Below, piece by piece: positions 1 through 64,000 of a DNA stretch of 64,000 nt. Each line of letters opens with the position of its first letter. The first letter of the stretch is position 1. This stretch comes from Macrophomina tecta (lineage: Eukaryota; Ascomycota; Dothideomycetes; Botryosphaeriales; Botryosphaeriaceae): the NCBI GenBank assembly GCA_024180945.1, contig JAKSGN010000006.1:2480001-2544000 (forward strand), given 5' to 3'. The notes beneath the pieces were generated by a model that was not told the origin of the DNA, ran no database searches, and saw only the letters and a list, made by a program, of their open reading frames with translations. The position numbers were made by a program, and so were the translations under genes.

Positions 1-1229
1 AGACCCGCAACTGCGTCCACCTCGACCTCGACCTCTCCGACCACCCCGAGATGAAGTACAAGACCGGCGACCATCTCGCCGTCTGGCCCACCAATCCCGA
101 CGGCGAAGTCGAGACCCTCCTCACCGCCCTCGGCCTCTCTGACCGTCGCGACGTACCCATCTCTATCAAATCCCTCGACCCGACCCTCAAAGTGAAGGTG
201 CCTACTCCGACCACCGCATCCGCACTCTTCCGCTATTACCTCGAGATCTGCGCGCCCGTCTCGCGGGACACCATTCTCTCCGTCTCCCCATTCGCCCCAA
301 CCTCAGAAGCCAAATCCTTCCTCCTCACCCTCGGCAAAGACAAAGCCGCCTACCACGCCTACCTCACCCACACGCACCTTACCCTGGGTCGCCTCCTCCA
401 ACTCGCAGCCCCCAACACGACCTGGCCCGCCCTTCCGCTCTCCTATCTCATCGAAACCCTCCCGCGCCTGCAGCCCCGCTACTACAGCATATCCTCCTCC
501 TCCGTCATCTCCCCGCGCCACCCCTCCATCACCGCCCTCGTCTCCACCACGCCACTCCCCGCCGCGCCCCAGCCCACCGTCATCCCCGGCCTGGCCTCCA
601 ACTACCTCCTCGCGCACGCCCACGCCTTGATCTCCCCCTCAGCTCCCCACCCCAACCAACAATGCACCTATACCCTATCCGGCCCCTCCGACGCCCTCGC
701 CGGCGGCAAGCTCTTCGCTCACGTCCGCAAATCCAAATTCAAGCTGCCCATCTCCGGCGCGACGCCGCTCGTCATGGTCGCGGCGGGAACGGGCCTCGCG
801 CCCTTCCGCGCATTCGTCGCCGAGCGCGCGCGCCTGCACGCCATGGGCAAGGACGTCGGGCGCATGCTACTGTTCTTCGGGTGCCGCCACCCGGACGAGG
901 ACTACATCTATCGCGAGGAGCTGGAGAAGTGCGAGCACGAGCTCGGCGGGAAGATGAGCATTGTGACGGCGTTTTCGCGTGTCGAGGGGGAGGGATCGAA
1001 GAAGGTGTATGTGCAGGATCGTGTGTCGGAGCGGGTGGAGGAGGTTTTGGGGCTGTTGGATGAGGGAGCGAACTTTTACGTGTGTGGGAGGGCGAGTATG
1101 GCGAGGGAGGTCGGGAAGAGGGTTGGTGAGGGAATGAGGAAGAGGCAGGGGTGGGGCGATCAAGAGGTCAGGGAGTGGAGTGAAGGGATTAAGAGGAGAG
1201 GGAAGTGGTTGGAGGATGTTTGGGGTTGA
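1..1229 (+). CDS. NADPH-cytochrome P450 reductase, C-terminal part (5' end off window)
   Basis: This flavoprotein passes electrons from NADPH through FAD and FMN to cytochrome P450s at the ER. The window holds the C-terminal FAD/NADPH half: the frame is open from the first bases (codons from base 3) and ends at TGA 1227-1229. Visible landmarks are the FAD-binding RYYSISSSS segment, the NADPH-binding GTGLAPFRAF and FFGCRHPDEDYIY, the YVCGRASMA segment, and a terminal DVWG close to the family's usual DVWS. The N-terminal membrane anchor and FMN domain lie upstream, so the ATG at 51 is internal. It could instead be the reductase half of a fused P450-reductase, which cannot be excluded here. No intron is needed in this part. 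Family assignment is very secure. Confidence 0.93.
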   Translation, partial: TRNCVHLDLDLSDHPEMKYKTGDHLAVWPTNPDGEVETLLTALGLSDRRDVPISIKSLDPTLKVKVPTPTTASALFRYYLEICAPVSRDTILSVSPFAPTSEAKSFLLTLGKDKAAYHAYLTHTHLTLGRLLQLAAPNTTWPALPLSYLIETLPRLQPRYYSISSSSVISPRHPSITALVSTTPLPAAPQPTVIPGLASNYLLAHAHALISPSAPHPNQQCTYTLSGPSDALAGGKLFAHVRKSKFKLPISGATPLVMVAAGTGLAPFRAFVAERARLHAMGKDVGRMLLFFGCRHPDEDYIYREELEKCEHELGGKMSIVTAFSRVEGEGSKKVYVQDRVSERVEEVLGLLDEGANFYVCGRASMAREVGKRVGEGMRKRQGWGDQEVREWSEGIKRRGKWLEDVWG

Positions 1230-1548
1230 GGCTGAGTGCTTTTGATAGTTTTGCTCCGGTTCACTTTTAGATTCGCGACTCGGATTGGGGGCTTTCTTTC
1301 TTTCTTTCTTTCTTTCTTTTTTTTTTTTTTTTTTTTTTTGGTCAATAAGAGGAGCGTGGCGTTATGTAGTAGATAAATGATAAAACAAGGTCTCTTTCAT
1401 CTTAAACATTTCATTCTTCATTATGCTGATCGTGAATCCATCAGAGCGGGAATAAAATAATAAAATAATACACTTTGAAAAGGGAGAAGACCTCTCTCTC
1501 TCAAAAAAAAAAAAAAAAAAAAATCAAGCATGAACAGATTTTTGCCAT
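1230..1548. repeat. Intergenic with (TTTC)n, T23 and A21 tracts
   Basis: The gap between two convergent genes holds a TTTC microsatellite at about 1292-1316 that runs into a T23 tract (1317-1339), and an A21 tract at 1503-1523. Each lies near a stop codon. Nothing else is seen. Confidence 0.85.
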
Positions 1549-1968
1549 TCACAGCCCCAACGGGTTCTGCCCCGTCTGCTCCTTGCCGCCGAACTTCTCC
1601 TTGTCCTTCTGGCTGCCGAAGTCCTCGGCGCGCTTGTCGCCGCCCAGGATCTGCGAGCGCTCCTGCTTCTCGCCCGTCACGGGGTCGAGGACGGGCTTGG
1701 TCACGCCGCCGACGATGCCGGTGACGGGCTGGGTGACGGTGCCGACGACGGCGCCGACGGGCGAGAGGACCTTGCCCAGGCCGTTGCCGACCGGGTCGAG
1801 GCCCTTGGCGAGGATGCCTGGCGGGAGGAAAGGAGCCTTGATCAGTAACGCGCCACAGAACGGGGACGGAGGCCTGAGACGCTGGGCCTGCGGTAGAATC
1901 ACTGCGGGAATACACCTACCGCTCGGCTGGTTACCGGCTTCCTCGTTCGAGTTGTTGGGGTTCGACAT
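1549..1968 (-). CDS. Small Gly/Pro/Val-rich protein of unknown function
   Basis: Two exons: 1968-1920 and 1817-1549, with a GTAGGT...CCAG intron at 1818-1919 that keeps phase (G|GC). The product is about 105 residues with no signal peptide. The N-terminus is Asn/Glu/Ser-rich (MSNPNNSNEEAGNQPSG). The middle is a run of degenerate repeats on a G-x-V/L-x-x-P-V theme (LDPVGNGLGKVLSP, VTQPVTGIVGG, KPVLDPVTG). The C-terminus is charged and Lys/Gln-rich and ends in NPLGL. I do not recognise a named family; similar low-complexity small proteins occur across ascomycetes. The start is chosen because the frame opens there and the intron restores the reading. Function is unassigned. Confidence 0.6.
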   Translation of the reverse strand: MSNPNNSNEEAGNQPSGRCIPAVILPQAQRLRPPSPFCGALLIKAPFLPPGILAKGLDPVGNGLGKVLSPVGAVVGTVTQPVTGIVGGVTKPVLDPVTGEKQERSQILGGDKRAEDFGSQKDKEKFGGKEQTGQNPLGL

Positions 1969-3200
1969 TACTCTTTTTTTTCTTTCTTTCTTTTCTTTGC
2001 GTGGGACGTAAAGTGATGGGGGATAACAAGCAGATGTCGCTACTTGGCAACGACCTTTATGGCTCAGCACTTCCGAATAGAGGTAGATGGCAGGATGCAT
2101 TCCTACGGACGAGCACGCCGGCCTAAAATATCTGAAAGCTGACATGGATGCGAACCCTGTTGAGCGGAAAGCGTTTGCGTCAACCTCCAGACCTTGCCGG
2201 GCGTGTGGGATGTGCCGCCGTCCCGGAGGCTGGTGGATGCAAGCCGATGATGTCATGCAGTGGGATCCCGAAACAGGGCAGACCGTGGCATAAGCGCCGC
2301 TGCACAAGGGCTGCGTGACCAATGGAGAGAAAAACAAAGAGGCTAGGAAATGGGTGCATGCACTCTAGGAACGTCAGTGTGAGAGGGCCCTGACCTAGGC
2401 CCATCGGCGAATAGTCGTGAATGAGTGTGGTCGTTGGGGGGCCTGTTCTCGGCCAGCATCATCATCTATGACCCTCGAAGCTGAGAGATTTTACAGCCTC
2501 TGGTTATATGAGCAATCATCTCGCAGAACTCTCCGACGACTAGTGACTCTGGATGGATGCGTGACCGTCCGAATCGGTGAGCTGAAACGTCATTGGGCGA
2601 CCGATTAGCAGGGAACCGCGCATTTGTATGACCTGACATTCTTTTTGTTCCCTCCAGCAAATCTTAAAGCCCTCCAGGCTTCTTATAGCAAGAAAAATTA
2701 ACCCAGCCCATGACCGCATGCCCATGACCCATCGCCATCCCATATGCACAAGTAGAACCCACCGTCATGAAGCAATGTACACCTCGTAAAATCCCAGAGA
2801 GTGAAGGAAAAGCAACAGAAATCAAGGCCAGATCAGTCTGACGTCCCACCATCTACTGCTCTTCCTGTCTGAATAATGCAGCAAAGAGAGAGCATGCAAT
2901 TCAAATTCCGAACTCCTCATCTTACACGCCTTCTTCAATCCCCACGTTCCGCCACCAGGCCGCTTTGAGGCCTTCGTTAACCATGCTTTCAGCATCACCG
3001 ACCTGCCGCCTTTCGCTGACTTCCCAGTTCATGGTATTGTCCATCTTGAGGCGTTTGACGCGGGCCGTCATGGTGATGGCCTGGCTCATTGCGCTGATTG
3101 ATTTTCCCGGCTGCCTCGTCAATCCTTGGAGTACGGTTTTCTGGTTTCTAGAGCTTCTGCGCGCGCTATTCTCCCAATCACTCCTCATGACTGGCAATTG
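1969..3200. other. Intergenic, 1.2 kb, no gene seen
   Basis: This holds the promoter side of the small protein, with a pyrimidine-rich stretch at about 1971-1999, and the 3' flank of the kinase gene. Open frames here are short and show no family motif. Confidence 0.6.
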
Positions 3201-4775
3201 TCATTGCAGGGGTTCCGATGACGACGACAATCTGTTGAGGTGCAGGTACACGTCCGTCCCGTAGCTGCGAAATAACCATGCATGTTAGCTAGATCCTTGT
3301 CTGAACTCTGTTCTGGGTCATCTGAAACTCACCCCTCCATACTGATCAACTTAAGATCGCCGCCAAAGTACCGCGCGTAGAGCCTACTGATGGGCAAACC
3401 GTATCCGAAACCAGCCATGGGCGCCTTGAAGTCGCTCTTGTTGAAATCCGGATCCAAGTTGGGGGTCTGGTCAACGGTGGTGTACATGTAAGTCCACACC
3501 AGCGGAATCGCACTGCGCGGGATGCCGCCCCCTTCATCCGAGATCTTGATCGTAATGTCCTCCTTGCCCTCGGCCACAATGACTTTCGTCACCGGGAACT
3601 CTTCCTTGTCTTGGCCATGTCTCTCAACGACGGCACGCAGAGAGTTCTTCAAGGTTTCGAAGAGCATGTGCGACAAGTGCCCCGGGACGTACATGAAGTG
3701 GATGTTGGGATCGCAGATGAGCTGAATTTTGGGGGCGTCGAATAAGCCGTAGTGATCCTCACAAACGAATCGCGCGTTCTCAATGGCTTCCATAGCCAGG
3801 TCCCGAACGTTGGTCTTGGTGCAGATGATACCGACATAATTGGGGTCACTTCGTTGCCGCTGGTCCGTGAGAGCAATGTGCTGTCCGATGAGCATGCGTA
3901 TACCAATACGAGACATGTAGAAGCGATCGAGGAAAGCCTGGATATTGTGGTCGATTTGCATCCGCTGTTGCTTTCGCTTCCACTCCAAAATACCCTGGGC
4001 TATTTTCACGTGTCAGCCAAGCACCACCTGGAGCACCTAGCTCGCAAACGTACCCACTGTTGTCACAACACTGTCATGGCGTCGCTTGATCCTCTCCAGC
4101 GCCTGAGCGAACTTGATGTTGTACTGGTTGAGCTCCGGCGGCCATTCCTGACCATCGTCGGCCGCAACGTAGTAGCGCTTCGCCGAAGCCACTTTTCCGT
4201 GGCCATTGCCATTGCCGTTCTCCTCCATGCCCTTCGGCTCGGAACGGTACTGGCCCTTCGTGATGCTCGGGTTCTGTGTCGTTTGGCTGAGTATCCTCGA
4301 TTCCTTGCCAGCCTTCTTCGCAGGCTTCAAGAGGCGTTCGCGGACTTCTTGCGACAGTTTCGGCCGGGGGAGGGTAACAAGCTCCTGTCATGCCACCGAC
4401 GTCAGAAGGGCCGAGACGTGCAGACATGAGGGAGACGATGCTGCATTACGTACCTCGAAAGACTGTGCGTACCAGTCCTGCACCCTCTGGATCGAGGGCA
4501 TCTCGTTCAAGCCGTCGGGCAGCTCCTCGAGCTCCTGCACGCGGTGGGCGAGGCGGATGGGAAGCTCCTCCGACAGAAACTGTGACGCGCGGAACAACGT
4601 GCCTGTGAGTGTGAGCTGTCAGTTCGAATTAAGAGCCTCGTCTCGAAGGCATCAGCGTACCGGTAGAGGGGCGCTCGCCAAACTGAACCATCTGGCGCAA
4701 GCTCACCCCCGTGGCGGGGAAGCCAGCATAGTGCCGGATGGTGTTCATGAGCTCAGCCGTCTTCTTCCAGCTCAT
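3201..4775 (-). CDS. pkp1: Pyruvate dehydrogenase kinase (mitochondrial)
   Basis: It phosphorylates the E1-alpha subunit of pyruvate dehydrogenase and switches the complex off in the mitochondrial matrix. Five exons: 4775-4661, 4602-4454, 4384-4054, 3999-3333, 3264-3201. All junctions are GT-AG and phase-consistent, giving 441 residues, the family length. The N-terminal helical domain begins MSWKKTAELMNTIRHYAGFP. The GHKL ATPase domain shows the N box (ETLKNSLRA), G1 box (DEGGGI) and G2 box (GFGYGLPISR). The last exon supplies the C-terminus GYGTDVYLHLNRL. The ATG at 4775 matches the start used by fungal homologues. The frame stays open upstream without another nearby ATG, so an extended presequence cannot be excluded. 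A branched-chain ketoacid dehydrogenase kinase is the alternative, but the C-terminus fits PDK better. Confidence 0.93.
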
Positions 4776-6136
4776 GGTTGCGGGAGCTGCGGCGGCCTCG
4801 CAGCGCGCGGATTGGATGTCAATGCGAAAGTGCGGTGCGCCAGGATGGTCTCGCGGAGGTGCAGTGGGAGGGCGCGGCGATGGTGACTGTCTGGCGCTCG
4901 TGCTGGTCGCCGCGACTAGGAGCTCGGCGAGGGACCGAGGTTGCGGCGAACAGCAGGACCGGTCTGCACGGCGGCGGGGCGGCGTGATGGTGGTGCTGCT
5001 GCTGGATCCAGGGGCGGACGGGCACGGCGCAGCGGCAGACCTGGAGACTCAGCGAGGGTGTTGTCCAGGAGGGGCCTGGGGATTGGGGAGGGAGGGCGGC
5101 GGGAGAGTTGGAGTCATCCGCTGCTTTTTCTGGAGCTTAACACAGGACTCCACCGAGGCGAGAGAGGCGCAACACCCCAGACGTTGCTCCCGTCTGCCCG
5201 CATGTCTTTCCCCGCCTTAGCCGCCCCAAGGCCACCCCCTCCTCCAACACCGTCCTTTACGTGCCCAGTCCGCTCCCGTTGCTTAAGTTGCCGCGCCCAG
5301 ATGGCGCTCGAGGCCACGTGCAGGATGACACCCCGTCTCTCTGACCTCTCTGATCGCTGCTGGAGCACCACCGTCGCTGGCGGTCGTCCTGCTGCATGCT
5401 CGCGCGGCAACAGCAGGTTCCTGCACAGCATGCTTCCCTCGGCATCCAATCACTGCTCGGGCACTCTCGGGTCGAGGGAGATGGACGGAAGCGGTAGCCG
5501 GCCGCGTTCGCATGCTGCCTCTCCGTGTATTCCCACTGTTTGCGCCTCTAATCTCAGGGACTTCTGCTGAGCGCTCGCTGCAAAATTAGCCCGAACCTGA
5601 GGCTTTCACGAGGAAAGAGGCCATGCACGCAGTGGAAATTTCTCCCGCACTCCGCAGAAAAATGCCGCGTAGGTAGAAGCGAGTTGCTGGAAGGGAGCGC
5701 ACGCATGGAGCCGCATGTGCGTCTGAAGAATCCGCCCGGGCGATCGCTCGACGCTGACAGCTGTCTCTGCTCGGTCGTACGGCAGTCTGACGTCCCTCTC
5801 TGCCATGCAAACCATGCTACCGAGCGTTTGAGATTCTATGCTGCGCTGTGCGCCCAGTCTATGTACGTTCGCACAGGTTCCTGTCCGCCCTGGCTCGCAG
5901 CTCTGACGCAACCGTCCCTAAGACTTAGCGTGCGCAGATAGCCTCCTGTGCGGGTACCCTCCAAGAGATCTACACATCCACCGACAACACCCTGCGACTC
6001 CATTGAAGCGCCCGTGCAACCGAAGAACACAGAGCTTTGCGCAGCCAAGCGACACCGCCGAGCCACGAGCCCCGCCATGCTAGGGCTGTCTTGTCGGCTA
6101 TGAAACCGCGCCCAGAAACAACGCGTTCAACCGCGC
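4776..6136. other. Intergenic, 1.36 kb, no gene seen
   Basis: This contains the upstream region of the kinase gene and the 3' flank of the methyltransferase gene. It is GC-rich between about 4900 and 5300. Frames here overlap on both strands and carry no domain signature. Confidence 0.6.
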
Positions 6137-7084
6137 CTACTCCTTCTTGATCAGATAACCCGTGCAGTACGGTAACACGCTCCACATCTCCAAGTCCATC
6201 AGCGCCACCTTGGACCACCCGTCCTTCCCACCAGCCTTCAGCAGTATGTCCTTAGTGGGCGTGTTGAGCCTGCATCCGAGAAACAGACCCCACCCCATCC
6301 ACCCATAAATCGTCTGCAACGCCCTGGCAAACAGGCTCCCGTTCTGCCTCCACGGATTAGCAACGTGCTCGTGCACGACGAGCTTGCCGCCCGGCTTCAG
6401 TAGCTTGTACAGCCCGCGCACCGTCTCCTCCGGGCGCGGCACGCCGCACAGCACGCGCATGCAGCAGATCTCGTCGAAGATGCCCTCCGCGCCGTGCGCG
6501 AACAGCCCCGCGTCCGCGAGCGCGGGGATCAAGCTCTCGGGCTGCGCGCCGCAGTGCAGCACCGAGTACTTGTCCTGCAGGCCCGCGCGCTTGACGTTGG
6601 CGCGCAGCTTGTCGTGCAGCTTGCCGGCCGGCTCGACGCCGTAGACGTGCGTGAGCTGCGAGGCGTTGAAATAGATGGCCAGGTCGCCGCTGCCGGGGCC
6701 GACGTCGAGGACGGTGCCGCGCACGTCGCGGAGCAGGTTGGTGGCGTCCTCGGACATGCCTTCGCTCATGAACTCGCCTGCGCGGAGAGTGCGTTAGCCG
6801 GTTGGTCGGGGGTGGAGAGCACGGCTAGGCGTCTGACCGTAGGCCGTCCAGAAGCGGGAAAAGGCGCGATCGCGGACCTTGGAGAATTGGAGGAGCAGAC
6901 CGGGCTCATGTTGGACGGTCAGGATGTCAATGACCTCGAGAGCAAATTCTTTGGCGGGCGAGTGTCAGTCAGGATGTCGTAGCATTGAGTGTGTGGTGGA
7001 AAACATACGGTACAAGCCGAGGAGGATGAAGTAGGCTGGAGCTATGGTGCGCAGCACCTTCTCTTTGAACGGTTTCTGAGCCAT
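6137..7084 (-). CDS. METTL7-like SAM-dependent methyltransferase
   Basis: Three exons: 7084-7009, 6948-6838, 6777-6137, giving 275 residues with consistent phases. An N-terminal hydrophobic helix (VLRTIAPAYFILLGLY) suggests a membrane or lipid-droplet anchor, as in human METTL7/TMT1 proteins. The class I methyltransferase core follows: motif I is VLDVGPGSGDLAIYF, then an acidic YGVEP, and the post-motif LLKPGGKLVVHEHV. The METTL7 family includes thiol methyltransferases in animals, but the substrate of the fungal members is not established and I infer none. The second donor is a weaker GTCAGA; it is preferred because it gives WTAYGEFMSEGMSED in frame. The gene is divergent from the homeobox-C2H2 factor across 1.6 kb. 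Confidence 0.85.
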
Positions 7085-8674
7085 TGTTGTGCGTCTGAGC
7101 GGTCTGAGAGCGTTGAGTCTGGTTCAATGGCTGCCGTTACTTTGCCCGAAGGATGCAGGAGGCTTTAGGAAATGAATGAGGGCCTCCGTTGGAACGGAAA
7201 CATTGGTATTGGCGAGCGGGTTACCGATACGTAGTGCTGGCTCGGTCAGCGCAGCCGGCCAGGACTTTGGGGTAGTCTGCCTGTATGACGCGAAGGGCCG
7301 CGTGGAGCAGCAGTGGGGGCCAGCTCCAATGTTGCCGATGAGAGAGACGATTGAGGATACCTATCGCCACAATTCTGGATCAAGTTTTGCAGATATCGTC
7401 CGGATTTGAGGGTGAGAGACTGCCCAAACGTTCGCCTTCGGTAAACGCCATGAGTCATCAAAGCGACTCTCCCCTCTTCCTGAATACGATTCGTCTAACG
7501 GCGACCTCTGATGGAGGGGCACAGAGAGCCCCCGGAGGCGGGCGGGGGGGCTTTTGCGCAAGGGCACGGCAGGACGGACGGCCCGGAGCTGTGTCCACCC
7601 CCACTCCGAACCAACACATCAACACCTTCCACTTGCCTCTTGAGGTCTTGTCCCGCAGCCTGACACGTCTTCGAGATCATCATGCAATGGACTTATCCAG
7701 ACTTCTCGGTGCGCTGCCACTCATCACGGCAGGTGCTTACACGGGATCAGAAGCAGGATTCCCTCCAGGCAGCCATCTGAGTGCGCAGGCAGAAAGGCAA
7801 ATCTTTGCCCTTTTGCCTTTCCTGAGCTGCCGAGGTGAAGAAAAAGAGGCCAAGGCCAAAATTGCCTCGCACCTGCGCCCTTTTACTCGTATGATTGAGA
7901 CCACCGTGGCTTCAGGCAACACTCCAGGGCTCATCGTTCCCCGCTTTGATTGGCGCTGACGGAGAGCATCCCTACCAGCTTTATCCGCCACAGGACTAGT
8001 TCTGCCGTGTCAGCTGCGCGGACACGCGTGTGGCTGTGGCTTATTCATTCGTAATTTTCCTCCCTCCATGAGTGACACCGCCCATGCCGCTTCTCGGATG
8101 CGTATTTAAGACCTTCTTGCTTATTCAGCATGATTGATTCACGGCCGAGTTCACAGACCGACGAAGAAGCAGCTGCCTCAACTACTTGGGGCACTGAACA
8201 GGGTATACCATTTATCGTTCGACTCGAGAAGTGGTTGCACTGTGAACTACCTGTTTCCGGTGGTGGGAAGGAGAGCAAGGTACGCAGCATCCAACACCCC
8301 GGATTTCTGCTTTCCGTTTCTTACGCCCTTTATTCAGCATAAAATAACGTACGGGCTCTTGCTCCTCTGCAACGTTCGTCAGCCGACATTGATGCAAGGC
8401 AGCCTTGCGCATCACGACTCAATTGGGGCCACGCTTAACTACATTAAGAATGCTACTGCCCTAGAGACGCTGCTCTCTCACTCGTTCCTGCACGGATTAT
8501 AGATGCCCAAACGCTGGAAGCGGTGGCACTGGCGCTGAAATCCACCCCGCTATACCCACCAGCTGGCCTTTCAAGGGTCAGCCAGCCAATTAGTTAAATC
8601 CTCCTTCAGCCAGCACCTAAAAATAGAGACGCCCTTCCAGAAAATCACGGCCCTCAATTTGCCCCCAAAAAAAT
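7085..8674. promoter_or_regulatory. Divergent promoter region, 1.6 kb
   Basis: This separates the divergent starts of the methyltransferase (7084) and the homeobox-C2H2 factor (8675). A frame of about 200 codons at 7351-7959 has no recognisable domain and is not called. No specific operator could be identified. Confidence 0.5.
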
Positions 8675-10132
8675 ATGCTCATGGAGCCATTCAACTCCCC
8701 ACTTCAGAATGGAGAATACCGCGCCGACTTCCCTTCTGTGTCGCGGTTAGACTATTTCGAGCCTCGAGATCAGCCCCGCTCTGCCGTTATCCAACATCAT
8801 CTACTGGCAGCTCACCCGCGCGACTTTGGACGGCATCAGCCAGCCGAATTCACTGTTCCCCAGCTATCAAATAAGGGGCTGGATCAGTTCGGATGTCATG
8901 GGCTTGACTTTTCCTTCCTGGACGAGGTTGAGCCAAGAACTCCTCCAGTCAGGCCGGCCGGCTTCGAATCTCTCTCGCTGCCGTCAGCTTCAACAACACC
9001 ATCATTATTCAGTCCCGCACGGCTACAATTATCATGGCGCTTCCCCGGTCCTTCGGATGCTTTAGCAGTCGATGCTGCCTCATCAGCCTTTTTGATTCCC
9101 CCACAGAATGCCATCTTCATCGACGAAAGGGCAGCAGACCTCTGCCAGCGCTGGCTCATCCACTTCTCCCCCTGCTGGCCCGAAGAAAAAGACTTCGAAG
9201 CCTTTGAGCGCCTGACCGGTGAATCCGTCACCCGCATCAAGCTCTGGTTCGGCCAACGTCTCTCCCAACCCCTCAACACCACCGCCGTCACCACCCACTC
9301 AGAGCCACAAACCAACCACGGACGCCTTGCCCTCCCCTCTCCACCCGTATCCTCCGCCTCCATCAGCCGCACCAGCTCCTCCCAAGGCACCGCCGTCGCC
9401 AACACCACCACTACCACCACGACAACAACAATAATACCCTCAACCAACCCTCAATCCCTCACCGCCAACCCTCCTGCGCCCTTTCGCCCCCATCCCCGCC
9501 GATGCATCCCGACCACCGACCGCGCCGCCCTCGCCCGCGACCCGACCCGCCCCTTCCAGTGCACGCGCGCCTGCGGCCGGTCTTTCCCGCGCAAGGGCGA
9601 GTGGGCGAAGCACGAGCTCAAGAACCACCCGCAGCGCGTGTGGCTGTGCCTGCACGGCGCCGTCGCCGGCACACCACCTGCCTCGACCGCGATGCCAAAC
9701 ATGCCGGCGCAACGACCCGAGTGCGCGTTCTGCCTCCCCGACTCCTCCTCCGCCCCCACCCCCGCCCACCTCATGACTACCCACTGGCACCTCAACAGCA
9801 GCAGCACGACCACGAATACCAGCCACACCAACGCCGGCGACCATCGATCCTGGTGCGCACGCCAGTTCAACCGCAAAGACCACCTCGCCGTGCACTTGCG
9901 CACCGTGCACGACGAGGAAGCGGGCGTGGTGGCCTGGTACGCGGACGCGGGCAGGCTGGACGTTGGGCGCGAGCTGGAAGGGTGGGAGCGCTGGTGCGGG
10001 TTCTGCCGCCGGGAGGGGTGCTGGAGGGGGTGGAGGGAGAGGCTGGAGCATTTGGGGAGGCATTTTGCGAGGGAGCGTAGGGAGATGGGGATGTGGCGGG
10101 AGAGGGAGGGCGGCAGGGGGGATGAAGGCTGA
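8675..10132 (+). CDS. Homeobox plus C2H2 zinc-finger transcription factor
   Basis: One uninterrupted frame of 485 residues, starting at 8675 (MLMEPF) or at the Met two codons later. A homeodomain-like segment lies in roughly residues 150-200, with a helix-3 signature IKLWFGQRL. A 60-residue Ser/Thr/Thr-repeat linker follows. Then come C2H2-type fingers: CTRACGRSF...HELKNH is a clean C-x3-C...H-x4-H, a second Cys/His cluster lies around ECAFCLPD, a degenerate finger reads WCARQFNRKDH...H, and a last one reads WCGFCRREG...HLGRHF. Proteins pairing a homeobox with C2H2 fingers are a recurring fungal regulator class, nuclear by inference. Targets are unknown. A pure C2H2 regulator is the alternative if the homeobox-like part is non-functional. 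Confidence 0.75.
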   Translation: MLMEPFNSPLQNGEYRADFPSVSRLDYFEPRDQPRSAVIQHHLLAAHPRDFGRHQPAEFTVPQLSNKGLDQFGCHGLDFSFLDEVEPRTPPVRPAGFESLSLPSASTTPSLFSPARLQLSWRFPGPSDALAVDAASSAFLIPPQNAIFIDERAADLCQRWLIHFSPCWPEEKDFEAFERLTGESVTRIKLWFGQRLSQPLNTTAVTTHSEPQTNHGRLALPSPPVSSASISRTSSSQGTAVANTTTTTTTTTIIPSTNPQSLTANPPAPFRPHPRRCIPTTDRAALARDPTRPFQCTRACGRSFPRKGEWAKHELKNHPQRVWLCLHGAVAGTPPASTAMPNMPAQRPECAFCLPDSSSAPTPAHLMTTHWHLNSSSTTTNTSHTNAGDHRSWCARQFNRKDHLAVHLRTVHDEEAGVVAWYADAGRLDVGRELEGWERWCGFCRREGCWRGWRERLEHLGRHFARERREMGMWREREGGRGDEG

Positions 10133-10560
10133 GGCAATGTTTGAGCGGGCTTTGATCGTGGTGGGGAGAGGAGAAGCGTGACGCTTGTGTGGAGGGGGGA
10201 AAAAAAAAGAGCGCTGAGGAGAGGAAGTAGAAACAGTGCATAATATACATAGGCCTTCCGGCACGGACAGGGGCCGAAGACACCCATTCATGTTCAATAC
10301 AGTCCGGCGCCGTACTCGAATGTCCCGTTCCATATCCGACCAGTAGCCGGTGCGGTTTCCGTGGCGAGCGAGCAAAGGTGGGCGTGGCGAGAACGAGGGC
10401 ACTCTTACACTATGCTAGCTGAGCTAGAAAGTGATTGCGTAAGGGCAATGGCTTGTAGTGACGACGAGAGGGCGCCTTGTAGGGGCGCAGTAGATGATCA
10501 ACAGTAGTAGTGGAGGAGAGGGCGCTTGAATGTTAGAGCAGTAAACTACCAAAGCATATA
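10133..10560. other. Intergenic to left transposon border
   Basis: The 3' flank of the transcription-factor gene up to the TA target duplication at 10559-10560. No gene is seen. Confidence 0.7.
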
Positions 10561-10604
10561 ACGTATCCCACAAGCGAGCGTGCCACACAAGCGAGTGTGC
10601 CACC
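10561..10604 (+). repeat. Left TIR of transposon copy 1
   Basis: A 44-nt terminal inverted repeat. Inside it are two near-identical direct units, CACAAGCGAGCGTGC and CACAAGCGAGTGTGC, probable transposase-binding sites by inference. Confidence 0.9.
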
Positions 10605-10641
10605 CAACCAAGAAAACGCGACACCCTAGCTTCAACCAACA

Positions 10642-12291
10642 ATGCATCAGCCAACCCACGCTCAATCCATCTTACATGAAGCTCAGATAGCTTTAGCGAA
10701 GCAAGCTATCGATCAAGGCCAAATTCAAAGCAATCGGCTCGCTGCAAAGACGTTTAACGTTAATCGGATGACCCTTAAGCGACGACGCGACAGGATTCCT
10801 TCTCGACGCGATTGCACGCCCAACTCTCGAAAGCTTACTAATATCGAGGAATCAGTTCTTGTCAAACGTGTCCTCGATCTAGATTCGCGAGGATTTCCGC
10901 CGCGATTAAGTGCTGTTGAAGGTATGGCAAATAAGCTACTCGCCGACCGCGCCGGAGGTACCGTTGGCAAGAACTGGCCCTCCAACTTCGTAAGACGGAC
11001 TCCCGAGCTAAAAACACGTCTGAATCGAAAGTATGACTATCAGCGAGCTAAATGCGAGGACCCAGAGCTTATCACGCAATGGTTTCAGCTCGTCCAGAAC
11101 ACTATCACGAAGTATGGGATCGTGAACGGTGACATCTACAACTTCGATGAAGCCGGCTTCCTCATGGGCATGATTGCAGCCGGAATGGTTGTCACAGCAT
11201 TGGAGCGACGCGCTCGACCCAAATCAGTCCAGCCAGGCAATCGCGAGTGGGTTACGGTGATCCAGGGAGTCAACGCCGAGGGCTGGGCGATTCCGCCGTT
11301 CGTGATTTTCAAGGGACAACACCACCTTTCTGCTTGGTACAGCGACGACGTACCAGGCAATTGGGTCATCGCATTAAGCGAAAACGGCTGGACGACGAAC
11401 GAGCTTGGTCTGCAGTGGCTGCAGCACTTCGAAAAGCACACAAAGGATCGCACAACTGGAGCATGGCGACTTCTGATTCTTGACGGCCACGCGAGCCACA
11501 ATTCGGCCGAATTCGACGCGTTCTGCCAGGAACGCAAGATCATCACGCTCTTCATGCCTGCGCATTCATCGCATCTCCTCCAGCCGCTCGATGTAGGCTG
11601 TTTTGCGCCTCTCAAGAAGGCGTACGGAAAGCAGGTTGAAGAGCTGATGCGATCTCACATCAACCACATCACGAAGCTCGAGTTTCTGCCTGCGTTCAAA
11701 ACGGCGTTCGAAGCCGCATTTACGCAGCAGAATATCGTAGGCGGGTTCCGAGGCGCAGGACTGGTCCCGCTCGATCCAGAGGCCGTGATTTCCAAGCTCG
11801 ATGTCAAGCTTCGGACGCCGACACGCCCGCAGGCAGAGGCCATAACTTGGGACGCTCAAACACCGCACAACCCAGCTGAATTAGCCTCTCAGACTGAGCT
11901 TATTAGGAACCGGATTGCAAAGCATCAGAACAGCTCACCAACGCCAATCAACGATGCGCTGAACCAGCTTGCTAAGGGGGCTCAAATGATGGCGCATTCG
12001 GCTGTTCTTCTGCAGGCGGAAGTCGCGAATCTTCAAAAGGCAAACGAGGCCGCAACGCGACGTAAAAAGCGGCAGAAAAAGCGGATTCAGAAGCGAGGGA
12101 CTCTTACGGTTCAGGAGGGGCAGTATTTAATCGATGGAGCTGCTGTTAACCAACAGATTTCGCGGGAAACGCGCCAAAGTGGTGCGCAATCGGAGGGGCC
12201 AGCGAGAAAACGACGGCGATGTGGGCAGTGCGGCGAAACTGGACATAATTCTCGTACATGTCAAAAAGGTGCGGAAACTACTGTAGAATAG
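10642..12291 (+). CDS. Fot1/pogo-type DDE transposase with C-terminal zinc knuckle (copy 1)
   Basis: 549 residues in one exon, cutting and pasting the element at TA sites. The N-terminus has a psq/CENP-B-type helix-turn-helix (LAAKTFNVNRMTLKRRRDR), then a Tc5/CENP-B-like DNA-binding region around residues 70-150. The DDE_1 catalytic core shows YNFDEAGF, LLILDGHASHNS and HLLQPLDVGCFAPLKKAYG; the last two aspartates are 35 residues apart (DD35D). After a Lys/Arg-rich stretch, the C-terminus carries a CCHC knuckle (CGQCGETGHNSRTC), unusual for classical Fot1 and a possible nucleic-acid contact. No stop, frameshift or RIP-like decay is seen, so it is likely active or recently active. Confidence 0.95.
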   Translation: MHQPTHAQSILHEAQIALAKQAIDQGQIQSNRLAAKTFNVNRMTLKRRRDRIPSRRDCTPNSRKLTNIEESVLVKRVLDLDSRGFPPRLSAVEGMANKLLADRAGGTVGKNWPSNFVRRTPELKTRLNRKYDYQRAKCEDPELITQWFQLVQNTITKYGIVNGDIYNFDEAGFLMGMIAAGMVVTALERRARPKSVQPGNREWVTVIQGVNAEGWAIPPFVIFKGQHHLSAWYSDDVPGNWVIALSENGWTTNELGLQWLQHFEKHTKDRTTGAWRLLILDGHASHNSAEFDAFCQERKIITLFMPAHSSHLLQPLDVGCFAPLKKAYGKQVEELMRSHINHITKLEFLPAFKTAFEAAFTQQNIVGGFRGAGLVPLDPEAVISKLDVKLRTPTRPQAEAITWDAQTPHNPAELASQTELIRNRIAKHQNSSPTPINDALNQLAKGAQMMAHSAVLLQAEVANLQKANEAATRRKKRQKKRIQKRGTLTVQEGQYLIDGAAVNQQISRETRQSGAQSEGPARKRRRCGQCGETGHNSRTCQKGAETTVE

Positions 12292-12366
12292 CGTACCTAT
12301 TAGAAATAGTCGATTTTGCAGGACGTTGCAGAGTTAGTTGTACTTAAAGTGGGTTGGGTTTGGTAA

Positions 12367-12410
12367 GGTGGCACACTCGCTTATGTGGCACGCTCGCTTG
12401 TGGGATACGT
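12367..12410 (-). repeat. Right TIR of transposon copy 1
   Basis: The inverse of the left TIR with one difference (CATAAGCGAG in place of CACAAGCGAG). It is followed by the TA duplication. Confidence 0.9.
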
Positions 12411-12737
12411 TAGTAGATGAAGTCAACACAGACTATGATCCCACTGAAGAGCAATGGCTAACATGTCACAGCTTACCAGTCAATTTAGCCAGCCGGATTC
12501 CATGAAGGGCAGTTCCAGGGGACAGTCAGGGTTCAGGTGTGTTCATAATCGTAGACAGAAGTATGTACAATGATAGAACAGAACATCTCCGCTGACCACG
12601 TCGAAGCTGCGTGCCGCGAAAACAACTTGGGATATGTACTTTCAGAACTTCATAACCACCATCGCCAGTCAAAGACAGATTCTTTTCGTACGAGATTTTC
12701 GTTTCACTACGCCGGGCAGTTGAGAAGAGTCAATCAC
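12411..12737. other. Short intergenic stretch, no gene seen
   Basis: The flank between the transposon and the 3' end of the RNase gene. No supported feature. Confidence 0.6.
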
Positions 12738-13265
12738 TTAAGAAGTGCCAGAGCAGCCAACGAAGTTGTTGCCGCTGGCGCCAGTGTGGGTGATGGCACC
12801 GGCGTACTGGCAGCTGGTGTTGATGATGACGCGGTCAGCGCCGGGAGAGCCTATTAAATCATACGGTTACTCGCGAAGTCTCAAACGATGTCACTGCACA
12901 TTACATACCACCGTCATAAGCACCGCCCTTCTGAAGCGGGAATTCCTGGTAGGGGCCGTTGACGGGGAAGTCGAAACCCTCGTAATTGTTGTAGGTGTGA
13001 GGGTAGGTGGAACCGCCGGCAGTGCCGCCCTGGTTGTAGTAGGAGCAGGCAGCGTTGGCAGCGGCACGGACCTGGGCAGCAGTGTAGGAGGTGGAGCCGC
13101 AGGTGGTGGCAGACTGGCGGACCTCGAGCGGCTTGCCCTCAGACCTCTCGATGGGGCTGGCGATGGCAAGGCTGAGAAGCGAAGCCAGGGGAACGAGGGA
13201 CTGGACGAACGTCAATAGTGAAACACGTGTGGGCCATTGGGGACGCGGACCTTGAAGAACATCAT
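12738..13265 (-). CDS. Secreted guanyl-specific ribonuclease (RNase T1/F1/N1 family)
   Basis: Three exons: 13265-13251, 13200-12909, 12850-12738, giving 139 residues. The first coding exon is only MMFFK. Splicing the 50-nt intron joins it to [16 protein letters not shown], making a clean signal peptide, followed by a pro-segment ending VRQ before the mature ATTCGSTSY. The family cleaves single-stranded RNA 3' of guanosine. Catalytic positions fit: His in YPHTYNN, Glu in YQEFPL, Arg in PGADRVI and His in ITHTGAS. Two disulphide cysteine pairs are present (CGSTSY/NAACSYY and INTSCQY/FVGCSG). The protein acts outside the cell. A longer uninterrupted frame starting further upstream lacks a good signal peptide and is less likely. 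Confidence 0.9.
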
Positions 13266-14292
13266 TTCTGCTATTTTTGGCAGAAGGGAGACTGCAAATG
13301 AGAGAATTCAATGGCTTCTGAGATTGGTGCCCACGATGAGAGTGGCAGTCAGGTACCCCAGCGGTTTTTATACACGACGGCCTGAGCCGGACACAAGGCA
13401 GTCAATGCTGGGGTAGGAGAGCTCCGACAGGGCCGGGGATGCTATCAAGCAGGCCAATCCGATCTCGGCGAATGGGAGATACGAAGATACGCAGGTGAGG
13501 CCCTAAGACAGAGCCAAGTCTGCATGACTTCGGTAGCGCCGGAGATGACATGTATTTGGCGACGGGAGCGGGCGCTTGTCAGTACAACAGAGAGAGGCCA
13601 TTAAACGAAGGAGGCAGGTGTCCGGTGGCATGGACATGATTGGCTGTGGGAAATAAAACTAGGAGCAGTTCAAGAAGCAAGGGCAAGCTGTGAGGAAGCG
13701 GGATGGCCAGGGCACCTTCTGGAAACAGGCGCGGGAGACCTGCAGGGCCAGCATAGCAGCGATTATTTTGCGGGTGGTTGCAGGGAAACAGGGCGTCGTG
13801 TGCATGGGAGAGACGGAGGTGCGGCCAGTCAGACACGAGGAGGAGAAGGAGTCGCGTCGGAGGCCGGGTCGGGATCGGCAGAGGCAGAGCGGGTAGCCAA
13901 GCCCGATCGGGAAGGCGGTTGTCGTTTTGTTTCAGCTCTAGCGCCCGCCCAACACCACCCGTCCTCCATTTCCACCTTCCTTCGTCCCATGTGCTGATCT
14001 ATCTCTGTTGATTGGCGACCTGCCCGAGTTTCCATCACCTAACGCCCACGAGTATGGCTTTCTCATCGGACCTCGCCTGGCTCGAGCGCGTGGCTCCAGA
14101 GACGCCCGCACACGACGTCATATGACTGCCGCCAGACCCCTCCACCGACTCTTCCGCCGCCGAGCTGACAGCTCACCGAGTTCCCGGCGAGCACCTATCA
14201 TCCCATATTGCTCCCCCCGGACTACTATCCCTCTATTGGGCTCTTCTCGTCCCCCTCACCGCTTCCGCTTCCGCCGCCCTGACTTTTCCATC
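13266..14292. promoter_or_regulatory. Divergent promoter region, 1 kb
   Basis: This lies between the starts of the RNase gene and the DUF3632-like gene. The coding frame of the latter stays open upstream to about 14008, but that part is Arg/Pro/Ser-rich and looks like leader sequence. Confidence 0.5.
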
Positions 14293-15123
14293 ATGGCAAC
14301 CAGCCCCAACGATATCACTGCTGCCTTCGTTGCCGACGCCATCTCCGTTCAAGAAGCCGCTCAGAAACTTGCCGCGCCCTCGCGCGATGCCTTTGAGAAG
14401 AATGCCGATCTGGGCAAGGTAGAGCATGAGCTTGAGGGCCTGTGGTCCGCCGTCATCTCCGCCGCCGAGCAAACTCCGCACGACCAGCAGGACAAGCTAG
14501 TCGACATCGTGCGCACGATCAAGGAGATGCCGCAGCCAGTGCACGAAGGCAAGAAGCTCGAGATCTGGGGTGAGGAGCAGCGCTGGGAACAGCTGCCGCT
14601 TTTCAGCGCGAAGGCTCGGGAGGGCTTGGACATCGGTACGACTGTCTCATGCATGGGCTTGGGGTGGCCGTATGGATGCTGACGTGCAACATTACCAGCC
14701 CAGAGCAAGTCGGACAATAGCTTTGTCAATCTCAACGCCTTCTTCGCCCGCCTCACCGCCGCCGACGTCAGCGATTTCAGCCTCTATGCTGTTTGGATTC
14801 TCCGTGAAGCCCTCGAGGACCCGGAAGATGAGGATATTGCGAAAACTACATCGCCCGCGTTATTAGAAGCTGCGTCTGTATGGCTGGTGTATGCGGCTGA
14901 AACGCTGTCAAAACTCAGCAAAGAAGGGAAGCAGTTTGACGGGAAGATGGCGAGGCCTGGAAGGAGCTTGTCGATATTCAAGGACGCCCCTGGATGGAGA
15001 GGCTTCTGCGAAGACCGTTGGGAGACCTGGATTGAAAGGCTCACTCCTCTGAAGGAGGCTGAGGTCGCTACGGAGGCCAAGACTCTGATTAGCCAAGCTT
15101 TGGACAAGGCGTCCAAAGTTTAA
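14293..15123 (+). CDS. DUF3632-like fungal protein
   Basis: Two exons: 14293-14635 and 14699-15123, with a GTACGA...CCAG intron and phase G|CC, giving 255 residues. The helical sequence has the layout I associate with the fungal DUF3632 family: an N-terminal segment with repeated acidic helices (KVEHELEGLWSAVISAAEQT), a central W-GEEQRWEQLPLFSAKARE motif, a NLNAFFARLTAADVSDFSLYA segment, and a C-terminal W-x3-W pair (FCEDRWETWIERL). No catalytic motif, signal peptide or membrane segment is visible. The family has no known activity. The ATG at 14293 is preferred because the sequence upstream is of low coding quality. Assignment is by recollection of the motif pattern, so it is moderate. Confidence 0.7.
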
Positions 15124-15351
15124 GAGCATTGCTTTGTGGAAAAACTTCGCGCATTTGATTTGGTCGTGAAGAATCCAGACCCTCGGTAATCTCTTGTAAT
15201 GGGAATGAAATGGAATTTTTTTTTTTTTTTTCTTCTTGACAGCTGCTGTTGCATTCAAGCTGCCGTGTCGGCTCATAGCACCAGCTTCTATTGTCAAAAT
15301 TTGACCGTATAGCTGAGATAATGCTCTTGTTAATACATGTTATGTTGCACA
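15124..15351. other. Convergent 3' ends with T16 tract
   Basis: A short gap between the stops of the DUF3632-like gene and SDH1, holding a T16 tract at 15216-15231. Confidence 0.8.
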
Positions 15352-17715
15352 CTAGTAGGACCTCTTCTTTGGTGGTATAGTCTATGCGAACCTCTGCGAT
15401 CAGCGTATCATTCAATTTGGCTGGATTCTTCCAGGCTCGCTTACCGGACACTCTTTGGGATCTAATGTGTCGAAAATGACATCCCTGTAGCCCACTTGCA
15501 CATCCTCACCTACTCTTTTCTGCCAGGTAAGTGTGTGCTTCATCCATTCATCGTCCACTCTGTCCGGAAAATCCTCTCTTGCGTGACTCCCTCTGCTCTC
15601 CTTCCGTTCCACGGCACCCGCGACGGTTTGGACTGCGCACGTAAGCAGATTTCGGGTTTCGAGTGTCTCAATCAGATGCGAGTTCCAGATCATCGACTTG
15701 TCCCTCACTGCCAGCCTCTCTTTGAAGTCTCTCTCCACGAGCTTGACCCTTTCATACCCAGTGTCCAGAGATTTTCCCGTCCTGAAAACAGCGGCATCCG
15801 TCTGCATGATCCTCTGCATGTCTCCACGGATCTCAGCTGTCAGCTTGTCGCCGTCGGATGCCAGGATGCTATCCAGTTCAGATATCGAGTCGAGGCCAAC
15901 ATTCTCGGGCGCTTTCTCGTGCGGCATACCCTTTTCGTGACTCTCCACAATATCCATGGCGCACGCTCGACCAAACACGATAATATCCAGCAGCGAATTA
16001 GCACCCAGTCTGTTTGCTCCGTGAACACTCACGCAAGCTGTCTCCCCTGCCGCATACAGCCCCGGAACCGTCTTCTCCTTTCCATCTGTACTGACATCGA
16101 GGACCTGGCCCTTGTAGTTTGTCGGAATACCGCCCATGCAGTAGTGAACCGTCGGCAACACCGGAATGGGCTGCTTGGTAATATCGATGCCAGCAAAAAT
16201 CGAAGCCGTCTCCGCGATCCCCGGCAGCCGCTCCATGATAATATCCCGAGGTAGGTGGGATAGCTGGAGGTGAATGTGGTCCTTATCCGGGCCGCAGCCC
16301 CGCCCCTCCAGGATCTCCATATTCATCGACCTCGACACCACATCCCTCGACGCCAGGTCTTTCGCCGTCGGTGCGTACCGCTCCATGAACCGCTCGCCCT
16401 GGCTGTTGAGTAAGTACCCGCCCTCTCCGCGCGCCCCCTCCGTAATCAGGACTCCAGCGCCATAAATCCCGCTGGGATGAAACTGGACGAACTCCATGTC
16501 CTGCAGCGGCAGCCCAGCCCGCGCGGCCATGGCGTTCCCATCCCCCGTGCTCGTGTGCGCCGACGTCGCCGAAAAGTACGCTCGCCCATAGCCTATCACG
16601 CCCACTCGTCAGTGAACGCAAACGGCACAACCATCCTCCCCAGAAGCACGCGAGGGATGAAAACCCACCTCCGGTCGCCAGCACCGTATTCCGCGCAAAC
16701 AACCTATGCACACTCCCATCCTCCATCCCGACCGCCGTCACCCCCGCACAGACTCCGTCAACCACCATCAGATCTAGCGCAAAATACTCGACCAAGAACC
16801 TGCAGTCGTGCTTCAGCGCCTGGCCGTACAGCGTGTGCAGCATGGCGTGGCCGGTGCGGTCGCCGACGCAGGCGGTGCGGTAGGCCTGCCCGCCGGTGCC
16901 GTAGTTGAGGGACTGCCCGCCGAGGGCGCGCTGGTAGATGCGGCCGTCGCGCGTGCGCGAAAAGGGCATGCCGTAGTGCTCGAGCTCGATGACGGCGGCC
17001 GGCGCGGCGCGCGTCATGTGGTGGATCGCGTCCTGGTCGCCGAGCCAGTCGGAGCCTTTGACTGTGTCGTAGAAGTGCCATCTGTGGGTTGGGAGTAGTG
17101 GGAGTCGTTAGCGGTGGTGTTGCTAGCTGATGCTTTGCTTTCTTAGGGGCTCTTTTTTTTTTTTTTTTTTTTTTCAACCCTCTTCCTCTCCGCGTTTGAT
17201 GTAGATTTTTGCGGATAATTGAATAAAAGGTAATAGGAAGAAGCGAGTTTCCCATCTTACCGGTAGTCGTCCTCTGTCATGTTCCCGAGTGCAGCGTTAA
17301 TGCCACCCTGAGCCGCGACGGTATGCGAGCGGGTGGGGAACTTTTACTTAAACTGTCAGTGACCAGCCCTCTCAATATAATAGAGGCTCGGAGCATAGAA
17401 AATATGACTGTGGTAAGAGCGGCAAGGTGGATGTACCAATTTCGTCACGCATGCTGTATTGAGACCAGCTTCCGTGAGGCCAACAGCCGCGCGCAGACCA
17501 GCACCTCCGGCGCCGACGACGAGAGAACTGTTTCCAATATCAGCAATGCGGTTATCTACTGAATCGATCAGTTCATACTCGTAATGGTGATCTATCACGG
17601 GATACTTCTTCGTAGACGCAACGGTAGCAAGTCTCCGTCTGGCAGCACGCCCGTTCAAGAGCTTATGGCCAAGCAACCTCCAGCGCGGAGCGTTAACAAC
17701 AGAAAGAAGCCTCAT
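15352..17715 (-). CDS. SDH1: Succinate dehydrogenase flavoprotein subunit (complex II)
   Basis: It oxidises succinate to fumarate and feeds FADH2 electrons to the Fe-S subunit in the inner mitochondrial membrane. Six exons: 17715-17579, 17527-17437, 17340-17261, 17081-16669, 16592-15445, 15381-15352, giving 632 residues. An Arg-rich presequence precedes YPVIDHHY. The dinucleotide fold is [25 protein letters not shown] carries the His that binds FAD covalently. RGEGGYLLN and [13 protein letters not shown] are intact. Two splice choices matter. A 51-nt stop-free intron (17528-17578) must be removed to give [12 protein letters not shown] 30-nt last exon gives the C-terminus [12 protein letters not shown], like the canonical ECKPVPPFKRxY. 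Without that splice the frame would run on to an atypical end. The 179-nt intron 3 contains a T tract at about 17153-17174. Confidence 0.95.
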
Positions 17716-18258
17716 CGTTGCTGTACAGGCTCAGTGGAAGGAACGCGTGGGAGCTGAGAGTGGGATAATGCGAAATGGAGGACATTGAAGCGGATATTGT
17801 GTTTGGAAATGAATTTGAACGCTATGTTATGCATGATCCCCGCATAGGAAAGGGAGCGCATCTGCTGGAGAAGGTTAAACACGGGGGGAACATCATCAGC
17901 CGAGGGAATCTTGGGGCCGAGCGGGGACAGTGGTTTGTCGCGCTCGTTATTCCCGCTTTCGGCATCGCCGAATCAGATCGAGGCTATTTCGCGACTTGCT
18001 GTCATCACTTGCGCCGCATATCTTGCAGGTGGAATGTCCATTGAAGAGGGCATATCAGATTACTCTGACGAATGGATGGGACTGATGCATCAGTCCACTT
18101 CGTTCAGAATCTCCTCCGACACCCATATCTCAATGAATTTCAAACAGCAAGGCATGTCCACCAACGGTCCATCGATAGTTTTCTTGAGCCGTTGGGCATC
18201 GCACGAAAGCGTGCCGTCGCGCGTAGTGGTGCAACGCATGCTCCCTCTTTAGTACCTT
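17716..18258. other. SDH1 upstream region, no gene seen
   Basis: 543 bp between the SDH1 start and the POP1 stop, both on the minus strand. Short frames only. Confidence 0.6.
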
Positions 18259-20867
18259 TCACACAATCTTCCACCTAGCCAGCCTCCCCACAGCCTCCCC
18301 CGCATTTCTCACAATGCACAACGTATCCACACTCTTCTTCCCGCTCAGCCCTTCCACCAACTTCTTGAGCACAACACTTCCAACCGCCGTCGGCTTACCC
18401 TCACCAAGATTGAAATTACCGGCTGTGACGAACCCAATCAAATCACCCTTTTCTGGCACGGGCGGGTAGTCTGCAGTACCTGGCTGAGGTTCCTTCGTAT
18501 CATCACTCAACAAACTTGCTGCGAGGAAGGCTTGCTGCACGTGCTCGGGTGCGTCAGGGGCTGGCTTGCGCGGCAGCTGAGTAGCCTTCTTCTTCTGACC
18601 TGGCTTAGCTTTCGGATCAGGGAAGAGGGCAAGCCATTTTTTGCGAAGCTCTTCGTCTGTAGTAGGTAAGCGGTAGATGCGGGCGCAGTCTTTGGGTGTG
18701 CCGCGCGATACTATGGTGAGGCAGACATTAGAAAGGGCGGTGTTGGCATTGGGAATGGTGTCGGTGCTGCGCGAGGTGGTGGCTTCTTCGGCGAGAGAAG
18801 GGGGGACATGATAGAATGCTGGCTCATGGTTGGTGCCGTCATCTGCCTGCAGGTTAATATTCAAGTTACCTCTCCTAAACAGCTGCCAATAGACTTACCA
18901 GGCGAATCATCAGCATCTGCGCGCAATGTCCCCCAATCGCAAGCCCAACCTTTGCCTACCTCACCCTTCCGCCCCTCAGCCAGCCGCAAGCTGCCCCACT
19001 CGAACCTCTTCCCCTTTGGTCTCCTTTCCCATTCCGCTTTTCGCTTTTCCGTCTCCCGCTCATCCCAATCCTTTCCTGCCTTCGTGCCTGGATAATCGGC
19101 TGGGAAGAAAGGTACTCCGGCTTCGAATGCTAGCTGTTTCTTCTGATTTAGGCCACCAAACCGCACGTTGGCGCCAGTTGATAACGGATAGTACATGAGC
19201 GAATTCCAAATCGGAGAAACGCACTTCCAAGGTAAAAGCAGTGTCCAAGTTCCACTACCTGGTCCAGTCGTGCGAGATGCGAAGAGCAAAATCGGGATTG
19301 CGGGATCGTTTGGCTGCGGCTCAGGATATGTGTTCGGCATCGCTGCAGCTTTCCGACGGTTGATCGATTTTTGGCTGGGAAGTGTACGCGAAGCATCCAA
19401 ACGCTTCTTGCGGCAGAACAGGGCTGGTGCATTTTGCGTGCGATCCGGTGGCCAACTTGAGAGAACGCTCATTAAACGAGAGTGGGACTCCTTGTCGTTG
19501 GGGAGATCAATGGTACGGGGCGGATGGTGGAGTCTGGGGTCTGATATCTCAAATCCCAGGACAGGATTAGGCGGCAGTGCTCCCAAATTGGTGACGGATA
19601 CCAGGTCCTTCCACACGGTGCTAGGGCTGTCTTTAGCATTGTTTGTGTTGATGGGCCACAAGACACCGCGCAAGGCCTCGGTAGCTCCGGGTCCGGTGAT
19701 TTCGATACTTCCGATCTCCCACCGAAGATCTTCGACAGTGACCGGTGGGTTGATTTTGCGAATTGCGTCCCACAATTCCAGAAAAGCTGATGGGTGTATC
19801 CGTATCAACACATGTCTTCGGTCTTTCTTTTCAGATGGAGCGACACCAGCAGCAGCATCTGCCATCTCCAAGCCCTCCGTTTTCGGTTTGGCACACCAAA
19901 TGACCGTAACTGGGGCAATAGCCTTCTCAGGCCATCCGCCCTTCGCATACAACCATCCATCCCATGTTCGGGTACCATCCCTCCATTTCTGGCCGCTCTT
20001 GGCCCAGTTGCCCACACCGAAATCTTCCAGCAGCTTTACTAGATGCCTTTCCAATCCATGCAACCCGATAGTCGACATATAACTCATATCCCAAGCTACA
20101 GCACCCCTCGCAGTACTCGCTCTATGTGTTGGCCGGTAACACTTCATCGTAGGCGCCAAAGGTATTGCGAAACGCCACAACGGTTCGAGGGGAGGGGTCA
20201 TGTGCGCACGCTTCGAGTGGAACATGTGTGTCGGGAGCCATTGCTTATTCAACTGGCGTTTGCGGAACTTCGCTGGCGGGGTCGGTGGGTTCTTGAGCTT
20301 GGAGGTCTTGACACGTGCTTCTCGAGTCTTGATGGTATCGTCCACCGGCGCGACCGTAACTTCCATATCTCCCTCCTCCTCATTCTTTCCCTCTTCCTTG
20401 CCATCTTTTTTTGCCTGACCTGCTTTCCTCTTCTCTCTGAGCTTTCGAAGTGTCTGAAGCCTCTTCGCATTATCCAGCCTTAGCCTCTGATGGCCACTTG
20501 GCTTCCTCCTCCTCGCAGTCACCGTGGGCGTGTTATCCTCCAGCATCTCCCTCGCGGCCCTTGCGCGTAGCCTCTTCGGCACGCGTTTGACATTGTGACT
20601 CGCCGTCCTGCGCCGCAGCTCCCTCGGAACACCCTGGAAAGCGCGAGCCGTGAGACCCTTGCGCGCCTTGTTCATCGCATCTTCCAGAGCTTTAATCTCG
20701 AATTCGCGCGCCTTGACGAACTTATCGACATCGACCTCGCCGTTCTTGAAAGCGGTGCCGGTGCTCTGTGTCGCGATCGAGCGAGCGTCACGCGTCTTCG
20801 CGCGCTTGCGGTCGCGGCCATTTTGGCCCTGTTGTTTCGACGGAGGTTGTTTGCGTTTGTCGGCCAT
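18259..20867 (-). CDS. POP1: RNase P/MRP protein subunit POP1
   Basis: The largest protein of nuclear RNase P and RNase MRP, needed for tRNA 5' processing and pre-rRNA cleavage. Two exons: 20867-18899 and 18842-18259 (GTAAGT...GGCAG, phase G|AT), giving 850 residues. The N-terminal Lys/Arg-rich POP1 domain contains FKNGEVDVDKFVKAREFEIKA-type sequence, RAFQGVPRELRRRTASHN and WLPTHMFHSKRAHM. The middle has GLERHLVKLL. The POPLD domain includes PWKCVSPIWNSLMYYPLS and the conserved WERRPKGKR. The C-terminal exon has GDLIGFVTAGNFNLGEGKP, typical of the family's end. The Met at 20867 (MADKRKQPP) is chosen over upstream in-frame codons because the preceding part looks like leader. It is divergent from the WBP11-like gene. 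Confidence 0.94.
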
Positions 20868-21292
20868 GGTGGCGTCGGCGGCGGACGTGCAGGCACGGGT
20901 GCCCGGGCGGTGTTGCGGGGGCGCGGTCGAGCTGACGGGCGGGCGCGTGGGAAATTTCCTTTGGGGCGCGCGATGGACTTGCGAGGATGAAAGCGCGCAC
21001 GCACGTGAAAAAAAGGTGAAGTCATTGCTCGGCGGCCGGTGAACACCCCAGCCCAGCTTCAAAGCTTCCCTCCGGCCTTGACAAGCACACCCAGCACGCA
21101 ACTACCACCTCTCCCGCCGAATTACCTGCCCCAATCGCTAGCCCCCAGACCGCAGCGCCCTTGACACAGCGCCGAGCACCCAGCCCTTACCGCCGACACC
21201 AAAGACTTACCTCCGCAACGAGCCAATCCTCTCCACGCGCCTCGAGCGCCGCCTCCAACCCCTCCTAACCCTCCACACACCGCCCCACAACC
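20868..21292. promoter_or_regulatory. Divergent promoter POP1 / WBP11-like
   Basis: 425 bp, GC-rich, between the two start codons. Both genes act in nuclear RNA processing, so a shared bidirectional promoter is plausible by inference. Confidence 0.55.
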
Positions 21293-22228
21293 ATGGCGAA
21301 AGACAAATCCCTCAACCCTGTCGCTGCCCAGCACAAAGCCGACAAAGCGCGCGCTCTCAAGAAGAACAAAGCCGCTGTCGCCGCCCAGCGCAACGAGCGC
21401 CTCGCGAAGCGCAACCCGGAGCGCCTGCAGCGCCAGATCGACGACCTCAAATCCGCCGAGGAGCGCGGCGGATCCCTGCGTCCCAAGGACCGCGAGCTGC
21501 TCAACAACCTTGAGAAGGAGGTGCGGGCGATCCGGAAGGCGAGGGAGGCGTTGGGCGACAGGGCGCCGAAGTTTGGGGGTGGACCGAGGAGGGATGGGGG
21601 AGGTGAGCGCGGTGGTGGCGGCGTTCTGGGGAAGAGGAGGAGGGATGGAGGGGGAGGGGGAGGCAGGGATGGCGAGAGTGAGAGCAGTGAGACGGATGAG
21701 GATGTGAAGGATATACCGATGCCGCGCGATACGCCGCCGCCGGTGCCCAGGAGACAGAGGAAAGCGCCGGCAGAGGAGGGCGAGGCGAGGAGTGGCCCGC
21801 ATGCGTTGCCTGCGAAGCCCGGGACCGCTGGGACGACGACTCCAGCGCCGGTCGAGGCGAAGACGGTGTATAGTGCGGCGCCGGTGCACCGTGATTTGAG
21901 GAAGGAGGCAACATCGCGGTTTGTCCCTGCGGCTGTGGCGCAGAAACTCAATGCGGCGAAGGGGAAGACGCCGGGAAAACTGTTGGAGCCGGAGGAGTTG
22001 GATAAGCTGGAAAAGCAAGGTTACGGCCAGCATAAGGCAGAAATCACTCAGAAAGGCATGAAAGATGCGGAGAAGGTAGCAGACGCTGCTGTTCAGGAGG
22101 CTGAGTATAGGATGATGAATGTGGAGGGAGGGAAGGACGTGGATATAGACGAGGAAGCCGCAAAGTTCGAGCGGGAGTTGAAACACGTCGAGATGGAGGA
22201 GGTCGATGACGAAGCATTTGCGGGATGA
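21293..22228 (+). CDS. WBP11-like splicing factor (Wbp11 N-terminal domain)
   Basis: A single exon of 311 residues. The N-terminus (MAKDKSLNPVAAQHKADKAR, then ALKKNKA and RNPERLQRQIDDLK) matches the WW-domain-binding protein 11 family, nuclear pre-mRNA splicing proteins that bind PQBP1-like WW partners in animals. A coiled, charged helix (residues 1-90) is followed by a Gly/Arg-rich stretch with a KRRRDGGG patch, an acidic SESSETDEDV segment, a proline-rich PPPVPRR motif suited to WW or SH3 contact, and an acidic C-terminal helix. The family usually has longer Pro-rich regions in animals; this is the shorter fungal form. Confidence 0.85.
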   Translation: MAKDKSLNPVAAQHKADKARALKKNKAAVAAQRNERLAKRNPERLQRQIDDLKSAEERGGSLRPKDRELLNNLEKEVRAIRKAREALGDRAPKFGGGPRRDGGGERGGGGVLGKRRRDGGGGGGRDGESESSETDEDVKDIPMPRDTPPPVPRRQRKAPAEEGEARSGPHALPAKPGTAGTTTPAPVEAKTVYSAAPVHRDLRKEATSRFVPAAVAQKLNAAKGKTPGKLLEPEELDKLEKQGYGQHKAEITQKGMKDAEKVADAAVQEAEYRMMNVEGGKDVDIDEEAAKFERELKHVEMEEVDDEAFAG

Positions 22229-22733
22229 AGCTACAGTGAGCTGAGAAGACTGTTTTAGAGGGTGCACTCAAGTGCTCCAGGAAGCGCATGATGGAGGCGG
22301 GAACTCCTACCGTTTTTTCAAACACAATCACTCGGTCGCAAGGTATGCCCATTAATTCATGCCTCCAGGGTTTACCAATACCTATCTTCCTTGGAAGGAA
22401 TGTAATGTCACATCCTTACTATTTTGCGTGTGAACTGAACCGCTTAGTGCCGCTTGGGAATTGAGTAAAGCCCCATGAAATCCTCTATTATAGTATAAGC
22501 TATATATGGCCCATCTGTTCAGTGCACCGTTGAACGCGCGGAGATGAGAAAACATAACAAGGAAAAAAAAAAAAAAAAATTAAGCAATATGTCATGACGA
22601 ACATATGTGCCTCTCCCCGGTCATAACAGTTCGTCGTTTTAGCCATGATCATGTCCTCGTGATCTGTAAATGTAGCAACACAACAATTTGTTCGATGTCC
22701 GATACGAAGGAAATCCGCAAAAGGTCAGAAGCA
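22229..22733. other. Convergent 3' region with A17 tract
   Basis: Between the stops of the WBP11-like gene and REC8. An A17 tract lies at 22563-22579. No gene is seen. Confidence 0.8.
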
Positions 22734-25172
22734 TTATTGGACAGCTTCAGCCTTAGCCTCAGCCTCGACAGCGTGGGGCAAGCTCATACCGATCTCCGCG
22801 AAGGGTTCGTCCTGACGGGCAGTCACACGACCCAGGCTGGCTAGGGCGAGCAAATGCATGAAGCCCTGAGCGGCCACGATCCGGGTAGTCGAATCCGGAG
22901 GCAAGGCGTCCTTGAATAAGATCTCTTTTCCACCTCCAGTCTCTCCTCTCTCGGCGGCAGCTGCCTCTTCCTTTCTCTTTAGCGAGTCGAAGACGAACAT
23001 TCCGAAATGCTCCATCTCCTTTGCGAAGACGGTGCGAGCGAAATGCGATTCGTTGGCCGTTTGTGTATCGATCGCAGCGGCCGGACCATAAAGCTCAAAC
23101 TCCTCGTCGTCGGCGCCGATGCTGATGTCGCCGCCAATACCACCAATAGTATCCTCTCTTAAGTCTCCAGGCTCAGAACTCAAAACTTCCTCGAGATTGT
23201 CATGCTGTCCACGGCCATGGAGCGGACTTTCGCTGATGATACGGCTTCTACGGCCAGGAAATGCTGCCCGACCAGCAAGAGAACTTGGCCCACCAGTAGA
23301 CGAGATACCAGAACCGCCAAAGCCCAGGGCACGACGGGCACTAGGAGCCAGGGATGAGTCGCGGACTGAGGCGGTTACATTCCACGGGAACATCTGGGAG
23401 AGGTCACGCTCTTCCTTCTCCGCCTCTGCCTCACGAGGAAGCTCGACTTCCTGCTCCCCCTCAACACTGGGTATGAACTCTTCATCCATCTCCACGTCTC
23501 CGCCGCCGGCTTCGTTCTCCTCGTCCAAGCGTTGATGGACACGCCTTCCATCTTCATCCGACCTGTCCTCATCGCCCATAGTATCTTGTGCTTCGCGCTT
23601 CCTCTTTCTCTTATTCTTGTCGGCGTTGCGGTCGATCCCAAGAGAAAGGAGAAGAGCATCACCACTGAACATGTCGAGAGGTCCGGCGAGGCCGGTGTTT
23701 CCGCTGATGGCGCCCACGCCGCCAATTCCCATACCGAGAACCCAGTATTCAGCATTCTTTCTTGCCTGAGCATTGATACGCGAATTACATTGTTTTTTTC
23801 CGGCCTCGCGCATATTGTCAAGGTAGCTTTTCATCCACATCGCAAGGTCCGCGTTACGCAGCTCCATTCGCTCGTCCATATTGATGGAACGTTTCTTGCG
23901 TTGGCGGCCTACCGGAGCCTGGATTACAGGTGAGGACCCCACTGTCTCCTCACCGAGCCGAGGATTTAATGGGCTGGAAACTGGCTGACCAAGGACTGAA
24001 GGAAATGGCTGAGCTTCGGGGAGCAGGTCGACTTCATCTTCATCGCCAAGAGGTATGTCGATATCCATCTTATCATCGTACTAGTGTGGAAGTCAGTACA
24101 GCAATATGTCGACAGCAAGTACAATACTGACCTCTCCCCCAAACGGTCGCGCTTCCTCATGTTCCTGCCTAGCTTTGGCGCTCGCAGCAGAGCTACTCGG
24201 CAAGCCTGGTCTCGCAACAGTAGACGGCGTCCTGCGCAGCTCATCGGCGGAAACGTGTTCAATCATGTTCCCCTCAATGTCGAACTCAAAATCCACACCC
24301 GGCTCGAAGCCCTCATCATCAAAGGCGACTCCGCCGGGGACCTTCGTGCCTGGGCCTTCATCGCCAGGAACGACAAAGTCGCCAATGGCGCCAAAGCTAC
24401 CGCTGCCAGAGCTCGGAAAATTAAGGCCAAACAACGGACCTCCCCCCTGCTCCTCAGTCGTAATGCACCGATGCGGACTCTGAGGACTACATAGCGACGA
24501 CAGACTGCTGGAACGAGTGAGTGGAGGAGGCACTAGGTCGATGTCGTCGAGGTCGAGTGGAGCGAGAGTGAAGTCAGGCAAGAAATTTGGATCGTCCTTG
24601 AGCATAAGCTGGTCGGTTCTGAATCGAGAATGAGTGAGAAGTCACAATTCGCGCTGCTCTGGACATATCTACCTTGCACGTCGAACCTCAGTATCTAGCT
24701 CGGCGTCTTTGACAATCTGCGTCAGCGCAGCACGAATATTATTCTGGACGTTCTGCGCATCGGACAGGACATAGGCGCACTGCTGAGAGTAGACCTTCGA
24801 GACGCCGTACCTACGAAGACGAGATTAACAAGCCCCGACTGTCAGGGGAGTGTCAGATTGAAGGTGAACACACAGTAGACTGCCCTGGAGACGAAGAGCG
24901 AGCGGCACCTCGGGCTCGAGAATGACGTCGCAAGTCTTGGGCACGTTGACATTGAGGATGGCCTTGCGCGTCACCTTCGTGGCCGAGGATTTGGAGCCCA
25001 GAGTCGCCACCAACCTAGTAAGGTCAATGGTGATATATGGCCATTCTGAGTTGGGAGCCACTCACCAGACGGTCGCGACACCGTACTTGCGGCTTGTAAG
25101 GACTTGTATACTTTGTCAGTGCGAATAGATAGCAGAGCGGAAAGGCGCTTCACCTTCGTGGCTATAAAACAT
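22734..25172 (-). CDS. REC8: Meiotic cohesin kleisin REC8
   Basis: This alpha-kleisin closes the Smc1-Smc3 ring on meiotic chromosomes. Six exons: 25172-25154, 25102-25066, 25014-24874, 24810-24673, 24618-24132, 24080-22734, all GT-AG and phase-consistent, giving 722 residues. The Rad21/Rec8 N-terminal domain begins MFYSHEVLTSRKYGVATVWL, and YGVSKVYSQQCAYVLSDAQ is the conserved Smc3-contact helix. The VLTSRKYGVATVWLVATLG form is Rec8-like rather than Rad21-like (which reads LLSKTGPLARVWLSAN). The long acidic middle is poorly conserved and Ser-rich, as expected of a separase and kinase target. The C-terminal winged helix that contacts Smc1 shows GMFVFDSLKRKEEAAA and ATRIVAAQ-like helices (TRIVAAQGFMHLLALASLG). 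The 5' end is split into very small exons. Confidence 0.92.
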
Positions 25173-25612
25173 CGCGGCAAGGTAATCTACGGCATGCTAC
25201 AACAACGTACGAACGTCGAGGAAGGAGAGATGGAAATGAATGAGGTATCGAGGGCTCGCGAATGAGAACTGAAGGAGGGTTGCGGGAATCCCGACGGAGC
25301 ACTGTAGAAAGAGACGGTTTGGTGAGAGATGAAGATAGGAAAGAGCGTCACGGCCTCGGCGCGTTCAATTTACGCTATGCGAGCACCGCGGAAGGTAAGG
25401 TAAGATTTTCAGAACCGTGAAATCGATTAAACTTTTCCGATTTCTTTGAGACCATGAGCCATACCCGCTCTTATGCTATGCTGAGAGTAAATGGAATCTA
25501 TGAACCTTTCGCGCCTATGCGTCATAACTCGTACAGCCGCCGTCTAGATACCTTCATCCAATCACTCATGAAGTCAAGCTGAAAGACATCAGGTTGCATT
25601 CAACAGGTGGGC
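25173..25612. other. REC8 upstream region, no gene seen
   Basis: 440 bp between the REC8 start and the UBP6 stop. No supported feature. Confidence 0.6.
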
Positions 25613-27724
25613 TTAAGCGGCAGCCTGCTTGGTCTTCAGATCCTCTTCGGCCTCTGCAATATCCTCTTTGCTGGGAAGAGGCACAGCACGATAGAGCAGA
25701 ATCAATGCAGAGTGGCTTTGGCCTAGAAGTAGTCAGCGTATTATTCCTCGGGGAGCTGGACGTGACAGACTCACCACCGCCAGATAAGGTCTCGATCCTA
25801 TCATTGTCGACCTCCGAGACCTTGTCATCGTTGAACCACCACCACTTGCCATCTTCCTCCTTGCGCTTGCCGGTGACCGGATCCTTCTGACCTTCCTTCT
25901 TGATGAACGAAGTGTAATGGCCACTGTCGGCTGTGGCGCCCTGGTGAGTGATAACGCCACGAAGTTCGTACAGACCGGTCTTGTTGCAGGCTTCGTCAGC
26001 AAGGAGCTTTCCGTCCACCAGATCGAACAGTTCCTTCTTAGCCTTCAGGATCGAAGCAGCACGCTCAGCCTCGATCTGGGCATCCGTCTTGTACTCGACA
26101 TCCTGCATTTCGACATCTCCGCTGCCGGATGCCTTTGACTTGTCATCTTTCTTGTTCTTGGCAAGCTCCTTCTCGCTTGCTGGACCCTTGCCTTTCAACT
26201 CAGATGCCGTCTCGACATCCTCGCCGTGCTGGATGCGCTTCCTGCGCTTCCTGGCACGCTCAACATCTTCCTCCTCCTTCCTGATCTCCCTAATCTTGTC
26301 GCGGACAGGGATGAGTAGCTTCTTCAGGTCCTCGGAGCAAAATTCGACGGCATCCAACTCTTGAGGGAACGTAACCTTTCTCATGATTTTGGCCTTCTTG
26401 CTCGTGTCCCTCCGCCAGTCGAAGCGCATGAAGTGGACGGGAAGATATTTGGGCAGTCTTGCGATGCGCGAGGACTTGGTATATATCGCATTGCGGCCCA
26501 GAACCTCGGAGTTCTTCTCGATCTTCTCCTGCATGCCCGCCGCGAGACCCTCGCGCAGGTGGTTGACCTCGGCCGTGATGTGACAGTTGAGCTTGAAGAA
26601 GGTATCCTCGCCCTTGACCGGCTGTTCTCCGCCTTCCTTGGCGGCTTGCTCGTCGCATTCCATGATTGTCTCGAACTTGCCCGACAGATACCTATCGATG
26701 AAGGACTGATCCGCCTGTTCATCGCCATCGGAAGCCTTGATCTTGAGCTTCTGGCGCAGCTGCGAGACGATTTGCGACCAGGCTTCCTCCGCATCCTGCT
26801 GAGCGTAACCATGTCCATCCTTGGCCCGCTGGGCGAATTGGGGAAATGCGGTTCGTAATGCGTTGAGGAACATCATGGGAGGGAAGCCTTCTTGAGTCTC
26901 GGACATTTGTTTGAAGAGATCGCGCAGAGCTTCGGTAAGATCCGTCGAGGCACCAAGACCACCAAGCCCAAAAGCTCTGAAATCGCTGGGACCGGCGGAG
27001 CTCGAGGCGCTGTTGGCCTTGTTAGCAACCGGAAACATGCGCCATATTCAGGACGTAGTATCCTACCTTGGCTTATACTTGAACAGCTCGTCCCTCAGCT
27101 CCGGGATAGCCTTTAAGGTTTGCAGCGTTGAGTTCATGTAGCAAGTGTTTCCCAAGTTCTGTAGACCAGCAGGGATGGCGCCAGCGGACTGCGCAGCTTC
27201 GGCCTCTGTCATGTCCTCGAGGAACTTAATCTTCTCCTTAGGGCGCTCGATCTGACCCTTGCTGTCTCCCGAAGGTGTACCCATCATCATGAAAGTGTGG
27301 CCAGGTTTGACGTTGAGCTTCGAGAGGTCGGTGTCATCCTTGAGCTGGCCACCCTTGACCAGAATCTTCTGGCGTTCAGGCTCGACGCCGGTGAGAGAAA
27401 AGAGTTGGAACTTGAAGGTCTCGCCGGTACTTGAGGGATCGAGTTCGACATCGTACTTCTTGCCCTGATGCTTTACGACCACTGGCGGCGCATATCAGTC
27501 AGCGACGTGTATATCCAGCATCCAGGTAAAAATGCGAGGAGAGCGACGGAGAGCGCGGAGGTTTAGAGAGTTGTATCAGACATTCAGACGTGGGAGGATG
27601 CCTTGTATAGCTCCGCAGCACCGATAGATGGATGCTTCGAAAGTCCGACGGGGGTGCGCCACAGTGACTTGTTCGGCGGCTTGACGCACGATAGCGGGGG
27701 AGACTTACCTGGAATGGACGCCAT
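25613..27724 (-). CDS. UBP6: Proteasome-associated deubiquitinase UBP6 (USP14 family)
   Basis: It trims ubiquitin chains at the 19S proteasome lid. Four exons: 27724-27709, 27481-27067, 27009-25775, 25722-25613, giving 591 residues. A ubiquitin-like domain (about residues 6-75) binds the proteasome base. The peptidase C19 core has the Cys box GLQNLGNTCYMNSTLQ (Cys near residue 119), the QQDAEEAW motif, and the His box GVITHQGATADSGHYTSF with the YTSF tail. FNDDKVSEV is the usual C-terminal signature, and the last exon supplies SHSALILLYRAV. An insertion rich in Lys/Glu (residues about 370-430, with RKRRKR) is common in fungal members. The first exon encodes only MASIP plus one base. Confidence 0.95.
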
Positions 27725-28095
27725 ATTGTTGGGCTGACGCGATGGACGGAGGTGATGGATTAAGTGTAGAGAGGTTGCCCTGGGGTAGGTTGACAGCAGC
27801 GGGCAGAGCGAGCGGCGAAAGCAGCAGAAGGAATGTCGTGGATGGAGAGGTGCCCGGTGATTAGCTCACCACGCCAAGAATGCGGGCTGTCGGATGCCTG
27901 GGGCAACATAGCGCCCGGAGCTTCTTCGGAAGACAACAGCTGCGAGACCCGCCCGCGCATCACCGCCCAAGGGCCCCCGCCTCACCACATCATACCCTCC
28001 CCCAGGTCCAGGGAGCTTCTCCGTACCGCCAGCCTAAGCTCCCATTCAAGCACCACACGCACACTGGCCCTGCCCGCCGATTGCGTCTCGCTACG
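27725..28095. promoter_or_regulatory. Divergent promoter UBP6 / ARPC4
   Basis: 371 bp between opposite start codons. It probably drives both genes. No specific box is claimed. Confidence 0.55.
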
Positions 28096-28862
28096 ATGGT
28101 AACAATCTCCGCCCGCCAGCTCCGAGTTCACCGCCGCAGCTCACTGACGCCTGGCGGTAGTCGCAATCCCTCCGGCCGTACCTCCAATGCGTGCGCTCCT
28201 CGCTCACCGCGGCGCTGTCGCTGTCCAACTTCGCCTCCCAAGCGTCCGAAAGACATAATGTCCCCGAGATCGAGGCCCAGACGTCGCCCGAGGTCCTCCT
28301 GAACCCCTTGACCGTTTCCCGCAACGAGAACGAGCGCGTATTCATCGAGCCGAGTATCAACAGCGTGCGCATCAGCATCAAGATCAAGCAGGCCGACGAG
28401 ATCGAGCATATCCTGGTCCATAAGTTCACAAGATTCCTGACCCAGAGAGCCGAGTCGTTCTTCATCCTGCGGAGGAAGCCCATCAAGGTGCGGAGGTTGC
28501 CCCTGGTTTGCTGTCAGGGCGGTGGAGCTGACGTCTTGCTAGGGCTACGACATCTCCTTCTTGATCACGAATTTCCACACCGAGGAGATGTTGAAGCACA
28601 AGCTGGTTGATTTCATTATTCAGTTTATGGAGGAGGTCGACAAGGAGATTTCGGAGATGAAGCTCTTCGTAAGTGGCACCGGAAGGATGCGACGGAAGCC
28701 GATCTTTGCGGAGGTGGCGCATACTTCCGTTATGCATATGTTGACATTTGCTGCAGCTCAACGCTCGCGCCCGTTTCGTCGCCGAATCTTTCCTGACCCC
28801 GGTATGTACTCTATCGTCAATCCCCAACGTAACCGTACTGACAGATACTGCAGTTCGATTGA
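28096..28862 (+). CDS. ARC19: Arp2/3 complex 20-kDa subunit ARPC4
   Basis: A core subunit of the Arp2/3 actin-branching complex. Five exons: 28096-28098, 28161-28487, 28543-28668, 28757-28801, 28854-28862, giving 169 residues, the family length. The first coding exon is just the ATG. The 62-nt intron (GTAACA...GTAG) then joins it to [20 protein letters not shown]. Conserved stretches are [50 protein letters not shown] and [20 protein letters not shown]. The last exon encodes only Phe-Asp-stop. This highly conserved protein fixes the splice model with little doubt. The transposon copy 2 begins 248 bp past its stop, so the 3' UTR or terminator region may be affected. Confidence 0.96.
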
Positions 28863-29110
28863 AGTGCCTAAGAAAAGGGATAATGTACCTACGATATCAT
28901 TGTGGAGAATAACAGCTGCCTACAGGAGGTTGTAGGGCGTTACGGGCAGATGACAGGTAAATTCAGCGAGCCTGTAATGGATATTAGCAGATCAGCTTTG
29001 GCAGCTACGCTGATGTCATGTGGCATGAAGCAACTCAAACCGTCAACAATAGAAGCCAATGAGCAAATAAAAATTCACAATTAGCACAACTTTGTTTTTA
29101 TGTTCTTTTA
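28863..29110. other. ARPC4 3' flank up to transposon
   Basis: AT-rich 3' region ending in the TA target duplication at 29109-29110. No gene is seen. Confidence 0.7.
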
Positions 29111-29154
29111 ACGTATCCCACAAGCGAGCGTGCCACACAAGCGAGTGTGCCACC
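29111..29154 (+). repeat. Left TIR of transposon copy 2
   Basis: Identical to the left TIR of copy 1, with the same pair of internal 15-nt direct units. Confidence 0.9.
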
Positions 29155-29191
29155 CAACCAAGAAAACGCGACACCCTAGCTTCAACCAACA

Positions 29192-30841
29192 ATGCATCAG
29201 CCAACCCACGCTCAATCCATCTTACATGAAGCTCAGATAGCTTTAGCGAAGCAAGCTATCGATCAAGGCCAAATTCAAAGCAATCGGCTCGCTGCAAAGA
29301 CGTTTAACGTTAATCGGATGACCCTTAAGCGACGACGCGACAGGATTCCTTCTCGACGCGATTGCACGCCCAACTCTCGAAAGCTTACTAATATCGAGGA
29401 ATCAGTTCTTGTCAAACGTGTCCTCGATCTAGATTCGCGAGGATTTCCGCCGCGATTAAGTGCTGTTGAAGGTATGGCAAATAAGCTACTCGCCGACCGC
29501 GCCGGAGGTACCGTTGGCAAGAACTGGCCCTCCAACTTCGTAAGACGGACTCCCGAGCTAAAAACACGTCTGAATCGAAAGTATGACTATCAGCGAGCTA
29601 AATGCGAGGACCCAGAGCTTATCACGCAATGGTTTCAGCTCGTCCAGAACACTATCACGAAGTATGGGATCGTGAACGGTGACATCTACAACTTCGATGA
29701 AGCCGGCTTCCTCATGGGCATGATTGCAGCCGGAATGGTTGTCACAGCATTGGAGCGACGCGCTCGACCCAAATCAGTCCAGCCAGGCAATCGCGAGTGG
29801 GTTACGGTGATCCAGGGAGTCAACGCCGAGGGCTGGGCGATTCCGCCGTTCGTGATTTTCAAGGGACAACACCACCTTTCTGCTTGGTACAGCGACGACG
29901 TACCAGGCAATTGGGTCATCGCATTAAGCGAAAACGGCTGGACGACGAACGAGCTTGGTCTGCAGTGGCTGCAGCACTTCGAAAAGCACACAAAGGATCG
30001 CACAACTGGAGCATGGCGACTTCTGATTCTTGACGGCCACGCGAGCCACAATTCGGCCGAATTCGACGCGTTCTGCCAGGAACGCAAGATCATCACGCTC
30101 TTCATGCCTGCGCATTCATCGCATCTCCTCCAGCCGCTCGATGTAGGCTGTTTTGCGCCTCTCAAGAAGGCGTACGGAAAGCAGGTTGAAGAGCTGATGC
30201 GATCTCACATCAACCACATCACGAAGCTCGAGTTTCTGCCTGCGTTCAAAACGGCGTTCGAAGCCGCATTTACGCAGCAGAATATCGTAGGCGGGTTCCG
30301 AGGCGCAGGACTGGTCCCGCTCGATCCAGAGGCCGTGATTTCCAAGCTCGATGTCAAGCTTCGGACGCCGACACGCCCGCAGGCAGAGGCCATAACTTGG
30401 GACGCTCAAACACCGCACAACCCAGCTGAATTAGCCTCTCAGACTGAGCTTATTAGGAACCGGATTGCAAAGCATCAGAACAGCTCACCAACGCCAATCA
30501 ACGATGCGCTGAACCAGCTTGCTAAGGGGGCTCAAATGATGGCGCATTCGGCTGTTCTTCTGCAGGCGGAAGTCGCGAATCTTCAAAAGGCAAACGAGGC
30601 CGCAACGCGACGTAAAAAGCGGCAGAAAAAGCGGATTCAGAAGCGAGGGACTCTTACGGTTCAGGAGGGGCAGTATTTAATCGATGGAGCTGCTGTTAAC
30701 CAACAGATTTCGCGGGAAACGCGCCAAAGTGGTGCGCAATCGGAGGGGCCAGCGAGAAAACGACGGCGATGTGGGCAGTGCGGCGAAACTGGACATAATT
30801 CTCGTACATGTCAAAAAGGTGCGGAAACTACTGTAGAATAG
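29192..30841 (+). CDS. Fot1/pogo-type DDE transposase with zinc knuckle (copy 2)
   Basis: 549 residues, identical to the copy 1 product throughout: helix-turn-helix N-terminus, DD35D catalytic core with YNFDEAGF, LLILDGHAS and QPLDVGCFAPLK, and a CCHC knuckle near the C-terminus. The frame is intact and presumably functional. Two equal sources of transposase lie within 20 kb. Confidence 0.95.
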   Translation: MHQPTHAQSILHEAQIALAKQAIDQGQIQSNRLAAKTFNVNRMTLKRRRDRIPSRRDCTPNSRKLTNIEESVLVKRVLDLDSRGFPPRLSAVEGMANKLLADRAGGTVGKNWPSNFVRRTPELKTRLNRKYDYQRAKCEDPELITQWFQLVQNTITKYGIVNGDIYNFDEAGFLMGMIAAGMVVTALERRARPKSVQPGNREWVTVIQGVNAEGWAIPPFVIFKGQHHLSAWYSDDVPGNWVIALSENGWTTNELGLQWLQHFEKHTKDRTTGAWRLLILDGHASHNSAEFDAFCQERKIITLFMPAHSSHLLQPLDVGCFAPLKKAYGKQVEELMRSHINHITKLEFLPAFKTAFEAAFTQQNIVGGFRGAGLVPLDPEAVISKLDVKLRTPTRPQAEAITWDAQTPHNPAELASQTELIRNRIAKHQNSSPTPINDALNQLAKGAQMMAHSAVLLQAEVANLQKANEAATRRKKRQKKRIQKRGTLTVQEGQYLIDGAAVNQQISRETRQSGAQSEGPARKRRRCGQCGETGHNSRTCQKGAETTVE

Positions 30842-30916
30842 CGTACCTATTAGAAATAGTCGATTTTGCAGGACGTTGCAGAGTTAGTTGTACTTAAAGT
30901 GGGTTGGGTTTGGTAA

Positions 30917-30960
30917 GGTGGCACACTCGCTTATGTGGCACGCTCGCTTGTGGGATACGT
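30917..30960 (-). repeat. Right TIR of transposon copy 2
   Basis: Same as the right TIR of copy 1, including the single mismatch to the left TIR. Followed by TA. Confidence 0.9.
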
Positions 30961-31141
30961 TAATATTTAAGCTTGTCGCCATCTTGATCACCTTGAGTGT
31001 ATTCCTATTCGCCTTACGCTTCGCATTGACTGCATAGCAAAACATTGAATTCTAACGTAAGTTAACCGGCGGTCCAATGCCGGGACGAAATTAAAAGTTC
31101 AACCACACCACCATTCCCCAACCCCCTTCTCGTGAGAGCAT

Positions 31142-32229
31142 TTACAGAGAAACGCAGTTGTTAGCGCTGTTTTCAACGAAGATGCCGCCGTAGATCTGGC
31201 CCTCCTTGAATCCAGACTCCTGGAAACCGCTGTTTACGACGTCATCGGTACCAGTGGGCTTCTTGAGGATACCAATCTGGAACTGGCCGGCACCGGAGTT
31301 GTCGTTCTTGAACGGACCGCCAGCCTTCTTAAGCGGCTCGGCGTTCTTGGAAGTGTAAACGGTAAGGGTGCTGTATTCCGATCGTCAGTAAATCGTTTCT
31401 CTTCGGCCAGGGCCAAGCCGGGTAACTCACTTGGCGGTGTAGTCCAGGGTCAGGGCGAAGTTCTGCCAGTTCTCAAAGTCGATCGGAGTCGACCAGAGGA
31501 GATTGGAGTCGCGGCCGAGGAGCTGCCACGACTCCTTGTCGGTGCCGTTGGTGCCGATGCGGTAGCCGGTGTTGAAGTTGAACTGGTTGGCGCTGTAGTC
31601 GGCAGCCTCGTGCCACACATTCTGGGGGGGAAAAAAGAAGAACGATCAGCGGATCTGCGGTCTCACATCGCATAAACCACATCACAAGATCGGAAGCTCA
31701 TCCCGATTGCTTATGACGACAACGACAGAGAAGAAGAACTTACCAGGTACTCGTGGCTGAGGTTCAGCGGCTTCTGCAGATCCTGCTTGACGCTCCAGTG
31801 CAGGGTGACGACGCCGCTGTCGGACGTGTCGTTGGCGCTGTCGGCGGCGAACTGCAGGCCGGCGCGGCGGAAGCCATACTGCTTCTGGAAGATGGAGTCA
31901 TCGTTGATGGTGACCTCGATGGGCTTGTAGTCAGGCACGTCGAACTTGGACGGCAGCACGCCCGCCGGCTCCTCGAGGATCTGCGACCACGTCACGTTGT
32001 TGCCCTTGACATAGTCCGGGTTGAAGATGCCGTTCTCGGTGTCGAACGATGCGAGCGTCGCGTTGGACGGCACGCGCCCGTCAAGCAGGATCGGGCACCG
32101 CGTCGTGTTGATCTGGCGGTGCCGGAAGGAGAAGCCAAAGCCTTGGCCGCCGTACGACGGGCGCGACGGCGCGGCCAGGGCAGTGCACGCAAGCGTGGTG
32201 AGGACGGCGAGGATGGAGGGGGAAGACAT
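31142..32229 (-). CDS. Secreted GH131-family beta-glucanase
   Basis: GH131 enzymes act on beta-1,3/1,4/1,6-glucans and help attack plant or fungal cell walls. Three exons: 32229-31744, 31621-31431, 31370-31142, giving 301 residues. A signal peptide (MSSPSILAVLTTLACTALA) precedes the mature protein. Family landmarks are RCPILLDGRVPSNATLASFD, NPDYVKGNNVTWSQIL, FDVPDYKPIEVTINDDSIF, GFRRAGLQFA, VVTLHWSVKQDLQKPLNLSH, a WHEAADY segment after the first intron, and the closing GQIYGGIFVENSANNCVS. Several N-x-T/S sequons are present. There is no CBM1 carbohydrate-binding tail, so it is the catalytic domain alone. Function is assigned by family recollection, with good confidence. Confidence 0.85.
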
Positions 32230-33179
32230 GGTTGCGTTTGGAGGAGTTTTTATTTACCGGTCAATGAATGATGGTGGACACAATCAAAAGCGTCAAGCTT
32301 TGTACAGAGAAGAAGTAAAGAATGAAAGGCCAGCTGCTTAGCAGTCTGTGGGAACGAAAAGACAGTGATGGTCGTGGTAGTGGTGGTGAAAACACTCAGT
32401 GAAGGAGTGCTAGTGGGAGCAGGTTTATATTACTTGTTAAAACGCCGAGCTATATGGGTCTTGAACGTCTTCGAACTGACTCTCGTCCGTTTCCACCACG
32501 GCATGAGTGGGCTCAAGTGCTAGCTCGGAGGCTCCCGTCCGATCGAATTGACGGTTCGAAACAGGAGTCTTGCCGGGCTCGTGTCCCTGCTGCTGCCGGC
32601 GAGCTCGATATTGGCAGGGGAATAGGGAGGGTGATCTGCACAGACCAGAAGTCCCAGGGTTGGTGATTGTCGGGCCTCCACCAATGCGAACGCCCGCAGC
32701 CCGAAATAAACTTTTTTTACGCGGGGTCGCCTGGGGCTGGTTGTGCGGCGGTTAATAGCAGTACGGTCCGGCGGCCGCCGGCAATTTACTTCTGACCCAG
32801 CGCGAGCGCGCTCCGGCACTTGAACGGATGTGCGCCAGGGATGGTTTTTGTTTCGTTCTGCCGGGAAGAGGGCGGCGAGGAAAGCTGGTGGAGAGGTGAA
32901 ATATCAGGTGGGTGGCAGACGCACTTGCATGACTCTGCGCGCCGCCTGATTCTTGCGGTCTTCCTGACTCGTTGCTGTCAAAGCCCTTCAACAAGTTGCG
33001 ACACTGGCGGCCTCCCTAGCCCCTATGAAACCCACTATTCGACTCGCAAGCGAGGGCGCCGGAACATGCAGGCGAGGAGAAGTTGGCACAGGTCTTCTGC
33101 AGAGTTGTCTACGTATGTAGAGTCTAGAAAGGGCAGCTTTCCACTCGTTTGCGCCACATACGCACGCCTTCATACACGG
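32230..33179. other. GH131 upstream region, no gene seen
   Basis: 950 bp between the GH131 start and the phosphatase stop. An AT-rich patch at about 32424-32440 (TTTATATTAC) may belong to the GH131 promoter on the minus strand. Nothing else is seen. Confidence 0.5.
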
Positions 33180-34989
33180 CTATTGGTGTAGAAAGGTGAT
33201 CCTGTCCGGCATCTCTTCGCCGAGCCCACACTTCTCCCTGAAGTCTCCCAGCTCTGCACCCCTATCCTTAATTCGTTTGGCAAAACTCTGTAGCGGGCAG
33301 CTCCCGCCTGGACCATGGTCGCAGCCAGGCACCGGCACGATTCCGTCATTGACGTTGACGCGAACATAAACTTCGGCGGGTGAGTGATCCTGCGAGCCCG
33401 CTGGGATGCATGACAGTCGCTCAAGAATGGTGCGACCTCCCATCGGCGTGATTTGAGAAGTTTTCCAGGCACGGTCATCTACCCTATGCGTAATCGGCAA
33501 GTCTTCCTCGTCGTGGAAGAGGTCGAAAGCGGCCAGCATTGGCACAATATCACCATCATGGACGCTATACGCGAGGGTCAGCAATGGCCCAGGAGCATTC
33601 TGGGAGAGGCCTACAAACTGAAGAAGAAGGGCCCTGCCGTAGGCCCCTCGAGCAGAAGGTTCGTGGTGGCGTTTAACCATAGCCACCCCATCAATGCCCC
33701 GAATCGGTTTCCAGGACCGGCGCGGTAGAAGTGAATGACATCTCTGGCATACTCGAAGCTCCGCCACTCGTCGCGGGTGAATACATCGCACCAAGCGCTG
33801 CTGCCGCGGACTGTGGTCTCGAAACCGCACATCTCTTGCATAGACCAGATTTCCGTGTCGCTGAACTCAATGTCCGGGTTCTGCTTCAGCAGCCGCCTTC
33901 TCACGCCGCTGAGGTACGTTGCGCGGTATTCGGCAAGCATGCGAGCGCCATAGTCATGACCGTATTCCAGGTCTTCGATGTAAGCGAGGCAGGTGTCACC
34001 GGGAGTTAGCGTATCGGCGCCCAGCTCAGCCGTCTCTGGGATGACGTGCAAGGTGGACGAATTCTCCCAAGTGAGGCCAAAGAAACCAGCGGCGAAGTAA
34101 CGGGCGGTGTCAATGACACGAGGGGAGTCTCCTGCCCAGAAATTGGTTCTGCCGCTTGGCGGTAGCAGATGACCGTAGCGAGTGCGGAGTCGAATTCCGC
34201 TCGTAAATGCTCCGAGCACGCCAGAAAACGGGCCGGTATTGGTAAGCTGCTCGAAGTCACGCTGCGGGTCTTGAGATCATGAGCTTCCGTGCTCTCATGT
34301 CGAGGAGTAACAAGCCTACATACCTGAGGTGAAGTACTCCCAGTTGTTAGCGAATGCTAAATCCCCCTTCAGGGTGGCATTCGCCTCCTTGATGCGCTTC
34401 AGCAGATCTAGCTGCTCTGTGGAATATCAGTTCAGTGCATGCGTTCGAAAGACGTAGGGGAATGACGCACTTCCTCCAGCTTTGAAGGTGGGCAATCTCT
34501 CGTGATGTCTCGACATCTTCAATAGTCAGCACGCAGAGGCCACGTGATTTCGATGTCTCCAAGGTACAGCAACTGACTGTCTTGATAGGCGACTCAGCTT
34601 ACCATGTGAACCTGTTCGACCGTGCAGCCTGCTGGTACAGCGATGCCGCCTTCAAGAACACCGTCAACCTTTTCGATCCAAGGCCCATTTCCTCCGAGAT
34701 GGTAAAGAATATTCCAGTCTTTGCCGATCGATCCCCCCCCTTGCCCTGTACCGGCCGTTCCTGAAGGAGATCCGTCCACTGCAACATGCCTGTTGTGGTT
34801 CCACCAACTGGTCCAGCTTGGGGAATAAGGCGTCGAAGCCTGGTATCTGGAAAGAGACGCTAGGTCATGGCACCCCGTAGTAAGAAATGGCAACTGGAAA
34901 GAAAAAGGTGCGCTGGTTTGGTTCGCTGCCCAGAGCGCTAAAACCAGGCAGGCAGCGGCAGAAAGCAGCAAAGTTACCGGCCCAGGCAT
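33180..34989 (-). CDS. Histidine acid phosphatase / phytase-like
   Basis: It hydrolyses phosphomonoesters such as phytate or sugar phosphates through a phosphohistidine intermediate. Five exons: 34989-34603, 34516-34471, 34416-34324, 34269-33615, 33564-33180, giving 521 residues. A hydrophobic N-terminal segment (TLLLSAAACLVLALWA) is a signal peptide or anchor, so the protein is secreted or wall-bound. Exon 2 encodes the active-site box as SRHHERLPTF, where the family has RHGxRxP; the Gly is His here. RTRYGHLLP, FWAGDSPRVIDTARYF and MCGFETTVRG are further family segments. The 50-nt intron at 33565-33614 must be removed to make FFFSFVHDGDIVPMLAA, which carries the second catalytic motif HD. 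Asn-linked glycosylation sites are present. Divergent from the Zn2Cys6 gene. Confidence 0.87.
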
Positions 34990-35926
34990 TGGCACCCTAG
35001 TGTGAAAGCAGCTAGTGTTGCGCTGAAAAAGGACTGGGAGAATTGGATGAAGCAGAGTTAGGGAGGCGGTAGCAGCTGAGAAATGCGGTAAGTAGTCGGA
35101 ATGCTGCTGACCGTGGATACTGGTGAGGCGGCGATGTGCAACGATTCGCAAGCCACAGATTCTGACCTCGTGACCGGTGTCCTGAGGGTGTTGGACCGGA
35201 GCGACGGCGTAATCTCGCAGACTAGGAGTCCATTGACGGACTACGGACGTGAAAGAGCGGCAATGACAGTTTGGGGTGGCGCTTGACGACCAAGAGCAGG
35301 GCAAAAGAGCGAGTGGGAGGTGAAGAGGGCGATGTGGCATGTGACATCAACTGAAAAAGAAAAAGGGAGCGGGCGGGAGATCAGCGACACGTGGGCGTTG
35401 ACAGATCATCGGGCCGGGAAATGCGTCGAGAGCGGCGGACGCGTTTCGGAGATCAAGCCGCCGCCACCTGATGCTTCAGGACTTCGGTGGTGATGTTAGA
35501 GGGATCTGCCCAGGATCCGGGGAAGGACGACTGGGGTGTAGCACTTCCGGAGCCGACGTCCGTCGGGCGCAGTCGAGGCGGTGCAGCCAGCTGAATCGCG
35601 TGCATCAACTGCTGTGAAAAAGGTCGGACAGCACCCCCATATTGAGCCTCAGCAGAGGCAGCACCTACGAACGCGACGTGGGGACGAAGCTAGAAGAACC
35701 GTTATCGTGCCATCAGCTTGCGGCCCGATTTTCTACCTCCACAGCCACTGCGATCTTCCCGGTATTAGGGCGGAGTTTGTGCAAATCCCGTTACTGCTGG
35801 CGCTACATGTATAGCCTCCCTCGCAGCCCCGCATGCTCCAGTAAACCTCGACATCCGTCCTCTCCCTTCTCGAAGCACCAGTGCTCCGCCCAGCCCGCCA
35901 GCTCCCTCCCGCTCCAGCAGTTCTCC
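34990..35926. promoter_or_regulatory. Divergent promoter: phosphatase / Zn2Cys6 regulator
   Basis: 937 bp between opposite starts. The arrangement allows, but does not show, that the regulator controls the neighbouring phosphatase. Confidence 0.5.
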
Positions 35927-38194
35927 ATGGATAATCCGCGACAGCAGACTAAACGGAGACGCGTTGTGACAGCCTGTGCCGAGTGCCACCGTCGGAAGCA
36001 GAAGGTTCTCGCTGCTGCTGTATGATACTGGGCTTTGACCTGTTCTGACCCGTGCTTAGTGCGACCGTAAGACGCCATGCAATGTGTGTTTAGCTCGCGA
36101 GGTACCGGAAAAGTGTTCCTATGGAGGTCCTACGTACGTTGCCTCCCTCCTGTGTGCCAGAATCTGCGGAGAATGCGCACAGCCTGTAGGTTATAGCCGC
36201 TGACAGCATTTGCAGAACCGACGCCAGTGAGCCGATCCCCAAAAGTACCGGCCATTCAGACCGACAGGGCTACTCCGCTCTCGACGGCGCGACGGCCTTT
36301 GGCGATTTGAAAAAGGTACACGCGTCGATTCCAAAGCCATAGATCCAGTTCTAACTGAGAACAGCTGCTGGAAGGAGACAACTTTTTCCGCGCGGCGACT
36401 TCAAACAACAACAAGACTCAATATATCAGTGAGGCTGAAGCAAAATACGTGGCTTTCGTCAAAAAGCTACCTGCTCGACCCATGCTCCAGGAGCTCATTG
36501 ACTTGTACTTTATTGAGAGCAATTGGTCCTACCCCATCGCCGAACGCCCGTTCTTCAACGAGCTTTTCGAGAAATGGTCCGCCCTTGACCCTGCCAATAC
36601 TCGCTATACGGGCCCTCAGGGGTTGCCGCGCGAACTCCAGTATTTCCCGGCTGTACTGTTCCAAATGTGCGCAATCGCTCTGCAGCTCATCCCGCCAACC
36701 GCGAAATGCATCAAGGAACTTGGCCTGGCGAATGCGACGGCTTGTGATCGGTTATCTCAAAAACTGAGCGATATTAGCATGGAGATCATGAACATCCTAG
36801 GTCGGCATGACCCCGCCCTTAGCGCGGTTCAGACAGACTTTCTCAGGGCAGTGTGGCTGAAGAGCGCATCTCGAGGAACGGAGTCGTGGCATGCTCTGGT
36901 CGATTCAATCAGGTCAGTTTCTATTTGAGGAAGCGGCAGTTGCTGGATTGACAAGATGATGGCAGACAAGCGCAGGAACTGGGCTTACATCGCCAGGCTG
37001 ATATACAACAGTCAGCTTCTCTGGAGGAAACGCTAAGACAGTTATGGTATGATGAGCACAAGCGGCGGATCTGGATTCTACTGTTCACCTGGAACAGGTA
37101 AGTCGGCCGATGGGAAAATGCTTCGCGCTCGCTAATGCACATCTAGTTTCATGGCCTTTGTGTTGGGTCGTCCCAGGCACATTAACCTCAGTGATTGCGA
37201 CATTAGGACACCGATCGATTGCAACATGCCGGACAATCCTTCAAAAAAGGTGCCCTTGGCAACTCCAGCAGTTGGAGATGATGAAGCTCCGTCGCTGTTC
37301 TCCAGCATGCTGGTCCAGTACGAGCTTGCCAAGAAAGTCCATGAAATACGGGAGACCTTTGCGGACAGACCCTACACCAAAGATTACAACCTCGTGTGGA
37401 ATTTTCACAGGCAGATCCTGGACATCATGCACAATGCACCGCCCCTCATCAGACCGGAGAACCCGGACACCTCCTTCGACGCCAAGTACCCGGTGTTGCC
37501 AAAGAAGCGGGAGCAGATCCTTACCGTTGCGAACAACCTCCTCATGGTCCTTCATCGGCCTCACATGGCCAACCACGTCGAAAGCCGCAAAGCCGCAGTG
37601 CAAGCAGCTCTCACCACGCTGGATTCACAGGAGCGGTTGTTTAAGACCAACCAACCCTACCACTACAAGCTCTTTGCACTCACCTTCTATACTATTGACG
37701 CTTCAATCTTCATCACAGCAATCATCCTCATGTATCCGCCCAGAGACGAAGAGGTCAAGAAGCGGATCAATGACGCCGTAGTAAAAGGCATGAAGCGGCT
37801 AGACCTGATGGCAAAAAGTAACCCAACAGCCAGCTCGGGGTCGCTGGTTGTGCATGCGTGCTACGAAAAGGTAAAGGATATCCTAAAGCCGCAAGGACCA
37901 GAATCAACCGGAACCATGGCCTCGGTGGAGTCGGCATGGTCAGGCGCCACGCTGGCAGAACCCGGGCCTTCTGAGCTCGTGGGACACGCTCAGTATAGCA
38001 CCATGCCAGATTTCTCCACGGAGCTGGACAACGGCCTGGCTTTTCCCGAAGAGGATATGACATCTTTGGCTTTCTACGACAATCCCAACACTTTTGATTC
38101 GAACTATTGGCTTGATGCCATGAATCAGATTCCGGACCTTGCTCCGGAGGAAGATCCCAACAATCAAAGCACCTGGAGTAATTTGCTTCTTTAG
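35927..38194 (+). CDS. Zn2Cys6 (Gal4-type) transcription factor
   Basis: Six exons: 35927-36004, 36060-36133, 36216-36315, 36365-36912, 36966-37097, 37147-38194, giving 659 residues. The DNA-binding cluster is split by intron 1: CAECHRRKQK joins CDRKTPCNVCLAREVPEKC, giving the six cysteines at spacing 2-6-5-2-8. A fungal-specific transcription-factor domain fills the middle, with LPARPMLQELIDLYF, FQMCAIALQL, the short LGLHRQA and RRIWILLFTWNSFMAFVLGRP, which is the classic regulator motif. The C-terminus is acidic and Asp/Asn/Pro-rich and is probably the activation region. Ligand and targets are unknown. Its divergent neighbour is a histidine acid phosphatase. Confidence 0.9.
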
Positions 38195-41100
38195 TGGGAT
38201 ATGCCATGGTGATGTCGGAATGTGTCATTGTGGATGCTGTCTCTGGAGGGTATCTGTCTGCACACGCCTTCCACTTCCCTTACCATTTCTCTCCATGGAA
38301 AACTTGATTTTAGCCTATGGTTGCCTATAGCTAAAGGTGCGGCGCAAACTGTATCCGCTCGGTCGAGAAAGGAACTATCTCCGCTGCACCCCAAAACTTT
38401 CACTCCTTAGATTCTACATGGGAAGACGCGATCTGACCATAATCTCTTCGATCCACTCAATCAAAAGTAGAACCTCAGTGCCAAATTCGTCCTCTATCTG
38501 TGGAGCCACGTATCATTTCATCAAGTATTCTGGCATGATCCATGCCCCATCCATCCCCTGCTTCCATTTCTTTTTCTCTTCGTCGCTTCGATGAAAGCAT
38601 TTCACCGTACAGTGTTAGCACGTTTGGCCCCGCTGCCAACCCTTTCGCCTATCGTCCGTTCAACCAACCAGCACGGACCCAGGCGATGCAGCATCTCAAT
38701 GCCTTGACATATTGTGTTTTGCCAGGAACAAAGATGGTCGGTGAAGTTAACGTACTTGTGGCAGAGTTATGTCCATTTTCTCTCTTTTTTTTATTGAAAA
38801 AAAAAAAAAAAAAAACACAAAACAAAAACTGTTCCTCCGAACCAAGCACCAGCTTTCAATGATTTCGCATCCTCATCTAAGCGCCTGGATAAGGGAGGCG
38901 ATGAACATCCATGTTTGCTCGAGATCACCCCACCGATGCGCAGATCATCCCGGAGCACGCACGCAGCAACGAACCTCCACGCAGGACTGTTTCGTAATAT
39001 CAATGCCTAACGCGTTGGTCCGACCGGACTCCATAGCGGCTCGCTCCGATAAAGTGGCTTTTTCGTCTTTTCCCCACTCGCAGAAGGACATACCGAGGCT
39101 TGGTCGGAGCTGTGGGGAAAAATTCATCGTGGAGCGAGGAGCGCGCACCAGCAGTGGGGTGGTGCCTGCCGGCCTAGCACCGCCAAGGGTGCCTCGACTG
39201 CAGACGCGCCTGCGCATGATCGGGCCGGCGCGATGGGCAAGCTGATGGGGAAGATGTACAGGATGGCATGGGCAAAGTGATGCCATGGGGCGAGCATGCG
39301 GTGTAGGCGATTTCCGGGGCGTGCGCGTGCGTCACGCCGTTCGGGCTTAGTATCGTGTGCGCCATGGTGCCCGCTGTGAAGTGCTAGGCCGAATGGAGGC
39401 GGTCGTCGCTGTCAAGCGAGATGGGCGGCCGGTGGGGCGTGTGCAGTAGTGCGGAATTGGGGGGGCGTTTGGAGTGGGAGGCAAGGCGGAGGAGAGGCAC
39501 TGCGGCCGGGGAGGGTGGAGTACATCCCTTTCGCTGCCCTGCTGCTGATGCTGCTACCATCGTGCGATCCTAAGGGGACCGTCGTTGCTACTGTGTGTGG
39601 GATGCTTCCGGGCGTGTCGGGCTGCGGGTCATTTTTGCAGAAGCAGGGTCGTCAGGTCGTGGTTACCAGAACGGGCTCTGGGGATTACCTAACTACCTTC
39701 GGGATTGCCGGGGGGAACAGTGGGTGGCATGTGAAGGTGGTTCGTAGCCGAGCGAAAAAGGATGTGTGGCCGACGGTGAGGTGATACATATTTCCTTGGC
39801 GCCAGCATGTGGCATCGTGTGATATGGATATCATTTGAGAAACACTGGTATCTGTTCATTGCTGTTACTTAATGTTTATAAAGTTGGATTCATGCCTGTT
39901 GCTGGTGGTAAGTTTTATTCTAGTGGGAAGTCTTATTGGAGAAACGCAATATACATATGACGACCATGAAATTTGAAATATATGACGTGCAGAGTGGTGC
40001 TACAATCGATGGTGGTCTATCAATTGCGGCACCGGTCATAGAGCCAGATCAAGGTTCAGTTGCCGGCCGTTCATAACAGAAAGTTCCGAGATGCCTCTTG
40101 AGATAGAGTAGTCATGTCTTGTAAGACGGTGGTGTAACCGATCTGAGGAAATGCAGTAGCTCACCAGGCCACGCGTCATTTAGCTTCGCCTGGTCTTTGT
40201 TGTATACAACCGTGGACCAGAGAAGAATTCCTCAGGCGCTGCGATCAGTTCGGGTAGGACCGTGAAGGAAAAAAAAAAAAAAACACAAAAAAGGCAAGTC
40301 GTACAGCAATGCAAGGTCAAGCGTAATGTTCGTTGAACGCGACACACGCTGTTTCTGCAACCCAAGATGTTGTGTTGGTGAGTGGTACGAATGAACGGTC
40401 TTACATGCAAGCACTGAGACAGAAGCAAACATGGCGAAGGTAACAAGATCTGGCGGGTTTTAGATATACGGCGCGAGCCGCTCTACCAACGTTGCGTGGT
40501 TCGGATTGCCATCTCTAGTAAGAATCGGCGAAGAACACAGTCCAGACTGTGTAGATCGACCACGCACGCTTGCAGTGCGCCACAGGGGGTAGAAGTGATG
40601 ACGAGCCATTCCAAAACGGGGACCTCATGGCTATTGAACGAATTGGCGCGAGGATCAATGTCAAGATTGGGAAACATAGAGAACGAAGTGAGTAAATGGT
40701 GGCGGCGGAGATTGCCACGCGATGGTACTGGATAGATTAGAGGCTTGGACACGAAGAATCAGGAGTGGGCGCTCAAATGCATGCAGCGGATCCGTACCGG
40801 CAAAGGAAAATGCATGCGCATATGGCATGTATAAGCCGCAGATGCAGGTAATACTGCAACATGCTGCCTTGCGGAACACGATTATAGGCAGGGATCGACA
40901 GATCCTAAGGCTCGAAAAGGAAGCCAGGAAGAAAAGGTTAGCTGCGAAGGTTGGGGTGCGACTCACGCGGCGGTCGGGAAATTACATGTGACGTGCATTG
41001 GGCTTGACGTTACACGAAACAATGCTGCTTTTTCCCCGATTTCCTAATCCGGACGACGGTCGGTGCTGGGACCGACTCACTTCGACACAGGCGAATGGAG

Positions 41101-42429
41101 TGACGGACGGGAGACCAGCAGAAGGTGCGTGACGAGTTGCAACCCCCCGAGGTGAACTGCAGACGGCCAGGCGGCCCCGGGGGGCAGCAATAAGCCGGCG
41201 CGACGGCGCAGTGACTGGTAACGGGCGGGGTGCATATCATACCCATGGGCCGCCCGGCATTCTGGTTTAGGTAGGCCCTGTTGGCTGTGGCAAGCACGTG
41301 GGAAAGAGGCCTTACCCTCAGGAGCCGTGCGGGGCGCCGTTGTAGCATTGCCGGATATGGCGATTACTCGGGCCCAAAAGGGGAATGCGGCAGGCGGCCA
41401 GGTGAAGGCGAAGGGCACGGCAACGCCGCAGTCGTCGCGTATGCTTGGCCCAGCGCCGCGGACGGAGGCGAGGCAGTAGCCGAACAATCTCGACCAATGC
41501 CGGGTCCAGCGATCTCGACTCGGGCGGAGTGCGGCGCAGGCGGCGGGGAGCACGGCGAGAGCAGGGGCGCGGCAGGCAGACGACGCAATGCCGGGGCGGG
41601 GCACGGGGCCGACGCCCGGACCGACGTCATGGCAAGCATGTCAGCGAGCCCGAGAGAGGCGGGGGGCGTTTGGACTGGTCTGGCCGAGCAGCGCGAGCCC
41701 GCAGGCGTGGACAGCGGGCTGCGAGCCGACGGCCGCGATACTTGAGAGGCCGGCAGCGCGCGGTGGGCGCGCTTGCCCGGAACAGGCGCCAGATTAGCGA
41801 GAGGGACGGGCAAGGGACTGCCTCCGCCGCTTCCCTTGCTGGCGGCGATCTGTGCTGCGTCCCAGCTGGTCGACTGCGCCTGCCCGTCCACACGCCCGCG
41901 CTCGATCGACAAGCTCAACCATTTTCCGCCCCAATCGACCCCGTCATCGACCCTCTCAACTGCCCCCGTTCCTGGCCGGGACGCCTCTTCGGTCCCAGAG
42001 ATCTGCCCCCTGCACGGCCCAGGCTCGTATTGTGCCCAATCAGTGGCTTGCTGCAAGCTCGCCGGCCTCTGAGCCGCTAGCCCATCTGACGAACCCTGAT
42101 GACGCTCAGCACCTGGCTGCCGGAGATTCTCAAAATGCGCAGAGCTACATGCTCTCTTCCTCACGCCGTCCGGCTCGCTGTTCCTGGCCGTGCCTCTTCT
42201 CCCTGCCGCCCACTGACCAACCACCACGCAGCCCATGTTCCAGGACCCCAGGCACGCTCTGCATCCGAACCTGGCCAGCGCATACAAAGCCGCAATCTTG
42301 TCCACTATCCATCTGCAGGATCAAACCCTCACGGTCCGCCCCCACCCCTCTGCCAGGTACCTGCATTGGCCTTGGGTAATCCTGCAAGCTCTCCACACTC
42401 CTCCCGCCGTCTAGCTGCTCCGCCTCGTG
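38195..42429. other. 4.2-kb region without a supported gene
   Basis: This is the longest gene-free stretch. It contains an A19 tract (38797-38815) and an A15 tract (40269-40283). The last 1.2 kb (about 41.1-42.4 kb) is strongly GC-rich with long frames open on both strands at once, which is a composition effect. It may be the promoter and long leader of the Cry-DASH gene. No RNA gene or transposon remnant was recognised. Confidence 0.5.
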
Positions 42430-44450
42430 ATGTCTCCGGCGGCTCCTCGAATCCTGATATATCTGCTAAGGCGAGATCTTCGCCTATCGGACAACCCCGT
42501 CTTCCACCACCTCAGTCAACAGTGTGGCTCAAATTCTTCCTCCTTCACCCATGTGCTTCCAGTGTATGTCATCCCAGCAAACCAAGTCGAGGTTTCCGGC
42601 TTTCTCAGGCCCGGAACACAAAGCCCGTACCCGGAGGCTCGCAGCCAGGTCGCTGGTTTTTGGAGATGTGGTCCACATAGGGCTAAATTCCTCGCCGAGA
42701 GTGTGTGGGATCTGAAGACCTCGCTGGGAAAGATAGGCAGCGACCTTATCATCAGGGTGGGCATGGTTGGCGATGTCTTGCAGGATATGCTGTCCTGGTA
42801 TGGGAAGAACCCCGACATACCGAATGGCGATACCGATGGCGAAGGAAAAGGGACCATAGCAGGCATCTGGATGACGGCAGAGGAAGGCGTAGAGGAGCAG
42901 AGGGAGGAACGTGACGCTCGGAGAGCTGCAGACGCCAGTGGGGTGGAGTTCAAGCTCTGGACCGACGAGAAGTACTTTGTTGATGAGTGAGTTGGTCCTG
43001 CCCGCTCCCCAATCGCCCACGCTGACCACCGCCTCACCCTAGTCGGGACCTACCTCTCACAGACATTAAAGATCTGCCAGATGTTTACACAACATTCCGC
43101 AAGTCTTTGGAGCCACTCCGCGAACGGCCTCGCCCGACGACCTCGATGCCAAAATCCCTACCATCACTTCCCCCCGCCTCCTCAATCCCGCCGCAGGCCG
43201 GCCCATTCACGTCACCAGAATCTCTCTCATCAATGATCGATTCCCTGCACAAGCCTATCGACCTAGCAATGGCCATGGAAAATCCACCGCAGTGGCCGTC
43301 AGGGGCAAAGTCCGCTCATCCATTCGAAGGCGGCGAGACCGCCGCCCAGAATCGAGTATCGCACCTCATTGCCTCCGGCTCCATGGCTAACTACAAAGAA
43401 ACTCGCAACGGACTCCTTGGCGAAGACTACAGCACCAAGCTATCGTCATGGCTCGCCCTCGGCTGCGTAACAGCGCGCCAAGTCCACGCCTCTCTCGCCG
43501 CCTACGAAGACGGCAGCCCAAACGCGCCAGATTCGTGGAAAGCGGCGCCCGGGTACGGGCAGGGCGAGAACGCTGGGACGGCAGCGGTGCGCTTCGAGTT
43601 GCTGTGGCGGGACTACATGCGCCTCTGCACGCGCAAGTTCGGGCCTCGACTCTTCAACGTCGACGGCTTTCGCTCGGGCGAGAAGCAGGTGGAAAATCCG
43701 GCCGAGGGCGGCAAGAAGAGGTGGCGCTACCTTGACCGTAGTAGCGGCGTTGGCGACGACCCGGTCAAGACAAAGCAGGCTATCGAGCGCTTCAGGGCTG
43801 GCAGGACCGGCGTGGGCCTTATCGACGCATCGCAGCGCGAGCTATTCCTCACCGGGTATACGTCTAATCGCGCCAGGCAGAACGTCGCGTCTTTCCTGGC
43901 GTCGCATCTGGGCATCGACTGGCGTGTTGGCGCCGAGTGATATGAGTGCGCGCTCACGGATTATGATCTGAGCAACAACTGGGGCAACTGGCAGTACGTC
44001 GCGGGCGTTGGCAACGATCCGCGTCAGGGCCGCAAGTTCAATCCCGTCAAGCAGGCGCTGGATTACGACAAGGGTGGCGCATACATCAAGACGTGGGTGC
44101 AGGAATTGCGCGATGTTGATGTAGATGGGGCGCAGGATGGAGGACGCAGGGGCGAGGAAATGTTAATGGGCCTGTTCCAAGCGTGGAGGCTGCCGGAGAG
44201 GGAGAAAGAGAGACTGAACCTGAAGGGTGTGGAATGGGTTGAAAGGCCGTTGGTACGGATCCCGTTTGCTGTCGGCCACAAAGGAGGAAGTGGCGCTGGA
44301 GGAGACAACAGACGCGGTGGTGCCCGCGGCGGTAGAGGGTATAGAGGAAGGGGAAGAAGCGGAAGAGCGAGAAGGATGGGGGATATGGATAGGGCGGCGA
44401 AGCCAGGGGCCTTCGAGGATGGTCATCCCTCGCATATGCAAGATGTGTAA
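42430..44450 (+). pseudogene. Cry-DASH photolyase/cryptochrome interrupted by one in-frame TGA
   Basis: Cry-DASH proteins bind FAD and a folate antenna and repair cyclobutane dimers in single-stranded DNA or sense blue light. Exons are 42430-42986 and 43043 onward (GTGAGT...CTAG). The N-terminal antenna domain starts RILIYLLRRDLRLSDNPVF. The FAD domain has GSMANYKETRNGLLGEDYS, SSWLALGCVTARQV and ELLWRDYMRL. At 43938-43940 the frame meets TGA exactly where family members have Trp (GAEWYE): it reads WRVGAE, stop, YECALTDYD. The frame then stays open through SNNWGNWQYVAGVGNDPRQG, KFNPVKQALDYD, and a Gly/Arg-rich RGG-type tail to 44448-44450. The truncated product (484 residues) lacks the end of the FAD pocket. 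The lesion is one base, so it may be recent, a read error, or a readthrough/editing site. Confidence 0.85.
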
Positions 44451-44774
44451 GTGTTTCGAGAAATCTTGACATTCTTGTTGAGAGAACGTCGTCGAGCATT
44501 GCGAAGGTATCTTTTCTGATAGCCCTCCCACTGCAGCCGTGTTTTCTGTTGCATCGGACCAGCGCTTACAGGAGCGTTATAATGATTTGGCATGCCTTGA
44601 TTTTTGTTGTCTCTCAATCTTCTTTTAGAAATATACGAATGGTTGTCGCCCATTTTAGGTCTCCCAGTATTCATCCCTCATAGGGTCAAGTTTCGAATCT
44701 TGCCATTCCTCCGCATAGAGTGCATGGATCATAGACAAAATTTGCCAAATGTTATTCCAAGTCAAGCCACAAAA
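44451..44774. other. Intergenic before tRNA, nothing seen
   Basis: 3' flank of the Cry-DASH gene and 5' flank of the tRNA-Met gene. No supported feature. Confidence 0.6.
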
Positions 44775-44902
44775 AGCTGCGTGGCGCAGCGGAAGCGGTA
44801 AGTCATTACAACAGCCTGGACCAAGCAATTCAATCAACTAACATCCTCAATAGCGCCGGGCTCATAACCCGGAGGACAATGGATCGAAACCATTCGCAGC
44901 TA
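44775..44902 (+). tRNA. Initiator tRNA-Met (CAT) split by a spliceosomal-type intron in the D stem
   Basis: 5' part 44775-44797 (23 nt), insert 44798-44853 (56 nt), 3' part 44854-44902. Joined, they form a 72-nt tRNA with all stems paired: acceptor AGCTGCG/CGCAGCT with discriminator A, D stem GCGC/GCGC, anticodon stem CCGGG/CCCGG with loop CTCATAA, T stem AATGG/CCATT. Initiator marks are all present: A1:U72, three G:C pairs next to the anticodon loop, and A54/A60 in the loop ATCGAAA instead of TTC. A box (TGGCGCAGCGG) and B box (GGATCGAAACC) are intact. The split falls between positions 24 and 25, not at 37/38 where tRNA endonuclease introns lie. It is likely transcribed by Pol III, with a terminator just downstream. 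Confidence 0.9.
44798..44853 (+). other. Spliceosomal-type intron inside the tRNA-iMet gene
   Basis: The 56-nt insert begins GTAAGT (perfect U2-type donor), has AACTAAC (branch site) about 14 nt before its end, and ends CAATAG. Length and signals match mRNA introns of neighbouring genes, such as the ISA1 intron with its ACTAAC branch. The only other boundary giving the same tRNA is a one-base shift (GG...TA), which lacks splice signals. Confidence 0.85.
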
Positions 44903-44910
44903 ATGCTTTC

Positions 44911-44931
44911 TTTTTGCAATATTTTTTTTTT
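44911..44931 (+). terminator. Pol III terminator of tRNA-iMet
   Basis: T5 at 44911-44915, nine bases past the tRNA end, backed by a T10 run at 44922-44931. Confidence 0.8.
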
Positions 44932-45552
44932 GCACGCATTTCTCCACCTTGATGACTGTGCGAAGGACTTTATGACTCACGATCCTCTTCCGAAATACGA
45001 TCAGTGCAGATTGAATGATGCCGAGCTACAATGTGTTTGATCGTGTCTTTTGCCTTCCTTTTTGAGTCAAACGGAGTATCTCGACTTGGTGTCGCGCCAC
45101 AAGACGGTGAGCTTCTCCAAAATCTAACTGGGATCACAGTGAAGGCAGCAATTTTCGAACAGTCCGTCACACTAGCCCTTACACTCTCCATCTTTTGCCC
45201 GACGTTCAGGCGTTTCGTTTCTTTGTGTGCGTTCACTCGGCTCCTCATCAGATCCCGGGTCGTTTCGCGGAACGTGTGCCCCGGGCTTCTCATTCCCCAC
45301 ATCCTTGTCACTTTTTTTTTTTTTTCCACTGCACACCCGTCGTCATCTTCCTGCGCTGCTCGAAACGCGTCTTGACTCCACAAGAAAATAAAACTGGGTT
45401 TATCTTCCCCTTCAATACAAACAAAAATCTTTTTCCCTCCAGTCGTTGCAGATACCTCCTCCCAGTGCCTCGATGCTCCTCGCACGGCCCTCCATCCTGC
45501 CCCACATCCGCCCGGAACAAAAAGATGCCCACCCCTGAGCCTCAGGGAGGGG
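44932..45552. other. Intergenic between the two tRNA genes
   Basis: About 620 bp with a T-rich patch near 45310-45326. A long minus-strand frame here runs into the tRNA-Thr gene and is not a real gene. Confidence 0.6.
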
Positions 45553-45558
45553 AAAAAA
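45553..45558 (-). terminator. Pol III terminator of tRNA-Thr
   Basis: A6 on the plus strand (T6 on the transcribed sense), about 40 nt past the tRNA-Thr 3' end. No closer T4 run is seen. Confidence 0.55.
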
Positions 45559-45598
45559 CATAGCATACACCTGTTGGCTGACAGGCTCGCTGAACGCC

Positions 45599-45670
45599 TG
45601 CCCCCTATCGGAGTCGAACCGATGGCCTCGACATTACTAGTGTCGCGCTCTACCACTGAGCTAAAGGGGC
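45599..45670 (-). tRNA. tRNA-Thr (AGT)
   Basis: 72 nt without an intron. Acceptor GCCCCTT/AGGGGGC (one T:G wobble) with discriminator A, D stem GCTC/GAGC, anticodon stem CGACA/TGTCG with loop CTAGTAA (anticodon AGT, read as IGU), T stem ATCGG/CCGAT with loop TTCGACT. A and B boxes are standard. It lies 0.7 kb from the split initiator tRNA on the opposite strand. Confidence 0.95.
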
Positions 45671-48600
45671 TTGTGGTGTTGATTCAATTCAATTGCCTGG
45701 AGGGGCTCCTGATGGGGAGGAACGTGACCGGCTATGAATATATATTGAAAACATAGCAAAAGAGCCAGGTGCTTGCAGGAATTTGACTGGAAAATGCAAT
45801 TCGGAATTTGGAATGAGTGGTGTTGTTGGGGGGGGTCGTTGAGGTTTGTTAGGCGTGAATATGCCTCCCTGTGTTGGTGTGGATCGCTAATGTGATGGTA
45901 TCCTTGATCCAAGGCATCGCATATAATAAGCAGCAAGACTTCCGCGATAGTTCTACATGCTAGAGCAGCAGCTTTGGAGGACTCCGATCAAAGGTATACT
46001 GTCTCGGGTCCTCTACTCCTACCGACATATGCTTCTTTCCCACCGAACAGAACCTTCTCGCCTCTGCCGGACTTATCCGTCAACTCAGCACAGACACTCC
46101 CCATTCTTCCTCAACTCCACTGAGAAACCCTCTCGGAACTTTTCGAAAAATCTTAAGCTTCCCGGTTATATGTGGCATTCAAGCGCTGCCAGCGCTCTGA
46201 CCCCGTCAAGACCAATGGCATGGACGAGTCATCACTTGCTTTAGCCGCTATGGGCGATTGCATGATGGACGCATTATGTCTCGTAACTTCAGGAAAAGCT
46301 AAAATTAAAGCTCCATTCCAGCACATGCGGCGGAGCTACAGCTAATCTCCCCTGAAGGGCCGTAATCATGCCCATGTTTGGAGTAGCTGCCCTACCTGCA
46401 GAAATCTGGTATCTTCTCCGACTCATCCATCCCGTGATTTACTGAAGTCAAGAGAAACTGGACTGGCTCTCACCACTCAAAATGCTTCAGGGATTCCTCT
46501 TCGGAATACAATGCGTTCCACATGTCCCAAGCCCACATCTTTCCGCGATCGATAATGTCCTCTCATCCAAGGCAAGTTTACCAACTTGTAGTTCCTTGCG
46601 TTGAAGGTTATAACTTGGCAACCCACAACACGCCATGTAGCCAAGTGCTTGGTGCTTCTATGGGGCTTCTCCCCTGAGCTACTTCTCCATCTCCTTGAGC
46701 TATTGTCCTCCTTCGAAAGTACCTGACGAGTGACTCAAACGGGTATGATATCGAGCCGGTGGGCGCAAGGAATCTCGCTCCGTAACTTCAATCTTTGGAT
46801 GTCCGCGACGAGACAAGAGGGGCAACAGCGCAGCCACAGGAGAACATGGACCAGGCCATCGTAGTTTCTGTGGAGCGAGCAAGCCTGCGCCCAAATGAGA
46901 CTATGGAATGCGGGCAGCGTGATAAATTTGGCTGTTCTCGTGCGGAGAAGCGCGCATATGCAGTCGACGGCGTGCGTGCTGATAGCCTGGTATTTCCTAA
47001 GCGATTTACGAATGTGCCGTGCCCGAAAGGTTGACCTGGCGGAGACGGGAATAGTGACGACGCTACATCGGGCCCCAGACGAATCTCATACTTGAGATCG
47101 AGAGGCAATCTGTAAGCATCTCCGATTGCAGTTGTTGTCACGAAAGGTAGTTGGTATGAAGCTCGAGACGTTGGCGTGCGCTACTGAGGCGATCCACATA
47201 ACGGCGCGGTCAAAGTCTTTCCTATGGTAGGCCGTGACGCCTATAACCGCCTCGGCCTGTGAGGAGTTCAGGGTTTACACTGTCTTCCAATGATAGCCAT
47301 GTATTGGCGCTTCCGTCGGGTGCGGCGGCGGAGAGCTCATGGTTAGGAAGGCAGCAGCATTCCGCGCTGACAGCGGGGCTGGTGATTAGGCCAAAGCAGT
47401 CGTTGAGCGTCGGATAGGGCCAGAAGCACTGGCAAAGCCTATATAACGTCAATACCATAATTATCTACTATACATACTTGATGTGCTTACCAACTTCTGT
47501 TTTTGGAGAGTGAATCCAGGCAGTGGGTGATTATTGGGTACAGGGCGACAGTGCGCACTGCCCGACAGCTTAGAAGCCCAATATCGCGGTCTTCCGGTCT
47601 CCAAAATCCTGAGATGCTCCTCATTGATTTGTAGGCGTGTATGATTACAGGCTTGCAAGAAGTGATAATTCAAAGTTCAAGCTGTATAATTTAGCCCGAT
47701 CCAGTACTTTTCGCTAATATTCTTGCAGTTTTCCTCCTCCTGTCTCATTCCGCTCGTCAGGATACTGATCACCTCTCTTGGCTTATCTCCCCTCGAATTC
47801 CGCATCTGACTTCAACTGCTCTTCCTCTTTTTTCAACGTGTGCTGGAAAACCTCATCGATGAGTTTCGGGAGATTCGCCCAACAACGGTCTACTCGGCTC
47901 GGCGTGCTTGATATCAGTCCACCTTCGCAGCTTCGATAGATTTCGAACTTGATAGACAGATGCAATCCTCCATAAAGTCTGTCTCTGGCTAGCTATTTCT
48001 GGATGCGGGCAGAATTTGGCCAGGACTTCCGGGGGCAGAGGGCCTTTACGCCATTATATCTTGAGGCGGACCAGGGTTAGGCCTCCTGGTGTCGTAGTTC
48101 TTCATTAGAAAGTGTCAAATACCTTCGGATATCCATGTGATTGTTCGTTACTTCCGTACGGCGTATTTGTTTTTAGGTAACTACATTGCTGGTTTGTGTG
48201 GATCGCGATTAAGATGTAGTTTTCATCCGCCATAAAAGTGAACAAATGCAAAGCAGATGTAACGTGGTGCTAGTGTTGACATCCAAAGTAACATTGAGCC
48301 TCAGCCGTATTGCGAGGAGGACATGCAAGCGATGCGTTTTCGATATGCTTCTAGTATAATGTTGTCAAACTTTGGGGTTGTCCCAGGCTGTAGGAGCATG
48401 GCGTGCGAAACAGGCACCGCGAGCTTCTATGATGGGAAGCGTCTTGGTTGTGGTGTAAGAGATTGTAAACAGCTGACCACGCAAGACTTTAATACTCCAA
48501 TGAAGTCTACCCGGCCACTTCAGGCCACTGTTGCCTAAAACGAAGCAAGGCGAATCTACTGCGCCACCCACCGCAACCCTCACCCAACTAATGAATTACA

Positions 48601-48988
48601 TCCAAACAGATTCGAATTTTTGGGCGCAAGAAGTACCCCGCTCAATAAGCTTCCAAATCTTGAAAGTTTTTGATTTGCGTCTGATCTTTACATTCGCCCA
48701 AATCAAGCCATACGGGAGAAATTAAACTTTGACTGCCTCGGGCTCAGAGCTACTCTCTATGCTCAATTACGGTACCAATGCAAAACATTGAAAGCCATTT
48801 CCACCTGAGAGATCATGCCAAATAATCTTGCCTCACCTTCTCGGCACTCCAAAAACTTAAGGATGTGCTTCTACTTTCAAGAATCCAGCACAATAAATTA
48901 CTAGCTAAGAGGTATCTCCCACATAATTTCATAATACATAGAAGGAAACTCGCCTAAAAAACTTCAACGACTCAACCATGACCATTTC
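45671..48988. other. 3.3-kb gene-poor region
   Basis: No family is recognised. Several short minus-strand frames (46788-47141, 47222-47458, 47461-47673, 47783-47965) lie in series and could be fragments of one decayed gene, but no motif supports this. The segment from 48540 to 48960 is AT-richer than the rest. No TIR, LTR or RNA gene was seen. Confidence 0.45.
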
Positions 48989-50836
48989 TCATTCCGTGAG
49001 ACGCGTGCGCGACCCCGATTTACTCCCTGAGCTCGCCCGTGCCCGTGAAGAGGACTGGCGTGGATAATGAAATGATTGAGCCGGAAGCTCGTACGCAATC
49101 TCATGCTGGCTGCTCGCCAACATGGGAGATTGTGTCCATAGCTCTACCGGCGCCATGGGAATGATATATCGATAAGGGCACTGCGGACTGTGAGCCTCGT
49201 GGGCACAGCCGAACGGACACTTGATCTCATCGGATGGCGCGCTCACCGGCCAACTGTCAGATGCTGGTTTTTGCTGCCGTCGTCGGCGCCACCACAGTAA
49301 GCCACCTGTTGCAAGTAGGATGATGACGGCTCCAGCAAACAATACCAATAATTCCGCCAACGCTCAAACTCGACGAAGCATTAGACTTTATTGAGTCTGT
49401 ATTCCCGGTACTGCTGCTATCTGCTGTGGGTGTGGGGCTTGATATTATGTCTCCACTGCCATCGTCGGCGAGCACCGTCCAGTGGCTTGACCAGCTGTCC
49501 GCAAAAGTAGATCCGTCATCTTCTGAAGTCTCGATGGAGACGTCATCATCCGCTATATCCCTACGTTCTTCCCCCAGTCCATTCCGGGAAGGTCCGGGCC
49601 CAGGAGCTTGACCAAGGCAGGTCATCTAGGTGCGGAAATTGTGTCCAATAAAGGCTGCTTGAAGGAAGGATCGGCCGAGACGGTACTGCTTACCGGAAGC
49701 AGGTTCGTATTCGTTGCAGGGGAAGTAAGGAGTTGGCTTGGTAACGATAGGGGTATCAAGTGTGAGGTTCAGTAAGGCGAACGATACTTTGATCGTAACG
49801 TTTGATACATCACTGTTTCCCGACGCGAAGACGAAGCTCAGGTGGGCCGGTGAGGTAACAACTTTCTCGTAGTCTGGATCGTCGACATCCCATAGGTAAT
49901 AGCGCAGCGTCGTGTCGTAGCGAACAGGCAAATTCTTGGCAATCTCCTCACACGTCTTTCCTGGCAAGTACATGTAAGGGCTTCCAGGATCGATTCCCAC
50001 CTGCAATGTGGTTTGCTCGCTAGTGTTGTTCAGGAGTAATCCAGTCTTGGTTTTCAGGCCATCGGAGAACGGGGAACCTCCCGTCTCGACGCCAATGCCA
50101 ACGTCCAGGAGCTCTACTGCACTTCCAGTATAATTAGTGTATGTCCCGAGTGTTCGGCCTTTGTCGTAGCCACGAAGGACCAGAGAACCGCCGTAATCGA
50201 ATCCTGCTGCACCAACATGAAGGAGGTAGGAATAGGAAGGGATGATGCTTTGATTGATAAGCCACCAGTGATCATGAAGCCAGAGCGCGCACTGTCGGAA
50301 GTGGCCGTGGAAAAGTATTGAGCCTGCTCCGAACCGCTGCCGCCTAGAGCCATCGTCCCGACCTGTGGTCCGTACTTCTTTCCGGCAGGTGTCGAGAAGG
50401 CAATGTTGTCGACCGAAATCAGGGGGACGCTCGAAACGGTCTGCCCATTCACCGTCATGGCTTGTACGAATGTCTCGCCATCGCCAATTTTGGCTCCGGT
50501 GTCGCTGTACCAGCCGCCCCGAAAGTTGGTCCCGGTCGTATCCGTATAGGCAGGCTCCCACGTACCTCCTTTTCCACAAGGGGTGTCGGGATATGCGTCA
50601 CACGCCGCATCGCTCAATATCATAGAGCCGTAGGTGCCGCTGGGAATCAGGTCGATTTGTGTCGTACCCTGGGACTTGACTCCTCCAACTTGTACTGACA
50701 CGGCATGCCAGGGTCCATCCGGGCCATAAGAAGTCGTGCTCCAGGGGACGTTAAGGTTTGCCGCTGCGTTGCTGAGGTCAACCAGTAGAAATATCGAGAA
50801 GGCGAACGCTGGGAGGCCCGCCGCGACGTCCCGCAT
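48989..50836 (-). pseudogene. Aspartic-protease-like (A1 fold) membrane protein, decayed
   Basis: Read from the Met at 50836, a signal peptide (AFAFSIFLLVDLSNAA) leads into a pepsin-like fold. The first active-site region (IDLIPSGTYGSMIL) lacks the D-T/S-G triad; the second reads GIDPGSPYMYLP. Fungal members of this class are often non-catalytic. Three lesions are seen. A one-base deletion near 50255-50265 shifts the frame before LINQSIIPSYSYLLHVGAAG. An in-frame TAG at 49626-49628 falls between AAFIGHNFRT and MTCLGQAPGPGP, both family-like. A one-base insertion near 49337-49339 shifts back just before a transmembrane helix (AGAVIILLATGGLLWW) and a cytoplasmic RRRR tail that ends at 48989. 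The two shifts cancel. Coding outside the lesions remains well preserved, so decay is recent or the sequence has errors here. Confidence 0.65.
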
Positions 50837-52173
50837 CTGTGGTTCCGGGATCCCGCCCTGAACTGTGTGTTGAGCTTTTAGAATAACGGTGCGTATACGA
50901 GCCGTCGAAAGAGAGTACAGAGTCGACAAACAATTAGAGGAATGATTGTCGGGACAGCAGCGCTAGCATACTGAAAAGACAGGGAAAGGAATCTTGGCGA
51001 AAGAGAGAGGCAAGCGCAGAGCAAGAAAGATTTCAAGCGGGAGAGCCAGCCATGCACCAACTTTCAAGTTCCTGCTTGCGATGCTGTGCCTCACTTCTCT
51101 CCACAAACAGGCCTAATAATATCTAAACGCGCGTGACGTGACGGCCAATGGATATTTGAGTTTACCCGCCGCCGAGGATCGTCACTGGCTTCGAGCGGCG
51201 GAGGAGGGACGAGCGCCTCTGTCTAAACGGACTAGAGCCTTGCCAGCAGTCCTTTCGCGCTGGAAGACCGGATATCACGACTCTCTGCACATTCCCAGAA
51301 CAGGGATAAGCATCCATCGTCTCAAGGCTGTCGCTTATCGAATCCATTCTGGCGGACCAAGGGCATGGCAGCTCACTCCCTAAGACTGGGCTTGCCACCG
51401 GCTTCTCCAGAAGACCAGCCTCCCTTAGTTGTGGGCAGTGATACTACTTTTCTTCGTTACGCGTTTACAGTGCACCGCACTGCTGATCCGCATGCGTAGC
51501 TAACACGCTGACGTCGCGATTTCGTACATGTTTCTAATCAGGTGTTCAGCTCAGATAGATCCTCACTGAGCACAGCAATCGCGAAAACGGCCCAGTCCGT
51601 ATTCTCTTTCCGGGGAAGGAGAGACTAGGCATCCGTGCGGAGCAAAGAGACGGATTCCGTGTCACCTGGCGGCGAGCGCAGGCAGCAAGACGGTGAATGA
51701 GTAGCGGGCGGGCTGCAAGAAGTGACGATGATGTGCTGGTGTTGCTGTGCCGCACCTGGTGGCACGGCACAGCCGCTGAGCCCTACATAGCCATTTGGGG
51801 GCGAGACCACGCAGCTGCTGACGGCCCGTTAGGCGCGCGCAATAGAACAAGTCCTTCGATTGGCCGCTGCAGCACCAAATGTGACGAATGCACGACCCCA
51901 GGGCGATGAGGCACAGCTGAAAAGATAAGATGCCCGAACGCGCTTCCCACGCGTGCGTCCGGCGCCCTCGCCTCTTGTCTCTCTCGTTGTTCGCGTCACC
52001 GCGACGTTGCAGCTGCCGAAAAGCTCCGCTCTGTGCGCCTCGACGACGCTGCAGGGCAGCTTTGACGGACGCGTATACCTGGAGGCTTTGTTTTAGGACC
52101 CTGCGTCCGCAGCAGACCTCGCTTTCGCTCCCGCTCCAGCTCCAGCTCCACCATCGTTAATACATCGCAGAAG
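50837..52173. other. Intergenic, 1.3 kb, no gene seen
   Basis: Upstream flanks of the protease-like pseudogene and the divergent GT25 gene. A pyrimidine-rich leader with Arg/Ser-rich frames precedes the GT25 start. No supported feature. Confidence 0.55.
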
Positions 52174-53460
52174 ATGCTAGTCGCAAGAAAGCACCTCCAG
52201 CTACTGTCCGCACTCTTTTTCAGCTGCTGTATTTTGGTGTACTATCGAGAGCTGTTCCATCCTTACGTCTACCGATCTCCACCCGAGCCAGCAGCCCCTG
52301 AGCACGTCAACTGGCATGGTCCAGCCAACGCAACGCTTGGCTTTGGTGCAGTCATCGTTGCCTCTGGCCCGGGCTCGCCACGCCGTGCCAAAATCATCCC
52401 GGCCTCCAACGTCACCGAAATCAGCCTAACGATCCCAGAGCAGCCAGAGTGGACGGACCAGCACCTCCAGAATTTCACTGACGCGATGAAATGGGGTGGT
52501 CGTGACACTGGGCGTGGTTCTGCATTGGCTTGGCTGTCCCACGATCATGCCCTGAAGTGGTATGCGAATCCTGTACGACCGGGCTTTTTGTTCGGAGCTA
52601 ATCAAGTACACAGGTTTCTGAACTCCGGGCTAGAGACAGCCTTAATCCTCGAAGATGACGTCGACTGGGATATCCATCTGCGGACGGTCCAAATACCACA
52701 AACAGCGGGAGCAATCCGTGAGTTGCTCATGGGCCCGAGCTATTACGGCAACCTCAGCGCCTGGGACATGATTTGGATCGGCCATTGCGGCGACTGGTTC
52801 AACAAACTTGAGGACGGTATCGGACCTGGTTTCCAAGAACCGGCGACGTTGGCTTCTCTCCCGCACAAGATCTTCAGCGACAGCAGTCTGCCCGACCGCG
52901 AGAATCTGCACCCATTCACCAAGGATCTGCTCACCGCTCTCGAGCTCCCAGAGAAGACGCGAACCGTCCACAAGTCCATCTGGCCGTTGTGTACTTTCGC
53001 GTATGGCGTCACCCGGCGCGGCGCCGCCCGAATAATCGAGGAGATTGCACCCATCGACAGGCCGGAACAACCGCATTACGATGAGGCGCTTTGGCATGGG
53101 TGCAGAGTTCGGGGCTTGGAATGCTACACTGTCAACCCCGAACTCATGCACCACATGCCTGGGGACAGCATTATCGCCCAGGAGGACTCTCGTGAGATTA
53201 TCTACCTTCCACCAGTAGATGCGAAGGGTCTCGACCAGTGCAAAGCGAGAGGAGAGACCAGCAATATCGAATGTGGATTCTGGAGTGGAGACTTCGAGTT
53301 CGACAACGAAGAGAAACTCCAACTGCTCAGGGAAGAGGTTGGGAGGAAAGGAAGATGCTTGAAACCGAATCGCGAGCAAGGGCCAGCGCAACAACCGCAA
53401 GAACCACCGGTAGCCGACAACAGTGCGTTTACAACACCTGTTCTGGTTGGCGGGGAATGA
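52174..53460 (+). CDS. GT25-family glycosyltransferase (type II membrane protein)
   Basis: GT25 enzymes transfer galactose or related sugars onto glycans; the fungal acceptor is not known. A short cytoplasmic tail (MLVARKH) is followed by a single membrane anchor (LLSALFFSCCILVYY), placing the catalytic domain in the Golgi lumen by inference. The catalytic region has GSALAWLSHDHALKW and the metal-binding ALILEDDVDWDIHL. Other family segments are WPLCTFAYGVTRRGA and YDEALWHGC. A 54-nt stop-free intron at 52560-52613 (GTATGC...ACACAG with GCTAATC branch) should be removed: it turns the sequence into ALKWFLNSGLETALILEDD, as in homologues. The mature length is then 410 residues. If kept, an 18-residue insert would disrupt the fold. 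Confidence 0.85.
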   Translation: MLVARKHLQLLSALFFSCCILVYYRELFHPYVYRSPPEPAAPEHVNWHGPANATLGFGAVIVASGPGSPRRAKIIPASNVTEISLTIPEQPEWTDQHLQNFTDAMKWGGRDTGRGSALAWLSHDHALKWYANPVRPGFLFGANQVHRFLNSGLETALILEDDVDWDIHLRTVQIPQTAGAIRELLMGPSYYGNLSAWDMIWIGHCGDWFNKLEDGIGPGFQEPATLASLPHKIFSDSSLPDRENLHPFTKDLLTALELPEKTRTVHKSIWPLCTFAYGVTRRGAARIIEEIAPIDRPEQPHYDEALWHGCRVRGLECYTVNPELMHHMPGDSIIAQEDSREIIYLPPVDAKGLDQCKARGETSNIECGFWSGDFEFDNEEKLQLLREEVGRKGRCLKPNREQGPAQQPQEPPVADNSAFTTPVLVGGE

Positions 53461-54480
53461 TTGTTTCTTTAATGCATAGCAAAATGGCGTTTTGAGGATT
53501 ATTTTTTTTTTTTTTTTTAAAAAAAAAACAAGCAATGAGATACCCGCTCCTGAATGGAGGCTCAAGACACAGAACAGTGGTTCAAGCAACCTAGGGCGAG
53601 CTTGAACATGGCATAATTGTGAATTTGTGTAGAATCTGTAACACGGAAGAAGAATTCCAAAAGCCATTCTCAGTTTCTTTTTCCAATATCAACTTGTTAC
53701 TCTATATCAAAGCTTCATGTACGGGTCATTGAATGCGGCCAGAGTCGAGAACAGATGTATGTGTATACTCTAAATTTGGAACGCGGATCAGGGATCTGTT
53801 GAGAACGCCCAGATATGGTCGTCAGACGAGCATCTTGTGTGATCAGACTGATGTGGTGTTACTGCTGCTCTATCAGCGAGGTGTCAGCCCAAGGCGAACC
53901 GTGCCTGTGAGGAAATAAATGACGCGTGGCCAGACAAGGGGTCGTGCAACAGAGCTTCAAGCCACCATGGAGGCGCGTCCTTGCGTGGATGCCTCGGTCG
54001 ACCTCTGTTTAATCTGCAGATTACTGCACAAAGCATTCCAATAATTCTGTGGATGTGGAGAGAAAGAAGGCACCAGCGAGGAGCAGATGACATCATACGA
54101 TCATGTGAGATGGGACTCCATTCACGCGGCCTTTGTTGGGAGAAACCGATGAGAACAGAGCAACCTGGAGCGCGGTTGAGCGATGGGCAGCGTGAGGTCG
54201 GCAGAGGGGCAGCCATGATCGGCAGCGATGCCGGAAGGAGGAGTGCACCCTGAAGGACAGAGGCGCGCCGCTGGTGCGAAACGGCAGACCCTGAGTACGA
54301 TTACAACAAGTGAAGCGTGATTGGCCAAACTCATCCCTGGCCAGGTTTTACCGAGAATATGACGACGGTCCCGGCGGCCGCGGTTAAGGATTACACACAT
54401 CATCAAAGCCGCCGCACGCCCACGACTCAACCATCCTCTCCATCACCACTACCCTCCGCGCCTGTCCATTGTCCTTCGCC
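53461..54480. other. Intergenic with T17-A11 palindromic tract
   Basis: A T17 run directly followed by A11 at 53502-53529, 40 nt after the GT25 stop. The rest is the upstream region of ISA1. No gene is seen. Confidence 0.7.
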
Positions 54481-55293
54481 ATGCCTTTTCCGCGCTCTGC
54501 CACCAGCGCACTCGCTGCTGCGCCGTCCATGTTCCGCTTCGCCACCTCGACTTCTCTCTCCGCGTCGAGAAGCTGTCCCCAGTGCTTCCGCTCCATGTCA
54601 TCCGCCAGGCAGACCCGCCATCTGCAGACCGCGAGCGCATACCAGCCGCATACGCTACAGCCTCCACCCACCCCGCCGAGGAACACTGGCATCCCCGACA
54701 CGTCCATCGCCGGCGGCAAGCCCGAGGTTAACGAGACCCGGCCTCCCCGTTTGACTGAGCACCGCGGATTTCCGGCCGCCGCCGCCAGCGATAAGAATAG
54801 CAGCGTCAGCGTGACTGAGGGCGAGGCTCAGAAGTCCAAGCCTGCATTCCACACCGAGCCTGCTCCGTCCCCAGCGCCAACCAAGAGACCGAGCCGCTTC
54901 AAATTCAAGCCGAAGAAGGCCGCCATGACCCTCACTCCTTCCGCTGTCTCTGCGCTGCGCGAACTTCTTGACCAGCCTGAGCCTAAGTTGATCCGGGTTG
55001 GAACCAAGAACAAGGGCTGCTCTGGCTTGGCGTACCATCTCGAGTATGTTGACAAGCCCGGCAAATTTGACGACGCTGTCGAACAGGACGGCGTCAAGGT
55101 TTTGATCGACTCGAAGGCGCTCATCCACATCCTGGGCAGCGAGATGGACTGGGTTGAGGACAAGCTGAGCAGGAGATTTGTCTTCAGGAATCCCAACATC
55201 AGTAGGTTTGCCACTTGGTCTTATTTATGATATCATACTAACGAGTGCACAGCTGAACAGTGCGGCTGCGGCGAGTCCTTTAGCGTGAACTAA
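54481..55293 (+). CDS. ISA1: Mitochondrial iron-sulphur assembly protein ISA1 (A-type/HesB)
   Basis: It helps build [4Fe-4S] clusters for aconitase-type, biotin synthase and lipoyl synthase enzymes in mitochondria. Two exons: 54481-55201 and 55253-55293 (GTAGGT...CACAG with an ACTAAC branch), giving 253 residues. The Arg/Ser/Ala-rich N-terminus (MPFPRSATSALAAAPSMFRF) is a presequence. A long low-complexity Pro/Ser/Lys linker follows to about residue 145. The HesB domain starts MTLTPSAVSALRELL and holds the three cluster cysteines: NKGCSGLAYHLEY and the CGCGESF supplied by the second exon. The ATG at 54481 is the first in frame. ISA2 is the alternative, but the linker and CGCGESFSV end favour ISA1. 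Confidence 0.9.
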
Positions 55294-55431
55294 ACTTTGC
55301 TGTGTACCGAACCATTTCCTCGTTAATTTCACGGCTGGCGTTGCATTGGAAGGCGTTATAAGCGGTCACTAGACATTGGCTGCAAAGTCGTTTTTGGTCC
55401 TACGGAATGTCGGATATATCCCCCTCGTTGT

Positions 55432-55884
55432 TTACAGTTTTCCCGGCTCGAAGTCCACAACCCGAACAGTTTGGACCAGGTCCCCTACAAACTTTACAAA
55501 ATCTAAGTGCGACGGATCCTTCTCGAGGTAGTACTTTCGATCCTCCTCATTCTCGAACTCAGAGATGAAAACGTGCGTGACTCCGCCCTGTTGGGGGATG
55601 CACTATCAGATGGGGATGATCCGCGCGGCACATTTCCGGAGAACATACCTGGGCTCCCTCGGGACTGTTATCCCGTCCGCCGATCCCGGACTTGATGTAC
55701 GGTTTCTGAGTAGTTGGATGGATGCAAGTGTCCTTCAGAGCCAGCATGCGGCGGCACACCTGAGGAGTCCTTAGACGTGGCACATAGTTGTAAAGAGATG
55801 CACAAATAATGCACTTACCTCATCAACCCGTTCCCTTGAAACCTCCGGCTTGAAACCGAATTGGACAACGTGAATGATTGGCAT
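55432..55884 (-). CDS. Dabb (stress-responsive A/B barrel) domain protein
   Basis: Three exons: 55884-55819, 55759-55649, 55587-55432, giving 110 residues, one Dabb unit. It starts MPIIHVVQFGFKPEVS, the usual first strand of the dimeric alpha-beta barrel, followed by IKSGIGGRDNSPEG and the typical GGVTHVFISEFENEEDRKYY and YLEKDPSHLDFVK. Members are small cytosolic dimers of varied or unknown activity; some act as cyclases or lyases. No signal peptide. Tail-to-tail with ISA1, with stops 138 bp apart. Confidence 0.88.
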
Positions 55885-56247
55885 GATGTGTGGTTCTGAC
55901 CGGGCTTACTCGCAACGCTGAAGACCGACGGTGGTTGATTTGAAGTCCTCGGTGGATTGGTGGGGTTGAGATGCTTATGAATCGTGACGTCGCGGGCGGG
56001 ACCTTAACGCATTACACGGAAAATGGAGGTGCCGTTCAAAGCATGACGCACCAATAGGATGTTGTATAGGTTCCCAGTCCTTCCAGTCGGTGAATCCCCC
56101 AATGGCGTGTCTCTCTTATTGCCTTCGTTGCATTACATTACCCGCCGAACTGACAGGGACCCCGGAGTTTCCTATAGCCGATGTCATGCCAGAGCTACAG
56201 TAGCGCAGACACTATCTTACTCTTCCACACCCACAACAGCAGCAGCC
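55885..56247. promoter_or_regulatory. Divergent promoter: Dabb / Dsc3
   Basis: 363 bp between opposite starts. The Dsc3 frame stays open upstream without a credible start. No box is claimed. Confidence 0.5.
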
Positions 56248-57294
56248 ATGGCAGACCCGCCTCCGCGACCACCACCTGCAGAAATCCTTCTGATCGTCCG
56301 CTTCACCACATCTATTCCAGACCTCCCGCTACCAATCCCCAACCCCAGAACAACCACCACCCTCTCGCTCAAGCAGCTTATCCGCACCCGCATCCCGGCC
56401 CCTCACGCGTCCAGCCGCCTCCGCCTCATCCACGCCGGCAAGGTCCTCGCCGACACCGCCCCCCTCACCTCCAGCCTCAGCCTCCCGCCGCCGCCCCCTC
56501 CCCGCACGAGCAAGAAACCCCCGCCGTCCGCTCCCGACGTCAAGGGTAAGGGCAAACAGCCCGTCCGCGAGGATGAAGAGGACGACGCGAACAAACCCGA
56601 GCCCCGGAGAGTCTACATCCACTGCTCGGTCGGCGACGCGCTGGCCCCGTCTGCCCTCGATGCCGAGGCCAGCGCCGCCGCCAGCGCCGAAGCCGCGCTC
56701 GAAGCCGCCTTCGCGCACCCTGGCCGGACACGCACGACGGGCACCACGGCGCCCCCGTCCTCGTCACTTCACACTGCCGCGGGATCATCCGCATCTGATG
56801 CTGTCGCCTCCGCGTCGATTGGCCACACCAGCACGACGGAGGCGCCGCGCGGTTTCGATAGGCTGCTCAGCACCGGGTTTACGCCTGCTGAGGTGCAGCA
56901 GCTGCGCTCGCAGTTCAGGGCGAACCTGTCGTTCACGCACACGCCGGATACCATGCCCTCGCCCGAGGAGATCAGAGTGCTCGAGGACCGCTGGCTGGAT
57001 AACGATATGAGCGGCGGGGGGGGGCCGGGGGGTACGGTGACGGATGGGGCGGGCGGCGGAGGTGGGGAGGGAGGGGATGGTGGTGGTGGTGGAGGCTGGG
57101 GGTCGGCGACGTGGTCGGACAATGGGGGGCTGGATGACATGCTGTATGGGAATGTGGTGGGGTTCTTTTGGCCGCTGGGCGCGCTGGGATGGGGGTTTAG
57201 GGAGGAGGGCGTGTGGAGTCGGAGGAGGCAGATTGCGGTGTTAACGGGATTTTTGTTGAATATCATTTTTGGGTTTTTGAGATTGTCCGGGTAG
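56248..57294 (+). CDS. dsc3: DSC E3 ubiquitin ligase complex subunit 3 (Dsc3)
   Basis: A subunit of the Golgi/endosomal Dsc ubiquitin ligase, which activates SREBP by cleavage in fission yeast and Aspergillus. One exon, 348 residues from ATG 56248. The ubiquitin-like domain (about residues 15-80) has EILLIVRFTTSIPDLPLPIP and RLRLIHAGKVLADTAPL, and RRVYIHCSVGD continues it after a disordered acidic insert. The C-terminal Dsc3 domain has GFDRLLSTGFTPAEVQQLR, FRANLSFTHTPDTMPSPEE, a Gly-rich linker, and two hydrophobic segments (VVGFFWPLGALGW and IAVLTGFLLNIIFGFLRL) that anchor it. The order matches the family. Upstream in-frame codons are not supported as a start. Confidence 0.88.
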   Translation: MADPPPRPPPAEILLIVRFTTSIPDLPLPIPNPRTTTTLSLKQLIRTRIPAPHASSRLRLIHAGKVLADTAPLTSSLSLPPPPPPRTSKKPPPSAPDVKGKGKQPVREDEEDDANKPEPRRVYIHCSVGDALAPSALDAEASAAASAEAALEAAFAHPGRTRTTGTTAPPSSSLHTAAGSSASDAVASASIGHTSTTEAPRGFDRLLSTGFTPAEVQQLRSQFRANLSFTHTPDTMPSPEEIRVLEDRWLDNDMSGGGGPGGTVTDGAGGGGGEGGDGGGGGGWGSATWSDNGGLDDMLYGNVVGFFWPLGALGWGFREEGVWSRRRQIAVLTGFLLNIIFGFLRLSG

Positions 57295-57619
57295 ATGGTC
57301 GGGGTGAAGCGAAGGAAGGGTGTTTGAGAGGCCCCCGCCTTTCCCCCGGTTCTCTAGAGGTGTAAATGGTTTACTCTATTTGCTTTGAGATACCCCACTG
57401 ATTACTGCAGAAGTTATAATGCTATAGAGAAAACAGGCTTCCTGAGGTGGCTTCGTATCATTCTTTTGACCAACCGCTGCCCGTGTCGCCCCTAATCGAC
57501 GAGGCCTTGAGGGTATAACTTCTTGCGAACCAGGCAAATGACAACACTGCGGTCTACTGTTCTCGAACAGTTCTTCGATGAGACTGCCCAGAAACGAGTT
57601 CGACTAGGCAACATTACGT
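57295..57619. other. Convergent 3' region, nothing seen
   Basis: Between the stops of Dsc3 and the riboside kinase gene. Confidence 0.7.
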
Positions 57620-58537
57620 TCATGCTTGGGTTGCCTTAGCCAACTCGTCTACTATCACGCTCGTAGCCCATTCTAGGACCTTACCCATGTCCTCAGCTGC
57701 ATCCTTGGGCATGGCCTGGACGCCTATTTGCTTACACACTTCCTCATCTAACTCACCCTCTACATCCCCTCCCTTGAACAAGAACTTGTGGTCCTTGACA
57801 TAATTGGGCCAGACAATATCATCCACGTAGCCCGGCGGATCCTCCCAGAACCCCTCCAAAGTAACATACCCCGTCCGAGCCTCCCTGCGCCGCTTCGCCG
57901 TCTGATACGACGTGCGCAAGAACAGCTTAATATCAAACTGATCCCGTATCCCCAGCTCCGCCATCTCCTGCGAGTACAGTAGGAACCCGTCAATGATGGC
58001 TATCCGGCGCGCACCCCACTTCTCTCTCACGCCCGAGCGCGCGAAGAGCGCCTCCACCCGCGCCCTGCACGCTGCTATCGCCGCGTCGTCGATACCGCAA
58101 TCGCCCACGGCGTTCTTGTCCTCCTTGCTCACGTAGTCGGCGGGCGGCTCGCCGTGCGCGCGGATGTGGGCGAGCGTCCGGCGCAGCGCGGGCACGTCGA
58201 TGGCGCCCAAGCAGTCCCAGTCCTGGACGCCGGCGCCGTTGACGGGGATCTCGGAATCGTGCTTGTAGAAGTCGTCGAGGTGCAGGATATACGCGTGCGG
58301 CAGGATATCGCGCAGCAGGCGAGCCAGCGTCGTTTTGCCGCTGCTGGACGGGCCGGAGAGGGCGAGCAGGAGGACGGGCGGTGGGGGCGACGAGGAGGCG
58401 GAGGAGGAGGAGGAGAAGGAGGAGAGGTCGAAGGTGCCCGGGCCCAGGGCGTCGGTCTGCGCGATCTGTGCCATCTTGGCGGCGGAGGCGTGGGCGGGCG
58501 GGGAGGGGTGAGCGGTGGGGTGGTTGTGCGAGACCAT
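57620..58537 (-). CDS. NRK1: Nicotinamide riboside kinase
   Basis: It phosphorylates nicotinamide riboside to NMN in NAD salvage. A single exon of up to 305 residues. A P-loop LALSGPSSSGKTTLARLL opens the kinase fold, followed by ILHLDDFYKHD, where the Asp contacts the ribose, then VNGAGVQDWDCLGAID and the lid region SYQTAKRRREARTGY. IAIIDGFLLYS and DPPGYVDDIVWPNY fit the Nrk/uridine kinase class. The first Met (58537) gives an Asn/His/Pro-rich leader; the Met 22 codons later (MAQIAQTDALG) is the more likely start. A uridine kinase is less likely because of the WPNY segment. Divergent from the ARMH3-like gene. Confidence 0.88.
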   Translation of the reverse strand: MVSHNHPTAHPSPPAHASAAKMAQIAQTDALGPGTFDLSSFSSSSSASSSPPPPVLLLALSGPSSSGKTTLARLLRDILPHAYILHLDDFYKHDSEIPVNGAGVQDWDCLGAIDVPALRRTLAHIRAHGEPPADYVSKEDKNAVGDCGIDDAAIAACRARVEALFARSGVREKWGARRIAIIDGFLLYSQEMAELGIRDQFDIKLFLRTSYQTAKRRREARTGYVTLEGFWEDPPGYVDDIVWPNYVKDHKFLFKGGDVEGELDEEVCKQIGVQAMPKDAAEDMGKVLEWATSVIVDELAKATQA

Positions 58538-58871
58538 TGGCGGCAGCGGCGACGGCGGAGCTGTTGATGCAAGGCCCTGGGGGTGCGATCACAGGAGGGC
58601 CCGCGGTGGAGGCAGGGGAGAGAGGGATTGCGCCTCCCTTTTCTCGCAATTGATGAAGCTGTCGCAGAAACAGAGGGGCACAGCGCAGTGTTGTACTTGG
58701 CGGATGGACCCCGCGCCGGGGGGCCCTAGTTATGGATGACGATCGCGGCTGTTCCTTGACAAGAGGCAGCCGCGGAAATTGGCCCTGCTGGACACACCTG
58801 CGTGTCCTTGTCCGCGGTCCTGACCGAAAACTATCTCGCACCCTCCTCCTCGAGCCGCCTCTCCCCACCCC
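58538..58871. promoter_or_regulatory. Divergent promoter: NRK1 / ARMH3-like
   Basis: 334 bp between opposite starts. No specific element is identified. Confidence 0.5.
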
Positions 58872-61201
58872 ATGGAGCCCTCGCCGCTGACCCAGGTGTC
58901 TCGCCCAGAGACCTTCCAGCCAAAGATTGTCCAGCTGTACGAGGCCCTGTTCCAGCCGCCAGACGAACAGGACCATGAGCATTCCGAGGGCTTCTGGCAG
59001 GAGTTCTTCCTGCTCAAGCCCGATGCGCCAAACTTGCGACGTGTGCTGCAGAAGCTGAGCCCCGACGAGATGCTGCACCTCCAGGTAAGCCAAAGCCCGC
59101 TTCACCGATTGCCACGGCGACGTCTGAACCTGTGCTTACTTCTTTGCCCGCAACAGGTCCCCGCCCAGCAGCTGTTCTCACGCGCGATTGATCGCGTGCA
59201 GGACGCCAAAGCTCCCTCCGACGAGATCGCGCTCGATGTAAGACCAGCCATACCCGCCGCTCCGTCCCACTCCGCCAATTGTGCCCCCGCGATGTCCAGA
59301 AAGCCCGCCGACTTACGAAATAGACTTTGACAGTCTTCTTAGGCGCCGTGCTGAGCAAGAAGTACACCAACCCGAGCTCCGATATCCTCTCCGTGCTTGC
59401 CGGCCTGGACGATGCCGATGCCGTGCTTTCCGAGCTCGTAGCCGCCCTGGACAACATCATACGTAGTGGAAGGAATAGTGAGTTTCCTTTGGAAGAGCTG
59501 GTCCCAGACTATGGCCGCGGAACTTACGTATCATACTGACACAAAAGCAGTGCAAGTCCGCCGGAAAGCTATCCGCGTAGCTCTGTCAATTACTTCAGGC
59601 GCATACACCACCGGACTGATATCCTACTTCACGCACCGGGACCTCTTCCCGTCACTGATGAAGGTGAGTCGACAATAGTCTTCAAGCGCACAGATCCATA
59701 CTAAGTTTCTCATAGTTCGTACAAGACTCCGAATCATCAGTCGAGATTTCCGAGCCGTTCATTCTCCTGGGACTCCTGGTCAATTACAACAAGTTCGAGT
59801 TTCAAAACCCTTATCGCCTGCGCCTCGACGACTTCGTGAACGACGTGGCAATCAAGAAGACTGTTCAATGTGTAGGGAGCACGTGCCGAGACCTGAGAGA
59901 CAGATATGTTGCTGTGCAGGATGATACCCCTGAGGCTTGGTCAATAGGGACTGCTCTCAGCTACGTTGGCCTAGGCGCTCTTACAGGCTCCCGGCCTGCA
60001 TCGCCCGCCCCTACCCCGGAGGAGGCCCAGTCTATGTTCACTTCCTTGTAGGTCTCTTCCTCATCTCAGCTAATGACGATCGAACTGACGATCATCCAAG
60101 ACCTGGCCCGGAAGCTGCCATTCTTCTTTCAGCGTACGACTTTGCCAACGCCAACAAGTTGTTTTGTTTCAACCTCGTCAACCTTCCAGCATCGAGCAAG
60201 ACGGATGTCACACCTTTCAGCGCATTTCTTTCTCTCACGTCCTACCTTTTCCAACATGCTCACCGTTCGGCAAGAACTGCGCTCTATACCCATGTCAATC
60301 TCTACATTCTACAGATCATCATCGAAGACCCCGCTCTTGCCAAACGGATATGTAGCGATGAGAGTAAGACGCCTGTGAGGCTCTGCAGGCAGAGACAGCC
60401 ATACTTGCCCGTGGTGCGCACGGACAGAGTCTTGGCTGCATACATTCTTGACACTGTGGTTGACGGCATTAATCACAACCTACGCCGCCGTCTTGATACA
60501 GAATTCTACATGTATGTTGTTTTTGTCGTGCGGCACAAGGTGCATAGCTGATGCATTCATAGCCTCTGCATCGGGATCATACTACGGATCATCTCTTTCC
60601 TAGGTAGATCTAGGATAAGATTTGGTAAGTGCGGAACCGCTCTCAAATGATCAGAGCCAAATTGACTTTATCAGCTTACCACTGGTCCGAATTGTGGCGG
60701 TCGCTCCTCTCGTTCATTCGGTTCCTCACCACCTACGCCAATGACATCAAGGCTCTCAGGGAATCCGAGCGCTTGATCGACAATACTGTGAATCTTATTG
60801 CTCTAGCACTTTCCGCTGGTGAGGGCTTCCTCCCGGACGCGGCAGCTTACGACGACCTTTTCTACAAGTTGGTGGAGACGGGTGACATCCTGACGAAATT
60901 CCGCGATGCCTACGATCTGTCGAAGCAATCTAGCTCCAGCTCTATTGAGACCTTGATCAGCGTATCGAGCCATTACCACTCGCTCCTGGAAGGCGACGAG
61001 AAAGGAAAGGTCAAGAGCAAGAATCTCAGCCCGAGGGAGGTCAGCAAGGTTATCAAGCAGGGCTATGAGACGCTCTCTATCCAGGCTCGGGAAGACTTGG
61101 ACCACTGGGAGAGGTACCGTGAAGCGGACCATAAGGTTGTGCTGAAGAAGGTTTCGAGAACAGCGGTCGAGGACACCAAGGCGCTGGTTGCTGAGAAGTA
61201 A
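58872..61201 (+). CDS. ARMH3-like armadillo-repeat protein (DUF1741 family)
   Basis: The animal homologue (ARMH3/C10orf76) works at the Golgi with GBF1 and PI4KB; the fungal role is inferred only. Eight exons: 58872-59084, 59157-59237, 59324-59477, 59551-59663, 59716-60047, 60101-60511, 60563-60624, 60675-61201, giving 630 residues in continuous phase. The protein is all-helical: MEPSPLTQVSRPETFQPKIV, LTVFLGAVLSKKY, RRKAIRVALSITSGAYTTGL, FILLGLLVNYNKFEFQNPYR, LYILQIIIEDP, and the C-terminal ILRIISFLGRSR and YHWSELWRSLLSFIRFLTTY, the strongest family mark. The C-terminus is charged with Lys-rich helices. The junction of exons 5-6 is the least certain; an alternative acceptor a little downstream was out of phase. 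Confidence 0.85.
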
Positions 61202-62002
61202 TGACGTGATGGGAGATGATTTCATTCAAGTGTGCAAAGTTTTTGGGGGCGCATTTATTGGACCAGGATTTTAGAGGGCATGAAAATTTGTTGTTGGGTT
61301 CTAGGCTCCGGATTCTGCTTGTGAGGGTCTTGCTATCAATTGTGGGAATGCTATCAGGTCCAGGGATCTTTGCTGATGTGTGCGCGCGGATGGCACAGCT
61401 CTTCCGCCCTGATGCTATTGTGGGTAGGGTCCTAGGGCTGAATCGTGATTTGAGCGGGCTAGATTGAAGCGAAGCTCTTTCACCAAGGTACGTCAACGCC
61501 TGAATGTTTCAAGGTCACGAGCGAGCTTTCTCAATTCGATATTGGGCTGGATTCAGTGTCACGCGGACATTCATTGAGAAGCTAAAATCAATCAACCTTG
61601 GAAAGTCGAGTTGTTCTTGCCGCTTATGAACCACTATAATCTTCTTTGGATTAACATCAACAGCCGGGACCCTGTCGCAACATCACCGAATGCTGGAGCC
61701 ATGAGTAGACCCTAGACCCTTCAAAAATGATCTCTAGAAAAACCGGCAGATGGTATCCATTCCGCACAGTATGCCATTGCTAGTATCGGTCGACGCCGCT
61801 CTTCTGCGCTCTGCAGCGAGCCCCTAGCGGGAGAAGCTCAAATTCTCCAGCTAGTCTATGCTTACATACAGCAGCCTCTAGGGGTCCGCGCCTCTCACAG
61901 CTCTGTAGATACTGATACTGAGTCTAATCAGCTACTTCGGTCGCTGGAAACGACAGAGACTCAAGTCCGTCGCCGAGTGGAACCGTGAACTTGACACTTC
62001 TG
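61202..62002. other. Intergenic, 0.8 kb, no gene seen
   Basis: 3' flank of the ARMH3-like gene and upstream region of the next gene. No supported feature. Confidence 0.6.
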
Positions 62003-63469
62003 ATGCAGAAGCTAGAGGACTTCCAGAGTGAGCACACAAGGCCATCATCTTCAAATGAGGTGAGAGTACCCGAACTATCTGGCGACGGTCCTGCGCAAGG
62101 GCCGGCCGCCGACGGCCTCAGCAAGACTGCGTCTATCCAACGGCACCCGGCTGTGACCGGTCTTCATTCGAGATTCCTGCAAGAAAGTCCTAGCGGATGC
62201 ACTGCACTTGCCGACTTGTCGATGGCTGCCGCTCAAGAGAACTACGAGCTCGGCACCAACCCTGCACAGGAACCGGATGCGGTGTCCCCCAAGTCCAGCG
62301 GACCACCAAAAGACGCCGCATCCGCTGCGGGCCACGCGGTCAAAGAAGAAAAGATACATGCCAGCCCATCGGCGACTTCTTCTCGCGTAACCGTCTGCCG
62401 CAGCCGCAAGGGCGAGGAGTGGGTCAACAGAGCCGAAAAGGACTCCTTCCCTTACTTTTACTACGATGGCCAACCAGGCGCCTCGTCTACCCACCGCTCA
62501 GTACGGGAGACACCATCACCGTCCGACCATTCCGACCCTCGATCGGACAGTTCGGCCTACGATACGAGAACTATCGAGGCTGGAGCTACCACTCTCCTCT
62601 CCAAGGAAGAAGAAGAGGAAGGCGGAGCCGAGGAAAACGAGGCACAGGAAAAACAAGCCTACAGCGACCCTTCCACCACCCCTCTAACCCCGGCGCCGCC
62701 ACCATCCGCCTCTTCCTCCTCCTCCTCCTCCTCCTCCAACCAGACCACCGCGTCCAGCAACAACACTCCCCCGCCTGCCGCAGCCCTACCAGCACAACTC
62801 CAGCCGCACCCCGGGCCTGCCGCCCCCTCGCCCATCTCATCTCTCAGCCTGCTGCCTGACCGCGGAAGCAGCGTCAGTCTGCCGGCGGCCGACGGACACG
62901 GCATCCGCAAGTGGATGCTGCTGCTGCGCAAGCTGGCCGCGGACGGCTTGTCGGTGTCGGACGTGTCGATGCGGGGGATGGACGCGTGGTTGGCGACGCC
63001 GTGGGGGGAGGCGGAGGCGTTTTGGGAGACTAAGCTGCGGTGGCAGGTGCGCGGAGAGAGGAGGAGGAGGAGGAGGAAGAAGAAGAGGAGGAGGATGAGG
63101 CTAAGGAAGGGAGAGGAGGAGAGGGAGGTGGCTGCTGTGGCGGAGGGAAGAGGGCTGAGGTTGGAGGAGAGGGTGAGATTGGAGAGGGAGAGGACGTTGG
63201 AGAGGTTGACGGGAGGTGCGGAGGGTGGTCGTGGGGTTGGGAGTTGGGCTAGGCATGCGAAGCTCGAGGAGAAGGGGAGGGTGGGAGGGGTGATGCTGGA
63301 GGAGCTTGGTCGGAGGAATGTTGGAGGCTGTGGTGGTGGGAGGACTGTTGTTGATCTGGAGGGCGGGATGCAGAACGAGAGCAAGGTGGGGACGGTGTTC
63401 AAGTCGGTCTTGATCGTCCTTGTATTGCTGGGGATGGTGACTGGCGCTGTTTGCGGTAAGATGGCGTAG
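62003..63469 (+). CDS. Uncharacterised protein with low-complexity core and C-terminal membrane helix
   Basis: One exon of 488 residues from ATG 62003 (MQKLEDFQ). I do not recognise a family. The first 250 residues are polar and look disordered, with a short conserved-looking EEWVNRAEKDSFPYFYYDG. Then come a Glu run, a Ser run (nine or more) and a Pro-rich part. Around residue 310 there is a predicted helical segment (RKWMLLLRKLAADGLSVSD, then MDAWLATPWGEAEAFW), followed by a very basic RRRRRRKKKRRR patch and coiled helices. A single membrane helix (SVLIVLVLLGMVTGAV) sits at the extreme C-terminus, so the protein may be tail-anchored. It could have introns missed here. The sustained open frame and ordered C-terminus support a real gene. 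Confidence 0.55.
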   Translation: MQKLEDFQSEHTRPSSSNEVRVPELSGDGPAQGPAADGLSKTASIQRHPAVTGLHSRFLQESPSGCTALADLSMAAAQENYELGTNPAQEPDAVSPKSSGPPKDAASAAGHAVKEEKIHASPSATSSRVTVCRSRKGEEWVNRAEKDSFPYFYYDGQPGASSTHRSVRETPSPSDHSDPRSDSSAYDTRTIEAGATTLLSKEEEEEGGAEENEAQEKQAYSDPSTTPLTPAPPPSASSSSSSSSSNQTTASSNNTPPPAAALPAQLQPHPGPAAPSPISSLSLLPDRGSSVSLPAADGHGIRKWMLLLRKLAADGLSVSDVSMRGMDAWLATPWGEAEAFWETKLRWQVRGERRRRRRKKKRRRMRLRKGEEEREVAAVAEGRGLRLEERVRLERERTLERLTGGAEGGRGVGSWARHAKLEEKGRVGGVMLEELGRRNVGGCGGGRTVVDLEGGMQNESKVGTVFKSVLIVLVLLGMVTGAVCGKMA

Positions 63470-64000
63470 GGATGAGGAGGTGGTTATTAGGGAGGCCGAC
63501 GAGGAGATGCGGTTATGTCGATCTTATAGACTGGGGTTACTACAGATAGCAAACTCGAAGGTGGACTGGTGCTTTCTAGAGTGAACGTCCAAGGTCCTAT
63601 TTTCATGCTGTTTGTATATCTTCTAATACTTAACCGTGCTCACCGTTTTTTTTTTTTTTTTTTTTTTTTTTTTGGCACGCCGAGTGTCACATGTCGCACT
63701 TTTGGGATTCCTAGCTCCGACAAGCCAAACTTGCATCCAAACTTCCACTCCGGGCCGTGGGAGACTTGGCATTCCCTATACTGGCGCTTACTCATATGAT
63801 CGTCGCACCGCGCGCCCACTTTATCAGGGCTCGTTTAAAGATAGAATTGCGCCACATGCGAAGAGCACCCCTGACACTTTGCAGCATTTAGCCTGGCTTG
63901 CGCCGCGCCGCCCTCAGGACCGTTTCCGCGTCGAAACATCCACATAAGCTTCAGCGGTGGCGCTCCTCCCCCGACGTGATACGACGATGCGACAGGACAA
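63470..64000. other. 3' flank with T28 tract
   Basis: A T28 tract at 63646-63673. Only short frames to the window end; no gene is supported. Confidence 0.7.

Follow-up and report, generated by a model that had tools for sequence, protein, structure and literature searches.

Canonical nuclear tRNA introns lie between positions 37 and 38 and are cut by the Sen endonuclease. Can a nuclear tRNA gene that is instead interrupted in its D stem, by an insert of the mRNA type, be a working gene, and could the spliceosome be what matures its product? The question was raised by an initiator tRNA-Met gene at positions 44775-44902 (+) of the window, i.e., the whole 64,000-nt stretch of the Macrophomina tecta genome analysed here, which is split between tRNA positions 24 and 25 by a 56-nt insert (Table 1). 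The first-pass annotation had described this insert as bounded by GTAAGT and TAG and as containing AACTAAC. Both its coordinates and its anatomy were correct, and so was the branch motif; only the spacing had to be amended, as 12 nt, rather than about 14, follow the branch A.

Joining the two exons gave the 72-mer that had been proposed, with 21 of 21 cloverleaf pairs. Eukaryotic initiator tRNAs-Met are characterized by an A1:U72 pair, three G:C pairs closing the anticodon loop, A54 and A60, and the joined molecule displays all of these hallmarks (A1:U72, G29-31:C39-41, A54 and A60). The A box, the B box and the T5 run, which had likewise been called intact, could be read at the positions listed in Table 1, the two boxes being identified by their consensus. 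As for the surroundings of the gene, an intact tRNA-Thr(AGU) gene lies some 700 bp downstream on the opposite strand (45599-45670, -), and 18861-21101 (-) encodes a homologue of POP1, the RNase P/MRP subunit that itself takes part in tRNA processing. The window also holds two copies (10559-12412 and 29109-30962), identical over 1854 bp, of a transposon-like element with terminal inverted repeats, flanking TA and a 549-aa DDE_1 transposase; this element has probably been active recently. Two of the proteins encoded in the window are 98% identical to those of Macrophomina phaseolina, which places the genome in that species or a near relative (Botryosphaeriales, Dothideomycetes).

Table 1. Features of the interrupted initiator tRNA-Met gene (window coordinates) and of the interrupted tRNA-Arg(UCU) gene (coordinates on contig C2).
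Feature	Position	Strand	Remark
Initiator tRNA-Met exon 1 (tRNA positions 1-24)	44775-44797	+	sequence; 23 nt
A box (TGGCGCAGCGG), entirely within exon 1	44782-44792	+	read from sequence
56-nt insert, spliceosomal-type intron between 24 and 25	44798-44853	+	GTAAGT...AACTAAC...AATAG
5' splice site GTAAGT (predicted)	44798-44803	+	sequence
Branch-site motif ACTAAC	44837-44842	+	presumed branch A at 44841, 12 nt before intron end
3' splice site TAG (predicted)	44851-44853	+	sequence
Initiator tRNA-Met exon 2 (positions 25-73)	44854-44902	+	anticodon CAT at 44863-44865
B box (GGATCGAAACC), in exon 2	44881-44891	+	read from sequence
T5 run, Pol III terminator-like	44911-44915	+	starts 9 nt behind gene
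tRNA-Arg(UCU) exon 1	C2:1075230-1075220	-	11 nt
tRNA-Arg(UCU) insert, 54 nt, at 11/12	C2:1075219-1075166	-	GTATGT...TACTAAC...TAG
tRNA-Arg(UCU) exon 2	C2:1075165-1075105	-	sequence

We searched the whole assembly (54.1 Mb in 37 contigs, one of which, the 125-kb C17, has a dense tRNA cluster and looks mitochondrial) for other forms of the gene. BLAST with the joined tRNA returned four matches, on contigs C6, C18, C35 and C37, each aligning exon 2 only, and a pattern composed of exon 1, GTAAG and ACTRAC picked out exactly those four initiator genes over the assembly. In each of them the insert sits at the identical nucleotide (24/25), and each has A1:U72, the three G:C pairs closing the anticodon loop, CAT, A54 and A60. 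An intact initiator junction, with up to three mismatches allowed, occurs nowhere in the 54.1 Mb, nor does the initiator pattern with a gap of 0-30 nt occur in the assembly; with the BLAST matches confined to exon 2, we rejected the presence there of an intact initiator paralogue. The exon-1 core had six exact matches in the assembly, namely the four initiator genes and two sites without resemblance to a tRNA. At up to two mismatches it matched 131 sites; a B box was looked for at 30 of these and seen in the four initiator tRNAs only; the anticodon stem gave 26 one-mismatch matches, and none of the 16 inspected had a B box.

The first-pass annotation had itself suggested that a whole-assembly count of intact iMet copies might speak against it. 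The direct count came out the opposite way, with 4 of 4 genes interrupted and none intact. Since three further initiator genes, on three other contigs, have the interrupted form, an assembly error is very unlikely. Some other searches were less telling. A query with yeast elongator-Met tRNA had no match, a result that is uninformative. The pattern scan of bacterial and archaeal genomes yielded one match, which had no initiator exon 2 in the surrounding 8 kb and was taken as chance. Viral contigs contained neither the interrupted form nor the intact control, so that the viral zero is uninformative.

A second interrupted family came from a partial tRNA-model match (C2:1075113-1075168), the sole partial one among at least 60 matches listed. 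It belongs to a tRNA-Arg(UCU) gene on the minus strand of contig C2 (1075230-1075105), which is also split by an mRNA-type insert. The joined exons form a 72-mer with 21 of 21 pairs (three of them G-U, in the acceptor stem, and nine formed across the junction), whose minimum-energy fold is the cloverleaf, at -28.0 kcal/mol. BLAST with Arg exon 2 and a few flanking bases matched one place in the genome, and the pattern for an intact Arg junction, at up to three mismatches, found only the interrupted C2 place in the genome. The UCU anticodon is required for decoding AGA codons. AGA makes up 1 of 17 Arg codons in one ORF of the window and 5 of 74 in a second, so the codon is used and tRNA-Arg(UCU) should be needed. 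In a joint alignment of the initiator and Arg genes, the introns did not line up. Our tRNA census scored 63 of 1323 candidates, so further interrupted tRNA families may exist.

The inserts of the five interrupted genes measure 54-58 nt. Group I and group II introns were rejected as candidates because their size limits far exceed these lengths. In all five inserts (four initiator and one Arg), GTRNG directly follows the upstream junction and YAG directly precedes the downstream one, and each contains a CTRAC motif whose branch A lies 12 nt before the end, the spacing in the Arg insert being equal to that in the initiator inserts; the latter all keep GTAAG, ACTRAC and YAG, with the branch A again exactly 12 nt from the end. 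When the window insert was subjected to mononucleotide shuffling, 1 of 200000 shuffles reached GTRNG..CTRAC..YAG, and across the genes the full signal set arose in 1-3 of 200000 shuffled inserts per gene. The window contains a single occurrence of the strict pattern, at the initiator gene, against 0.03 per shuffle (60 shuffles). One might still invoke a chance resemblance or an assembly error, given that the window is rich in matches to the loose intron consensus (35 occurrences versus a shuffle mean of 21.4, with sd 6.6 and a largest value of 39), and a loose match alone accordingly proves little. With five loci on five contigs, and signals so rarely reached by shuffled inserts, we consider this explanation extremely improbable.

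The mRNA introns of SDH1, a window gene placed with the M. phaseolina protein, provided a comparison. They start with GTATGA, GTACAT, GTAAGA and GTGGGT, contain the branch-like motifs CTGAT, CTGAC, CTAAC and CTGAC at 12-26 nt from their ends, and end in NAG (a fifth called intron, with a weak GTCCGG start, was left out of the comparison). The tRNA inserts employ signals of the same kinds, and in these they look no worse than this small set of mRNA introns.

A different picture was offered by the ordinary tRNA introns of the same genome, of which there are at least 28 among the matches listed, assigned by ARAGORN to the anticodon loop or its vicinity (one of the 28, at locus L080, is probably misplaced). 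These canonical introns differ from the inserts in site, and none of the 28 examined has GT..AG, even allowing a slide of 3 nt. They range from 9 to 61 nt in length (28 genes, L026-L028 and L065-L089), and copies of tRNA-Gly(GCC) have introns of 30, 39, 49 and 61 nt.

From the many ordinary tRNA introns it follows that the Sen enzyme must be present, and the inserts, too, might be removed by Sen and ligase acting ectopically, in the manner of Cyanidioschyzon merolae, with the GT-AG ends being incidental. C. merolae and nucleomorphs are indeed described as having introns outside 37/38, including ones in the D arm (PMC9602550, PMC4090602). According to PMC4090602, those of C. merolae are tied to bulge-helix-bulge sites and the splicing endonuclease, and the nucleomorph inserts (3-24 nt) have no known removal route. 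The present inserts differ from both: they lack the strict helix and carry spliceosomal signals. When the bulge-helix-bulge was scored in its strict form, the 4-bp helix had 1 of 4 pairs in all four initiator genes and 2 of 4 in the Arg gene, and strict removal of this kind was rejected for all five genes. Upon sliding, the initiator genes attained a 4-bp helix at 1 of 49 offsets only, with the 5' junction inside the helix and not in a bulge; the Arg gene did so at 3 of 49. Furthermore, the inserts sit at 24/25 (four initiator genes) and 11/12 (Arg) rather than at the 37/38 of Sen introns, and 5 of 5 carry GTRNG, CTRAC and YAG at fixed spacing, as opposed to 0 of 28 ordinary introns with GT..AG. 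Removal by Sen is, in our judgement, very unlikely, and excision by the spliceosome remains our preferred reading.

The four initiator genes could also be compared with one another, exons and inserts separately. Of the 21 stem pairs, four vary among the genes, each fully compensated on both sides, and two of these (acceptor-stem pairs 6 and 7) bridge the junction, pairing exon 1 with exon 2. The remaining exon differences are two, both in the variable loop of the C37 gene. The insert bodies, compared after excluding the first 6 and the last 17 nt, are 54-66% identical over all six pairs of genes, versus shuffle means of 54-58%. Pairs involving the C35 gene lie about 1-1.6 standard deviations above the shuffles, so a trace of common ancestry of the inserts is possible. 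The C6 and C18 genes have identical exons (72/72) and insert bodies that are 54% identical (shuffle mean, 58%); exact exons around shuffled-like intron bodies would be left by strong purifying selection or by exon-only gene conversion. No T4 run was seen inside the introns, a result matched by 52% of the shuffle trials, and this absence is thus no evidence for selection against T4.

The compensated stem changes and the conserved signals are direct observations, and the contrast between exons and inserts is what selection on the spliced tRNA would leave, unlike the pattern of decaying pseudogenes. A sceptic could nonetheless hold that the interrupted genes are pseudogenes and that intact initiator genes reside in DNA absent from the assembly. 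Assemblies can miss DNA, and a D-arm insertion in a eukaryotic tRNA gene is usually read as the mark of a pseudogene; the review concerned gives as its reason that such insertions occur mostly in one of many synonymous genes (PMC4090602). Here, on the contrary, no intact gene accompanies them: all four copies are interrupted and none in the assembly is intact. In addition, two copies have exons identical over 72 nt, the in-stem differences are all compensated, and the splice signals are kept while the insert bodies are near random. Uncompensated stem changes with intact copies elsewhere, by which tRNA pseudogenes may be told, were not found for the initiator genes. We therefore give the pseudogene explanation very little credence, and continue to treat the loci as working genes.

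Which polymerase would transcribe them? All four initiator genes have A and B boxes, and T-runs begin at +9, +14 and +10 behind three of them, the first T-run of the C37 gene coming only at +48; behind the Arg gene, there is a T-run at +11. These features suggest that transcription is probably by Pol III. In the Arg gene, the A box is split by the insert (TATATAAA is found at -38, i.e., 38 nt upstream), and consequently this gene would need another promoter element. The split box, and the usual coupling of spliceosomal splicing to Pol II, could be accommodated by a variant of our explanation, overlapping with it in odds, in which the spliceosome acts on Pol II read-through transcripts and the Pol III transcript yields no mature tRNA. 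Beyond the boxes and T-runs just listed, this variant is countered by the U6 RNA of S. pombe, which is made by Pol III and spliced by the spliceosome, showing that Pol III transcripts are spliceable (PMC8917221). Splicing of Pol II transcripts exclusively appears unlikely to us, and we retain the Pol III precursor as the probable substrate. The single U6 match in the genome studied here is without an intron.

Predicted folding was less decisive. For the four joined initiator tRNAs, the predicted minimum-energy fold is 0.9-1.9 kcal/mol more stable than the strict cloverleaf, so that folding alone does not single out the cloverleaf. Before splicing, the four initiator RNAs, folded freely, are no more stable than shuffles (z from -0.2 to -0.8). 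The C35 insert showed a peculiarity of its own, as it contains AGTTGAA, able to pair 7/7 with the 3' acceptor strand. This level was reached by 1.2% of shuffles; the inserts of the other three initiator genes attain 4 or 5 pairs, like most shuffles. The Rfam model moreover recognized a tRNA-like form that starts inside the C35 insert (40.1 bits; 1472-1550 of the extracted locus L034), in which the D loop is long and one position of the D stem is unpaired. Both may be chance, given that four genes were tested, and we take them, unproven, as such; a rival fold of the C35 precursor may nevertheless exist.

Automated tRNA finders dealt poorly with these loci. In the window, the neighbouring tRNA-Thr was all that either the Rfam tRNA model or ARAGORN (run without introns) reported. 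With introns allowed, ARAGORN called the window gene with the same ends as "tRNA-Cys (aca)" with a 34-nt intron, which is a wrong reading. Overall, ARAGORN detected 0 of 4 initiator genes without introns and 1 of 4 with introns (as the wrong tRNA), in the latter mode missing the Arg gene, and the Rfam model detected 1 of 4, which it misread by starting within the insert, and part of the Arg gene. Interrupted initiator genes can, in other words, be missed by tRNA finders.

As to precedents, the U6 snRNAs of S. pombe and of other fungi, where mRNA-type introns occur too, resemble the present case in being noncoding Pol III transcripts with a spliceosomal intron (here predicted from sequence); they differ in that U6 is itself a part of the spliceosome, whereas the hosts here are tRNAs. 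Nuclear rRNA is a large RNA, transcribed by Pol I from many gene copies, and differs in these respects from the tRNA hosts. It shares with them the mRNA-type intron in a fungal noncoding RNA gene, spliceosomal-type introns in ascomycete nuclear rRNA genes being the subject of a title cited in PMC11782384. The first-pass annotation knew of no described nuclear tRNA of this kind, and we, too, recognized no spliceosomal intron in a nuclear tRNA gene among the open-access matches listed (a scope to which subscription journals are largely external); within it, a spliceosomal route of nuclear tRNA maturation has no precedent that we could find. The tRNA-intron review does not contain the word stem "spliceosom" (PMC4090602). 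The M. phaseolina genome paper has one "tRNA" passage outside the references, a tRNAscan-SE search in the methods (PMC3477038), and for A. niger two listed Met tRNAs are intronless, their initiator identity not being stated in that portion of the source (PMC6108506). What would be new is hence the class of host gene, the nuclear tRNA; the machinery is already known.

In the explanation that we favour, the interrupted loci would be working nuclear tRNA genes, probably transcribed by Pol III, whose precursors would have their D stem interrupted by a U2-type (GT-AG) intron of 54-58 nt. The spliceosome would excise this intron, using GUAAG or GUAUG as the 5' site, ACURAC as the branch site and a YAG 12 nt on, to give standard initiator tRNA-Met and, from the other locus, tRNA-Arg(UCU). 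Pol III transcription, spliceosomal removal and dependence on it are what we infer from the gene structures, which were read directly. That Pol III tRNA precursors are spliced by the spliceosome in this way, like S. pombe U6, seems to us highly likely. The earlier suggestion that initiation may depend on the spliceosome gains support from the interruption of 4 of 4 genes, the retention of the signals and the compensation of the stem changes. Weighing against the explanation are the shortness of exon 1 in both families (23 nt in the initiator genes and 11 nt in the Arg gene), the split Arg A box, the late T-run of C37, the intronless U6, the pairing and tRNA-like form of the C35 insert and the initiator cloverleaf lying above the predicted minimum.

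With no intact initiator or tRNA-Arg(UCU) gene found in the assembly, it is probable that start-codon recognition and AGA decoding both require the spliceosome to process tRNA precursors. We judge it likely, from the genomic sequence, that all of the cytosolic initiator tRNA-Met and the sole tRNA-Arg(UCU) of this fungus are made only via the spliceosome, with both functions directly dependent on it, and that further tRNA families of the lineage may be interrupted and missed by finders. The inserts supply a clear sequence rule for searching other genomes. If the explanation is true, the system would offer a naturally essential test of the splicing of uncapped Pol III transcripts, for which U6 is, to our knowledge, the known precedent. 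An essential tRNA of translation would then depend on the spliceosome, and initiation in this organism would be tied to splicing capacity and to splicing inhibitors.
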